Of a DNA stretch of 53,558 nucleotides, positions 1-53,558 are shown piece after piece. Each line of letters starts with the position of its first letter. Positions within the stretch are counted from its first letter, which is position 1. The translations under genes were made by a program, and so were the position numbers. The stretch comes from Wenzhouxiangella sp. (GTDB lineage: Bacteria; Pseudomonadota; Gammaproteobacteria; Xanthomonadales; Wenzhouxiangellaceae), in contig SLKT01000072.1 of NCBI GenBank assembly GCA_007134485.1, forward strand, positions 1-53,558, written 5' to 3'. The notes under the pieces were generated by a model that was not told the origin of the DNA, searched no databases, and was given only the letters and a program-made list of their open reading frames with translations.

Positions 1-1410
1 GGCCCGATCAGCATCAACGGCAGCCAGATCATCGATAACAACTGGTCGGGGGTGAATCTGATTGAAGCCAACGGCACTGTCGAGGTCGATGACAATTTCA
101 TCGACGGCAACAACAGTAACGGCATTCGCCTGGACGGGGCGAGCAGCCAGCCCACCTTGAGCAACAACCAGATCGGGCACAGCAATTACGGCATCCTGAT
201 TCTGACCCCCGACTCCCAGGTCAGCATCGTCGGCAACAGCTTCGACCAACTCGCCACCGCGCCCCTGGGCATCCAGGGTTCGGTGTTGTCGGATGTCACC
301 TGGAATGCCGATGAAACCTATTACGTGGCCTCCCATATCCAGGTCCGCTCGGAGGCAACGCTGACCATTGAACCGGGTCGGGTCGTCAAGTTCGGTCCCA
401 GTCGCATGCTGGACATTGACGGCGCCCTGCATGCCGTGGGCACAGCATCCGACCCGATCTTTTTCACCGACCGCCGCGACGACTCCGTTGGTGGCGACAC
501 CAACGGCGACGGCGATGCCACTTCCCCGGAACCGGGCGGCTGGCGCGGCCTGGAGGCCACCGGCAGCGGCAGCATCGAACTGGCCCATGTCGAGGTGCGC
601 TATGCCGGTCACAACAGCCTGTACAACCGCGGCGAGGCCAATATCTGGTTGCGGGGCGATGGTCACCTGTCAGTCAGTAAATCGGTGATTCGTGACGGGG
701 CGCGCCAAGGCATCCGCATCCACAATGCTGAGGGTGATGTCAGTATCGAAAACGTCCAGATCATCGACAACGGCACGGTCGGGATGGACTTCAACCAGGC
801 TGGTGTCAATCTCGCGATGACCGGCGCCCTGATCGAGGGCAATGGCTCGCACGGCATGCGCGTCATTGGCGAACTTCAATCGGCGATGATCAAGAACGGC
901 ATCATCACCAACAACGGGACTGACGGAATCAGCATTGACAATGCCGGCGGAACCCTCGAACTGGTACGCAACCGGGTCGTGACCAATGGCCGGCACGGCA
1001 TCGACATTCAGCAGTCCAGTCCACTGCTCGATCACAACATCATCGAGGTCAATTCGCAGGCCGGAATCCGCATCGGCGGCGATCAGAGCGAACCGCTGGT
1101 CAGGAAAAACCTGATCCGGTTCAACCAGGTCGGCATCGACAGCCATGGCCAGGCCAATCCGCTCATCGGTGGGCAAGCCCCGGATGGCAACGACGTCGTC
1201 GACAACGTCGACTACGGGGTCCGCAATCAGTCCAGCGAAGTGACCATCAACGCGCGCTTCAACTGGTGGGGCCATTCTTCCGGCCCGTACCACGCAAACG
1301 ACAACCCCACTGGTCAGGGCAACGCAGTCAGCGACTGGGTCGACTTCGCCGATTTCCTGGATCGCTCGGCCTACGACCGCATCTTCCGCGACCGTTTTTC
1401 GAGTCCGTAG
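1..1410 (+). CDS. Right-handed beta-helix repeat protein, 5' end outside the window
   Basis: The reading frame is open from the first base, so the start lies upstream; an internal GTG at 52 is unlikely to be the real start. The visible 469 residues are made of short repeats rich in N-G-x-x-G-I and D-N-x-I turns (for example SNGIRLDGAS, SHGMRVIG, RHGIDIQ), the pattern of a parallel beta-helix of the pectate-lyase/NosD type. A segment around residues 110-165 (TIEPGRVVKFG) resembles the repeat of exported adhesin-like proteins. The C-terminus reads NWWGHSSGPYH, then ends IFRDRFSSP; the same F-x-D-R-F ending closes the beta-helix protein at 21189-23048. Family members are usually secreted or surface exposed. 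Substrate unknown; carbohydrate binding or surface attachment is an inference. Confidence 0.8.
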   Translation, partial: GPISINGSQIIDNNWSGVNLIEANGTVEVDDNFIDGNNSNGIRLDGASSQPTLSNNQIGHSNYGILILTPDSQVSIVGNSFDQLATAPLGIQGSVLSDVTWNADETYYVASHIQVRSEATLTIEPGRVVKFGPSRMLDIDGALHAVGTASDPIFFTDRRDDSVGGDTNGDGDATSPEPGGWRGLEATGSGSIELAHVEVRYAGHNSLYNRGEANIWLRGDGHLSVSKSVIRDGARQGIRIHNAEGDVSIENVQIIDNGTVGMDFNQAGVNLAMTGALIEGNGSHGMRVIGELQSAMIKNGIITNNGTDGISIDNAGGTLELVRNRVVTNGRHGIDIQQSSPLLDHNIIEVNSQAGIRIGGDQSEPLVRKNLIRFNQVGIDSHGQANPLIGGQAPDGNDVVDNVDYGVRNQSSEVTINARFNWWGHSSGPYHANDNPTGQGNAVSDWVDFADFLDRSAYDRIFRDRFSSP

Positions 1411-1490
1411 GCGCTATTCCTTCATGCCAAGACAGCTTGTACAGCACCACCTTGTGAGTCTCGCTGCGGGAGACCAAGGCCGTGGAAAAC

Positions 1491-2105
1491 TCAAAGTCTC
1501 CCGGCCGAGGCCAGGATCCGCTCAAGATCGGCCTCCATGGCGTCAAGATCGAATGGCGGGACGAAGTAACCAGCCAGGCGGGCTTCTGGGTCGATCAGCG
1601 CCAGGGCGCCAGAGTGGTCGACGGTGTAGCGACCTTCACCCTGCCCGACCTTGACCCAGGCAAAGTCCAGGCTGTCGGCAACGCGTTGGAGTTGTTCGCG
1701 TTCTCCGGTTGCCCCGATCAGGCCGTTGCCGAAAAAGCCGATATAGCGATCCAGCACCTCGGGCGTGTCGCGTTCCGGATCGACGCTGACGAACACCACC
1801 CCAAGCTCGCCATTGCGCTCGGCCAGTCGCTCCTTGAGCATCGCCAGTTGATGCAGTGCGGTCGGGCAGATATCCGGACAGTGGGTGAAGCCGATCATGG
1901 CAATGCTCCAACGCCCTTCAAACCGTTCATTGTCGAAAGCCCGTTCTCGGTGATCGATCAGCTCGAAGCTTTCGAGCGAGCGAGGGGGTGCGACCACGTG
2001 GCCACTGTCCAACACCAATGATGGGCCGGACGGGTCCTGTCGGTTGAGCAGGGCCGCCGCAACCACGATCACGGCCAGCGACAGCAGAACCACAAATGCG
2101 CGCAT
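1491..2105 (-). CDS. SCO1/SenC family copper-binding thioredoxin-like protein
   Basis: A 204-residue protein with one N-terminal membrane anchor (about residues 5-20) and a periplasmic thioredoxin fold. It carries the two copper-binding cysteines in CPDICP (C76, C80) and the distal histidine in DHSG (H164), plus the VSVDPERDTP segment typical of SCO proteins. SCO proteins deliver copper to, or reduce, the CuA site of cytochrome c oxidase, or act in periplasmic redox and copper homeostasis. The ATG at 2105 is preferred over a TTG at 2111. The gene starts 12 nt after the TPR lipoprotein stop, so the two are probably co-transcribed. No oxidase subunit genes are adjacent, so the client is not shown. 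Confidence 0.92.
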   Translation of the reverse strand: MRAFVVLLSLAVIVVAAALLNRQDPSGPSLVLDSGHVVAPPRSLESFELIDHRERAFDNERFEGRWSIAMIGFTHCPDICPTALHQLAMLKERLAERNGELGVVFVSVDPERDTPEVLDRYIGFFGNGLIGATGEREQLQRVADSLDFAWVKVGQGEGRYTVDHSGALALIDPEARLAGYFVPPFDLDAMEADLERILASAGRL

Positions 2106-2117
2106 GGTCAACCCTAA

Positions 2118-3821
2118 TCAAAACCGCGAAGCCGTCAACTGGATATCGGCATCGGCCCATGCCTGTTCGAAGCGCGCGCCGACCTCGTCGGCTCGTTCAT
2201 CTTCTCCCTGGGCCAGCAGCGCTTGTTGCAGTCCGAACAGCGACCAACCATTGTCCGGGTTTCGACGCAGCTCATCGCGATAAACGGACTCGGCAACTTC
2301 GGGCTGGCCGTCCTCAAGCAGCACCGCGCCCAGAATCTGGCGAACCGGATGATGCCAACCCGGAGGCTCGTCGTAGGGTATCTGATCTTCCTGGTGGGCT
2401 GCCTGCTCAAGAATCTCGATGGCCTCGGCAATCTCACCACGCGTCATGGCCAACTCTCCGGCCAGCACCCGCTCGGCTACACCCACGCCCAGCGACAGCG
2501 GGTAACGACCGAACCACAGCATCTGCTCGAAGCTGGGATCATCGGCCAGCGCGGCCAATGACTCGTGATGGTCTGCGGCATCTTCCGGGCGTTCCTGGCG
2601 AAGGGCGGCGATGCCTTGTGCGTAGTGCCAAAGGGCGGTCTGATAAGGCAAGTCATCGGCCGGTCTTGGTACCTCGACGAGCTCTTCCCACAAGCCGAAA
2701 CGAACCTTGGCGAACACCGGGGTGAAAGCGAAGTTCTGCATGGCTTCCATTCCGGGCGCACGCATCAGATCGGGATCCGAGGTGTGCTCGGCGGTTGAGT
2801 GCGCAGCCGCCAGGGCATTTTCAAGATCCCCGATCATCGTTGAGACAAACCACAGGAAATGATGGTTGTGCGGAACATAGCCCAGCGGGTAGACGCCAGG
2901 TGGTGGCTGGCAGATGGCCAAGTACCGGTCATCGGCCTCAATGGCGTCACGATTGACCGCCGCGGCATCGCGCCAGCGGCCCACCCGGGCATAGATATGC
3001 GAAGGCATGTGCACCAGGTGTCCGGACCCCGGGATCAGATCGCGTAGTCGATCAGCAGCCCATTCACCGCGTTCGAGGGTATCGCCGTCCGAGGATTCAA
3101 CCGCGTGAATGTACAGGTGTAGCGCGCCGGGATGGTCCTCGTCGCGTTCGAGCACCAAGTCCAGCCGGGCCAGTATGGTTTCGATGTTGCCCCTGGGCGT
3201 CACCCCGTCAGCCTCCCAGTAATCCCACGCCTGCATGGTCATCAGGGATTCGGCATGCAGCGTGGCCGCGTCCAGATCATCAGGAAAACGATCAGCCACC
3301 TCACCCATGGCCTCGGCAAAGGCCTGGTCGAGTTGACTGCGGTCTTCCGGGGCGGTATCGGCATAGCGGGCGGCGAGTGCGTGAATGTAGGCCTGTTCTC
3401 GCTCACTGGCCCGATCGGCCAACGCCTGCGCCGCTTCAACGCGTTCGAAAGCGGGCGAATTGGCGGCCGGATCCATCGGTGCATTGATGTTCGGCCCCAA
3501 CACCAGCGCCGCTCCCCACCAGCACATGGCGCATTCGGGTTCCAGTTCGATTGCCTTCAGAAACGAGCGTTCAGCGGCCTCGTGGTTGAACCCGTAAGTC
3601 AGCATCAATCCCTGATCGAACCAGCGCTGGACCTCGTCGTTGTCGGTGGTAATGGGCATCTGGTAATGCCCAAGGCCGTCAAGCAGCGTGGCCCCGACCG
3701 GGGCCAGTTCCGGCAGCGAGACCGATTGCTGTTCGGGTTTACTGGTGCTATCGGACTGATCGCAACCAACAATAAACAGGCAAAAAACGGCTGGTATCAC
3801 CATGCGCATCGTGATGTTCAT
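2118..3821 (-). CDS. TPR-repeat lipoprotein, exported
   Basis: A 567-residue protein beginning with a lipoprotein signal peptide whose lipobox is FIVGC (Cys at about residue 20). The start is ATG 3821, preceded by GGGAG at a good distance. The mature part contains helical TPR-like units, with MLTYGFNHEAAERSFLKAIE and a CAMCWWGAAL segment near residues 75-115 that recurs in a family of uncharacterised TPR proteins. A conserved HMPSHIYARVGRW segment lies mid-protein. The downstream gene is SCO1, 12 nt away, so a role in periplasmic metal or redox handling is possible but is only inferred from position. Molecular function unknown. Confidence 0.85.
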   Translation of the reverse strand: MNITMRMVIPAVFCLFIVGCDQSDSTSKPEQQSVSLPELAPVGATLLDGLGHYQMPITTDNDEVQRWFDQGLMLTYGFNHEAAERSFLKAIELEPECAMCWWGAALVLGPNINAPMDPAANSPAFERVEAAQALADRASEREQAYIHALAARYADTAPEDRSQLDQAFAEAMGEVADRFPDDLDAATLHAESLMTMQAWDYWEADGVTPRGNIETILARLDLVLERDEDHPGALHLYIHAVESSDGDTLERGEWAADRLRDLIPGSGHLVHMPSHIYARVGRWRDAAAVNRDAIEADDRYLAICQPPPGVYPLGYVPHNHHFLWFVSTMIGDLENALAAAHSTAEHTSDPDLMRAPGMEAMQNFAFTPVFAKVRFGLWEELVEVPRPADDLPYQTALWHYAQGIAALRQERPEDAADHHESLAALADDPSFEQMLWFGRYPLSLGVGVAERVLAGELAMTRGEIAEAIEILEQAAHQEDQIPYDEPPGWHHPVRQILGAVLLEDGQPEVAESVYRDELRRNPDNGWSLFGLQQALLAQGEDERADEVGARFEQAWADADIQLTASRF

Positions 3822-3937
3822 TTCCGACTCCCAATCTGAAGGTGAATGGACACCCCTCTAATAGGTTGAAACGAAGACCATCATCGGCACACGCCATCTT
3901 TCCGCCGAACGGCTAACCCCTCCGACATGAGCTCGGA

Positions 3938-4360
3938 TCACGGGTGGAACCAGCCGTTGCGCCGAGCGAACAGGGAAAACCAGAGCAGACCCGCGCCGAT
4001 GACAAAGATCACCAACGGAAACGGCAGCGCCGCAACCGCCCCAATTCGACCGATCGCATCCATGACGAACAGCACGTAAATGAACTGGATGATAACGGTC
4101 ACCAGGGACACAACGAATGCCGTGACTGCCCATGATCTGCGCATCAGCAACCCAACCGCGCCGACCAGGCCGGAGAACACGGCAATTCCATAGATCACGA
4201 ACAGCCAGGTCGGCCGCTCAAGAAAGAGTTCGCGCTCGGCCTCGGACATCTGGGCCAGGGCCGCCTCGTCAGTCAGCGGGTCCATGATAAAAGCCAGTAC
4301 TCCGAACAGCATCCACAGAACAGCCAATCCAGACACGAACCAGTACCAGCGTGGAATCAT
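3938..4360 (-). CDS. Small integral membrane protein, four predicted helices
   Basis: A 140-residue protein with four hydrophobic segments (about residues 5-24, 52-72, 78-100 and 110-130) and a charged loop (SEAERELFLERP) between the first two. The ATG at 4360 is chosen because GGAGGG sits 8 nt upstream; a TTG at 4375 in the same frame would place that site inside the coding region. It follows the YCII-glyoxalase gene in the same direction after 124 nt and could be part of the sigma-factor regulon, but no matching sigma promoter was seen directly upstream. I recognise no named family; it resembles small sugar-transporter-like or DoxX-like membrane proteins only in general layout. Confidence 0.75.
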   Translation of the reverse strand: MIPRWYWFVSGLAVLWMLFGVLAFIMDPLTDEAALAQMSEAERELFLERPTWLFVIYGIAVFSGLVGAVGLLMRRSWAVTAFVVSLVTVIIQFIYVLFVMDAIGRIGAVAALPFPLVIFVIGAGLLWFSLFARRNGWFHP

Positions 4361-4484
4361 CTCAGCACCCTCCAATTATTGAACTGCCAGGCCACCACTT
4401 GCATTGGGCGCCCCGACAAAGATGTATCCAGATTGCCATTATCGGGCTGCAGGACGCAATCGGCAAGCTGAACGGAATCGCCCA

Positions 4485-5291
4485 TCATGTCATCGGACCC
4501 CCGATGGCCCACAGGTAGCCGAAGGGATCGCGCAACTGGCCATAACGCATGCCCCAGAACTGGTTGTCCAGCGCCATGACCTGTTCAGCACCTGCCTCGA
4601 TCGCCCGCCGCCAGGCGGCATCGGCATCATCGACGTTCAGGTGCAATGTGCAGCTCGCTGCTTCCAAACGGCTCGGTGAGCGGGCCGCGCCCTGGCTGCA
4701 CACTTCAGGGAACTCATCATGCAGAAACACCAGGCCCTCGCCGACCGATAGCGTGGCGTGCATGTAGCGCTGGCCGTCATCGGCCAGGTGATGATCCAGC
4801 AGCTCGGCGCCGAAGGCTTCGCGGTAGAAGGCCACGGCGGCCTGTCCGTTGGTAACGATCAGGTGGGGTATCGGCGCCGACATGGGCTTGTGCTGCAGGC
4901 GACGAAAGCGCTCCACACCTTCCGAGGGTTCGAAATCATCGAGTTCGAACATTCGTCGGACATCGACTTCGCAATCGATGCCCGCTCCTCGAGGGTTGGG
5001 AAAACGACGTGCCCAGTCCATCGCCTCCTGGTGGGAACTCACCTCGATTATGGTGTAACCGGCAATCAAATCTCGGGTTTCGGTAAATGGACCGTCCACG
5101 ATAAGGCACTCATCGCCCTGATAACGGATACGAAAACCCTCGGCGGAGGACTTCAGGCCATTGGCATCCACCAGTACGCCTGCTGCGGCGAGTTGTTCGT
5201 GGTATTCGGCCATGGCCTCGATACCTTCGGGTTTGGGCATCTTGCCTGCCTCGGTTGCCGCATCGCCCTTGACTAGAATCATGTAACGCAT
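4485..5291 (-). CDS. YCII (DGPF) domain fused to a VOC/glyoxalase domain
   Basis: A 268-residue two-domain protein. Residues 1-120 are a YCII-related domain with the hallmark DGPFTETRD; residues about 135-268 are a PhnB-like vicinal-oxygen-chelate domain (AVAFYREAFGAELL, RDPFGYLWAIGGP). The start is ATG 5291, where MRYMILVK matches the family start and AAGGAA lies just upstream; the reading frame extends further 5' but would include 21 extra residues. YCII proteins are the usual neighbours and targets of ECF42-type sigma factors, and a matching promoter lies at 5361-5387. Fusion of DGPF and VOC domains suggests handling of a small reactive or toxic molecule; substrate not known. Confidence 0.9.
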   Translation of the reverse strand: MRYMILVKGDAATEAGKMPKPEGIEAMAEYHEQLAAAGVLVDANGLKSSAEGFRIRYQGDECLIVDGPFTETRDLIAGYTIIEVSSHQEAMDWARRFPNPRGAGIDCEVDVRRMFELDDFEPSEGVERFRRLQHKPMSAPIPHLIVTNGQAAVAFYREAFGAELLDHHLADDGQRYMHATLSVGEGLVFLHDEFPEVCSQGAARSPSRLEAASCTLHLNVDDADAAWRRAIEAGAEQVMALDNQFWGMRYGQLRDPFGYLWAIGGPMT

Positions 5292-5360
5292 ATGGGTTTC
5301 CTTCAGTGTTTGTCTATTAACGGAAAATTTCGGCCCCGCATTACGGGTTTGCATTGACTG

Positions 5361-5387
5361 GTCGACTGATCGGCGCCCAATTCGACA
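5361..5387 (-). promoter_or_regulatory. ECF42-type promoter for the YCII-VOC gene
   Basis: On the minus strand TGTCGA (5387-5382) and CGAC (5364-5361) are 17 nt apart. These match the -35 and -10 elements reported for ECF42 sigma factors (TGTCGA and CG(A/T)C). The element shares TGTCGAATTG, a 12-nt variable spacer, then TCGACCAGT with the promoter at 7030-7056. It begins 3 nt after the sigma-factor stop codon, so the YCII-VOC gene can be transcribed separately from the sigma gene. Confidence 0.8.
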
Positions 5388-5389
5388 GT

Positions 5390-6643
5390 TCAGATTGAAA
5401 TCTCGGCCATACGGCGCTTCAGATGGCGTCGCTCGGGCTCCTGCCTGGCCAACTCAAGTGCCCGCTCAAAGGCTGACCTTGCCTCCTCCAGTCGCCCAAG
5501 CTCACTGCAAAATTCGGCGCGAACGGCATGCGCCAGGTGAAAACCCGCCATGGCCGGATCCTCGAGTACCGCATCAACCACGGCCAGTGCCGGGCCGGCC
5601 CCCTGAACCCGGGCCAGGGCCACCGCACGATTGAGCGCCACCACCGGCGATGGATCGATTCTGAAAAGCAAATCGTAAAGACCCAGAATCTCCCCCCAAT
5701 CGGTATCAGCAAACCTCGGGGCACGGCCATGAACTGCAGCAATCGCGGCCTGGATCAGGTAGGTCCCCACCCGGCCACGGCCCAGGGCATCCTCCACCAG
5801 GCGGCACCCCTCAGCAATGGCGGTCTGGTCCCAGCTGCGGCGGTCCTGATCTTCGAGACGCACCAGATTGCCTACTGAATCGATCCTGGCCTTGCATCGA
5901 GAGTGCTGCAAAAGCATCAGCGCAAGCAGGCCATCGATTTCCGGGTCGGACAACAGCGCCTGCAGCATGCGGCCCAGTCGAATGGCCTCGCGACATAGTC
6001 CTGCACGAATCAGTTCCTCACCGGCACTGGCGGCGTAGCCTTCGTTGAACACGAGATAAATGACCCGCAGCACCGCCGGCAGGCGTTCACCCAGTTGTTC
6101 ATGGGCCGGCACCTCGTAGGGAATACCGGCATCATGAATCTTGCGCTTGGCGCGCACGATCCGTTGGGCGACGGTCGGAGTGCGTGTCAGAAAGGCGCGG
6201 GCGATTTCCTCCGTGGTCAGTCCGCAGACTTCACGGAGCGTCAGGGCGATGCGCACCTGTTCGGATAATGCCGGGTGACAACAGGTAAAGATCAATCGGA
6301 GCAGATCGTCGGGAACACTCAGATCTTCGAACTGCTCGGGAGGTGTCGAGATTTCCACGCTCGGGGGTGGATCGGCTTGCAACAGTCGACGCTGGCGTTC
6401 GCCGGCACGCAAGCGATCAATGGCCCGAAAGCGATCGGTCGAAACCAGCCAGGCGCGCGGATTGTCGGGAATACCTTGTTCCGGCCACTGAGCCAGGGCC
6501 GCGGTAAAGGCATCATGAAGCGCCTCCTCGGCCAGTGAGAAATCGCCAAGCAGGCGGATCAGGCTGGCCAGCACCCGGCGCGATTCAGTGCGATAGACGC
6601 CCTCGACCTCCAGAGCCACATCCGCTTGGACCGACTTTGACAT
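5390..6643 (-). CDS. ECF42-type RNA polymerase sigma factor with C-terminal TPR-like extension
   Basis: A 417-residue sigma factor. The N-terminal half has sigma region 2 ([39 protein letters not shown]) and sigma region 4 ([32 protein letters not shown]). The C-terminal ~200 residues form the helical, TPR-like DUF6596 extension ([22 protein letters not shown]) that defines this group and replaces an anti-sigma factor. It sits between two DGPF-type genes, with only 12 nt after the upstream YCII stop. Autoregulation through the promoter at 7030-7056 is likely. The inducing signal is not shown. Confidence 0.93.
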
Positions 6644-6655
6644 TTGCGTCAGACT

Positions 6656-7000
6656 TCAGGGCTCGAGTTCACGCACCGGGCGCACCTCGATGCTCCCGAC
6701 CCGGGCCGGAGGAATGCGCCTGGCTACTTCCAGCGCCTCGTTGAGATCGCGCGCCTCGATCAGGTAGAACCCGGCCAGTTGTTCGCGCGTTTCGGCAAAT
6801 GGTCCGTCGGTGATCGTGGCCTCACCGTTGCGCACTCGCACGGTAGTGGCCGTGGACACCGGCTGCAAAGCCTGACCGCCAACCACGCGTCCGCGTGCTT
6901 TTTCAGCATCCGAAAAGGCCATGCACTCGGCATCCGGCGGGCTGTCGGGATGTTCGCGCAAATCATTCTCGCGAGCGTAGACCAGACATACGTATTTCAT
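6656..7000 (-). CDS. YCII (DGPF) family protein
   Basis: A 114-residue single-domain YCII-related protein beginning MKYVCLVYARE and containing DGPFAETREQ, the DGPF motif that names the family, then EARDLNEALEVARRIP and a C-terminal EVRPVRELEP. The start is ATG 7000 with GGAG 6 nt upstream; the frame continues 5' for 19 codons without a better start. It is the first gene of the sigma-factor operon and is preceded by an ECF42-type promoter. YCII proteins are dimeric and ferredoxin-like; their reaction is unknown for most members. Confidence 0.9.
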   Translation of the reverse strand: MKYVCLVYARENDLREHPDSPPDAECMAFSDAEKARGRVVGGQALQPVSTATTVRVRNGEATITDGPFAETREQLAGFYLIEARDLNEALEVARRIPPARVGSIEVRPVRELEP

Positions 7001-7029
7001 GGCGTGCTCCAGGCTGGGTGTACGAACTG

Positions 7030-7056
7030 GTCGATCGACGGCCTTACAATTCGACA
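7030..7056 (-). promoter_or_regulatory. ECF42-type promoter for the YCII/sigma operon
   Basis: On the minus strand TGTCGA (7056-7051) and CGAC (7033-7030) are separated by 17 nt, about 30 nt upstream of the YCII start codon. The surrounding bases match those of the promoter at 5361-5387 in 19 of 19 conserved flanking positions, with a diverged 12-nt spacer. It suggests a self-activating sigma operon. Confidence 0.82.
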
Positions 7057-7559
7057 ACCACGATCAAGTCGCTTCGTGCACTCTCACACCCGGATCATGC
7101 CGCAGCAGACTCTTGCGTTCAACTCGGAGGCATATGTCCAAGTGCCGGCTCCATATGGCGGCTCACCAACAACCACTCAGCTTCCTTGACGGCTTACGGT
7201 TTGATCGCGACTGGTGGATTTGAGCACGCCCCATGGGGGCCGATAGCGGGACGAACGGATTCGAGCTGAATCTGTAGAAGCAACACCAGGCCCGGTGCCC
7301 ATCTGAGGCTCTGGGCTAACCAATCCGGCGCCGGAATCGCCCACGGCTGGGACGCCGAACCGGGCCTCACGCTGGAGCAGGTCACCAATATCGAAACGCC
7401 GTAGATGTTTGATTCATTCGAAATCAGCCGGGTTAAACCGGAAATTCATGGACATCCGGAATTTCTCGAAAGTACTAAACGTGACTTTTGGGCGATGAGA
7501 TCCAGCTGTTGTATTGATAGCCTGATTCTCCATTCATCAACCAGCATCAAGAATCCTCC
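7057..7559. other. Gene-free interval with a possible coding remnant
   Basis: About 500 nt between the divergent sigma operon and the DUF885 gene. No convincing complete gene was seen. A frame open from 7270 to the TAG at 7402-7404 reads LRLWANQSGAGIAHGWD and ends TLEQVTNIETP, which looks like the tail of a protein but has no start or upstream continuation in the same frame. It may be a decayed gene end. No clear promoter was identified for the DUF885 gene. Confidence 0.4.
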
Positions 7560-9350
7560 ATGCGTACTATTAACTTTTCACCTGCCCTCGGGGGCATCCT
7601 GCTGGCATGTTGCACTCATGCAATGGCCGACCCAGTTGACTCGTCGGAGAAACTGCATCAATTGTTCGAGCAACACCATGAGCTTCAATTGGAACGACAA
7701 CCAATCATTGCAACCTTTCAGGGTGACCATCGTTTCAATGATCGCTTTGCGAACAACATCGAACCGTCGTATTTTTCCGAAAGCTTCGAGATTGCACGGG
7801 ATTTCAAGGAACGGGTTTCGGCCATCGATCCGGCGAACCTGAATCACGAGGACAGGATCAACCGCAAAATCTTCATTTTTCAACAACGGCAGATGCTTGA
7901 AGGGCAAGAGTTCCCCAGCCATCTGCTGCCGATCAACCAGTTCGATTCAATACCCTTGCTCATGACCATGATGGGTTCAGGCCAGAGCTTCCAGCCGTTC
8001 AATACCGCCGAGGATTACTTCAATTTCCTCGGCCGCATGGAAGGCTTTGCCGAGTGGGCCGACCAGGCAGTGGTGAACATGCGCGAAGGCATGAAAAAGG
8101 GCGTGGTTCAGCCCCGGGTGGTAAAGGAGCGAGCTCTTGGCCAACTGAAGGCCCAGATCGTCGATGACCCGGAAGAAAGTCTTTTCTGGACCCCTGTGGC
8201 GAACATACCCGAGGACATCGATAGCGACATGGCCAGGAAGATCGAGGATCGCTACCGGCAGGCCATTGCCGAGACACTGGTACCGGCCTACAAGCACATG
8301 CACGACTTCATCCGGGACGAGTACCTGGAAAAGGCAAGGGACACCCACGGCCTGGGCGACCTGCCCGACGGACAGGACTGGTACGCCTGGATGGCACGCC
8401 AACAGACCACCACCGACCTGGATCCGGAAACCATTCATGAGATCGGTCTGGAGCATGTAGAAAAACTGCACGACCGAATCGAGGCCCTCATGAAGGAGCT
8501 CGAGTTCGAAGGCGACATGGAAGCCTTCTTCAAGTACACGAAGACCGATCCCCGCTTTCACGCCGAAAGTCGCGAGGCGCTACTGGCCGTCTACGAGGAT
8601 CTTCGCCCGGTAGCTGAACAGGGGATCGATCCACTATTCGATATCCGGCCCGAAGCCGAATTCAAGATTCGCAAGGTCGAGCGACACCGCGAACGCGAAC
8701 AGGCGGCCGCCTCCTACATGCCGCCGGCACCGGATGGAAGTCGCCCTGGGATCTTTTTCGTCAACACCTACGACCTGCCCTCCCGTCCGCTCTGGATGGC
8801 CGAAGCCCTGTTTCTCCACGAAGCCATTCCGGGCCACCATTTTCAGTTGGCCCTGCAGCAGGAACAGCAGGACCTGCCCGCCTTTCGCCGCCACGGCGTA
8901 ATCACCGCCTTTGTCGAAGGCTGGGGCCTGTACGCCGAATCCATTGGCCGGGAAATGGGGCTTTACGAAGACCCCTGGCAATATTACGGCATGCTCTACA
9001 TGGACCTGTGGCGGTCGATTCGCCTGGTCGTCGACACCGGCCTGCACCACTACGGCTGGAGCCGGGAAAAGGCCATCGAGTACATGTCGAGCAATTCACC
9101 GGTTGCCGAGTCGGATGTGCGCGCCGAGGTCGAACGCTACATGGTGCTGCCCGGCCAGGCATTGTCCTACAAGATCGGTCAGTTACGGATTCAGGCGCTT
9201 CGCGATCGTGCCGAGGAGGAGCTGGGCAAGGATTTCGACATTCGCCAGTTCCACAACCTGCTACTCACCGGCGGCTCGATGCCGCTGGATGTCCTCGAAA
9301 GGGAAGTTGATCGCTGGATTGAACAGGGCGGGCGCAACAAGATCGATTGA
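7560..9350 (+). CDS. DUF885 family exported metallopeptidase-like protein
   Basis: A 596-residue protein with a signal peptide (cleavage near residue 23, HAMA-DP). The DUF885 signature is present: HEAIPGHHF (H420, E421, H426), the downstream FVEGWGLYAE and YHGW-like helices, and the C-terminal GGSMPLDVLEREVDRWI. DUF885 proteins are zincin-like and presumed zinc-dependent peptidases of the periplasm or outer membrane; some are lipoproteins. No partner genes are adjacent: the MFS gene converges on it. The ATG at 7560 lacks a strong ribosome-binding site, but the signal peptide fits this start. Confidence 0.9.
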   Translation: MRTINFSPALGGILLACCTHAMADPVDSSEKLHQLFEQHHELQLERQPIIATFQGDHRFNDRFANNIEPSYFSESFEIARDFKERVSAIDPANLNHEDRINRKIFIFQQRQMLEGQEFPSHLLPINQFDSIPLLMTMMGSGQSFQPFNTAEDYFNFLGRMEGFAEWADQAVVNMREGMKKGVVQPRVVKERALGQLKAQIVDDPEESLFWTPVANIPEDIDSDMARKIEDRYRQAIAETLVPAYKHMHDFIRDEYLEKARDTHGLGDLPDGQDWYAWMARQQTTTDLDPETIHEIGLEHVEKLHDRIEALMKELEFEGDMEAFFKYTKTDPRFHAESREALLAVYEDLRPVAEQGIDPLFDIRPEAEFKIRKVERHREREQAAASYMPPAPDGSRPGIFFVNTYDLPSRPLWMAEALFLHEAIPGHHFQLALQQEQQDLPAFRRHGVITAFVEGWGLYAESIGREMGLYEDPWQYYGMLYMDLWRSIRLVVDTGLHHYGWSREKAIEYMSSNSPVAESDVRAEVERYMVLPGQALSYKIGQLRIQALRDRAEEELGKDFDIRQFHNLLLTGGSMPLDVLEREVDRWIEQGGRNKID

Positions 9351-9385
9351 AATAGCCAGGATCTCTTCCGTGCACAACCAGGATA

Positions 9386-9442
9386 CCCGCCCCCAGGGGC
9401 GGGCTCACGCTGACACACGCACTGGGCAAAGCAAGCCCAGTG
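9386..9442. terminator. Two hairpins between convergent genes
   Basis: Two GC-rich hairpins lie between the DUF885 stop and the MFS stop: 9386-9393 with 9396-9403 (CCCGCCCC/GGGGCGGG, tiny loop) and 9420-9427 with 9435-9442 (CACTGGGC/GCCCAGTG, 7-nt loop). Neither has a T-run, so they are probable transcription barriers or 3'-end stabilisers rather than classical intrinsic terminators. Confidence 0.45.
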
Positions 9443-9506
9443 ATCAATACCGATCAATATGCCCTGGCAACGCTCAAAATTCAGTTCAGTTGCAGTCCCG
9501 AGATTA

Positions 9507-10715
9507 TCAAAGCCCCTCGATTTCGAGGTTGCTGCGACGATGAACGGTGCGTTGACGATAGAGGCGGATCAGCCAGGGCACGAAGATCAGCACACATACA
9601 ATCTCGAACAGTCCGAACACCACGAACACCGCAGGATATGGCTCCACCCCGGCCCCGCGCAACAACCCGAGAATGGCCACGCTCAATAACGGCCCCAGCA
9701 TGAAACCCAGGGATCCGGTCAGGTGAAAGCCACCCATGCCGGTGGCCTGGGCCGGACCCGAAAGACGCACGGTCAGGACCAGCGATGGGGCCAGCATCAG
9801 TGCCGCGGCCACACCGCCGGCAGCCATGACCGGAACAATCGCCGCAACCGCTGTAAAGCCCAGCCCGACCAGGAATACGCCGTAGAAAATACTGCCGATG
9901 GCCATCAGCAACACCGGGCTGATCCGTTCGCACAGCAATCCGGATGGATAGGTCAGCAGTGCGTATGGCAGCAGAAAAGCCGCCATGGCCAGGCCGATCT
10001 GGGCGGGCACCATACCGAGTTTGGTGGCGAAATACAGCGATACGGTGGAAATGATGAAGCCGGCCGTCATGCGGTCGATGAAGGTAAAGGCGTAAGGCAC
10101 GATCAGCGCCCGGCGTTCGGCAGCCAGGCGCAAGACATCGCGCAACCGCTCGGTCGAGCGTGTCAATCGGGCGTCCTGAAGAACCAGGATTGCAGCCATA
10201 GCGACCAGGGCGATCAGAACACCTCCGAACAGAAAAACGCTGGTGGCAAACTCCGAACCGATGCGTCCGCCAAGCACAGTGCCCGAGGCCACGCCCAGGC
10301 TCATCGCCGCCCCGGCCAGCCCCATGGCCCGGCCCTTGTGCTCGGGCCTGACAATGTCGGAAATCATGGTCATGGCCAGGACAAGGGCGGTCATGTGGGC
10401 CGCGCCCTCGATGAAACGCAAGCCCAATTGCACCGGGTACGGCCACGGCACATACATCAAGAACAAGGCCAGGCTGAAAAACGCCAATGCCGGCACGATC
10501 AGCAGCTTGCGCCGGGCCAGGTGGTCCGACAACACGCCGACCAGCAGCGCAGCCAGTAGCGAACCGGCCATGTTGGCCGACATGAACAGGTGCCGATCCA
10601 GCTCCGAGCGCGCCGGGAAGCGACCTTCGGTCAGCTCGTAGAGCAACGGCACCACGGCGGTGACCGGCAGCATGATCAGGAAAATACCCAGGGCAATGGG
10701 CCAGGTGCGCTTCAT
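9507..10715 (-). CDS. Major facilitator superfamily transporter
   Basis: A 402-residue protein with about twelve hydrophobic helices. The loop-2 motif is represented by GVLSDHLARRKLL, typical of MFS carriers, and the central loop by RLTRSTERLRDVLRLAAERR. The N-terminal helix begins at MKRTWPIALG, so ATG 10715 is preferred; the frame extends 46 codons upstream without membrane or signal features. It resembles drug or sugar efflux carriers of the MFS_1 group, but the substrate cannot be read from sequence. It stands alone, convergent with DUF885 and divergent from the small exported protein. Confidence 0.88.
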   Translation of the reverse strand: MKRTWPIALGIFLIMLPVTAVVPLLYELTEGRFPARSELDRHLFMSANMAGSLLAALLVGVLSDHLARRKLLIVPALAFFSLALFLMYVPWPYPVQLGLRFIEGAAHMTALVLAMTMISDIVRPEHKGRAMGLAGAAMSLGVASGTVLGGRIGSEFATSVFLFGGVLIALVAMAAILVLQDARLTRSTERLRDVLRLAAERRALIVPYAFTFIDRMTAGFIISTVSLYFATKLGMVPAQIGLAMAAFLLPYALLTYPSGLLCERISPVLLMAIGSIFYGVFLVGLGFTAVAAIVPVMAAGGVAAALMLAPSLVLTVRLSGPAQATGMGGFHLTGSLGFMLGPLLSVAILGLLRGAGVEPYPAVFVVFGLFEIVCVLIFVPWLIRLYRQRTVHRRSNLEIEGL

Positions 10716-10867
10716 TGGAACGCTTATCCGCGGAGGTCGAGTCTCAACGCCTATGGTAACCGCCGCCAGGTCAATAGAATTCAGACCGGCATGCAATCGG
10801 TCCCGGCGATGGAACCTGTACACACCGTTTGCAGTCGTAACGGGCGAATTCAAGCACTATGGATCCC

Positions 10868-11239
10868 ATGAAAATCTCGTCGTCTTTACTGATCCCTGTC
10901 CTGTTATTGGGAATCTTCTGCACGGCTTTCGCCTTTGATGACCGTTTCGCGTCTGTGTCCGAAGTGCGCCAATACCTGGAGGCGAAAGACAACGTTCAAA
11001 TGACCCACCAGGACGGCTGGACCATCGCGCATGATGCCGAGGGTGAATCTGTGTGGACATTTACCCAGGACGACCATCCAGCCCATCCGGCGGTATTCGT
11101 GCGTTACGTGGATCGCACCGCGGGAGAGCGGCGTCTGAAAGGCTGGGGTTTGTGTGAGGCCGATGATCGTGCCTGCGAGCAGCTCAACGAACATTTCGAG
11201 GAACTGCTTGATCAGGTTCGTGAATCGAAGTCGCGCTGA
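10868..11239 (+). CDS. Small exported protein of unknown function
   Basis: A 123-residue protein with a clear signal peptide (ISSSLLIPVLLLGIFCTAFA, then F-D-D) and a mature region of about 100 residues with two cysteines (LCEADDRACEQ) that could form a disulfide. ATG 10868 is chosen because the signal peptide begins there; ATG 10859 is the alternative. I recognise no family. It lies between the MFS gene (divergent) and katG (convergent), with nothing indicating an operon. Confidence 0.65.
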   Translation: MKISSSLLIPVLLLGIFCTAFAFDDRFASVSEVRQYLEAKDNVQMTHQDGWTIAHDAEGESVWTFTQDDHPAHPAVFVRYVDRTAGERRLKGWGLCEADDRACEQLNEHFEELLDQVRESKSR

Positions 11240-11431
11240 TCCAGGAAACAAGCGAAATTGGCAAATTCAATGCAAGCAGCGCCAATCAACCGCAATGAAC
11301 CTGTATAGCTGTCCCCGGGCGCCAAGCCCGCATCGTATGCAGTTGTTCCGATAAGACTTGGCAGGCAGAAACACTTTCACCACGTAGGTACTGCGGGTAT
11401 CGGCGACGGGTCCGCGATCACAAGCGCGGTC

Positions 11432-11471
11432 CAAAAGATGACCCCGGCACTGCACGGGGCAGGCCGGGGTC
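11432..11471 (-). terminator. Intrinsic terminator of katG
   Basis: A perfect 9-bp stem pairs 11463-11471 with 11440-11448 (GACCCCGGC/GCCGGGGTC) around a 14-nt loop. On the minus strand it is followed by ATCTTTT. It starts about 34 nt after the katG stop codon. Confidence 0.75.
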
Positions 11472-11504
11472 TCGGATGGTGGTCGGAATGACCTTTCGGA
11501 TGAT

Positions 11505-13712
<2,208 letters not shown>

Positions 13713-13771
13713 CTACTGCCAGGCCCCGAGATTTGAGTACTACGGCCACCCAGTATAATGAAGTCCAACGA

Positions 13772-14443
13772 TTATGAAAATGAATTATTTTTATCATTTC
13801 CATAGGCAAGGGGAATCGAAAGCGCCGCAAGCAATTGCCTGGCGCGTTCCTCGATTCGATCGAACGCCCGGTCGGCTACCAGTTCCGGATCGAACAGCGG
13901 AGCGACAAAGCCGATCGCGTGCGCGCCCGCAGCCAGCCAGTCCCCGGCATTGTCGAGACTGGCGCCATGGGTCGGCACCAGCTTGAGGAAAGGCAGGGGT
14001 CCCAGGCACGCCTTGAGGTAGTCCGGGCCGATGCCCGGCGCCGGAAACAGTTTCTGCAAAACCGCGCCGGCCCGGTAAGCCTTGAACATCTCGGTGGTGG
14101 TATGTGTCCCCGGCATGGCAGCCACATCCAGCTCGGTGGCGGCCACGATGACCGCCTCATCGACCACCGGGGAGACCAGAAAGCGAGCGCCTGCCTCGAC
14201 GGCCAGCCTGGCCTGCTCGACTTCCAGCACGGTTCCGGCGCCGACAACGATGTCCGGGTGACGGCTCGAGAACGCCCTGATGATGTCAAAGGCGTCGGGG
14301 ATGGTCAGGGTGAACTCGCAGATGCTGAACCCGCCTCGAACGGCAGCCTCCATCGCGGGAATGGCCAGATCGGCAGAATCGGTGCGCAGGATGGCCGAGG
14401 CCCGAACCTTGCCCAGGTGAGTAACAAATTCAGCTGGTTTCAT
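13772..14443 (-). CDS. KDPG/KDPGal-type aldolase (Eda family)
   Basis: A 223-residue class I aldolase of the KDPG/KHG family, which splits 2-keto-3-deoxy-6-phosphogluconate (or a related keto-acid phosphate) to pyruvate and glyceraldehyde-3-phosphate. The Schiff-base lysine is in AVLQKLFPAP, the general-base glutamate in CEFTLTIP, and the phosphate/glycine segment in VVGAGTVLE. No edd, kinase or sugar-uptake gene is adjacent, so the pathway (Entner-Doudoroff or uronate/galactonate) is not settled. The last ten codons are AT-rich (KNNSFS). The gene lies directly upstream of katG on the same strand but with a separate-looking promoter region between. Confidence 0.9.
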   Translation of the reverse strand: MKPAEFVTHLGKVRASAILRTDSADLAIPAMEAAVRGGFSICEFTLTIPDAFDIIRAFSSRHPDIVVGAGTVLEVEQARLAVEAGARFLVSPVVDEAVIVAATELDVAAMPGTHTTTEMFKAYRAGAVLQKLFPAPGIGPDYLKACLGPLPFLKLVPTHGASLDNAGDWLAAGAHAIGFVAPLFDPELVADRAFDRIEERARQLLAALSIPLAYGNDKNNSFS

Positions 14444-14649
14444 GCACGACGGGTTCGATGATCAGGCTCTCCAGTGTAACCGGCGCCGGTTCGGATTTCA
14501 TCGATTCGCAAGCAGCATCTCGATTACGGTGTCGCGGGTTGGGTAGCCTTCGCCCGTTCGTGTAATATCAATACCGGATTCACCGAATGGTCCGCCCGGT
14601 TTGCTGTCAACACAAAGCATGAATCAGCGGTCCGTCACTTGTGTTGAAT

Positions 14650-15129
14650 ATGCTACGCCTTATTATTGCCTTTTGCCTTTATGCGTCACTCGTGTGGCTG
14701 TCTTTCGGACATGCATACGCGAACAATGACTATCGATGGCTGATTCGCACCAGCGTCTTCACGACGCACTTTGACCATGACCCCGATCACAACAATGACT
14801 CGCGCCTGATCGGACTGGACTACTACCTGTCCGACGAACAGCGGTGGCTGGTTGGCGGCAATACCTTCCGAAACTCCTGGGATCAGCGCTCAGTCTATTT
14901 GTATGCAGGACGGCGTTTCGACTGGGTGGAGAACAGGCTCTATGGGAAACTGACGGCTGGGGTGCTCTGGGGATGGCGCGGTGAACACCAGGATGACATT
15001 CCCTTCAATCAGCTCGGTGTGGCGCCGGCGATCATCCCGGCGGTCGGGATCCAGGCCGGCCGATTCACCGGAGAATTTGTCGTATTCGGCATCAATGGAT
15101 TGATGATCAATGTCGGCGCACACTTCTGA
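14650..15129 (+). CDS. Small exported protein, probable outer-membrane beta-barrel
   Basis: A 159-residue protein with a signal peptide (LRLIIAFCLYASLVWLS, ending HAYA-NN) followed by alternating aromatic/hydrophobic strands (RLIGLDYYLSD, SVYLYAGRRFDW, LYGKLTAGVLWGWRG) and a C-terminal GLMINVGAHF ending in Phe, as in outer-membrane barrels. The layout and size recall PagP-like eight-stranded barrels, but the catalytic residues of PagP cannot be assigned, so no enzymatic function is claimed. ATG 14650 is preferred; GTG 14641 is possible. It precedes the Lon-like gene by 21 nt and may be co-transcribed with it. Confidence 0.7.
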   Translation: MLRLIIAFCLYASLVWLSFGHAYANNDYRWLIRTSVFTTHFDHDPDHNNDSRLIGLDYYLSDEQRWLVGGNTFRNSWDQRSVYLYAGRRFDWVENRLYGKLTAGVLWGWRGEHQDDIPFNQLGVAPAIIPAVGIQAGRFTGEFVVFGINGLMINVGAHF

Positions 15130-15150
15130 TCGATTCACCAGGTACGGCGC

Positions 15151-17553
15151 ATGAAGGACATTCAACCACTTGGCGTGAACCAGATCTACCGGCGTTGTCC
15201 GGAAGAACAGCTGGACTTCGAGACCACCGAGTCGCTTCAGCCGCTGGATGAGCCGGTTGGGCAGTCCCGCCTGCTCAAGGCGATGCAATTCGGCACCGAT
15301 ATTGACAATCACGGCTTCAACCTGTTCGTGCTCGGCCCGCGCGGCGTGGACCGGCATGCCCTGGTTCGCGATTTTCTCGAAAGGCGCACCGTTCACGCAC
15401 CGGCACCTGCCGACTGGTGCTACGTCCACAATTTTTCCGAGCCGAATGCCCCGCGCGCCCTGCGCCTCAAGGCCGGCGACGGACGTCGATTGCGCAAGGA
15501 CTTGGAAGACTTCATCGAGGAGTTGCGCACCGGGGTCGCTGCAGTGTTCGAAAGCGAGGAATACCAGAGTCGCATGCAGGACATCCAGGGCGAGTTCGAA
15601 CAGCGCCAGCAAAAGGGCCTGAGCGACATTGGTGAACAGGCGCGCGCGGCGGGCATTGCGTTGATTTCCACTCCCGGTGGGTACACCCTGGCGCCGTTGC
15701 GCGATGGCGAAGTCCTCGACCCGGAGGAATACGAGAAGCTGCCCGAGGATGAACGTCAAAGAATCGAAGCCAAGGTCGCCGAACTCCAGAAGAAGCTGCA
15801 ACAGGAGGTTCAGCGCGTGCCGGCACTACGCAAGGAAATGCGCCGCCGTGTTCGCGAACTCAACGAGGAGATGATCCTGTTTGCGCTCGGCGGGCCGATT
15901 CGGGAACTCAAGGAGCACTGGTCGCACGAGCCCGACATCACCGCGCATGTCGACAGGATTCGCGAGGATGTGGTTGAAAATGCCGAAGCCTTGCGCGGAC
16001 GGCGCGGCTCGGGACCCCCGGAGGAGTTCCTCGAACGATTCCGGGTCAATCTGCTGGTCGACAATGCCGAGACCCGGGGCGCACCGGTGATCTATGAAGA
16101 CCTGCCCACCCACAACCACCTGGTCGGGCGTATCGAGCACCAGATGCGCGATGGGGCGTTGTACACCAATGTGTCAATGATCAGAGCCGGCGCCCTGCAC
16201 CGGGCCAATGGCGGCTACCTGATCCTGGATGCACGCCGTATTCTGTCTCACCCCATGGCCTGGGAAAGTCTCAAGCGCGTCCTGTATTCGGGCAATATTC
16301 GGATCGAGTCGCTCGAACGTGTCTACGGCCTGGTCGGCACCACCAGCCTGCAACCTGAGAATATTCCAGTCTCGATCAAGGTGATTCTCGTCGGAGAGCG
16401 GCGACTGTATTACCTCCTGGCCCACTACGACCCTGACTTTCTCGACCTTTTCAAGGTGGAAGCCGACTTCGCTGATCGAATCGAGCGAAGTGATGACCAG
16501 ACCATGAAGTATGCGCGCATGCTGGCGACCCTGGCGCGCCAGACCGATGCTCCGCCACTGGATCGCTCGGCCGTGGCCCGCCTGATCGAACATGCCAGTC
16601 GTCTGGCCGATGATCAGCAAAAATTGACCGCCAATGATCGGGTCATGCGCGATGTGCTGACCGAGGCGGGATATTGGGCCGGCACGCTGGATTCCGACAT
16701 CGTCACGGCCGAGCATGTTCAGCGCGCCATCGACGAGCGCAATGAACGGGCCGGTCGGCTGCGCGAAGTCAGCCTGGAGCAGATCGGGCGTGGCACGGTC
16801 ATGATCTCTACTTCCGGTACCTCGCTGGCCCAGGTCAACGCGCTTTCAGTGATCCAGGTCGGTGATCTTCGTTTTGGCCGCCCCTCCAGGATCACCGCCA
16901 CCGCGAGACCGGGCAACGGCCAGGTTGTTGATATCGAACGCGAAGTCAAGTTGGGTGGCCCGATTCACAGCAAGGGTGTGCTGATCCTGTCACGCTTCAT
17001 CGCCAGTTGCTATGCCCCCGGCAACGAACTGTCACTCTCGGCCAGCCTGGTTTTCGAACAGACCTACGGCGAAGTCGATGGTGATTCCGCATCACTGGCG
17101 GAAACCTGTGCGCTGCTGTCGGCCATTGCCGAAACACCGCTCAGTCAGGCATTCGCTGTGACCGGATCCATCAACCAGCACGGCCAGGTCCAAGCCGTTG
17201 GAGGCATCAACGAAAAGATCGAGGGTTTTTTCGATGTCTGTCAGCAAGCCGGTGAACTTGACGGTCAGGGCGTGCTGGTACCGAACACCAACGTGGAACA
17301 CCTGATGGTCAAGGCCGAGGTGCGCGCAGCAGTGGCCGAAGATCGCTTTCACATCTACTCGGTCGCCACGGTTGATGAAGCCATCGCGCTATTGACCGGA
17401 CTGACACCCGGAGAACCGGGCAAGGAGGGTCGATTCCCCGAGAACAGCTTCAACCGCCGGGTCGCGGATCGTCTCAAGACTTTTGCACGCATCGCCCGCA
17501 AGACCCGAAGCCCGGGGGGCAATAACCGGAAAGGCAATGGAGAAAAATCCTGA
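15151..17553 (+). CDS. Lon-like AAA-family serine protease
   Basis: An 800-residue protein of the Lon-related group with an N-terminal AAA_32-type region and a C-terminal S16 protease domain. The protease dyad is visible: Ser646 in DGDSASLAE and Lys689 in NEKIEG. The nucleotide region has LGPRGVDRHALV, a degenerate Walker A with Arg where the P-loop Lys is usual, and a Walker-B-like GGYLILDA. A coiled-coil insertion occupies about residues 150-270. Members are thought to degrade damaged cytosolic proteins, but ATP use is uncertain with this P-loop. The stop overlaps the next gene's start by 17 nt, so protease and stress protein are translationally linked. Confidence 0.93.
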   Translation: MKDIQPLGVNQIYRRCPEEQLDFETTESLQPLDEPVGQSRLLKAMQFGTDIDNHGFNLFVLGPRGVDRHALVRDFLERRTVHAPAPADWCYVHNFSEPNAPRALRLKAGDGRRLRKDLEDFIEELRTGVAAVFESEEYQSRMQDIQGEFEQRQQKGLSDIGEQARAAGIALISTPGGYTLAPLRDGEVLDPEEYEKLPEDERQRIEAKVAELQKKLQQEVQRVPALRKEMRRRVRELNEEMILFALGGPIRELKEHWSHEPDITAHVDRIREDVVENAEALRGRRGSGPPEEFLERFRVNLLVDNAETRGAPVIYEDLPTHNHLVGRIEHQMRDGALYTNVSMIRAGALHRANGGYLILDARRILSHPMAWESLKRVLYSGNIRIESLERVYGLVGTTSLQPENIPVSIKVILVGERRLYYLLAHYDPDFLDLFKVEADFADRIERSDDQTMKYARMLATLARQTDAPPLDRSAVARLIEHASRLADDQQKLTANDRVMRDVLTEAGYWAGTLDSDIVTAEHVQRAIDERNERAGRLREVSLEQIGRGTVMISTSGTSLAQVNALSVIQVGDLRFGRPSRITATARPGNGQVVDIEREVKLGGPIHSKGVLILSRFIASCYAPGNELSLSASLVFEQTYGEVDGDSASLAETCALLSAIAETPLSQAFAVTGSINQHGQVQAVGGINEKIEGFFDVCQQAGELDGQGVLVPNTNVEHLMVKAEVRAAVAEDRFHIYSVATVDEAIALLTGLTPGEPGKEGRFPENSFNRRVADRLKTFARIARKTRSPGGNNRKGNGEKS

Positions 17554-18397
17554 CACCGGCTCGCGAGAAACGATGCGTCCGTCCAGGGTCTTGATTCTAT
17601 TCGATGCCTCTCCGCAGGCCCTGCATGCACTGGAGGTCGCAACTGAGCTCGCCAGCCATCACCAGGCGCCTTTGGTGGCGATTTATGTCGAGGAACCGGA
17701 CCGGCAACGCGGCCTGGCGTATTCGTTCAGCCACGAAGTCAGTGCACTTTCGGGCGCCATTCACCGGATTGACCCTGGTCTGCATCGCCTGAATGCCGAC
17801 CGCACGGCGACAGCTGTTCGGCGAGCCATTGAGCAAGTCACCAGTCATCGTCGAGTGAAATGGGAATTGCTCGTGCTGCGTGGTCAATTGGTGGAGGAAA
17901 TTCTTGCAATCTCCAAACCCGGCGATTCACTGCTGCTCGGCTGCGTGGGCTGGTCGGCGCGCCTTGGGCGAAAGCTGGGCGGCACACCGCTGACCCTGGC
18001 GCGTCGAGCCAATGCAAGCGTGCAGATCTGCTCACCAGACATCGCACGCAGTCGCGCGCAGGTGGCAGTGCTGATCGAAGAATGGTCGCCATCAAGCGAG
18101 GCCATGCTGCACTATGCGGCCAGGCGGGCCGAGGTGGGCAAACGAACGCTCGTGGTGCTGGCATCACCTTTGCTCGATGATGAGGATGCCACCCGTCTGA
18201 ACCAGTCACTTGCATCCGTGCCAACCCCATGGCGACTACGCAAGTTGCCACGAATGACTTCCGGGGAAATGTTCAATGTGCTGGCCGAGGAACGGGTGGT
18301 TGAACTGGTGGTCCGTCGCGGTGGCGACTGGCTGCAATCAGAAACCCCGCAACGCATCCTCGAACGCATGGCTATCACCATCAATGTCATGGCCTAA
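17537..18397 (+). CDS. UspA-like universal stress protein (two tandem domains)
   Basis: A 286-residue protein. The N-terminal Usp fold starts RVLILFDASPQALHALEVA and carries AIYVEEPD; a second, more diverged Usp-like half starts AQVAVLIEEWSPSSEAMLHYAA. The ATP-binding G-x2-G-x9-G(S/T) motif is only partly present (GCVGWSARLGRKLGG), so nucleotide binding is uncertain. ATG 17537 is preceded by GGAAAGG and overlaps the end of the Lon-like gene; ATG 17573, directly before the Usp fold, is an alternative. Its stop overlaps the convergent GGDEF gene stop by three bases. Confidence 0.82.
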   Translation: MEKNPDTGSRETMRPSRVLILFDASPQALHALEVATELASHHQAPLVAIYVEEPDRQRGLAYSFSHEVSALSGAIHRIDPGLHRLNADRTATAVRRAIEQVTSHRRVKWELLVLRGQLVEEILAISKPGDSLLLGCVGWSARLGRKLGGTPLTLARRANASVQICSPDIARSRAQVAVLIEEWSPSSEAMLHYAARRAEVGKRTLVVLASPLLDDEDATRLNQSLASVPTPWRLRKLPRMTSGEMFNVLAEERVVELVVRRGGDWLQSETPQRILERMAITINVMA

Positions 18398-20214
18398 GGG
18401 GCCTCTGAATCGCTCTGCGCGGAGCGATCGACCTCGACGCGATTCTTGCCATTCGCCTTGCCTTGGTACATGGCGTCATCGGCTCGTCGAATGGCCTCTT
18501 CCACCGAAATTCCCGACTGTAATACGGACACCCCCGCAGTCAAAGTCAGGTTGATCTCCTCGCCGTTGTGACGCATAGGTGACTCGACCACGGCGCGACG
18601 CAGGTTTTCGGCCACCGACCGGGCGCCCTTGAGGCCGGTTTCCGGCAGCAGAAAGAGGAATTCCTCACCCCCCCAACGCGCCACCAGATCACGCCCCTTG
18701 ACCGCCTGTGAAAACACTTCGGCCAGGCGTTCCATGACCCGGTCACCCGCGCTGTGACCAAGCTGATCATTGATCTGCTTGAAGTCATCGATATCGGCCA
18801 GGATCAGGGCGTGATGGGTTCCGTTGCTGATGCAATCCTTCTCGGCCTCGTGCAGTCGATCAAGCATTTCACGACGATTGGGCAACCCGGTCAACGGATC
18901 GGTGCTGGCAGCCACATGCAGTCGTCTGGTGACTCTCAGCCCGAGCCGATAGCGAGCATACACGGCTCCGAGCAGCCCAAGCAGCAACACCGCGACCACG
19001 ACGGCCAGTGCAGTCACTGCCTGCTGACGGCGCAATTTCAGATCGGCGATCTCGGACTCGGTCCTGAGTCGTTCGAGCTCCTGCTGGCGCTGCATCGCTT
19101 CCATTTCGCCGCTGACTTCGTCGACCCGCGCGGCCATGCGGTTTTCGATGCTTCGCTGTCGAAGATCGGTCAGCTCGCGCTGGTACGCCAATGCCTGACG
19201 GTAGGCAGACAGTTCCTCGGCCAGCACGACCTTGCGACTGACCACATCCAGCGCCAGGCCAACGCTGTCCTCGGGCAGTCGATCCGCCACTTGCCGTAAC
19301 AGCTCAAGTGCTTCGTCCGGGCGCCCCAGTCGCTGCAAAGCATCGGCCATGTTGATCAGGGTCTGCTGCTGCCCCACTTCGTCGCCAATCTCGCGCTGGA
19401 TCGAAACGGCGCGTTCATGGTATTCAAGTGCATCCTCCGGGCGTCCAAGGCCGTCCAGGGCCGTGGCAACATTTGTCAACCCGTAAGCAATCCCACGCGG
19501 ATTATCCAGTGACTCGAAGTAAGCCAGTGCACGGCGGGCATGATCCAGCATGGTTGAATATTCACTCCGAGCAGCAGCGGTGTCGTCATCCTGCTCGGCT
19601 CGGCGAGCCAGTCGACCGGCGAGCGCGGACAGATTGACATGGGTGCCGGCCAGACCGGCTTTCCAATCGGCAGCCTCGAACTCCACCAATGCCTTTTGAT
19701 GGTATTCACGCGCCTGTTCCAGGCGCCCCAGGGAACTGTAGAGATTGCCGATATTGCCGGCTGCCCGACCCACCCCGACCTGGTCACCTGCCTGGCGGCT
19801 GCTCTCGAGTGATGCCAGGTAATGGGCAATGGCCGCGTCATGGCGCTCCATCGCCCAGTTGACCACGCCAGCGGTCAGGTGGACCTGGGCGTCGACTGCC
19901 GGATCATGAACATCATCGATCAGCTCCAGTGCTGCATCGATGCGCTCCAGCGCTTGTGGATAGTCACCAAGAATATGCTCGTTCGCGGCCACTGCTCGGA
20001 GCAGCAAGGCTTCGGCAACCGGGCAATGACGATCATCGTGCATCAACCTTTGCAGCGCTTCCAGGCCCATGGCCTGTCCAAGCGCGGCATCGACATCGCG
20101 TTGCGCGGCGATCATCTCTGCCTGCTCGATCAGATCCGGACATTCCTCCTGCGCATGGGCCGACATCGGCAGGAATTCGATCAGCAACAATATGAAGATG
20201 CAACTCCAGCGCAT
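18394..20214 (-). CDS. Periplasmic TPR sensor - GGDEF diguanylate cyclase
   Basis: A 606-residue protein: signal peptide (cleaved near AHA-QE), about seven TPR repeats in the periplasm (residues ~60-340), a coiled coil, one transmembrane helix (ALAVVVAVLLLGLLGAVYA, near residue 410), then a cytoplasmic GGDEF domain with an intact RWGGEEF active-site motif (a permitted GGEEF variant). It should make cyclic-di-GMP from two GTP in response to a periplasmic or protein-binding signal. The DPLTGLPNRR start of the domain and a DIDDFKQINDQLGH metal-binding segment are present. Convergent with the UspA-like gene, sharing three bases at the stops. Confidence 0.93.
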   Translation of the reverse strand: MRWSCIFILLLIEFLPMSAHAQEECPDLIEQAEMIAAQRDVDAALGQAMGLEALQRLMHDDRHCPVAEALLLRAVAANEHILGDYPQALERIDAALELIDDVHDPAVDAQVHLTAGVVNWAMERHDAAIAHYLASLESSRQAGDQVGVGRAAGNIGNLYSSLGRLEQAREYHQKALVEFEAADWKAGLAGTHVNLSALAGRLARRAEQDDDTAAARSEYSTMLDHARRALAYFESLDNPRGIAYGLTNVATALDGLGRPEDALEYHERAVSIQREIGDEVGQQQTLINMADALQRLGRPDEALELLRQVADRLPEDSVGLALDVVSRKVVLAEELSAYRQALAYQRELTDLRQRSIENRMAARVDEVSGEMEAMQRQQELERLRTESEIADLKLRRQQAVTALAVVVAVLLLGLLGAVYARYRLGLRVTRRLHVAASTDPLTGLPNRREMLDRLHEAEKDCISNGTHHALILADIDDFKQINDQLGHSAGDRVMERLAEVFSQAVKGRDLVARWGGEEFLFLLPETGLKGARSVAENLRRAVVESPMRHNGEEINLTLTAGVSVLQSGISVEEAIRRADDAMYQGKANGKNRVEVDRSAQSDSEAP

Positions 20215-20329
20215 ATGCGACAGTATATCCGGATCGGGCCAGACCAGCGTTTGCGCCGCATAAAGTCTTGACAGCCACGCTCGGGCACATCAGGATGCCG
20301 TTTCCCCGGATTTCCGCCAGGTCGATGCC

Positions 20330-20731
20330 TTGAAGTCACGCACACCAAGCAACGAGTTTCAGCGTCTGGTCTTTGCCACACGCAATTCCCTGCGCGGCTA
20401 CAGTCGAGTCTTCCGGGATGAAGCTGCTTTTCGCGCCCAGTTGGTCGTGCTCGTGCTCATCATTCCGCTGGCGGCCTGGCTGGCCTCGGGATTTCTGGAG
20501 TTCATACTTCTCGTGGGCATCTGGATTCTGGTCCTGGCCGGGGAGATGGCCAATTCGGCCATTGAGGCCATCGTCGACCGCATCGGACTGGAATACCATG
20601 ACCTGTCGGGCAAGGCCAAGGATGCCGGCTCGGCATTGACGCTGACGCTGATGCTTCTGGCCGGCCTGGTCTGGCTGGCCTTCCTGCTCGATCGATTTTT
20701 CCCCGGCCTCTGGCCGCTGAGCGGATTGTGA
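20330..20731 (+). CDS. dgkA: Diacylglycerol kinase (prokaryotic DgkA family)
   Basis: A 133-residue integral membrane kinase with three hydrophobic helices. The family motif is present: RDEAAFRAQ near the N-terminus and EMANSAIEAIVDRIG with the catalytic Glu and Asn, plus KAKDAGSA. It phosphorylates diacylglycerol, recycling it from membrane-derived oligosaccharide and lipopolysaccharide modification. The start is uncertain: no ATG fits, and TTG 20330 (weak AGGT upstream) gives a normal family N-terminus. It is divergent from the GGDEF gene. GC-rich hairpin 20758-20773 follows the stop and may end its transcript. Confidence 0.9.
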   Translation: MKSRTPSNEFQRLVFATRNSLRGYSRVFRDEAAFRAQLVVLVLIIPLAAWLASGFLEFILLVGIWILVLAGEMANSAIEAIVDRIGLEYHDLSGKAKDAGSALTLTLMLLAGLVWLAFLLDRFFPGLWPLSGL

Positions 20732-20733
20732 AA

Positions 20734-20751
20734 TGGCGCGCCCGGCAGGAT
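20734..20751. repeat. 18-nt direct repeat of the tRNA-Arg 3' end
   Basis: TGGCGCGCCCGGCAGGAT here is identical to 21088-21105, the CCA end, acceptor strand and part of the T-arm of tRNA-Arg (both on the strand opposite the tRNA). The copies are 354 nt apart. Such tRNA-tail duplications are typical attachment-site scars, but no integrase or cargo gene lies between. It starts 3 nt after the dgkA stop. Confidence 0.7.
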
Positions 20752-20785
20752 GGCTGCGCCCGCTGGCGCGGGCTTGTCCTTCGGA

Positions 20786-20806
20786 CTGAATTGCTGCGCA
20801 ATTCAG
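20786..20806. repeat. Perfect 9-bp hairpin
   Basis: CTGAATTGC pairs with GCAATTCAG across a TGC loop. It lies between the tRNA-tail repeat and the large palindrome, about 55 nt after dgkA. There is no T-run. Confidence 0.5.
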
Positions 20807-20820
20807 CGAGCTCGCCCCAC

Positions 20821-21002
20821 AACCCGCCTCGTTTGCCACCATCCGTCACGAGGCGGTGTCAGGTCCAGTGGCTGTGGAGTTTCGCGACCGAGCAAGCCGG
20901 AGGCGTAGCCCGATCTACGGCGAGGACTTGCGACCGAGTGAAGCTCCGCAGACGCTGGGCCTGGCGCCGCCGCAGTAGGCATGGTGGTAAACGAGGCGGG
21001 TT
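20821..21002. repeat. 182-bp imperfect palindromic element
   Basis: The left 62 nt (20821-20882) and the reverse complement of the right 62 nt (20941-21002) align without gaps at 48 of 62 positions, beginning with a perfect 14-nt block (AACCCGCCTCGTTT). Pairing continues patchily inward (GCAAG and CGTAG blocks). Seven of the 14 mismatches would be G-U pairs in an RNA read from the plus strand. The element has no coding content I can support and looks like a MITE-like or structured-RNA element. Confidence 0.65.
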
Positions 21003-21047
21003 CAGGGCTCGGTTCGAACCGAGGTTCTCTTCCATTGACGGGCACTT

Positions 21048-21089
21048 CAGATACCAAAAAACCCCGCAAGCGGGGCCTTTTGGTATCTG
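21048..21089 (-). terminator. Intrinsic terminator of tRNA-Arg, extended palindrome
   Basis: Read on the minus strand, CCCCGC and GCGGGG form the core stem followed by TTTTTT, and flanking AGATACCAAAA pairs with TTTTGGTATCT, giving a hairpin of about 42 nt. Its first bases overlap the encoded CCA end of the tRNA (21088-21090). Confidence 0.85.
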
Positions 21090-21164
21090 GCGCGCCCGGC
21101 AGGATTCGAACCTGCGACACCTGCCTTCGGAGGGCAGTACTCTATCCAGCTGAGCTACGGGCGC
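21088..21164 (-). tRNA. tRNA-Arg (anticodon CCG)
   Basis: The minus strand folds as a full cloverleaf: acceptor GCGCCCG with CGGGCGC, D-loop AGCTGGATA, anticodon stem CTGCC/GGCAG with loop CTCCGAA (anticodon CCG, reading CGG), T-loop GTTCGAATC, discriminator G and an encoded CCA. 77 nt including CCA. Followed at once by an intrinsic terminator. Confidence 0.96.
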
Positions 21165-21188
21165 ATCGTGGGCCGGTATTTTACCCTA

Positions 21189-23048
21189 TCAGGGCTCTTC
21201 GAAGCGATCCTGGAAGACACCCGCCTGGAATTCGTAGGCGCCGATGTCGAGTGCATCGCCCGAGATGCGTTCAAAGCCCGGGCCGCGCTGGTCGTATTCG
21301 GGCGCATCGCCGAAATTATTGCCGGCGGCAATGGCCGGGCTGGTGGGCAAAAGGCGTTGGGTATAGGTTGGGCCACCGTGATCCTCGAATCCCGCCAGTT
21401 CAGGGTCTTCGTCAAGTACGTTGCCGCCGTCATTGGAAAAGGTCGATCCGGCGGGCTCACTGATCAGCGAATTGCGGACGCTGCAGCTACTGGAACCGGC
21501 CAGTTCCGTGGAGAGGGGCGGGGATGTATTGACCAGATTGGCAAACAGGGTGTTACGGATCGAACACGGGACAGACGAAGAGACCCCGTCACCGCCCGAG
21601 CCGGCATCATTGAAAGTAAGGGTCGAATAGGCGACCCTCAGTGTGCCATTGCCCTCTGCATTGATGGCGCCAAAGTCCGAGCCGAAGTTGGCAATCACCG
21701 AACTGTTGCTGACCAGAAGATCGCTGTCTTCACCCAGGTAGGCAGCAATTCCGCCGCCTCCCGCGTAGTAGAGCTCGCTGGAACGGATGGCTAAATCACC
21801 CGTGATTTCACTGGTTGCAGTGCCCAGCAGAATATGCCCACCCGTATCACCGTCATTGAAGATCACTCTTGATGCGAACATTTCGAATCGTTCGAAGTCT
21901 CCGGTCAGATGGAGCGCTCCACCCCCGCCGGAAGAATGACCGCCGAATTGCGATTCCGTGATAACCAGTTCGGCATTGTCACCGTCGACCCGGGCAGCGC
22001 CACCGAACAGGTTGCTCTCGTTATATGTTGCAAGGGCCTCAGCAATATACAAATAGCTGTTCTCGTCAAGATCGGCAAACAGCCCGCCACCGACGTAGAG
22101 GGCCTCGTTGTTCGAATACTCGCTACCGTCGGTGCTGACGTCCTGATTCTCGAGGACCAGGCCCACGGCCCCACCACTACAGTCAGTGCATTGGTTGTAG
22201 GCAAATTGGTTATTCCTGATCAGTGCCCCACCGTCACTCAGGTAACCGGCCATGCCACCCCCTATTCCCCCGTAACTCGAATTGTAAAGAATATCGTTGT
22301 ATTTGATTCGGAGATCATCGGCCTGATCAGCAACAATGAATACCCCGCCACCGCTGTAATACGAGTCATTGAAGTGAATCTCGTTATTACGAATGGTAGC
22401 CAACCCCCAACCAGACTTGTTCAGGTAGAGGCCACCTCCGTCAATGGCATAGTTGTCGACAATCTCGCTGTCACGAATTTCGACCTCGCCATCGTCAGTG
22501 GACGCATGGTAAATGCCGCCCCCGTTGCTCGACGCAGTATTGCCGCTGATCACCGAATCGCGAACGGCCAGATGGGTGGCCTGGCTGTTGAGGCCGCCTC
22601 CGGATCCGGCGTTGCCACCGGAGACGCTCAATCCGTCAATGGTCAATTGTTCGACACTGTCCTCGGCAATCAGCACCGAACCGCTGGCGTCATCCGAAAG
22701 CTCCACGCCGATCCGTTCATCGCCATCGATGCGCAGCGATGCCGTAATGACCAGTGAATCGGACTTGGTGATGGTCCCGTCAAGCCCCCCGGCAAAGACG
22801 ATGGTCGGGTAGTCATCGGTCGGCGCCGAACAGTTTCCCTGGATCGTCTGAGTGTTGACCGCTTCAACGGCGTCATGCAGCGTGCATTCACCCGGGGTGC
22901 CGGCGCTGCCCAGCGTGGTGACTTCGATGGTGTTGGACCCGGCATGCGCCAGAGAACTGCCGACCGCCAGTGTCAGTGGGGCCAGGCGCGCGACGCTGGC
23001 GCCCGAAACGGAATACTTGATTGATCCAGGCTTGCGGGTTCGGGACAT
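21189..23048 (-). CDS. Exported right-handed beta-helix protein
   Basis: A 619-residue protein. ATG 23048 is chosen because GGAGGG lies 5 nt upstream (the upstream in-frame codons would include this site). Signal peptide residues 1-36 end in SSLAHAGS. The mature protein opens with [13 protein letters not shown], typical of the choice-of-anchor/CSLREAI class of extracellular beta-helix proteins, followed by many repeats such as [14 protein letters not shown] and [11 protein letters not shown]. The C-terminus has the DIGAYEFQ motif seen in this class and ends VFQDRFEEP. Surface or secreted; ligand unknown. It lies 24 nt after the tRNA-Arg 5' end on the same strand. Confidence 0.88.
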
Positions 23049-23148
23049 GTTGCCCTCCATTATCAATGACCTTTTACCGTAACAAAACCTATTGCCGATT
23101 TCGAACAACCGGCGCTCTTGGCCGAGATGATGTTCCAAGTTGATCCAT

Positions 23149-23177
23149 TTGCATTTTTGCCAAATAGGTGCTTAACT
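23149..23177 (+). promoter_or_regulatory. Sigma70-like promoter of the sensor cluster
   Basis: TTGCAT (23149-23154) and TTAACT (23172-23177) are 17 nt apart. Transcription from here would start near 23184, downstream of the GTG at 23168, which argues for a later start codon in the substrate-binding protein gene. Confidence 0.5.
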
Positions 23178-23230
23178 TGCACCATTGTCAGGGGTTTTTC
23201 CAGGCGGACGGGTGGAAAGTGGAGAAGCGG

Positions 23231-24319
23231 TTGTCAACACTGACCAATCAATTCTGTCAGACAAGCAAGGGGCGGGGGATTCCATTCACAATCCTGGCCG
23301 TGCTTGCATGGCTGCTGTCCTCATGTCTCGGCGCCGCGGAGGCCGAAAGTGTGCGAATTGCCGGGTCGGCCTGGGTGGGGGATGCACCGACCCGCATCGC
23401 CGATCAACTGGGGCTATTCAATGTCGACACAAGTGCGGCTGATCCGGTCATTGAAGTGGATCAGTACGCTTCCGGGGTGGAAGCATTGCAGGCCATGCGC
23501 GACAACCATGCCGAGTTTGCGCTTGCTGCGGCCACCCCGGTGGCTGCGGCCCTGCTGGACGCAGATTTCCAGGAGCACGGCCAACCTGACTTGGTGGTCC
23601 TGGCCAGCGTGGCCTTGTCGAATCGCTCGCACAAGCTGATCGTTCGCCAGCCTTTTGGCGACCGTGACCCGGCCCAATGGCAAGACTTGCGTGTCGGCGT
23701 CATGATGGGCAGTTCCTCGCATTTCGGCTGGTCGCGGTTCAGCACGTTTCACGGAATGGATAAAGACCAGGTAACACTGGTTGATTTGCGGGTCGAGGAC
23801 ATGGCCGGCGCATTGATTGCCGGGGAGGTGGATGCCGTGCTGGTATGGCGTCCCTGGGACCAGGCCTTGCAGGACAGAATCGGCGATGACTTGGTAGAAC
23901 ATTCGTTGCGCATGTTCCACACGGTCAATTGGTTGCTGGTCGCCGATCGGGACCATGCGTTGCAGCACCCGGAAGTGGTCGGTCGAGTATTGCAGGCTTA
24001 TCGCAAGGCCATGACGCTTATCGATGGCGATCCCGAACACGCTTACGGAATCTATTCCGACGCCAGTGGCCTGCCCATGGAACTGGTCCGCCGAAGTGCT
24101 GACGGAATGATCTGGAGACTGAGTCTGAACTGGTCTGCGCTGGTCGCCGTGACCACGCAACTGGAGTGGTTGGCGACCTGGGGAGAATTCGCGGATCGGA
24201 CACCGCCACCGCCACGTCAATACTTTCATGGTCAACCGCTCAGGGAATTGGCCGAAGAAATCGTCAACCTGGCTGATTTCATGATGATGTCGGAGCCCAC
24301 ATCGAGTGAAGGCCCGTGA
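23231..24319 (+). CDS. ABC-type substrate-binding lipoprotein (NMT1/SsuA-like)
   Basis: A 362-residue protein with a signal peptide containing a lipobox-like LLSSC and a periplasmic NMT1/SsuA-type fold (WVGDAPTRIADQLGLF, DLRVGVMMGSSSHFGW, AGEVDAVLVWRPWD). Start: TTG 23231 has GGAGAAG 4-10 nt upstream and lies downstream of the inferred promoter; GTG 23168 is the longest option. No permease or ATPase gene is near. Instead the gene overlaps a hybrid histidine kinase by 4 nt (GTGA), so the protein probably presents a small ligand to that kinase rather than to a transporter. Ligand unknown. Confidence 0.85.
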   Translation: MSTLTNQFCQTSKGRGIPFTILAVLAWLLSSCLGAAEAESVRIAGSAWVGDAPTRIADQLGLFNVDTSAADPVIEVDQYASGVEALQAMRDNHAEFALAAATPVAAALLDADFQEHGQPDLVVLASVALSNRSHKLIVRQPFGDRDPAQWQDLRVGVMMGSSSHFGWSRFSTFHGMDKDQVTLVDLRVEDMAGALIAGEVDAVLVWRPWDQALQDRIGDDLVEHSLRMFHTVNWLLVADRDHALQHPEVVGRVLQAYRKAMTLIDGDPEHAYGIYSDASGLPMELVRRSADGMIWRLSLNWSALVAVTTQLEWLATWGEFADRTPPPPRQYFHGQPLRELAEEIVNLADFMMMSEPTSSEGP

Positions 24320-26553
24320 AGATTCGCACTCTGGTACGCATCGGTCTTGCCATGGTCCTGCTCGGGGTGCCGGGACTGATCACTTACGGCGCCTGGGTAT
24401 GGCACAACATCGAAATCCTGGTCGGGCAGAACGAACGCCTGCATGGTCATCATCAGCGAATTCATTCCCTGGCCACTACCATCGATTACCTGACCCTGGT
24501 GCGAATGGACCCTGAGGTTGTCGAGGCAATGGCACGGGACGCCAGCGCTCTGGGCCAAGAGCTGCAGGTTTTCGATCACGCTCTGACTCGGCTGGCGGTC
24601 AGCCACCTGGAGGAAATCGCTCTGATCGGTAAAGAACTGGCGGAACTGCCACCAGGCCTGGACAACCCATCAAGCGCACATCAATCCGAATCCGCCACCG
24701 CCCTGTTGTCCCGTCAGCTTCGCATCCATCATGCCGGCGCCCGTGAATCGCTTTCGGCCCTGCAGCACCTCAAGGATCGCCGATTGCGGGAGCAGACCCG
24801 AAACCACCTGGTGTCCCTGGCTGCGGTTGCCATGGTGTTTGCCACGTTGCTGCTGATCATGGCGATCCTCGTTCGACGCCGACTGGCCGGCCCGGTCAGT
24901 GCAATCAATCGCGGCCTGCAGGAAGTCCGGCAAGGCAACCTGGAGGCGCGCATTGACCTGGACCAGAATGATGAATTCGGACTTCTCGCCCAGTCGTTCA
25001 ACTCCATGGCCAGCGCCAGGCAGAAGTATCAGCAGAAGTTGGCAGAACGCATCAAGGAAATCAATTGCCTTTACCAGGTGCTGGAGTTGACCTCGGATAC
25101 CGAGCTCGATATTGATCGTATTGGCAAGGAAATCGCCCAACTGATCCCTATCAGCCTGATAGATCCCGAACGGGCGGTGGCCCGGGTCATACTGCCAAGT
25201 GGCCGCGAACACCGCAGCACGCCGTGGGCCGATCCGGTCATCTCGATTACGAAAGATGTCATGGTCGATGACCAAGTGGTTGGGATGGTGGAATTCGGCT
25301 ATCAACAAGTTCCCGACTGGGCCGATCACGAAACCGAAGTGTTTCCGGACGAGGAACGCGACCTGATCAACGGCATTGCCCTGCACCTGGGGCGCATGAT
25401 CAAGAACCGTCGCCTGGCCGAGTCCCTGGCCCGATCCGATCGTCTCAAGGCCATCGGCGAACTGACCGGCGGCATATCGCATGACTTCAACAATCTGCTG
25501 ACCGTCATTCTCGGCAACGCAGAACTGTTGGAAGACAGCCTCGCCGGACAACCCGATGCCAGGCTGGCCGAAATGATTACGACCGCGGCCCAACGCGGCA
25601 GCAAACTGACCCAGCACTTGCTGGCGTTCGCCAGGCGCCAGGCGCTGGAACCGCGCAATATCGACCTCAACCGAATGCTGATGGACATGCAGGACATGTT
25701 GCAGCGCAGTCTGGGCGAAGACATCGAGATCAACATGAAATTGACCGATGAGCTTTGGCCTGCCCTGGTCGACCCCACGCAGCTCGAAAGCGCCATTCTC
25801 AATCTTTCCCTGAATGCCCGTGACGCAATGCCATCGGGTGGCCGACTGGCCCTGGAAACCGACAACATCATCCTCGATGCCGATTACGCCGCTATCCACG
25901 ATGAAGTCGACCCGGGCGCTTACGTCATGCTGGCCGTTTCGGACAACGGCCATGGCATCGAGCCCGAGGCATTGGCCCGTGTCTTCGAACCGTTCTTTAC
26001 CACCAAATCGCATGGAACCGGGCTGGGATTGAGCATGGTGTTCGGCCTGATCAAGCAGTCTCGCGGTCATATCCGCATCTACTCCGAGCCGAGTGAGGGC
26101 ACCACGGTGCGGTTGTACCTGCCGCGCGCCGATCGCGGTTCGGCCATCCAGGAAGAAGCCGCCAATGATGCAATCGATGATACCGTCGGCCAGGAAACGA
26201 TCCTGGTCGTCGAGGACAATGACCTGGTTCGCAAGTACTCAGCCGCTCGACTCGGTCAATGGGGATACAAGGTCCTGGAAGCCTCATCCGGTCGCGAGGC
26301 GCTGGACATCGTCAGCCGGCATGGAGGGATCGATTTGCTGTTTACCGACGTGGTCATGCCGGGCATGGGCGGGCGCGAGCTGGTCAGGCAAGCCGTCGAA
26401 ATCCAGCCCGGCATCAAGGTCTTGTACACATCGGGTTATACCGAGAATGCAATTGTCCACCACGGACGCCTGGATAAGGGTGTGAATCTGCTGTCGAAGC
26501 CCTACCGCGCCAGTGAACTCAGGCGAAGGGTGCGCCAGGCGCTTGATCAGTAG
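24316..26553 (+). CDS. Hybrid histidine kinase (TM-HAMP-HisKA-HATPase-REC)
   Basis: A 745-residue inner-membrane sensor. TM1 is residues 8-30, a periplasmic helical domain follows to about 160, TM2 is about 161-186, then HAMP (RRRLAGPVSAINRGLQEV), a linker domain, the HisKA H-box [12 protein letters not shown] (His389), an HATPase with N and G boxes ([29 protein letters not shown]) and a C-terminal receiver with phospho-acceptor Asp678 (LLFTDVVMP). The HDFNNLLT H-box and receiver are typical of BaeS/FixL-type hybrid kinases. GTG start overlaps the substrate-binding gene stop. Its partner phospho-target is not certain; the downstream REC-EAL protein is the obvious candidate. Confidence 0.93.
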   Translation: MKIRTLVRIGLAMVLLGVPGLITYGAWVWHNIEILVGQNERLHGHHQRIHSLATTIDYLTLVRMDPEVVEAMARDASALGQELQVFDHALTRLAVSHLEEIALIGKELAELPPGLDNPSSAHQSESATALLSRQLRIHHAGARESLSALQHLKDRRLREQTRNHLVSLAAVAMVFATLLLIMAILVRRRLAGPVSAINRGLQEVRQGNLEARIDLDQNDEFGLLAQSFNSMASARQKYQQKLAERIKEINCLYQVLELTSDTELDIDRIGKEIAQLIPISLIDPERAVARVILPSGREHRSTPWADPVISITKDVMVDDQVVGMVEFGYQQVPDWADHETEVFPDEERDLINGIALHLGRMIKNRRLAESLARSDRLKAIGELTGGISHDFNNLLTVILGNAELLEDSLAGQPDARLAEMITTAAQRGSKLTQHLLAFARRQALEPRNIDLNRMLMDMQDMLQRSLGEDIEINMKLTDELWPALVDPTQLESAILNLSLNARDAMPSGGRLALETDNIILDADYAAIHDEVDPGAYVMLAVSDNGHGIEPEALARVFEPFFTTKSHGTGLGLSMVFGLIKQSRGHIRIYSEPSEGTTVRLYLPRADRGSAIQEEAANDAIDDTVGQETILVVEDNDLVRKYSAARLGQWGYKVLEASSGREALDIVSRHGGIDLLFTDVVMPGMGGRELVRQAVEIQPGIKVLYTSGYTENAIVHHGRLDKGVNLLSKPYRASELRRRVRQALDQ

Positions 26554-26558
26554 TTATC

Positions 26559-28037
26559 ATGGGAAGCATGAGTCGACGCGCGAACATCATCCTGGCCGGA
26601 TCGCTGATCGGCGCCACGGCATTGATCTTCCTGACCGATCTGCTGACCATGCTCGGGTTTGCTCACGGCATGCTGTACGTGATCGTGATTCTGATTGCAT
26701 CGATCAGTGGCCATCGCGGACTGATCATCACCATGAGTGGCCTGGCCGTCGCGCTGATCGCACTGGGTTATTTCGTGGCCCCGCAAGCACCCGAGGCATT
26801 TCCAACCGAATATGTCATTGCAAACCGGGCGGTTTCCGCCCTGATCGTGCTGACGATCTGTGCCTTGGCGGTGACACGTGTCCACATCATGCGCGATCGA
26901 AACGAAACAGAATCGCGACTGGCCCGGCGACTGACCACTACGCTGGAAAGCATCACCGATGGATTCGTGCTGCTCGACCGCGACTGGAGATTCACCTTCG
27001 CCAACTCACGGGCCGAAGCGTTGCTGGAGTGCAGTGAAGAGGACTTGCTTGGCAGATCCATCTGGGAGGCCTTCCCGCAAACGATGGGCACGGAGCTCGA
27101 GTCCAAGTATCGACAGGCCATCGAATCGGGCAAGTCCGTTCAGCTCAAGTACCATGACCAGGTACTGGAGCGCTGGTTCTCGATTACCGCCTATCCATCC
27201 GACGAGGGCCTGGCAGTCTACTTTCAGGACATTACCGAGCGCGTGAGTATCGAGGAGCAGCTGCGTCAATCCCAGCGTCTCGAAGCAGTCGGTCAGCTGA
27301 CCGGCGGTATCGCTCACGACTTCAACAACTTGCTGACCGTACTGCTGGGCAATGCCGAGCTGCTGCGCGAAGACCTGCCCGATGATCACCCGTTGAAGGA
27401 CGTTGCCGGCACCATGGTCCAGGCGGCCCAGCGCGGTTCGGAGCTGACCCAGAGACTGCTGGCCTTTGCCCGCCGCCAGGCGCTCAATCCCAGGCCCACT
27501 GATGTCAATCGGCTGGTCGCTCACATGGACGACTTGCTGCGCCGGGCGCTGGGCGACCATGTCGAGATTGAATTGTCCCGGGGCGGCGGGCTATGGCTGG
27601 CCATGGTCGATGAGGCCCAGCTTGAATCAGCCCTTTTGAACCTGTGCCTGAACGCACGCGACGCCATGCCACGTGGTGGCCGGCTGACCATTGAAACCGC
27701 CAATGTTCGCCTTGATCAGGATTATGCCGAGCAACACGGAGAAACCAGGCCCGGACAGTATGTCATGTTGGCAGTGTCGGATACCGGCAAGGGAATCGAC
27801 CCGGAACATCTTGACAAGGTGTTCGAGCCGTTTTTTACTACCAAGGCAAAGGGCAAGGGAACCGGGTTGGGCTTGTCGATGATCTACGGTTTCATCAAGC
27901 AGTCGGAAGGTCACGTCAACATCTATTCCGAACCCGGAGAGGGCACCACCATCCGGATGTATCTGCCGCGCGCCCGAGAAGATATTCGTCCCCCGGAGAC
28001 AACCGCAGCGTCCAATCCGAAATCACTCCGGTCATGA
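26559..28037 (+). CDS. Membrane PAS histidine kinase, hybrid with receiver lost by frameshift
   Basis: A 492-residue kinase paralogous to the preceding gene. Four hydrophobic segments fill residues 8-110, then a PAS domain ([19 protein letters not shown] to YFQDITERV, about 125-230), the H-box [12 protein letters not shown] (His253) and an HATPase with [14 protein letters not shown] and KGTGLGLSM. After [14 protein letters not shown] the frame ends at TGA 28035-28037. The next frame, beginning [11 protein letters not shown] at 28033, encodes the missing receiver, so a one-base change in the linker has split a hybrid kinase; a run of five C at 27991-27995 is one place a slip could occur. ATG 26568 is an alternative start. 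Confidence 0.9.
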
Positions 28038-28065
28038 AACCATCCTGCTAGTCGAGGATGACGAC

Positions 28066-28437
28066 ATGGTGCGCGAATTTGCCGAAGCACAATTGAGAAG
28101 TCTGGGTTACCGGGTGCTTGTGGCCGAGAATGGGCCGCGGGCGCTCGAGCTGATCCAGAAACATGAAGAGATCGATCTGTTGTTCACCGACGTGGTCATG
28201 CCCGGCGGCATGAGCGGCCGCGACCTGGCCGAACAGGCCACGAAGATCAGACCGCACTTGAAAGTCTTGTACACGTCCGGCTACACGGAGAACGCGATCG
28301 TCCACCACGGTCGCCTGGATCCCGATGTGCAGTTGTTGAGCAAGCCTTATCGACGCATCGATCTGGCCAAGCGTCTACGCGGGCTGTTAGATGCCGGCAA
28401 TAGCCGGCGCCAATCCAGACAGGACAACCAACAATGA
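28066..28437 (+). CDS. Receiver domain, detached C-terminus of the preceding kinase
   Basis: The first ATG in frame is 28066, giving 123 residues. The domain actually begins earlier in this frame ([11 protein letters not shown] at 28033-28065, without a start codon), so translation from 28066 would lose the first beta-strand and the acidic pocket residues. The phospho-acceptor region LLFTDVVMPGG and the TSGYTENAIVHHGRLD segment closely match the receiver of the upstream hybrid kinase. It is best read as the frameshifted tail of the 26559 gene; alternatively a rare frameshift or internal start produces it. Its stop overlaps the next start by 4 nt (ATGA). Confidence 0.6.
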   Translation: MVREFAEAQLRSLGYRVLVAENGPRALELIQKHEEIDLLFTDVVMPGGMSGRDLAEQATKIRPHLKVLYTSGYTENAIVHHGRLDPDVQLLSKPYRRIDLAKRLRGLLDAGNSRRQSRQDNQQ

Positions 28438-29627
28438 ACGAACAAAAACTCCTGATCATCGATGATGATGACATGATCGGACAGACCATGTCCTACATCG
28501 CCCGCTCGATTGGAATAGAGGCGCATGCAACCAGTCAACCCGATGAGTTTTTCGAACAGGTCGAATCTTGGAAACCAACCCACATCGCGCTTGACCTCGT
28601 CATGCCCGACATGGACGGTGTCGAGGTGCTGGTCGAGCTGGCCAAGCGGGAGTGTTCGGCTGGCATCATCATTACCAGTGGCGTAGGCCCGCGAGTGCTC
28701 GATGCCGCCCGCCGGTCGGCAGGTGAGCACGGGCTCAACATCATCGGAGTACTCTCCAAGCCCTTTTCACCGGCGCTGTTGCGGCAAATGCTGACGACTG
28801 AAGTCAACGCCGTCGACGGTTCCGGATTTGCATCCACTCGTGGCAAGGGCAGGGACATCGAGGTCGGCGAGCTTGCCGAAGCCATCGAAAACGGGGAAAT
28901 CGAGCTGGCTTACCAACCCAAGGTCTGGTGCAACAGCGGGTTGCTGGCCGGGTTCGAGGCGCTGGCGCGCTGGCGAAGCCCACAGCGCGGTATGGTCATG
29001 CCCGGGCAATTCATTCCGGTGGCCGAATCCGGCGATCTGATCAAGCGCCTGACCCTGGAGGTCATGGATCTGGCCATGGAATGGATGTCGGAAAGCCTGG
29101 ACGATTCACAAGCCGATGAAGATGACTGGTTGTCGATGTCGATCAATATTTCGGCCCTGACCCTGGATGACCCGCACTTCATCAACCACGTGACCACCCA
29201 GTGCAAGAGGTTCGGCATCGCACCGGGTCGACTGATCTTCGAATTGACCGAAACCAGCGCCATGCAGGACCCGGTCACATCGCTGGATCTGCTGACCCGG
29301 TTGCGGATGAAAGGCTTTCAGTTATCCATCGATGATTTCGGTACCGGCTATTCGTCGATGCTGCAATTGGTGCGGCTGCCGTTTTCGGAAATCAAGATCG
29401 ACCGCTCATTCGTGATGTCGGCCAGCCGGTCGACCGAATCGCGCGCGGTGATTCGGTCAATCATCGAGCTTGGGCGCAGCCTTGGTCTGAGAACAACCGC
29501 CGAAGGCGTCGAGGATGCCGAGACCCTGGAATACCTCAAGGAACTGCGCTGCGAGCTTGCCCAAGGCTACTTGATTTCAAAACCACTCTCAGGCGCCGAA
29601 GCCAGCAGCTGGGCGGAGAATGGTTAA
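28434..29627 (+). CDS. Response regulator with EAL c-di-GMP phosphodiesterase domain
   Basis: A 397-residue protein. The N-terminal receiver (residues 1-120) has DDDD acidic residues and acceptor Asp in HIALDLVMPDMDG. The EAL domain (about 145-395) keeps the catalytic set: GFEALARW, NISALT, ELTETS, DDFGTGYSS, KIDRSFV and AEGVE, and ends QGYLISKPL. It should hydrolyse c-di-GMP to pGpG when phosphorylated by the upstream kinases. Last gene of the sensor cluster, with 4-nt overlap to the receiver fragment. Cytoplasmic. Confidence 0.95.
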   Translation: MNEQKLLIIDDDDMIGQTMSYIARSIGIEAHATSQPDEFFEQVESWKPTHIALDLVMPDMDGVEVLVELAKRECSAGIIITSGVGPRVLDAARRSAGEHGLNIIGVLSKPFSPALLRQMLTTEVNAVDGSGFASTRGKGRDIEVGELAEAIENGEIELAYQPKVWCNSGLLAGFEALARWRSPQRGMVMPGQFIPVAESGDLIKRLTLEVMDLAMEWMSESLDDSQADEDDWLSMSINISALTLDDPHFINHVTTQCKRFGIAPGRLIFELTETSAMQDPVTSLDLLTRLRMKGFQLSIDDFGTGYSSMLQLVRLPFSEIKIDRSFVMSASRSTESRAVIRSIIELGRSLGLRTTAEGVEDAETLEYLKELRCELAQGYLISKPLSGAEASSWAENG

Positions 29628-29672
29628 AAAAGGGCCGGTGCCCCAAGTGCAGGGAGGGATTGGGCACCGGCC
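29626..29672 (-). terminator. Strong intrinsic terminator of the GGDEF-EAL gene
   Basis: An 11-bp perfect stem (GGCCGGTGCCC at 29633-29643 with its complement at 29662-29672). On the minus strand it is followed by CTTTTTT, about 86 nt after the GGDEF-EAL stop. It also sits 5 nt after the REC-EAL stop on the plus strand but has no T-run in that direction. Confidence 0.85.
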
Positions 29673-29757
29673 AGAGCGGAATTTTCACGCCGCCCTTGTT
29701 TTATATAACGTGAATCAGCAGAAAAACGGGTCAAAAATAGCGAAATTCCCGCAGGGT

Positions 29758-32013
29758 TCAGGCGCCATGTGCCGCCATCCAGTCAGGCGACCCGGTCAGC
29801 ATGGAAGCGACTTCCTTGGCGGCTACCGGACGTGAGAACAGGAAACCCTGGGCGAATGAACAGCGGAAGCGACGCAGCAGATCAAGTTGCTCGGTGGTTT
29901 CCACGCCTTCGGCGACAGTCAGCATGCCCAGGTCGTTGGACAGGCTGCAGATCGTCCGCGTAATCGCCTGGTCTTCCAGATCAATGGCCAGGTCACGGAC
30001 AAATCCGCGATCAATCTTGACCACCGAAATCGGAAAATTTTTCAGGTAGGCCAGCGAGGAGTAGCCGACGCCAAAGTCATCGACGACGATGCGCATACCG
30101 ATATCATCGAGCTCCTGAAGCTTGCGCCGATTCCGGACCAGGTTCTCGATCAGGATCTCTTCGGTAATTTCCAGGTGCAGCAGTTCGGGAGGAACCCGAT
30201 ACTGGTGCAGGAGTACGCTGAGGCGCTCAGCGAAACCGCCCTCGCGCACCTGGGCGCCGGAGATATTGACCGACAACCATGGTGGAGTATCAGTCAACTT
30301 CTGCCATTCGGCCAGATCCGCCAGCGCGCGTTCCAGGGCATATTCGCCGAGCCGCCCGATCAGGCCCGTTTCCTCGGCGATCCGAATGAATTCCTGTGGT
30401 GGAACCATGTATCCCTTCTCGTGCTCCCAGCGAAGCAGCGCCTCCAGCCCGCACAGTGAAGCATCCTTGACCGAGACGATCGGCTGGTAGGCCAGGCGAA
30501 ATTGTCCGGCATCCAGCGCATGGCGAATGTCCCGACTCAGATTGAGCCGGTGCTGGGCCTGGCTGAACATCTCGCGGGTGAACACTGCATACTGATTGCG
30601 CCCGGCATTCTTGGCCTTGAACAGCGCGGTATCGGCATTCTGGATCAGTTCACTGACACTGCCTCCGGATTCGGGAAAATAAGCGATTCCGATACTGGCC
30701 GAGATGAAAAAGCGGTTGTCATCGATTGCAAAGCCGGTATCCATGGAGCGCAGGATATTCACCACCAGTTGCTCGATCTGCTCCCGGTTGCGGCGACGCA
30801 CCGCGACGAGAAATTCATCGCCGCCGTGGCGGCCGACAAAGTCGCGTTCCTTGAGCACTCCGGCCAGGCGGCGAGGGATCTCGCACAACAACTGGTCACC
30901 GAGTTGGTGGCCAAGCGAATCGTTGATGTCCTTGAACTGATCCAGATCCAGAAAAAGCAATGCCAGCTGCTGATTCTGATGCTCATCCTCCGACAGGAAC
31001 CGTTCGAGATAGCGGGTCGATCCCGTCCGGTTGGGCAAGCCGGTCAGAGGATCATGGGTGACCAGGTATTCAAGCTCCTCCTCGGCCAGTTCGCGCTCGC
31101 GAATTTCCTGTTCCAGCAGTTGATTGGAGTACACCAGGGAGCGCGCCTGTTCCGTCGCATTCAAGCCCAGAAACACAATCACGGCAAGCATCAGCGAAAC
31201 CGATAGGCCGCCGGCCAGCGCCGCCTCCGGCAACATCGACTCGAGATCAGCCCGATCAGCCCACGGCAGCCCGAACTCGAATTGGAACCCGCTGCCATCC
31301 TCGTCCAGATCCAGGAGGAAGGAGCCCAGCCAGTCCACATCGAGAGAAGCGGTTTCGCCGGCTTCAACCGGAAATATCTGTGTCTCGTCGGCGAATATGC
31401 GTAATTCCAGGCCATCGAGAAACTGCTCGGAAACCATGGCTTCGACCGCCTCGGCCACACTCATGACAACAATCAGGAATCCATCATTCTGATCGCCTGT
31501 TCCGATCGGGTGGGCAAAGAACAAGACAAAATCCTCGCCGGCGGCCGGGACCGGACGCATGACCACGAACCCTCCCGTCTCGGCCACCTCTTCGAGCCGC
31601 GTTCTGTAGCGTTTCAGGACCTCTCGGGCCTGACCCCGGGTTTCAGTCATCAGCGCCTCGCCCTCGTTGAAGCGAACATCGAGGTCACGATCAAGAATGG
31701 AAAATGTCCGATAAAAGGCGTAATCGGCACGCAACATCATCATGTCCGCGCTCCATTCATTCACATCCACGGAATCGGAGCGGGACAGGCGAGTTGCGAT
31801 ACGCTGCTGGATCTCGAGGTGATATTCCACGCTGTGCATCACATCGATCTGGACAAAACGCGCGAGCTGGTCGACATGCCGTGTGACGGCCTGCTCCTCG
31901 ACACGCTCCAGGTTGACGTAAAACCACCAGGTGGCGACCACGCCCAGAATGAGGGCAATGGCCGCAAGCGCCACCGAACGGTGATAACGAACCGCTGTTC
32001 GGCCCTCACTCAT
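29758..32013 (-). CDS. Membrane GGDEF-EAL protein with periplasmic sensor domain
   Basis: A 751-residue protein. TM1 (SVALAAIALILGVVATWWFY) and TM2 (LSVSLMLAVIVFLGL, near residue 285) flank a CHASE-like periplasmic domain. A GGDEF domain with intact RHGGDEF and DLDQFKDINDSLGH follows, then an EAL domain with GLEALLRW (ELL-type start of the motif), EITEE, DDFGVGYSS, KIDRGFV, AEGVE. Both synthesis and hydrolysis motifs look intact, so net activity depends on the sensor. Start ATG 32013 is preferred to TTG 32049. It is convergent with the REC-EAL gene, sharing the c-di-GMP theme. Confidence 0.93.
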   Translation of the reverse strand: MSEGRTAVRYHRSVALAAIALILGVVATWWFYVNLERVEEQAVTRHVDQLARFVQIDVMHSVEYHLEIQQRIATRLSRSDSVDVNEWSADMMMLRADYAFYRTFSILDRDLDVRFNEGEALMTETRGQAREVLKRYRTRLEEVAETGGFVVMRPVPAAGEDFVLFFAHPIGTGDQNDGFLIVVMSVAEAVEAMVSEQFLDGLELRIFADETQIFPVEAGETASLDVDWLGSFLLDLDEDGSGFQFEFGLPWADRADLESMLPEAALAGGLSVSLMLAVIVFLGLNATEQARSLVYSNQLLEQEIRERELAEEELEYLVTHDPLTGLPNRTGSTRYLERFLSEDEHQNQQLALLFLDLDQFKDINDSLGHQLGDQLLCEIPRRLAGVLKERDFVGRHGGDEFLVAVRRRNREQIEQLVVNILRSMDTGFAIDDNRFFISASIGIAYFPESGGSVSELIQNADTALFKAKNAGRNQYAVFTREMFSQAQHRLNLSRDIRHALDAGQFRLAYQPIVSVKDASLCGLEALLRWEHEKGYMVPPQEFIRIAEETGLIGRLGEYALERALADLAEWQKLTDTPPWLSVNISGAQVREGGFAERLSVLLHQYRVPPELLHLEITEEILIENLVRNRRKLQELDDIGMRIVVDDFGVGYSSLAYLKNFPISVVKIDRGFVRDLAIDLEDQAITRTICSLSNDLGMLTVAEGVETTEQLDLLRRFRCSFAQGFLFSRPVAAKEVASMLTGSPDWMAAHGA

Positions 32014-32221
32014 CGGCGTAACGCAAAGTGATGTGAGCCCGGGAATCAATGATCATCAGGAAAAATGCTGGCTCAGTGGCAAATTTTTCGAGCAGACGGC
32101 AGTATAACTCAGGCTGGCGAAAGCGCTAGTGCCGCCTAACACTCTGTGAGTTTTAGAGCGTGCCTGATAAGCGGGGTACACTAGAATCTTTGCAGCAACC
32201 ACGACCAGCGAGATCGGTGAC

Positions 32222-32620
32222 ATGGATGTTCGTTTTCTGTCCGGCATAGTCGCCGGTCTGGCCATCGGCCTGGTGATTTCCGAGGCGCTGATTGCCGGTG
32301 CCGGCCTGCTGCTGCCGGAATTCGACCTGGCGACCCGATTCACCGGGCAGGGCGCACCAGAGCGCATGGACTTCGTGGTCACGGCACTGGTCTATGCGCT
32401 GGCGGCCGGGCTGGGTGCAACCATGGCAGCGGCGATTGCCGGCCCGACCGCTGGAGGCCTATGCGGCATGATGTGGTTGGTGCCGTTTTTTCTACTTGGC
32501 TCACTGTCGAATGGCGGCGAGCTGCTCTCGGCCACCATGGCGATTGCCGGCCTGGGCGGCACCTTGCTGGGGATTCGCCTAGCAGTAGGTTGTCCACACG
32601 GACCATCCAAGACAGACTGA
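32222..32620 (+). CDS. Small four-helix membrane protein
   Basis: A 132-residue protein with four hydrophobic segments (about residues 5-30, 50-72, 75-95 and 100-120) separated by short loops, one with LPEFDLATRFTGQG. No signal peptide, no recognised family. A TACACT -10-like element about 30 nt upstream may drive it. No operon partner is evident before the cytochrome gene. Confidence 0.65.
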   Translation: MDVRFLSGIVAGLAIGLVISEALIAGAGLLLPEFDLATRFTGQGAPERMDFVVTALVYALAAGLGATMAAAIAGPTAGGLCGMMWLVPFFLLGSLSNGGELLSATMAIAGLGGTLLGIRLAVGCPHGPSKTD

Positions 32621-32648
32621 TCAATTTCCTGCGCGGGTCAAGCTGAGA

Positions 32649-32654
32649 TATAAT
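32649..32654 (+). promoter_or_regulatory. -10 element TATAAT upstream of cytochrome c gene
   Basis: A consensus TATAAT, with a weak -35 (TTTCCT at 32625-32630, 18-nt gap). Transcription would begin near 32661, just before the hairpin at 32665-32695 and about 60 nt upstream of the GTG start. Confidence 0.5.
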
Positions 32655-32664
32655 CGTGGATTGA

Positions 32665-32695
32665 GTGTCCGCTCGACGCGGACACATTCATTTTT
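32665..32695 (+). terminator. Terminator-like hairpin between promoter and cytochrome start
   Basis: An 8-bp perfect stem (GTGTCCGC/GCGGACAC, loop TCGAC) followed by ATTCATTTTT. It could end the 32222-32620 transcript. It also lies only a few bases after the inferred start site of the cytochrome transcript, so it could act as a leader attenuator. Confidence 0.55.
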
Positions 32696-32722
32696 GCTGG
32701 TCGAACACGAGGTGGCCCCGGC

Positions 32723-33226
32723 GTGTCTGCGGAACATGATCGAATTTTCATCAAGAACTTCAGCCTGACCATTGTCGGGCTGATGATTTTCACGGTACTG
32801 ATCATCGCACTGGCGATCGGTATTCACAATCGTCTCGAACTCAGTGATACGCCATCACGGGATGCAGCCCGGCAGGATCGGTTGCAGCCTTTTGCCGGAG
32901 TCTATGCCGGCGAAACCGGCCGAGCCGCAGCAGAAGAAGCGGCAGCGGCCGCGGCAGCGGCCGAACCGCAGGTGGCCTTCGATGGATCCCTTGACGGCGG
33001 CTTGATCTACGAACGTGCCTGCGCAAGTTGTCATGATGGCGGCATTGCCGGAGCACCGGAAATGGAGGCCAGCGCCTGGGCCGGACGCCTGGACAAGAGC
33101 AAGGAAGAGCTGGTTGCCAACGCCATCAATGGCATTGGCGCCATGCCACCACGTGGCGGTCGCCGTGACCTCAGTGACGAGCAGGTCGAGGTATCCGTGG
33201 CCTACATGCTCGACATGCTGGAGTAA
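32723..33226 (+). CDS. Membrane-anchored c-type cytochrome (c5-like)
   Basis: A 167-residue protein: N-terminal anchor (SLTIVGLMIFTVLIIALAIGI), an Ala-rich linker (EEAAAAAAAA), then a single-heme domain with CASCH and the methionine-ligand region GAMPPRGG. The layout matches gammaproteobacterial cytochrome c5-type proteins, which shuttle electrons in the periplasm to terminal oxidases or reductases. The GTG start follows GAGGTGG. The last 25 nt overlap the convergent acpH gene. Confidence 0.9.
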   Translation: MSAEHDRIFIKNFSLTIVGLMIFTVLIIALAIGIHNRLELSDTPSRDAARQDRLQPFAGVYAGETGRAAAEEAAAAAAAAEPQVAFDGSLDGGLIYERACASCHDGGIAGAPEMEASAWAGRLDKSKEELVANAINGIGAMPPRGGRRDLSDEQVEVSVAYMLDMLE

Positions 33227-33801
33227 CGCCAGCCGGCAGTTCGCGTCCAGACCTCGGGAAACACCGCGAGAAACAACGTTTCGACTTCGTCCTCATGGGC
33301 ATCCAGAACCTCGAGGCCACGGGCCAGCGGGCTGACTCGACCATGTCGCCAGGCCAGCCCCTGGAATATGGCGTCGATGGTCGCCCTGTCCCCGTATCTC
33401 GACCACAGGTCCCGCCTTCGCGCCCAGTGCCTGAAGCGTTGCAGTCGAGGCGGCAGACATTCATCATGTCGCTCAAGCATCACATCGACCCCTTCGGCGA
33501 ATTCCGCCAGGGGGCAGGGCCCGAACTCTCCCCAGTGACGAGCCAGCATGTGATCGAACAGGACATCCAGAAAAATGCCGCCGTAGCGACGCCACGGCGC
33601 ATCCAGCCCGGCAATGAAGGCGCGAACACCCGGACTCGAATCACTGAGCGCATCGATCCGTCGATGCAGGCGCACCCCTCTAGCCCAACTGGCCGGAAGC
33701 TCGTCAAGCGCCAGACTCCCCTTGATGTGATCGCCGAGGAAAGCCCCGAGTCGCAGGCCTTCGTCGCTACCTGCCAGGACCAGATGGGCCAGATGGTTCA
33801 T
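33202..33801 (-). CDS. acpH: Acyl-carrier-protein phosphodiesterase
   Basis: A 199-residue AcpH family member of normal length. It starts MNHLAHLVLA and has GAFLGDHIKGSL, RLHRRIDALSD and DVLFDHMLARHW, the conserved acidic/histidine segments of this HD-like fold. It removes the phosphopantetheine arm from acyl carrier protein, recycling apo-ACP. Convergent with the cytochrome gene, overlapping its 3' end by 25 nt. Confidence 0.92.
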   Translation of the reverse strand: MNHLAHLVLAGSDEGLRLGAFLGDHIKGSLALDELPASWARGVRLHRRIDALSDSSPGVRAFIAGLDAPWRRYGGIFLDVLFDHMLARHWGEFGPCPLAEFAEGVDVMLERHDECLPPRLQRFRHWARRRDLWSRYGDRATIDAIFQGLAWRHGRVSPLARGLEVLDAHEDEVETLFLAVFPEVWTRTAGWRYSSMSSM

Positions 33802-33904
33802 GCGAATTCAATGCGGATTCATGGGACATGCAGCGGCAGCGCCAACTGGGGTATCATGATGCCCCTTTTCATGGGCAAACGGCAACCATTGAGGGCTTTC
33901 CCGC

Positions 33905-34561
33905 GTGCTTGATCCTGATCAGTTTCCCGGAGAAGGTAGCGAATTCTTCCTGACCGGACCGGCCGGGCGCCTGGAGTGCCTGGCCGATTGCCCCAAGACC
34001 GACAAGATCCGTCAAGCCACTGCCGTGCTGTGCCATCCGCACCCACGCCATGGCGGCACCATGCGCAACAAGGTCGTCACCATAATGGAGCGTGCCCTGC
34101 GTGAGCTCGGGCTGTGTACGGTGCGCTTCAATTACCGCGGTGTAGGCGAAAGCGAGGGCGAATTCGACGATGGCATCGGCGAATCGGAAGACCTCTACTC
34201 GGTTGTTGAGTGGGTGCGCCGGGTACGGCCGGATACGGATCTGTGGCTGGGGGGCTTTTCCTTCGGCGCTTACATTACCTTGCAGGTCGCCCAGGAGCTT
34301 CCGGTCCGCCAGCTCATTACCATTGCCCCGCCAGTCGAGCGCTACGGGTTCGATCACCTGATGCCGCCCAACTGTCCCTGGCTGGTGGTTCAGGGCGAAG
34401 AAGACGATGTCGTTTCACCCCAGGCCGTTCAGGATTGGGTGAACGCCCTGGACCAGAAGCCCGACCTGGTGATGATGGAGGGCACCGGCCACTTCTTCCA
34501 CCGCCGCCTGATGGATTTGCGCGGCCTGATCAAGAACCACGTCCAACCCAATCTGCCTTGA
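33905..34561 (+). CDS. Alpha/beta hydrolase
   Basis: A 218-residue alpha/beta-hydrolase. The oxyanion-type CHPHPRHGGTMRNKVV, nucleophile elbow GFSFGA (Ser), acid region (GEEDDVVSP) and catalytic His in GTGHFFH are visible; this set fits the small CocE/NonD-like or YcfP-like hydrolases. GTG start with GAGGG about 8 nt upstream. It overlaps zapE by 4 nt (TTGA), so the two are co-translated. Substrate unknown. Confidence 0.88.
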   Translation: MLDPDQFPGEGSEFFLTGPAGRLECLADCPKTDKIRQATAVLCHPHPRHGGTMRNKVVTIMERALRELGLCTVRFNYRGVGESEGEFDDGIGESEDLYSVVEWVRRVRPDTDLWLGGFSFGAYITLQVAQELPVRQLITIAPPVERYGFDHLMPPNCPWLVVQGEEDDVVSPQAVQDWVNALDQKPDLVMMEGTGHFFHRRLMDLRGLIKNHVQPNLP

Positions 34562-35655
34562 GCAAGCCATCGGCCATCGGCCCTCTTGACCGGCTACAGC
34601 AGCTGGTCGACGCCGGGTCCTTGCAGGCGGATCCGGCCCAGACCCGCCTGGCCGAGCATCTTCAGAAACGCTTCGAAGAGCTCGAAAGCCGGCGACCCTC
34701 GTGGTGGGCACGCGTGCGCGGTCGTTACCCCGCGCTGACAGGGCTCTATATCCATGGGAAGGTCGGTCGTGGCAAGACCATGCTGATGGACTTGTTTGCC
34801 GCCTGTCTGGAGGATGCGGAAATCGCGGTCTGGCGGATACACTTCCATCGCTTCATGGATGAAATCCATGATCGCCTCAACTTCATGAACAACAAGACCG
34901 ATCCGCTCAGCCTGGTGGCCCGCGACATCGCCCGCCGTTCACGCGTGCTGTGTTTCGACGAGTTCCACGTCAGCGATATCGGCGATGCGATGATCCTGGG
35001 CACTATGATGGGGGAGCTGTTTGATCGCCAGGTGATGCTGGTGGCGACCAGCAACACCGCGCCGGATGACTTGTACGCCGATGGCCTCCAGCGCGCGCGC
35101 TTCCTGCCCGCCATCGAGGCCATCAAGTCGCGCTGCGAGGTGGTTTGCCTGGATGCCGATGAAGACTATCGGTTTCGCGAGCTCATGCGACATCCGGTTT
35201 ATTACCTGGACGGCCAGTCCGAAACGGCAGACGACCTGGAGTCGGAGTTCCGTGCCCTGGCCGCCGGCGAACATATCAGCACGGCCGCGCTCAAGATCCG
35301 CGGCCATACCATCCAGCCGATCCGGCGGGCCGGTTCGGTCGCCTGGTTCGACTTTGCCGGACTCTGCGAGGGACCGCGCGCGTCCAGCGACTACATCGAG
35401 CTGGCGCGACGTTTTTCCACCCTGATCATCAGCGGGATCCCGCAATTGACCGAATCCGACAATGATGCCGCCCGGCGCCTGATTCATCTGGTCGACGAGT
35501 GCTACGACCGAGCCGTCAAACTGATCATCACCGCCGCCGTCGGCCCCGAAGACCTCTACATCGGCCAACGCCTGGCCGCCCCCTTCGAACGCACCCGCTC
35601 AAGACTGGTGGAGATGCAAAGCAGCGAATACCTGTCCCTCCCCCACAAACCGTGA
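34558..35655 (+). CDS. zapE: Cell-division ATPase ZapE (AFG1 family)
   Basis: A 365-residue ATPase with Walker A GKVGRGKT, Walker B VLCFDEFH and sensor ATSNT, all matching ZapE/AFG1. ZapE interacts with the Z-ring and destabilises FtsZ polymers under stress. TTG start at 34558, fused with the preceding stop (TTGA). The reading frame is open well upstream, but the extra part is the shadow of the hydrolase gene. The heptamer array follows from 12 nt after the stop. Confidence 0.94.
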   Translation: MSKPSAIGPLDRLQQLVDAGSLQADPAQTRLAEHLQKRFEELESRRPSWWARVRGRYPALTGLYIHGKVGRGKTMLMDLFAACLEDAEIAVWRIHFHRFMDEIHDRLNFMNNKTDPLSLVARDIARRSRVLCFDEFHVSDIGDAMILGTMMGELFDRQVMLVATSNTAPDDLYADGLQRARFLPAIEAIKSRCEVVCLDADEDYRFRELMRHPVYYLDGQSETADDLESEFRALAAGEHISTAALKIRGHTIQPIRRAGSVAWFDFAGLCEGPRASSDYIELARRFSTLIISGIPQLTESDNDAARRLIHLVDECYDRAVKLIITAAVGPEDLYIGQRLAAPFERTRSRLVEMQSSEYLSLPHKP

Positions 35656-35666
35656 CCTCCGAATTC

Positions 35667-35825
35667 AAGGTTTAAGGTTTAAGGAATTCGGGTTCAGATA
35701 CACGCTTTACGGTTTACGATTTACGGGAAAGATCAAGGTACAAGGCGCAAGGAAAACCCGGCAGCCTGTTGCCCCTACCACCGACCACCGACTACAGACC
35801 ACCGTCTCCCGTCTCCCGTCTCCCG
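35667..35825. repeat. Mosaic of tandem heptanucleotide repeats, locus 1
   Basis: Blocks of 7-nt units: AAGGTTT (35667-35684, 2.6 copies, flanked by inverted GAATTC); TTTACGG/TTTACGA three times, one divergent unit, then CAAGGTA, CAAGGCG and CAAGGAA (35706-35754, seven units in one register); and ACCACCG, ACCACCG, ACTACAG, ACCACCG, then TCTCCCG three times (35777-35825, seven units in one register). It fills the gap between the convergent zapE and TetR stops. No coding content. Confidence 0.88.
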
Positions 35826-35826
35826 T

Positions 35827-36420
35827 TCAAACATCCACCAACGTCTCGATCACATGCTGCACATAACTGTCGAACTCCGGCTCGTCGCGGTCCGGCACCA
35901 GTCCCTGGGCCTGTAGTTGCAGGTAACCCACATAGGAGGAATAAACCAGGTTGGCGCGCTGGCGGGCGGCGTGTGCATCCAGACCAAGCTCCTCGAATGC
36001 AGCACCGAGTTGCTGGATGCGGCGACTGGTCACACGCTTGAGCACCGGCCCGACCCGCGAATCATTCGGCGCGGCGCACAAGGCCGTGTAAATACGGTGG
36101 GTCAGGGTCTGCCGACTGGTACGCCAGACAAATTGTGACAGTCGCTCGGCCGGCGCCAAGTCCGCCCCCAGGGCGAGCTTGAGGTGATAACGATCCTGAT
36201 TCTCCCACCGTTCCAGGGCGCGTTCGAGCAACTCGTGCTTGCCCGGGAAGTGCCAGTAGAAACTCCCCTTGGTAATGCCCAGGCGGCGAGCCAGCGGCTC
36301 CACGGCCAGGGCACTGATGCCTTTTTCGGCAATCAATTCCAGGGCAGCCTGTTCCCAATCAGCCGGTGTCAGGCGATTGCGCTCAGTGCTTGAGCGATTG
36401 GCGGGGGTGGAATTGGACAT
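35827..36420 (-). CDS. TetR/AcrR family transcriptional regulator
   Basis: A 197-residue repressor. The N-terminal helix-turn-helix reads ALAVEPLARRLGITKGSFYWHF followed by PGKHELLERAL; the C-terminal half is the ligand and dimer domain. It is divergent from the hydrolase-fadE pair across a 137-nt gap, so it may control those genes in response to a fatty-acid signal; that is inferred from position. A 9-nt repeat (CATACTCTG) occurs at 36431-36439 and 36530-36538 in the shared gap. Its stop is 2 nt after the heptamer array. Confidence 0.9.
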   Translation of the reverse strand: MSNSTPANRSSTERNRLTPADWEQAALELIAEKGISALAVEPLARRLGITKGSFYWHFPGKHELLERALERWENQDRYHLKLALGADLAPAERLSQFVWRTSRQTLTHRIYTALCAAPNDSRVGPVLKRVTSRRIQQLGAAFEELGLDAHAARQRANLVYSSYVGYLQLQAQGLVPDRDEPEFDSYVQHVIETLVDV

Positions 36421-36506
36421 GGGTTGCCATCATACTCTGAAACTCGGGGTGGTCGGCGCCTGGTTCATCGAGCTTGTTTCCGATTGACCGGGGACCAATA
36501 TCACCA

Positions 36507-36535
36507 TTGACTAACGCAAAGGGTAACCCCATACT
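36507..36535 (+). promoter_or_regulatory. Sigma70 promoter of the hydrolase-fadE operon
   Basis: TTGACT (36507-36512) and CATACT (36530-36535) are 17 nt apart. A start site near 36542 would place ATG 36543 at the very 5' end of the mRNA and ATG 36558 about 16 nt in. The spacer contains GGGTAACCC, a small inverted repeat that could be an operator. Confidence 0.7.
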
Positions 36536-36557
36536 CTGCCGTATGGAAGCTGTTCGT

Positions 36558-37430
36558 ATGGAAGCTGTTCGCAAACTTCATGATGATATCCGTCGCCGTC
36601 AGATCTGGACCGATGACGGCGTCCGTTTGAGCCTTCGCTATTACGGCGATGACCGCGCCCCGTGTGTGCTGATGGCCCATGGCTTCGGGCAGACCCAGTT
36701 TTCCTGGGAAGATACCGGTCGTCGACTGGCCGCGGCCGGTTGGCAAGCGGTCAGCTATGATGCGCGAGGTCACGGCGAGAGTGATCGTTCCCCCACCGGC
36801 GAGTACGACTTCGAGCAATTCGTGGAAGACTTTCGCCGGGTATGCGCCTCGCTGCCCAACCTGCCGATCGTGATTGGCGCGTCCATGGGTGGGCTGACCG
36901 CTCTGCTGGCACACTCCGAAAAGCCAAAGGTTGCGGTCAAGGCGCTGGTGCTGGTCGATATTGCGCCGCGCTGGGACGAGCGCGGCGTGGCCGCCATGCT
37001 GGCCTTCATGCGCCAGAATCCACAAGGCTTCGAAACCATGGAAGAAGCCAGCGAGGCAGTGCGCGCCTTCCTGCCGCACCGCCGCAACAAGCGCCCGACC
37101 AATATCAGCCGCAACCTGCGACAGGCTTCCAATGGTCGCTGGTACTGGCACTGGGATCCGGCCATGCTCGCCCTGGCCGAGAAAAGCAGCAATCTGCAAT
37201 CGCGCCTGCAGTCGGCCAGTCGCCGCCTCAAGATGCCCGCCCTGCTGATTTCCGGTGGCGAAAGTGAGCTGATCGGAGCTGAGCATTCCAAGGAATTTCT
37301 CAAGCTGGCTCCGCACGCCGAACACATTGAACTACCCGAAGCCGGTCATGCAGTCGCCAGCGACGCTCATGACAGTTTCATCAATGCAATCACTCCATTT
37401 CTCAAGCGCCAGGCAAGCCAGGGAGCGTAA
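36558..37430 (+). CDS. Alpha/beta hydrolase
   Basis: A 290-residue alpha/beta-hydrolase with oxyanion segment AHGFGQTQFSW, nucleophile elbow GASMGG, acid region (SGGESELIG) and catalytic His in EAGHAVASD. It is 6 nt upstream of fadE and likely acts on a lipid ester, thioester or related compound in fatty-acid use (inferred from context). The 5' end is duplicated: a 15-nt block (ATGGAAGCTGTTCG plus one base) occurs twice, giving ATGs at 36543 and 36558. ATG 36558 is preferred because GGAAG of the first copy provides a ribosome-binding site at the right distance. Confidence 0.85.
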   Translation: MEAVRKLHDDIRRRQIWTDDGVRLSLRYYGDDRAPCVLMAHGFGQTQFSWEDTGRRLAAAGWQAVSYDARGHGESDRSPTGEYDFEQFVEDFRRVCASLPNLPIVIGASMGGLTALLAHSEKPKVAVKALVLVDIAPRWDERGVAAMLAFMRQNPQGFETMEEASEAVRAFLPHRRNKRPTNISRNLRQASNGRWYWHWDPAMLALAEKSSNLQSRLQSASRRLKMPALLISGGESELIGAEHSKEFLKLAPHAEHIELPEAGHAVASDAHDSFINAITPFLKRQASQGA

Positions 37431-37436
37431 CTCCTC

Positions 37437-39917
37437 ATGATGATTCTCCTGTTTCTGATTTCTTTGCTGGTCGTTTTCATCGCCTGCTCGTATTTCAAAA
37501 CCCCGATCAGCATCTGGACCGGAGCGACCGCGGCGGTTCTGCTCGGCTTTTCGATTGCCGGCCAGCCGGGCTGGATCACGCTGACGCTGTTCTGGCTGCT
37601 GTTCATCGCCGTTGCAGTACCGCTCAATTATCTGCCGTGGCGGCGCCAGTGGCTGACCGCCCCCATTCTTGGCATGTTCGAGAAGATGACCCCGCAGATC
37701 TCGGAGACCGAGCGGGTGGCCCTGGAAGCCGGCACGGTTGGCTTCGAAGGTGAGCTATTTTCCGGTCGTCCGCGCTGGAACCGCTTCATCAAGAAACCAC
37801 TCCACGAGCTAAGCGTCGAGGAGCAAGCGTTCATTGACGGGCCGGTCGAAGAGTTGTGCGACATGATTGATGACTGGGAGATCAGTCACTATCGCGGGGG
37901 ACTGTCTGACCAGGCTTGGGATCATCTGCGCAAGTCCGGTTTTTTCGGCATGATCATCCCGAAGAAATACGGCGGACTGGAGTTTTCGGCCGTGGCTCAC
38001 CGCGCGGTTCTGGAAAAACTCGCGGGCCTGAGTTCAAGCGTCGGTTCAGTGGTTGCCGTCCCCAACTCGCTCGGTCCGGCCGAACTGCTGTTGCACTACG
38101 GCACCGACGAACAGAAGGATCATTACCTGCCGCGCCTGGCCAGCGGCGAGGAAATTCCCTGCTTTGGCCTGACCAGCACCACCGCCGGCTCGGATGCCAC
38201 CTCGATTGCCGACTACGGCGTAATCTGCAAGCAAAAGTGGAATGGCAAGCAGACCCTCGGCATCAAGCTCAATTTCGAAAAGCGCTACATCACCCTGGCC
38301 CCGGTCGCCACCGTGGTCGGCCTGGCCTTTCGCCTGTACGATCCCGACAGCTTGCTGGGTGACACCAAGGATATCGGCATCAGCGTGGCGCTGGTGCCCG
38401 CCGATACCCCCGGCATGGAGATCGGTCGTCGGCACTTCCCGCTCAATAACCCGTTTCCGAACGGACCGATCATCGGCAAGGATGTGTTCATCCCGCTCGA
38501 CTACCTGCTTGGCGGCGTGGAATATGCCGGCCAGGGCTGGCGCATGCTGGTCGAGTCGCTGTCGGTCGGGCGCGCCATTTCACTGCCCTCGTCCACCAGC
38601 GGTGGTGCCAAGGCAGCGGCCCTGACCACCGGCGCCTATGCCCGCATTCGCAAGCAGTTCAACCTGCCGATTGGTCGTTTCGAGGGCGTCGAGGAGGCGC
38701 TGGCCCGGATTGCCGGCCATACCTATGCCATCAGTGCCTTGAGCCGCCTGACCGCCTCGGCGGTCGATGATGGCGAGAAACCATCCGTGCCCGGCGCGAT
38801 CGCCAAGTACCACTGCACGGAACTGAGCCGCGACATCATCAAGGACGCCATGGACGTGCACGGCGGCAAGGGTATTGTGCTGGGGCCGAAGAATTACCTC
38901 GGACGCGCCTGGCAAGGCGCACCGATCTGGATCACCGTCGAGGGCGCCAATATCCTGACCCGTACGATGATGATTTTCGGACAGGGCGCCATTCGCTGCC
39001 ACCCCTACGTGCTCAAGGAGCTCGAAGCACTCGAAATCAAGGACGATGACAAGCGCCTGGTCGAGTTTGATCGAACTCTGTTCTCCCATATCGGCCACAG
39101 TATGTCCTGCGCGGTTCGTTCCTTTGTTCTGGGCTTGAGTTTCGCCCGATTCGCCGCCGTACCCGGTGACCGGCGAACCCGCAAGTACTATCGCAAGCTG
39201 ACCCGATACAGCGCCGCATTCGCCTACCTGGCCGACATCGTCATGCTGACCTATGGCGGCAAGCTCAAGCAGAAGGAAAAGATATCCGGGCGACTTGGTG
39301 ATGTACTCAGCCAGCTCTACATCTGCTCGGCCATGCTCAGACGCTTTGAGCATGATGGTCGTCCCGCCGCCGACCAGGCGATCCTGGCCTGGGCATTCCA
39401 TGATGCCATCTACAAGATCCAGGTGGCCATGCGTGGCGTCATCGACAACTATCCGTTCGCCTGGGTGCGTCCTTTCCTGCGCCTGGTGATCTTTCCGCTC
39501 GGTCGCGGCGAGCGGGCGCCCAACGATCGTCTGGGCCACAAGGTTGCCGCCTTGCTGCTGTCGCCCTCCGAGACGCGTGATCGCCTGACCCGTGGAATCT
39601 ATGTTTCCGATCGCACCGGCCACCCGGCCGGGGTGATGGAAAAACTGCTGCCCGACGTGATTGCCGCCGAACCGCTCGAGCGTCGCAAGCTCAAGGCCCT
39701 GCGCAGCGGCCAGATCAGCGGTTACACCTTCGAGGAACAGCTCGACCAGGCGCGCGAGAAGGGTATTTTCTCCGACACCGAGGCTGACTTCCTGCTGGAT
39801 GTGCGCAAGCGGGCCATGGAAATCGTTGCCGTCGATGATTTTGAACTGGCCGAGCTGCAGGCAGGCCTGAGCGAGCGCGGAGACAAGATCCGCAGTCAGC
39901 GTCGCAAGGCCGCTTGA
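37437..39917 (+). CDS. fadE: Acyl-CoA dehydrogenase FadE
   Basis: An 826-residue protein of the long gammaproteobacterial FadE type. It has two N-terminal membrane segments (ILLFLISLLVVFIACSYF; GWITLTLFWLLFIAVAVPL), an acyl-CoA dehydrogenase core (SGFFGMIIPKKYGGLEFS, TSTTAGSDATSI, DVHGGKGIVLGPKNYLG) and the extra C-terminal ~250 residues typical of this subfamily. It catalyses the first FAD-dependent step of beta-oxidation. Co-transcribed with the preceding hydrolase. A terminator hairpin is at 39961-39989. Confidence 0.96.
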   Translation: MMILLFLISLLVVFIACSYFKTPISIWTGATAAVLLGFSIAGQPGWITLTLFWLLFIAVAVPLNYLPWRRQWLTAPILGMFEKMTPQISETERVALEAGTVGFEGELFSGRPRWNRFIKKPLHELSVEEQAFIDGPVEELCDMIDDWEISHYRGGLSDQAWDHLRKSGFFGMIIPKKYGGLEFSAVAHRAVLEKLAGLSSSVGSVVAVPNSLGPAELLLHYGTDEQKDHYLPRLASGEEIPCFGLTSTTAGSDATSIADYGVICKQKWNGKQTLGIKLNFEKRYITLAPVATVVGLAFRLYDPDSLLGDTKDIGISVALVPADTPGMEIGRRHFPLNNPFPNGPIIGKDVFIPLDYLLGGVEYAGQGWRMLVESLSVGRAISLPSSTSGGAKAAALTTGAYARIRKQFNLPIGRFEGVEEALARIAGHTYAISALSRLTASAVDDGEKPSVPGAIAKYHCTELSRDIIKDAMDVHGGKGIVLGPKNYLGRAWQGAPIWITVEGANILTRTMMIFGQGAIRCHPYVLKELEALEIKDDDKRLVEFDRTLFSHIGHSMSCAVRSFVLGLSFARFAAVPGDRRTRKYYRKLTRYSAAFAYLADIVMLTYGGKLKQKEKISGRLGDVLSQLYICSAMLRRFEHDGRPAADQAILAWAFHDAIYKIQVAMRGVIDNYPFAWVRPFLRLVIFPLGRGERAPNDRLGHKVAALLLSPSETRDRLTRGIYVSDRTGHPAGVMEKLLPDVIAAEPLERRKLKALRSGQISGYTFEEQLDQAREKGIFSDTEADFLLDVRKRAMEIVAVDDFELAELQAGLSERGDKIRSQRRKAA

Positions 39918-39924
39918 TCGCGCC

Positions 39925-39952
39925 TTGCAGTTCCTGCCTGAATCACTATAAT
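39925..39952 (+). promoter_or_regulatory. Sigma70 promoter for the btuB leader
   Basis: TTGCAG (39925-39930) and a perfect TATAAT (39947-39952) are 16 nt apart, directly after the fadE stop. The predicted start site is near 39959, two bases before the hairpin at 39961. Confidence 0.7.
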
Positions 39953-39960
39953 CATCCCCC

Positions 39961-39989
39961 GACCCGGCCCTGCGGCCGGGTCTTTGTTT
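39961..39989 (+). terminator. Intrinsic terminator hairpin after fadE
   Basis: A perfect 9-bp stem (GACCCGGCC/GGCCGGGTC, loop CTGC) followed by TTTGTTT. It ends fadE, but lies inside the btuB transcript if the promoter at 39925-39952 is used, at that RNA's extreme 5' end. Confidence 0.85.
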
Positions 39990-39998
39990 CCACCGGCA

Positions 39999-40192
39999 AG
40001 GTGCTTCGAAAGCAATTTCGGAGTGAAACGGGAATCCGGTGAAAGTCCGGTACTGCCCCCGCAACTGTAATCGGTGTCCGCCCGAATCGGACGGACATGG
40101 TCGAATGCAGCCACTCTGACCCATCGGTCAGGGGAAGGATTCGACCTTGCAGCACACGCTGCGAACGAAAGTCAGGAGACCGGCCTTGTCAG
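39999..40192 (+). promoter_or_regulatory. Cobalamin riboswitch upstream of btuB
   Basis: The conserved elements occur in order: AAACGGGAATCCGGTGAAAG, then ACTGCCCCCGCAACTGTAA, a variable arm, and the B12 box in GAAAGTCAGGAGACCGGCC at about 40167-40185. This class binds adenosyl- or methyl-cobalamin and lowers expression of the downstream receptor when the vitamin is plentiful. About 130 nt separate it from the btuB start, probably the expression platform. Confidence 0.95.
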
Positions 40193-40319
40193 GATATTTG
40201 CTTGGGTTGCGGTGGGCAGCCGGGGTCGATCTGCCTGGCCAGCCCGCGGCAATTGACTTCTCGCCAGCCCCCAACCCGCCCACTGACATGCGCGGGTGAG
40301 CGCGAGGAGTCTTGAAATC

Positions 40320-42101
40320 ATGTTTCCGAAAAATCTTTTCCGGCTGGCCGTAGCTGGCCTTGTCGGCCTTTCCGCCCCCATCATATCGGCCGAGCCGGCC
40401 GACCCCGACGAGCATATCGTCGTGACCGCCAGTCGTAGCGAGCAGGCCGTAAGTGACAGCCTGGCCTCGGTCACCCTCATTGATCGCGACCAGATCGAGA
40501 TCAGCCAGGCGCCCGACCTGCTGGAGTTGCTTCGCAAACAAGCCGGCATCGACATGGCTAGAACCGGAGGACCCGGTGGTCAGACCAGCGTGTTTCTGCG
40601 TGGCAGCAACTCCAATCATGTACTGGTCCTGATCGATGGCGTTCGAGTCTCGGCGGCCGGGACCGGCGCCTTTGCCTGGGAATTGCTGGATCCCAACCTG
40701 ATCGAACGTATCGAAATCGTGCGTGGACCTCGAGCCGCGCGCTGGGGCTCGGACGCGATCGGCGGTGTCATACAGATTTTCACTCGCCAGGCCGAGGGTG
40801 TCGGAGTTCGTGCGGCCTACGGGCGTTATCGTGACCGCTCGATCGCCGCCAGCATGGGCACCGGCCAGGCGGGCCTGACGGTCGCCGGCCGCCGGGTCGG
40901 TGGATATTCCTCCCAGAACGAACGCGGTTTCGCTTTTGACCCGGACGACGACGGTTTCGAAAACATCAGCGCGACAAGTAGCGGCAGCACCGAGGTCGGG
41001 CCCGGACACTTGCACTGGAGTGCACGCCTGGCGACTGGTGAAGCCGAGTTTGACCAGGGCGAATCGGACTTTCTCAACTATGCCGGTCGCATGGAGTACC
41101 GCTCGAACGGGCAGGGCCCGTGGCAATGGCTGGCCAGCGCAAGCCTGTATCGTGACCGCCTGGAAACCGAAACGCCTTTCGATGAATCCGAGGTCATCAC
41201 GCGGCGGGTTCAGACTGCTTTTCAGGGACAGACCAGCCTCGATCAGGACAATCGCTGGATGGTCGGCGTCGATGCCTGGCGCGAATCCGGAGTCAGTCGC
41301 AATGCCTGGTCTGAGCAACGCTACAACGTCGGCTTGTGGACCGGATTCGATGGCCGCATCGGTCAACTCGAGCATGAAAGCGCCATCCGCCTGGACCGCG
41401 ATGAGCTGTTCGGCAACGCCGTTTCGGGCAACCTTGCCGCCGGCTGGCCGGTCGCAGAAGACTGGCGACTCATGGCCAGCATTGGCCGGGCCTTTCGAGC
41501 GCCGAACTTCGATCAATTGTTCTCGCCCGGTTTCGATGGCCTGTTCGCCGGCAATCCGGACCTGGACCCGGAAACATCATGGAGCACCGAACTGGGGGTT
41601 CAGTGGCAACCGGACAGCCGGCAACGCGTGACTCTGGCGGCTTTCGAGAACCGCATTGATGACCTGATTGATTTTTCCGGGACCGACTTCGAGGCCATCA
41701 ATATCCAGAAGGCCCGCATTCGCGGCGCCGAACTGGCCTGGGAATACTCCGACAGCGACTGGCGCAGCCGTGCCCAGATCAGCTGGCAGGACAGCACGGA
41801 TCGCGATACCGGCCAGCGACTGCTGCGCCGCGCCCGCGAAAATGCCAGCGTGAGCCTGGACCGACTGTTCGGCCCGAGCTGGATTGGTGGCGAAATCGTT
41901 CATGTCGGCGATCGCGTCGATGTCGGTCAGCAACCCCTGCCCTCCCACACCCTGGTCAACCTGCGCGCCGGCTATGCACTACCTGCCGGATTCCGACTGG
42001 AAGGCCGGGTGGAAAACCTGACTGACCGGGAGTATGAGCAGGTGTTCGGATTCAATACCCATCGTCGTTCGTTGTTTGTTGCGGTGAGTTGGGAGCGGTA
42101 G
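40320..42101 (+). CDS. btuB: TonB-dependent cobalamin receptor BtuB
   Basis: A 593-residue outer-membrane receptor. Signal peptide cleaved near ISA-EP; TonB-box region HIVVTASR; plug domain (QAPDLLELLRKQAGIDM, GSNSNHVLVLIDGVRV, IERIEIVRGPRAARWGSDAIGG); then a beta-barrel ending RRSLFVAVSWER. The cobalamin riboswitch directly upstream supports the vitamin B12 assignment. GAGGAG about 10 nt before ATG 40320 fits this start. No TonB/ExbBD genes are in the window; a BtuCD-like pair is at 46224-47968. Confidence 0.96.
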   Translation: MFPKNLFRLAVAGLVGLSAPIISAEPADPDEHIVVTASRSEQAVSDSLASVTLIDRDQIEISQAPDLLELLRKQAGIDMARTGGPGGQTSVFLRGSNSNHVLVLIDGVRVSAAGTGAFAWELLDPNLIERIEIVRGPRAARWGSDAIGGVIQIFTRQAEGVGVRAAYGRYRDRSIAASMGTGQAGLTVAGRRVGGYSSQNERGFAFDPDDDGFENISATSSGSTEVGPGHLHWSARLATGEAEFDQGESDFLNYAGRMEYRSNGQGPWQWLASASLYRDRLETETPFDESEVITRRVQTAFQGQTSLDQDNRWMVGVDAWRESGVSRNAWSEQRYNVGLWTGFDGRIGQLEHESAIRLDRDELFGNAVSGNLAAGWPVAEDWRLMASIGRAFRAPNFDQLFSPGFDGLFAGNPDLDPETSWSTELGVQWQPDSRQRVTLAAFENRIDDLIDFSGTDFEAINIQKARIRGAELAWEYSDSDWRSRAQISWQDSTDRDTGQRLLRRARENASVSLDRLFGPSWIGGEIVHVGDRVDVGQQPLPSHTLVNLRAGYALPAGFRLEGRVENLTDREYEQVFGFNTHRRSLFVAVSWER

Positions 42102-42117
42102 GGTTCAGGGTTCAGGG
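42101..42117. repeat. Short heptamer repeat at the btuB stop
   Basis: GGGTTCA twice plus GGG, starting on the last base of the btuB TAG. It is not in register with the larger array at 42204. Confidence 0.7.
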
Positions 42118-42129
42118 ATGTGAGGTGGT

Positions 42130-42166
42130 CTGTGCATTAAGTTCCCAAAACTGGAAGAATGCACAG
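42130..42166 (+). terminator. Hairpin after btuB
   Basis: CTGTGCATT pairs with AATGCACAG (9 bp) around a loop containing a further TTCC/GGAA pairing. No T-run follows, so it is a probable 3'-end stabiliser or factor-assisted stop. Confidence 0.5.
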
Positions 42167-42194
42167 TGACTGACCAATACGGCGGAATCTGAAT

Positions 42195-43238
42195 GTGGCG
42201 TCACTGAAACCTGAAACCTGGAACCTGAAACCTTTCCTTTCACCGGAAACCGGAAACCGGAAACCGTCTCTATACATCCTCTTGCTGGCGGCGCTGGTCC
42301 TGGCCGGGTCGGCCTGCCAGAGGGGGGAGCCCGAACATGGGGCCACGTTCGCGGTATTCGGAACACAGGTGACGGTGACGGTCAGGGACGTTGAATCGGA
42401 GTTGGCCGAACAGGCGTTCGGTGAACTCAGTCGGGATTTTCAGCGCATGCATCGCCAGTGGCATCCATGGGCGCCGGGGGCGCTCACCGAGCTGAATGAA
42501 GCCCTGCCGTCAGGCGATTGGTTGGAAGCGACGCCTGAGCTGATCGAGTTGATAAAGGCCGCCCGGGCCATGGAAGTCCGTTCGGGCGGCCGGTTCAATG
42601 CCGCCATGGGCGGGTTGATTGGTTTGTGGGGCTTTCATACTTCGGATTACCCGATCACCGACCCGCCACCCGACTCGGAACAGATTCAAACACTGCTCGA
42701 CAGAAAGCCTTCCATGCAGGATATCGAGGTCAGGGATGAGCAGGTGCGCTCGACCAATCCGGCCGTGCAACTGGATTTCAGCGGCATCGCCAAGGGTCTG
42801 GCCGCACGCCTGGCCTGCCAACGTCTGGCCGGATTCGACATCGAAGTGGCCATGATCGACCTCGGCGGCGATGTCATGGTCTGTGGCTCCGGTCAGAACC
42901 CCTGGCGGGTGGCGATTGCCGATCAGAACGACGCGATCATCGAAATCATCGAGTTGGACCAGTCCATGGCGGTGTTCAGCTCCGGCATCAGCCAGCGCTA
43001 CCGGGAATTCGATGGTAAACGCCATGCCCACATCCTCGACCCGACCAGCGGGCAACCGGTCGATGCAATCTTCCAGGTCACCGTCATCGACCCCGACCCG
43101 ATCCTGGCCGATGCCGCAGCCACCGCCCTGGTGGTTGCCGGCCCCGATCACTGGCAGTATGTGGCCACCGATATGGGCGTGAAGCGAGTCGTGATCGTTG
43201 ATGCAGAGGGATTGGTATTTCGAAGTATCAACGATTGA
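42195..43238 (+). CDS. apbE: FAD:protein FMN transferase, ApbE family lipoprotein
   Basis: ApbE attaches FMN to target flavoproteins (such as NqrC/RnfG subunits) in the periplasm. Seen: lipobox LAGSAC at about residue 40, TFAVFGTQVTVTV, GGRFNAAMGGL, LDFSGIAKGLAA, IDLGGDV and HAHILDPTSGQPV with the metal-site residues. The start is unclear. GTG 42195 gives a positively charged N-terminus encoded by the heptamer array; without it, no good start precedes the hydrophobic signal core except a TTG at 42282. Its target is not in the window. It ends 29 nt before the convergent DUF6164 gene stop. Confidence 0.9.
   Translation: MASLKPETWNLKPFLSPETGNRKPSLYILLLAALVLAGSACQRGEPEHGATFAVFGTQVTVTVRDVESELAEQAFGELSRDFQRMHRQWHPWAPGALTELNEALPSGDWLEATPELIELIKAARAMEVRSGGRFNAAMGGLIGLWGFHTSDYPITDPPPDSEQIQTLLDRKPSMQDIEVRDEQVRSTNPAVQLDFSGIAKGLAARLACQRLAGFDIEVAMIDLGGDVMVCGSGQNPWRVAIADQNDAIIEIIELDQSMAVFSSGISQRYREFDGKRHAHILDPTSGQPVDAIFQVTVIDPDPILADAAATALVVAGPDHWQYVATDMGVKRVVIVDAEGLVFRSIND
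42204..42266. repeat. Mosaic of tandem heptanucleotide repeats, locus 2
   Basis: Nine consecutive 7-nt units in one register: CTGAAAC, CTGAAAC, CTGGAAC, CTGAAAC, two transition units (CTTTCCT, TTCACCG), then GAAACCG three times. It lies over the 5' end of the apbE frame, where three units equal seven codons (LKPETWN, LKPFLSP, ETGNRKP). Confidence 0.9.
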
Positions 43239-43267
43239 TATTGAACGCTGTGCCGGTCTGCGCAGCT

Positions 43268-43633
43268 TCAACGCGCCAGTTGCACCACCGGGGCGAACAG
43301 CACGAACAGAAAGAAGATCGCCAGGGCCACCGAGGCCAGCACCCGGATGGGGTGGCGTTTGAACACGCTCCAGATGGTGTCTGCACGACCTTCGCGGCGG
43401 GCCTGTTCATGTTCACGCCGGGCCCGTGAGGCACGCTCGGCCTGGTAGTCGTCAAGCAGGGCGCGAGCACGCGGGTAGTCGTCGCGATGACGCAGCCAGA
43501 TGCCACCGGCGGTAATGCCCAGCGGCCCCGGCGGCGTCCGATAGGTTTCGATGTCGTTGGCATCCATCAACTCGGCCACTTCACTGGCCTCATCGTCCGG
43601 CACCATGCGCAGGTTGAGCAACAGACGGGGCAT
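43268..43633 (-). CDS. DUF6164-like small membrane protein
   Basis: A 121-residue protein starting MPRLLLNLRMVPDDEASEV, a soluble N-terminal domain followed by a charged linker and one C-terminal membrane helix (IRVLASVALAIFFLFVLFAPVV). It matches the DUF6164 type in size and layout as far as I recall; function unknown. It is the last gene of the rppH operon, 10 nt after the preceding stop. Confidence 0.8.
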   Translation of the reverse strand: MPRLLLNLRMVPDDEASEVAELMDANDIETYRTPPGPLGITAGGIWLRHRDDYPRARALLDDYQAERASRARREHEQARREGRADTIWSVFKRHPIRVLASVALAIFFLFVLFAPVVQLAR

Positions 43634-43643
43634 GAACGTTTCC

Positions 43644-44168
43644 TCAGGGTCCCTTCAACACGGCATCGCGAAACCAGTGGACCCGGCACTCCAGGCCGCG
43701 GGGGCTTTTGCCGATGTAGACAAAGTCGATTCCGGGCCAGACCGGCATGCGTCCCTTTTCGAAAAAGCGCTGGTTCTCCAGCTCCAGCAACACGCCGATG
43801 CAGGGCCATTCATGTTTGCGGGCATCTTCCTCGAGTAGCCGCACGGCCTTTTTCAATAACCGGTAAACGAGCAGTGTCTTGCGATAATCGGGCGCCACGA
43901 AGCTGCGGTAAAAATACACCGGCTGCCCCAGTTGCGGCGGGTTCTGGGGAAGCGCCGTGCAGACCGCGGCAACCTCGCCATCGCCATCGCGCGCGAACAT
44001 GACCACCTGGCTGACCCGCTGACGCGCAAGCTGCTCGCTCGGCAAGGCCTTCTCACGCACCCAGAATGCAACGATGTCATCGCTGTCGGCGCTGGTCAGC
44101 TCGCCCCAGCCGCGACAATAGCTGAACGCGGGTGCGGCGGCATGCTCGTCCGGCGCGCGCCGGTTCAT
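43644..44168 (-). CDS. Acetyltransferase-like (GNAT-fold) protein of unknown function
   Basis: A 174-residue protein. The middle (QVVMFARDGDGEVAAVCTALP, YFYRSFVAPDYRKTLLVYRLLKKAVRLL) has the layout of a GNAT strand-turn-helix with an RKTLL stretch where acetyl-CoA pyrophosphate normally binds, but the Q/R-x-x-G-x-G/A motif is not clear. Function not assigned. It is 13 nt after the M28 peptidase stop, in the same operon. Confidence 0.7.
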   Translation of the reverse strand: MNRRAPDEHAAAPAFSYCRGWGELTSADSDDIVAFWVREKALPSEQLARQRVSQVVMFARDGDGEVAAVCTALPQNPPQLGQPVYFYRSFVAPDYRKTLLVYRLLKKAVRLLEEDARKHEWPCIGVLLELENQRFFEKGRMPVWPGIDFVYIGKSPRGLECRVHWFRDAVLKGP

Positions 44169-44181
44169 CCGGACAGACCGC

Positions 44182-45585
44182 TCATTGGCCGTTGTCGATC
44201 AATTCCGGGCCCGAACCGAAATCGATGGGCGATTGGGCGGCCAGCCAGGCCAGGACTGCGTAGGCCGCGGCATTCTGGGCCAGATCTTCGGGGTCGATCT
44301 TGTCCAGTGTGTCGTTTTCGGTGTGGTGGTAATCGAAGTAATCGGTGCCATCCTGGCGCAGGTCGACAACCGCCAGCCCGTAAGGAAGGGAGGGAATGAA
44401 GTCCGGCCCGCCGAAGGCCTGGCGCCCCCCCAATTCGATACCCAGCGGCTGGAGTTCGCGCTGGATGGCCTCGATGACCGGCCAAGCGTGGTCGGAAACC
44501 CGCGCACCGATCTCGTAGACCTGCCCGGCGCCAAAATCGGACTCGGCGCCGAGTTGATAGTTCTCGAAGTTTTCACGATGTTTCTCCGCCCAGTGCCGAC
44601 CGCCCCACAAGCCGACTTCCTCGGCGGCGAAGTAGATCACGTGAATGGACCGGTCGGGTCGTTCATCGCGCTCCAGGATCAGCCGGGCGGCCTCGGTGAT
44701 GATGGCGATTCCGGCGCCATCATCAAGCGCCCCGGTGCCGACATCCCAGGAATCCAGATGCGCGCCCAATGCGACGATCTTTTCCGGATGCCTGGCGCCG
44801 GTGATCTCGGCAATCACGTTGTGGCTGGTGTAGGCCTCGGTTTTCTGGGCGTCGATTTCCATGTGCAGCCGGACCGGCTCGTCGAGCTCGAGCAGGCGCT
44901 CGAGCTGGTCGGCATCGGGATTGGATATGGCCGCAGCCGGCAAGCGCCGCTGGCCGACATCGAAGCGCATGCCACCGGTGTGGGCAAAGCGGTTGGTCGA
45001 GGTGCCGATGGAACGGATGATCACGCCCGCCGCGCCCATATCGGCGGCGACGATGGCGCCGCGTGAGCGCGCCTGCACGGCCGGACCGTATCCGGAGCCG
45101 TCACGTGCGCGTTCCATGCGGTTGGAGATGAACACGATCCGATCGGAGACTTCGTCCGGATCCGCCGCTTCCAGTGCTTCCAGATCGGCAAACTGCACCA
45201 CCTCGGCCTCGATTCCGCCTTCCGGAGTGGGCGGTGAGTAGCCAATGGCCAGGGCTTCAAAGCGCTGCTCGACCGGCGCGGTCACATGCACCCGCTCGAA
45301 ACCGCGTTCCCAGGTCGGAAACGTGACCGGCTCTTTCCAGACCCGGTCGAAACCGATGTCCTCGAGCGTCTCGACCGCCCAGGCCACGGCCCTGGCATCG
45401 TCCTCGGTTCCGGCCAGACGGGGACCGATTCGGGTGGTGAGGTCTGCAACGATCTCGAAACCGCCATCAAGTTGCAACGCGGATTCGCGCAGTTCGCGGG
45501 CGATATCGAGGTCAGTCTCGTTGAAAATCTCGGCACTGGCCGGCCAGACAACTAGCAGGCACAACAGAACGATTGAGGGTTTCAT
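44182..45585 (-). CDS. M28 family zinc peptidase, exported
   Basis: A 467-residue protein with a signal peptide (VVWPASA-EI), an N-terminal PA-like insert (VVQFADLEALEAADPDEV) and a C-terminal M28 peptidase domain. The two-zinc ligands are visible: His in GAHLDSWD, Asp in GALDDGAG, Glu pair in FAAEEVGLWG, Asp in GAESDFGAG and His in YFDYHHTEND. It is an aminopeptidase or carboxypeptidase acting in the periplasm. It is the second gene of the rppH operon, starting 54 nt after the rppH stop. Confidence 0.94.
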   Translation of the reverse strand: MKPSIVLLCLLVVWPASAEIFNETDLDIARELRESALQLDGGFEIVADLTTRIGPRLAGTEDDARAVAWAVETLEDIGFDRVWKEPVTFPTWERGFERVHVTAPVEQRFEALAIGYSPPTPEGGIEAEVVQFADLEALEAADPDEVSDRIVFISNRMERARDGSGYGPAVQARSRGAIVAADMGAAGVIIRSIGTSTNRFAHTGGMRFDVGQRRLPAAAISNPDADQLERLLELDEPVRLHMEIDAQKTEAYTSHNVIAEITGARHPEKIVALGAHLDSWDVGTGALDDGAGIAIITEAARLILERDERPDRSIHVIYFAAEEVGLWGGRHWAEKHRENFENYQLGAESDFGAGQVYEIGARVSDHAWPVIEAIQRELQPLGIELGGRQAFGGPDFIPSLPYGLAVVDLRQDGTDYFDYHHTENDTLDKIDPEDLAQNAAAYAVLAWLAAQSPIDFGSGPELIDNGQ

Positions 45586-45639
45586 TTATTCAGGCATCCT
45601 TGGCAATAATGGGAAGCAATATTGGGGAAGCAATCGGGA

Positions 45640-46134
45640 TCAGTCCGATTCAACTCGTGCCTGTGTCGGCAGCATGGGCTCGAGGTGCTTCAGTGCGCGC
45701 GCATACACTCTGCGCTTGAAGGGAATGACATGCTTGACCGGGTACCAGAAGTCGACCCAGCGATAGCAGTCAAATTCCGGATTTTCGACACAGTCCAGGC
45801 GAAATTCACTGTCGTCGGCCAGGAACTGGAGCAGAAACCAGACCTGCTTCTGGCCCACACACATCGGCTTTTGGTGACGTCGCCGGAAGCGCCGGGGCAA
45901 TCGATATCTCAACCAGCCGGGCGTGGAGCCGAGAACACGAACATGGTGAGGCCCGAGACCGGTTTCCTCGGTCAGCTCCCGGTACATCGCTTCCAGCGGC
46001 GTTTCATCGGTGTTCATGCCGCCCTGGGGAAACTGCCAGCCATCCTGACCAGCGCGGCGTGCCCAGAAGACACAACCGTCATCCCTGGCCAGGACGATTC
46101 CGACATTGGGGCGGAAACCGTCCGGGTCAATCAT
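45640..46134 (-). CDS. rppH: RNA pyrophosphohydrolase RppH
   Basis: A 164-residue Nudix hydrolase that removes pyrophosphate from 5' ends of mRNA, starting decay. It begins [15 protein letters not shown] as in the family and has the Nudix box [23 protein letters not shown] 46134 is preferred by homology; ATG 46140 is two codons upstream. First gene of a four-gene operon, divergent from the BtuC-like permease. Confidence 0.95.
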
Positions 46135-46223
46135 GCGCATTGTTCAGGCAGCGGCTATGATAGCTTGCCTGGAAAATTTCAACTGCCTGCAATGTTAATC
46201 AATTCCTGTAAATCTTGCCAGCC

Positions 46224-47189
46224 ATGTCCCTGGTTTTTCGGCAATCCCTGATCTGGTTCGGGCTGGTTCTGGCCATTCCGGCCAGCCTGTTGCTGGCATC
46301 GAGCTGGGGCAGCGGCGGCTGGCTATGGCCCTGGGAAGCCGATGGGGCCATGCAGAGAATCATCGCCGAGCTGCGCTGGCCGAGAGCCATAGCCGCCATG
46401 ATTACCGGCAGCCTGCTGGCTGTGGCAGGGTGCCTGATGCAGGTACTGCTTCGCAACCCGCTGGCCGACCCCTACGTGCTGGGCCTGTCCGGCGGTGCGG
46501 CGGCCTTTGCCCTGGCGGGCATGATGTTGGGACTGGCCTGGGTGCCCATCCCCGTACTGGCATTCCTGGGCGCCTTGCTGACCATGGTGGTGGTGTTTGT
46601 TCTGGCCCGCGGCAAGGGCCCGTGGAGCACCACCCGGGTGTTGCTGACCGGCGTGGTTGTGGCGGCCGGCTGGGGCGCACTGATTTCGCTGATGCTGGCC
46701 ACCGGACCGGATGCCAGCCTGCGCAGCATGCTCTACTGGTTGATGGGGGACATGAGTTACGCCCACTTGTCAGCCTGGTGGTTGGTGCCACTGGTCATCG
46801 GGCTGGGGTTGTTGTGGCTGCGCTCGCGCAGTCTGAACGTCATGGCCGGTGGCCAGTTGCAGGCCGCACTTCTGGGCGAGAACACCCGCAGTCGCTTCTG
46901 GGAAATCTATCTGATCGCCTCGGTATTGACCGGCCTGGCGGTGTCGATTGCCGGTGCAATCGGCTTTGTCGGGCTGATCGTGCCGCACTTGATGCGCCTG
47001 ATCGTGGGCGCTGACCACCGTCGCCTGCTACCGGCCGCGGCCATCTTTGGTGGCGTGTTTCTGGTTGTCGCCGATACCTTCGCCCGGACCTTGTTGAGTC
47101 CGCGCCAGTTGCCGGTCGGCGTGCTCACCGCATTGATCGGCGTGCCATTGTTTCTGCTGCTGCTTCACCGCGCGGTCCGGATTCGCTGA
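46224..47189 (+). CDS. BtuC/FecCD-type ABC transporter permease
   Basis: A 321-residue permease with about ten hydrophobic helices. The family segments LRWPRAIAAMITGSLLAVAG, NPLADPYVLGLSGGAA and GAIGFVGLIVPHLMRLIVG (coupling helix to the ATPase) are present. With the ATPase it forms a BtuCD-like importer for cobalamin or a siderophore; btuB and the B12 riboswitch 4 kb away favour cobalamin, which is an inference. ATG 46224 is preferred to TTG 46215. It overlaps the ATPase start by 1 nt. Confidence 0.93.
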   Translation: MSLVFRQSLIWFGLVLAIPASLLLASSWGSGGWLWPWEADGAMQRIIAELRWPRAIAAMITGSLLAVAGCLMQVLLRNPLADPYVLGLSGGAAAFALAGMMLGLAWVPIPVLAFLGALLTMVVVFVLARGKGPWSTTRVLLTGVVVAAGWGALISLMLATGPDASLRSMLYWLMGDMSYAHLSAWWLVPLVIGLGLLWLRSRSLNVMAGGQLQAALLGENTRSRFWEIYLIASVLTGLAVSIAGAIGFVGLIVPHLMRLIVGADHRRLLPAAAIFGGVFLVVADTFARTLLSPRQLPVGVLTALIGVPLFLLLLHRAVRIR

Positions 47190-47968
47190 TGAGCAGTCCG
47201 ATTCTTTCAGTCAGCCAGCTCGATGTGCACATTGGCCCGGTTGTCGTCACGGACCAACTCGACCTCGACATCGACACCGGGCAGTTCTGGGGATTGCTTG
47301 GACCCAACGGAGTGGGCAAGACCACCTTGCTGAAAACCCTGGCCGGCGTGCATCCGGCCGATCGCGGTGAAATCCGGCTGGATGGCCAACCCATGGACCG
47401 CCTGACGCGCAGACAAATCGCCCGGCGACTGGGCATGCTGTCTCAGCACACCGATTACGCTTTTGACGCCACTTGCGAACAGACCGCGCTGGTCGGACGT
47501 CATCCGCACCTGAAAGCCTGGTCGCGCGAAACTCGCGCTGATCGCGCCCTGGCCCGCCGGGCGCTGGCTGACCTGGGACTGTCGGATCTGGCCGAGCGAA
47601 GCTGCATGAGCCTGTCCGGGGGCGAATCTCGTCGCCTGGCCCTGGCCACGGTGCTGGTCCAGGATCCGGCCCTGTTGCTGCTTGATGAGCCCACCAATCA
47701 TCTCGACCCGGCCAACCAGGTCACCATTCTCGATGTGCTCGTCCACAGGGTCAGAAACCAGTCCCGAGCCGCCATCGCCGCCCTGCACGAGGTCAATCTG
47801 GCCACTTGCTATTGCACCCATGTCGTCATGCTGATGGGCAATGGCCAGTGGCTGGCCGGCCCTACGTCGGAATTACTGAATACCGAAAACCTCAGCAAAC
47901 TATACGGCTGCCGCATCCGCCTGGTCGACGACGGCCGCCAACGCGTGTTCGCCGTGGCGGGACAGTAG
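47189..47968 (+). CDS. ABC transporter ATP-binding protein (BtuD/FecE-type)
   Basis: A 259-residue ATPase with Walker A GPNGVGKTT, Q-loop LSQHTDYAF, signature LSGGESRR, Walker B LLLLDEPTNHLD and His switch ALHEVN. It pairs with the permease by a 1-nt stop/start overlap. No substrate-binding protein (BtuF) gene is in the window. The 7-nt repeat array begins 6 nt after its stop. Confidence 0.95.
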   Translation: MSSPILSVSQLDVHIGPVVVTDQLDLDIDTGQFWGLLGPNGVGKTTLLKTLAGVHPADRGEIRLDGQPMDRLTRRQIARRLGMLSQHTDYAFDATCEQTALVGRHPHLKAWSRETRADRALARRALADLGLSDLAERSCMSLSGGESRRLALATVLVQDPALLLLDEPTNHLDPANQVTILDVLVHRVRNQSRAAIAALHEVNLATCYCTHVVMLMGNGQWLAGPTSELLNTENLSKLYGCRIRLVDDGRQRVFAVAGQ

Positions 47969-47974
47969 TGGAGC

Positions 47975-48114
47975 GGTAAAAGGTGAAAGGTGAAAGAGAG
48001 GATGGGGAGACGGGAGACGGGAGACGGGAAAAGCTTTCACCGTTCACCACCCCCTTTGGCTCGTTGCCCTTTTTTCTTTTCAGCCCTTTTACCTTTCACC
48101 TTTCACCTTTCACC
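47975..48114. repeat. Mosaic of tandem heptanucleotide repeats, locus 3
   Basis: Twenty 7-nt units in one unbroken register (140 nt). GGTAAAA, GGTGAAA twice, transition units, ACGGGAG twice and ACGGGAA, AAGCTTT, CACCGTT, CACCACC, degenerate units, then TTTTACC and TTTCACC three times. The left GGTGAAA block is complementary to the right TTTCACC block, so the array can fold back. It fills the gap between the ABC ATPase and the ATP-grasp gene. Confidence 0.92.
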
Positions 48115-48127
48115 TATACTCTAAGCC

Positions 48128-49570
48128 ATGGATCTCAACAACTACTCCAGCAACGACTTCCATGACGAGCTGATCGGGCCCGGCGGTCGGCCGCGGGCTG
48201 CGGCCCGGGCCATCTGGAAGTACCTCAAGGGCCTGGATTCCGAAGAAGTGGCTGAGCGCAAGGCGGCTTGCGAGCTGGCCGCCATGGTCGCCGGCATCAC
48301 CTTCCGGGTCTATTTTGAGGACACCGGCATTGATCGAGCCATGCCGTTCGACCTGATTCCGCGGGTCATTTCGGCCAGTGAATGGCAGGAGGTCGAGCGC
48401 GGGCTGAAGCAACGGGTCCAGGCGCTCAACCTGTTCATTGATGACCTCTACAACGACCAGCGCATCATTGCCGATGGCGTATTTCCGGCCGAAATGCTGG
48501 AAGGCTCGGAGAACTTCCGTGAACAATGCCGTGGCTTTTCGCCGCCGCTGGGCATCTGGGCGCATATCTGCGGCTCGGACATCGTGCGCGATGGTGATGG
48601 CACGCTGTACGTACTCGAGGACAACCTGCGCATTCCCTCCGGCGTGTCCTACATGCTTGAAAACCGCCAGGTCATGAAACGGGTCTTTCCCGAGTTGTTC
48701 GAGGATTCCGGCATTCAGCCGATCGATGAATATCCCTCGCAACTCTACGACACCCTGGCCTCGCTGTCGCCGAGACCGGCCGATTACCCGACCGTGGTGG
48801 TGCTGACGCCGGGCATGTACAACTCTGCCTACTTCGAACACGCCTACCTGGCCCAGCAGATGGGCGTGGAGCTGGTCGAGGGCCGCGACCTTGTCGTCAA
48901 CGAAAATGATGAAGTCATGATGCGCACCATCGCTGGCCTGGAACCGGTCGATGTCATCTACCGGCGCATTGACGATGCCTTTATCGATCCCGAGGTCTTT
49001 CGTCCCGACTCAATGCTTGGCGTGCCAGGGCTGATGCGTGCCTGGCGGTCCGGCAAGGTGGCCCTGGCCAATGCGCCGGGGGCCGGGGTGGCCGATGACA
49101 AGGTGGTGTATGCCTGGTTGCCGGAAATCATTCGTTACTACCTCGACGAAGACCCGCTGATCGCCAACGTCCCGACCTGGAAATGCTCCGAGCCGGAAGA
49201 CCTCAAGTATGTGCTGGCGAATATCGGGGAGCTGGTCATCAAGCCGGCCAATGAATCGGGTGGCTACGGCATGCTGATCGGACCGCGCTCGACCAAAAAG
49301 GAACAACGTGAGTTCGCCCGTCTGATCAAGGCCGACCCGCGCAATTACATCGCCCAGCCGACCCTGGCGCTGTCGACCTGCCCGACCTTCATCCAGGGCC
49401 GGGTGTCACCCCGCCATGTCGACCTGCGACCGTTCATATTGTCTGGCCAGCAGACCTATGTCACCAATGGCGGTCTGACCCGGGTGGCGCTGAAAGCCGG
49501 CTCACTGGTGGTCAACTCCTCCCAGGGCGGCGGCAGCAAGGACACCTGGATCGTCGAGACGGGGAACTGA
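48128..49570 (+). CDS. Circularly permuted ATP-grasp protein
   Basis: A 480-residue member of the circularly permuted ATP-grasp family (COG2308 type). It has [53 protein letters not shown] and [17 protein letters not shown] (ATP-binding loop). It is a classic partner of the Anbu proteasome-like peptidase and alpha-E proteins; together they are thought to make or process a peptide-like product. Followed 3 nt later by the alpha-E gene. Confidence 0.94.
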
Positions 49571-49573
49571 ACC

Positions 49574-50503
49574 ATGCTCTCGAGACTGGCTGAAAACCTC
49601 TACTGGCACGGACGCTACCTGGAACGCGCCGAAGACCTGGCGCGACTGGTCAACGTCAACGCCAACCTCAACATGGACCTGCCGGCCGGCATCAGCGCCG
49701 GTTGGGAGCCGCTGGTGCGCATCACCGGCAACGCCCAGGCCTTCCAGCAACGCCACGATCAGGCCGGTGAGCGCCAGGTGGTCAATTTCCTGTTGGCCGA
49801 CGAAGACAATCCCGGTTCGCTCAAGGCCTCGCTGGAATTCGCCAGGGAAAACCTGCGCTCGGCCCGGGACCTGCTGCCGCGGGAAGTGTGGGAGCAGATG
49901 AATGCGCTGTATCTGAAAGGACAGGACACCCTGACCGGCAACCTGGCCAAGCGTCGCCGCCATGATTTCCTGCGTGAGCTGATCCTGGATTGTCAGCAGA
50001 TTGCCGGCACCCTGCTGGGCTGCATGAGCCAGGACCATGCCTACGATTTCATCCTGATCGGCCGCTACCTGGAACGCGCCGACATGACCACGCGCATTCT
50101 CGAAGTGCGCGGCCATGACCTGTTGCCTAAAGTCGACGATGAATTGACGCCCTACGAATCCATCCAGTGGATGAGCGTATTGAAGTCATTGACCGCCTAC
50201 CAGATGTATCGTCGCCACGTGCGCCTGCGGGTCAGCGGCAACGATGTATTGCGCTTTTTGCTGCGCAATGAGCAATTCCCGCGCTCGGTGATGTTTTGCC
50301 TGCGTGCACTCGAGGATCTGCTTGCCGGTCTGCCCGGTGATGAAGACCAGGCCTTGCGCCAGATCACTCGCCTGCAGCGGCGTCTCAACGAGGTCCGACT
50401 GGCCGGCCTGCGTGGCAAGCCCTTGAGCGAACTGATGGATCATCTCCAGGCCGAACTGGCCGAAACCGGTGTGGTCATCCGCCAGACCTGGTTTCTGCGC
50501 TGA
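49574..50503 (+). CDS. Alpha-E domain protein
   Basis: A 309-residue, mostly alpha-helical protein of the DUF403/alpha-E family, beginning MLSRLAENLYWHGRYLERAE and repeating a similar helix with IGRYLERADMTTRIL in the middle. The family accompanies ATP-grasp and Anbu genes, as here. No catalytic residues can be named. It is 3 nt after the ATP-grasp stop and 7 nt before the metallopeptidase start. Confidence 0.92.
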   Translation: MLSRLAENLYWHGRYLERAEDLARLVNVNANLNMDLPAGISAGWEPLVRITGNAQAFQQRHDQAGERQVVNFLLADEDNPGSLKASLEFARENLRSARDLLPREVWEQMNALYLKGQDTLTGNLAKRRRHDFLRELILDCQQIAGTLLGCMSQDHAYDFILIGRYLERADMTTRILEVRGHDLLPKVDDELTPYESIQWMSVLKSLTAYQMYRRHVRLRVSGNDVLRFLLRNEQFPRSVMFCLRALEDLLAGLPGDEDQALRQITRLQRRLNEVRLAGLRGKPLSELMDHLQAELAETGVVIRQTWFLR

Positions 50504-50510
50504 GTGCCCC

Positions 50511-51572
50511 ATGAAAACCTTTACCTGCACCTGCGACAACACCCTGTATTTCGAAAACACCGATTGTGTTCAGTGCGAACGCAAGCTGGGTTTTCTTCCT
50601 GACGTGCTGACGGTGTCGGCCCTGGAGCGAGTCGGTGACGATGAATGGCTGGCCCTGGCACCCGAGGCCGAAGGCGGCCATTACCGATGCTGCCGCAACT
50701 ACACCGACCAGGATGCCTGCAGCTGGATGGTGCCGGTGGATGATCCCGAGCCCTATTGCGTGGCCTGTCGACTGAATCAGGTCATCCCTAACCTCGACAA
50801 GCCGGGTAATCGGGCCTTGTGGATCCGCATCGAGCAACGCAAGCGACGCCTGATTTACGATCTGCGCCGCCATCGCCTGCCGGTATTTCCGCGTTCGACC
50901 CACCCGAACACCGGGCTGGCCTTTGCCTTTCTGGAATCCAACCCCGGCCCGGAAGACGCCCAGCCCGAGTTCGCCGATGAACACCAGGGCCACCCCATCC
51001 TTACCGGTCATGCCGACGGGTTGATCACCATCAACCTGACCGAGGCTGACGATGTCGAGCGCGAGCGCATGCGCGTACAGATGAACGAGCAGCAACGCAC
51101 CCTGCTGGGTCATTTTCGCCATGAAAGTGGTCACTACTACTGGGACCGGCTGGTCGCCGACGGACCGATGCTCGACCAGGTCCGGCAGCTCTTCGGTGAT
51201 GAACGCCAGGAATACGCCGGCGCCCTGGAACACTATTACAACCAGGGACCTCAACCGGACTGGCGAGAAAGCTTCGTCAGCGCCTACGCCAGCGCCCACC
51301 CGTGGGAAGATTGGGCCGAGTGCTGGGCGCACCTGCTGCAGATCACCGACACGCTGGAAACGGCCGTGGCCATCGGGCTGGCTCCCCCGCAAGCCATGGA
51401 CAGCGACATGGATGTACGCATTCGCTACTGGGTCGATCTGGCCCTGAAGATCAACCTGCTCAACCGCTCGCTTGACCAGCCCGACCCCTATCCCTTTGTC
51501 CTGACCACGCCGGTGATCAACAAGCTCAAGCTGGTTGAAAAAGTCATACACAGCAGCGGATTCACGCCTTAG
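50511..51572 (+). CDS. Zinc-ribbon metallopeptidase (putative zinc-binding peptidase family)
   Basis: A 353-residue protein. The N-terminus has CTCDN, CVQCE, CCRNY and CVACR, four cysteine knuckles of a zinc-ribbon region (residues 1-90), followed by a zincin domain with HESGHYYW (HExxH) near residue 205 and a glutamate-rich WEDWAECWAH segment that may supply the third ligand. Starts MKTFTC at ATG 50511. It occupies the place in this neighbourhood often taken by a transglutaminase-like peptidase. Substrate unknown. Confidence 0.88.
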   Translation: MKTFTCTCDNTLYFENTDCVQCERKLGFLPDVLTVSALERVGDDEWLALAPEAEGGHYRCCRNYTDQDACSWMVPVDDPEPYCVACRLNQVIPNLDKPGNRALWIRIEQRKRRLIYDLRRHRLPVFPRSTHPNTGLAFAFLESNPGPEDAQPEFADEHQGHPILTGHADGLITINLTEADDVERERMRVQMNEQQRTLLGHFRHESGHYYWDRLVADGPMLDQVRQLFGDERQEYAGALEHYYNQGPQPDWRESFVSAYASAHPWEDWAECWAHLLQITDTLETAVAIGLAPPQAMDSDMDVRIRYWVDLALKINLLNRSLDQPDPYPFVLTTPVINKLKLVEKVIHSSGFTP

Positions 51573-51617
51573 CCCGCCTTATTCACCACCCTTCCGTAGC
51601 GAGGCTTGGAAAGGCCC

Positions 51618-52349
51618 CTACTCCCAATCGAAGCGCGGCAGCTCCAGGAACAGGCGCTTGAGGCCTTCGGACCAGGCTCCACTCAGGGACTTCAGGTACG
51701 GATCATCCTCGGCGAAACGACAGCGGCGCGAAACGGCCAGGCGATCGGCCGGGTAGAACAGCAATTCGATCGGCGGCCCGACGCTCAGATTCGAACGCAT
51801 CGAGGCATCCATTGAAATCATGGCACAGCGACCGGCACGCTCCATGCTGATCGAGGGGTCGATGATGCGATCGAGGATCGGCTTGCCGTACTTGGTCTCG
51901 CCGATCTGCAGAAAGGGTTTTTCAACAGAGGCGGCAATGTAGTTGCCCTGTGGGTAGATCAGGTAGGCCTCGTGCTCCTGACCCTGGATCTGGCCGCCAA
52001 GAATAAATGATGCTTCCATCAATCCAGTCTGCTGTTCGGGCTGGCCTGAAAAATCGCTCTGGATCTGGGCGCTGATCTCGCCGACGTAGCGGGCGATTTC
52101 ATCGAGATGAGCCAGCGCATTGATGCTGACATCGATATCCGGATTGGCCAGGTCTCGTTCGAGACGCTTGGTGACCGCCTGGGTGGTGGCCAGATTGCCT
52201 GCCGAGAGCAAGACCACCACACGGTCCGCAGCGGTATCGAACAAGTGCATCTTGGAATAGATGCTGACATCGTCGACCCCGGCATTGGTGCGTGAGTCCG
52301 AGGCGAACACCAACCCGGCGTCGAGTCGTATGGCGACACAGTAGGTCAT
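51618..52349 (-). CDS. Proteasome-type peptidase Anbu (HslV-like)
   Basis: A 243-residue Anbu protein starting MTYCVAIRLDAG, where Thr2 would be the N-terminal nucleophile after Met removal. FASDSRTNAGVDD and LLSAGNLATTQAVTKRL match the proteasome-like fold. Anbu is an ancestral-type, ring-forming relative of HslV. It is convergent with the ATP-grasp/alpha-E/metallopeptidase operon, with 45 nt between the stops. Target unknown. Confidence 0.94.
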   Translation of the reverse strand: MTYCVAIRLDAGLVFASDSRTNAGVDDVSIYSKMHLFDTAADRVVVLLSAGNLATTQAVTKRLERDLANPDIDVSINALAHLDEIARYVGEISAQIQSDFSGQPEQQTGLMEASFILGGQIQGQEHEAYLIYPQGNYIAASVEKPFLQIGETKYGKPILDRIIDPSISMERAGRCAMISMDASMRSNLSVGPPIELLFYPADRLAVSRRCRFAEDDPYLKSLSGAWSEGLKRLFLELPRFDWE

Positions 52350-52396
52350 CGAATTTCAGTCATTTTCCCGGGCCAGGACGGAACCGGATTATACCC

Positions 52397-53503
52397 TCAA
52401 CCCTCTCGAATCGAGACTTCCTGGCCGGCTCGCAAACGCTCGTTGCCGCGGATCACCACCCGGTCGCCTTCCTGGATGGGTCCGGAAACCTCGATCCAGT
52501 CACCTTCACCAATGCCGGTGGATACCCGAATGCGGCGGGCCAGATTGTCTTCATCGACGATGAAAACGGCAATGCCGTCGCCCCGCAGGACCAGGGCATC
52601 GCGCGGCACGGCAAGCACTTCGCGTACATCGGCCGTCGGTACCGTGACCCGCACCGTCTGACCCACCGGGAGGAATTCCTCCAGATCGAGACGCAACTCG
52701 AACACGTGGCGGGCCTCGTCACCGACACTGACCGTGGTTCTCACCGGGGCATGCAACTGCTGATCCAGTCCGGCGGTGATCATCAGTTCGTCGCCGGCGC
52801 GCACGAATCGGTAATAGTTCAGCGGCGCGCGCGCCACCACTTCCAGGTTCTGCGGGTTGACCATGCGCACCACCCGCTCGCCAACGGCCACCCGCTCACC
52901 GGCATTGGCCACGCGCTCGGCCACGACACCGGAAAACGGTGCAGTGATACGGGTGCGATCCAGTTGGTCCTCGAGCTGGTCCAGACGGCTGCTCACCACT
53001 TCCAAATCACCGGCCGCAATATCGCGCTCGGAGCGCGTCTGATCGATCTGACTGGCCGCGGCCAGGTTGGTCTCCGCCAGGCGCTGGAAGCGCGCCAGTT
53101 CGGCCTCGAGGAAGTTCAGTCGCGCCTCGGCGCGCTTGACCTCGGCGGCCAGCTCACGCGCGCGCAGGCGCAACCCGGTATCCTCGATTTCTGCCACCAC
53201 GTCTCCGGCCTCGACCTGGGTGCCGACATCGGCCACCCGCACCAGGCGACCATCGACCTCGGCCGACAGAAAGGCGTCCGAGCGCGAGACCACGGTACCG
53301 GCCACCTGCATGGTCGGCGCCATCGCCGTGACCCGGGCTTCACTCAACTCAACCGTGGCGGCGCCGCGACCCGGTTGACCAAGGGCCAGTGCCGGAAGCA
53401 ACAACAGGACCGTCAAGAACAATATTAACCCGGCAGATATGTAGATCGCATTCAGCCGCAGTGTGGCTTTCGGCAGCAAGGCAGCGAAACGCCGCTGTAG
53501 CAC
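52397..53503 (-). CDS. RND efflux periplasmic adaptor (membrane fusion protein)
   Basis: An RND/HlyD-type adaptor: TM/signal near the N-terminus (GLILFLTVLLLLPALALG), a biotinyl-lipoyl-like domain (VDGRLVRVADVGTQVEAGDVVAEIED), a coiled coil, the returning half ITAPFSGVVAERVANAGERVAVG, and beta-barrel and membrane-proximal regions (VPRDALVLRGDG). Its RND pump partner would lie downstream or elsewhere and is not in the window. The frame gives a GTG start at 53503 that falls inside a palindromic element, so the first ~18 codons are doubtful and the real start may be further in. Confidence 0.9.
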   Translation of the reverse strand: MLQRRFAALLPKATLRLNAIYISAGLILFLTVLLLLPALALGQPGRGAATVELSEARVTAMAPTMQVAGTVVSRSDAFLSAEVDGRLVRVADVGTQVEAGDVVAEIEDTGLRLRARELAAEVKRAEARLNFLEAELARFQRLAETNLAAASQIDQTRSERDIAAGDLEVVSSRLDQLEDQLDRTRITAPFSGVVAERVANAGERVAVGERVVRMVNPQNLEVVARAPLNYYRFVRAGDELMITAGLDQQLHAPVRTTVSVGDEARHVFELRLDLEEFLPVGQTVRVTVPTADVREVLAVPRDALVLRGDGIAVFIVDEDNLARRIRVSTGIGEGDWIEVSGPIQEGDRVVIRGNERLRAGQEVSIREG

Positions 53504-53552
53504 TCCTACAGCAAGTTTCGATAACGCAGTCTGCCGAAAGCCACACTGCGGC
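53455..53552. repeat. 98-bp palindromic (REP/MITE-like) element
   Basis: A perfect 22-nt inverted repeat (53455-53476 and 53531-53552) encloses an inner hairpin GCTGTAG/CTACAGC and CGAAAC/GTTTCG. The minus-strand inner part contains TGTAGGAG, which recalls REP elements of pseudomonads and xanthomonads. It overlaps the 5' end of the adaptor gene. Confidence 0.75.
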
Positions 53553-53558
53553 CTGTCA

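Follow-up and report, generated by a model that had tools for sequence, protein, structure and literature searches.

Between the genes for an ABC transporter ATPase and a circularly permuted ATP-grasp protein, at positions 47975-48114 of the window (the whole stretch of 53,558 nt that was analysed), lies a 140-nt array of heptamers, and the question raised by this locus is how units of different sequence come to share one step of seven nucleotides. An earlier note had described the array as twenty heptamers in strict register. Its sequence and coordinates were verified, and the period itself is real, since a lag-7 identity of 0.62 across the 140 nt compares with 0.25 in shuffled sequence, and none of 2,000 shuffles reached it. 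The note was also correct on the complementarity of the outer blocks, GGTGAAA and TTTCACC, for which a long hairpin fold is predicted (z -4.4). However, about 11 of the 20 units are clear: there are three clear blocks (GGTRAAA x3, GGGAGAC x3.6 and TTTYACC x4, the last with a clear period over the four units at 48087-48114) around a centre whose period is weak (Table 1). Read from its sequence, the block at 48003-48030 also matches a G3N4 quadruplex-type motif. An Rfam search gave matches only far below the gathering scores.

The strict register across differing units does not survive. At six junctions between GGTGAAA and ACGGRAG, in stretches of three genomes, the offset modulo 7 was 6 in three cases and 0, 5 and 3 in one case each, and since the rotation of a unit is free, a register between blocks carries little meaning. 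Strict register was thus rejected as a rule. The stronger claim, that register must be kept across units, falls with it, because junction offsets vary, 1-nt indels occur and a shared 7-nt step can be inherited by copying; no protein reading 7-nt steps is required by the findings here.

As to its position, the array does lie next to an ABC ATPase gene, as the note had said, but the "Anbu-type operon" on its other side is not one transcription unit, since the Anbu-like gene is on the strand opposite to the ATP-grasp, Alpha-E and Peptidase_Mx genes. This proteasome-like gene (51618-52349, minus strand) scores 21.3 bits with Pfam Proteasome, just below the cut-off of 22.4. The ATP-grasp protein is 98% identical to that of the nearest relative found, the sister species L009 (Gammaproteobacteria bacterium CSSed11_52R1).

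Table 1. Positions of the array, its parts, its neighbouring genes and two further cassettes in the window
Feature	Position	Strand	Remarks
Second cassette	35664-35826	.	GGTTTAA, GGAATTC, GGGTTCA, GGTTTAC, GGGAAA, GGNNCAA, core AAGGAAAACC, then ACCACCG, CCGTCTC; flanked by AFG1-ATPase and TetR genes
Third cassette	42101-42266	.	GGGTTCA left, CTGAAAC/ACCGGAA right; before an ApbE gene
FecCD permease gene	46224-47189		Pfam FecCD, 277 bits; precedes the ABC ATPase gene
ABC transporter ATPase gene	47189-47968	+	Pfam ABC_tran, 116 bits, own gene call; stop codon 6 nt left of the array
Outer left half, GGTAAAA GGTGAAA GGTGAAA	47975-47995	+	three units, G-rich on the plus strand, docked at the stop codon
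Second left block, GGGAGAC/ACGGGAG	48003-48030	+	about 3.6 units, clear period 7
Centre or spacer	48031-48086	.	weak period 7; lag-7 identity 0.45 vs 0.31, reached by 46 of 2,000 shuffles
Right half, TTTTACC TTTCACC x3	48085-48115	-	GGTGAAA on the minus strand, C-rich on the plus strand; 12 nt before the ATG
Circularly permuted ATP-grasp gene	48128-49570	+	right of the array; Pfam CP_ATPgrasp_2, 568 bits

Heptamer cassettes elsewhere

Period-7 phasing across the genome was borne out in the part sampled. The genome of the window (G000; 3.35 Mb, 206 contigs) was scanned in 21 stretches of together 286 kb, namely the window and 20 picked blind, and gave 35 lag-7 segments, as compared with 0-4 apiece for the remaining lags between 4 and 15, lag 14 excepted, and none in one resampled control. 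The sister species G014 gave 24 lag-7 segments over 260 kb (L126 and 3 of 20 stretches had been picked for matches), and G019, a single-contig genome, gave 32 in 400 kb, evenly spaced, with 0-5 for the other lags except 14 in both. Besides two sets of stretches picked blind, one set was chosen for GGTGAAA pairs; three sets of 20 were chosen in part for matches, either to GGTGAAA (3 of 20) or to GACGGRA (13 of 20 in one set and 9 of 20 in the other, where 6 were continuations of contigs in the GGTGAAA-pair set). The array at 47975-48114 is thus not a lone oddity but belongs to a family of heptamer cassettes dispersed over intergenic sites. Among halves that could be placed, 84 of 100 in G000, 55 of 66 in G014 and 27 of 29 in G019 are intergenic (those at stretch edges, 41 and 6, were left out). 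Of 212 intergenic regions measuring 80-600 nt, 43 hold arrays, some of the stretches having been picked because they contain them.

The period is common to species while the units differ, as is seen from the unequal spread of the unit patterns. GGTGAAAGGTGAAA occurs 59 times in G000. Of 299 genomes taken from the order, 11 contain GGTGAAA x3, including 8 of the genus (Wenzhouxiangella); GGKTTMN x3 was found in 26 of 30 genus genomes; and GACGGRA x3 in 8 of 30, with 4 control matches in G003. Control patterns gave no match for GGTGAAAGGTGAAA (reversed), GGTGAAA x3, GGKTTMN x3 and the exact form of the core described below, 2 matches in G060, and 25, 164 and 45 in cyanobacteria. The GGKTTMN pattern is missing from four genus genomes, all of them small (1.3-2.1 Mb, with a completeness of 63-98%), and a comparison of gene content was therefore judged to be confounded.

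Contig ends fall inside heptamer arrays in 16 of 23 cases in array-selected stretches and in 6 of 37 in the blind set. The longest arrays are therefore probably truncated by assembly, and the blind-set figure means that arrays help to explain assembly breaks.

Two further observations concern single sites and distant genomes. The cassette at 42101-42266 and the following ApbE gene (window 42095-43267) are absent in L009, which has about 10 nt instead (L009 529-538), and the N-terminus predicted for ApbE is encoded across the right half of that array. Two cyanobacterial genomes, G300 and G299 (behind L063 and L058), are dense in RGGKAAY heptamers, with 893 and 386 pattern matches and 164 and 25 in the reversed control.

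Polarity and docking at gene edges

When two neighbouring halves of opposite composition are separated by under 200 nt, the left one is the G-rich one, in 64 of 64 pairs (38 of 38 in G000, 19 of 19 in G014 and 7 of 7 in G019), which are not all independent since the G000 and G014 sites are partly orthologous. The count leaves out segments of unclear orientation, which made up 3 of 144 in G000 and 3 of the 75 in G014 (unrecorded for G019). The polarity is the same in all four gene-orientation classes, tandem, convergent and divergent, 9 of the 64 pairs having no assigned gene pair. A composition artefact was rejected as its source, because the left side is the more G-skewed one in 37 of 43 intergenic regions with arrays and in 89 of 169 without. 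Additional pairs closer than 250 nt, in G003, G018, G035 and the cyanobacterial G300, ran from G to C in 11 of 11 cases among the matches listed, with coordinates copied by hand and long runs thinned, and 3 of 3 pairs in fetched pieces did the same. In the cyanobacterial pieces L058, L246 and L247 the units differ and the polarity is again G to C where paired. L248 has a C-rich array some 600 nt to the left of a G-rich one, and the two were excluded as a pair.

The arrays are also docked at gene edges. The median distance from the outer end of an array is 4 nt (G000), 6 nt (G014) and 6 nt (G019) to a stop codon, and 51, 32 and 30 nt to a start codon, as computed from gene calls of our own coding-score script, not a standard gene finder, with distances floored at 0. 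For one-sided arrays, the rule that the G-rich strand points away from the nearer gene is followed in 51 of 65 cases and broken in 14.

The two arms of a pair belong to the same family in 15 of 38 cases in G000 (shuffle mean 8.3, p 0.006), 8 of 19 in G014 (5.7, p 0.09) and 6 of 7 in G019 (2.0, p 0.005, counting one other/other pair among the six), while 23 of the 38 G000 pairs have arms of differing families. Hairpin formation or complementarity was accordingly rejected as the driver, since same-family arms are in excess but not general.

Block order and turnover between sister species

Where several families follow each other, they do so in a preferred order. The 33 multi-family runs of G000 and G014, scored with eight families on the G strand, yield 37 ordered pairs, and three of these contradict the best order, which reads from edge to centre GGTDAAA, GACGGRA, GGRRTCA, GWRGTCR, GGKTTMC, GGKTTCA, GGNNCAA, GGTTTAA/GGAATTC; none of 500 shuffles had as few violations, with the reservation that families and order were defined after inspection of the data and that the two genomes share some sites. 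With the order learnt on G000, core included, 22 of 24 G014 pairs conform. GGTDAAA precedes another family in 8 ordered pairs and follows in none, and one further run carries it at both ends. A family flanking another on both sides of a run (AGHA in L124, GHFG in L174) contributed no ordered pair. Since both strands contribute (GGTDAAA before GACGGRA, 4 on plus and 1 on minus; GGKTTMC before GGNNCAA, 4 and 5; GACGGRA before GWRGTCR, 0 and 3), the order reads inward from either gene edge.

Near the centre, a semi-conserved core recurs, GGGAAA-(GGNNCAA)n-GGAAAACC, found in the window at 35725-35774. For CAAGGAAAACC and its variants, 16 of 58 pattern matches stand in heptamer context as judged by eye (9 in G000, 7 in G014), and one exact form of the core is present at 8 sites in 4 of 30 genus genomes. 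When 26 G000 centres were compared, most shared nothing past one core, and no donor-recipient pair was caught among them. As only this one core recurs, a general mobile element with a common centre was rejected.

Both flanks could be searched for 64 G000 and 41 G014 arrays, and 12 of each had a collinear partner in the compared stretches, giving 13 distinct sites with flank identities of 79-96%. Six sites keep their array with substitutions, single units, 1-nt indels or an altered centre (L118, L195, L231, L232, L236_12311 and L236_14485), six are rewritten in place and one is empty. The replacement in place was seen in this comparison. With gene flanks intact, a one-sided GGTGAAA array in G000 stands against a two-sided GACGGRA array in G014 (L107/L225), both arms change from GGTGAAA to GACGGRA (L108/L223), and both change from GGTTTCC/GGTTTAC to GGTTTCA/GGGTTCA (L236_13115/L166). 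L229/L175 has GACGGRA in G000 and mainly GGTGAAA in G014, and L241/L174 retains the gene-proximal units with the interior replaced.

The sixth rewritten site is the array at 47975-48114 itself. L009 keeps the units of its outer left half with one substitution, while the centre and the surrounding blocks align better as the reverse complement, the whole scoring 170 in that orientation versus 135.5 directly; 53 other arrays reach at most 152 as reverse complements, a rough null since lengths differ. From this alignment, the array has probably been inverted relative to L009.

At the remaining site (L220/L125), there is an array in G014 and an empty site in G000, where no clear target duplication was seen. 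As 12 of the 13 sites are occupied in both species, content turns over faster than position. The earlier note took slippage of a single unit to be insufficient and offered recombination as one explanation; recombination is indeed likely, since at fixed sites cassettes have given way to others and one has apparently been turned round. Its expectation of length changes in multiples of 7 stands for other pairs, which differ by whole units, but not for L236_14485 versus L166, where 1-nt insertions inside the array were seen by eye; the note had itself named such changes as refuting its reading.

Heptamer repeats are known from several bacterial phyla. The STRR repeats of heterocystous cyanobacteria, reportedly described by Mazel et al. 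in 1990 as genus-specific tandem heptamers, resemble the present arrays by description. BOX, REP and MITE-type repeats are dispersed, intergenic and modular with an inverted-repeat layout; unlike them, the arrays here show no common consensus or ends except for one core, and heptamer expansion is their main content.

A closer likeness is found in the GGGNATC heptamers of Xanthomonas and Nostoc, for which the portions of Rehm 2015 (PMC4692102) considered here report convergent pairs (70 and 75 cases), repeats closest to the 5′ ORF whichever way it points, and, for 83% of repeats, an unchanged gene context with varying length in a sister species. Tandem intergenic heptamers, convergent pairs, ORF proximity on the 5′ side of the G strand and arrays that vary between sister species are common to both systems, and hence the polarity and the docking are not new. 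The four-tract GGGNATC quadruplex unit was not found here: GGGAATC x3 is absent from G000 and GGGNATC x2 from the G000 and G014 stretches. In contrast to the GGGNATC repeats as described in those portions, at least eight unit families exist here instead of one, several without GGG, and the order of the blocks is conserved, with swaps in place and one probable inversion. The TAACTGA direct repeats of Beggiatoaceae, Cyanobacteria and Bacteroidetes, according to the sections of MacGregor 2015 (PMC4679880) drawn upon, likewise form intergenic heptamer arrays with mostly 7-nt indels between strains and a patchy spread, but have one G per unit and, in the Beggiatoa genome, are for the most part one-sided and placed ahead of start codons; no TAACTGA x2 occurs in the 781 kb of G000 or the 538 kb of G014 that were searched.

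In the excerpts of the literature searched, we found no account of a multi-family block order or of replacement and inversion in place, and the papers brought up for Wenzhouxiangella with repeats do not appear, judged by titles and abstract openings, to treat these arrays; PMC7015867 makes no mention of hepta, 7 nt or 7-mer. Mechanism and role are left open in the parts of PMC4692102 and PMC4679880 used here. Polarity, docking, order and replacement shift the question from slippage by 7 to the geometry of DNA ends and exchange between intergenic sites.

Proposed cassette exchange and competing explanations

Taken together, these features suggest a dispersed cassette family that is exchanged among intergenic sites by homology-directed copying, with unit-wise slippage, a reading to which we give a probability of roughly 45%. 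A two-sided cassette consists of G-rich heptamers, a centre and C-rich heptamers, such that the sequence running 3′ towards the centre is G-rich on both strands. A broken 3′ G-rich end could then pair with another cassette, copy through its centre and re-anneal to the opposite side, while unit number would be gained or lost by 7-nt slippage. We infer this exchange, including the broken-end route, from its presumed products. Shared units, order, core, paired swaps, inversion and the common step of 7 would all follow from copying between cassettes: the step would be inherited, so that new unit types could arise by substitution with the period unchanged, and exchange in either orientation keeps the polarity, since an inverted G-to-C cassette is again G to C.

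Cassette exchange is supported by the polarity of all 64 pairs, as compared with unskewed array-free regions, the family changes in both arms at L108/L223 and L236_13115/L166, the step from one- to two-sided at L107/L225, the replaced interior at L241/L174 and the better reverse-complement alignment of the reported array, and it agrees with the recurring core, the block order and the varying junction offsets. It also agrees with gene content, as the heptamer pattern is found in 26 of 30 genus genomes versus 9 of 30 for reverse transcriptase (RVT_1) and 0 of 30 for Ku, which argues against a telomerase-like or Ku-based route. E. coli-type RecB exceeds the cut-off in 8 of 30 genomes, with weaker matches in the remaining 22, and this makes a simple Chi reading less likely. 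Against cassette exchange, most centres share only one core and no donor-recipient pair was seen, the changes at 6 of the 13 sites are explicable by slippage and mutation, the L236_13115 change could be one substitution spread through all left-arm units, 14 of 65 one-sided arrays break the edge rule, and a G-to-C polarity in unrelated phyla does not follow from copying alone.

One competing explanation is that of ordinary heptanucleotide repeats, evolving site by site through slippage and point mutation, with a unit length of 7 favoured because loops of 7 nt escape mismatch repair. Such repeats fit the single-unit sister differences at L118 and L231, long homogeneous runs (for example L107 4943-5029) and 7 as the sole common unit length in the scan; the idea that 7 suits the contact size of a polymerase is cited in the consulted part of Rehm 2015 (PMC4692102). 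However, they do not yield the uniform polarity, the block order, the change of family in both arms, the inversion or the recurring core, and we regard them as an unlikely full explanation.

The geometry of the cassette is that of a telomere fusion, and the same polarity in a cyanobacterium and, from what the relevant portion of Rehm 2015 (PMC4692102) gives, in Xanthomonas hints at something about DNA ends. That the arrays form a large interacting, polarity-locked set acting like interstitial telomere-fusion DNA, with G-rich 3′ ends facing a central break, old outer and new inner layers, and end-directed copying in a fixed layer order, is an improbable extension, about on a par with plain slippage.

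A function at gene ends, be it as a two-way transcription insulator or terminator, in mRNA 3′ protection, in G-quadruplex or i-motif control (discussed in the portions of Rehm 2015, PMC4692102, at hand) or in binding a cold-shock-type protein, one per heptamer (likewise in those of MacGregor 2015, PMC4679880), is somewhat less probable still. The docking at stop codons, the share of intergenic regions occupied and the strong hairpin at 47975-48114 favour it, as does a terminator-like palindrome seen by eye between the G-rich and C-rich arms of L249 5559-5652 (G080, same order). Yet the polarity does not depend on whether the genes are convergent, divergent or tandem, the quadruplex motif (G3 x4) occurs in only 31 of 144 G000 and 9 of 75 G014 arrays, arms are often of differing families, and nine relatives (L010, L091-L098) carry the ATP-grasp gene but, in the DNA compared around it, no lag-7 segment. 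The sequence upstream of that gene also differs in L010, L011 and L012.

More doubtful is the healing of broken ends, in which heptamers would be added at the G-rich 3′ ends of intergenic double-strand breaks and the ends rejoined, the centre being the old break. The head-to-head fusion geometry on both strands speaks for it, together with the frequent arms of differing families and the distances to genes (4-6 nt for stop codons, 30-51 nt for start codons), which look as though a spacer had been worn away right up to the gene. Against it stand the lack of Ku matches in 30 genomes and the RVT_1 search, which gave no match in the array-rich G000, G003, G013 and G023 or in the single-contig G059, and we know of no bacterial enzyme that would supply a template for heptamer addition.

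A transposing palindromic element of MITE or REP type, with heptamers as terminal inverted repeats and insertion near stop codons, is the least probable, for although it fits the inverted-repeat layout, the shared core and order and the L220/L125 site filled in one species, no common ends or consensus were seen except the core, both species have an array at 12 of 13 sites and the sole empty one shows no clear target duplication. As a minor observation, G019:C1:3792391-3820990 carries nine RVT_1 matches within 29 kb, four of them with equal score.
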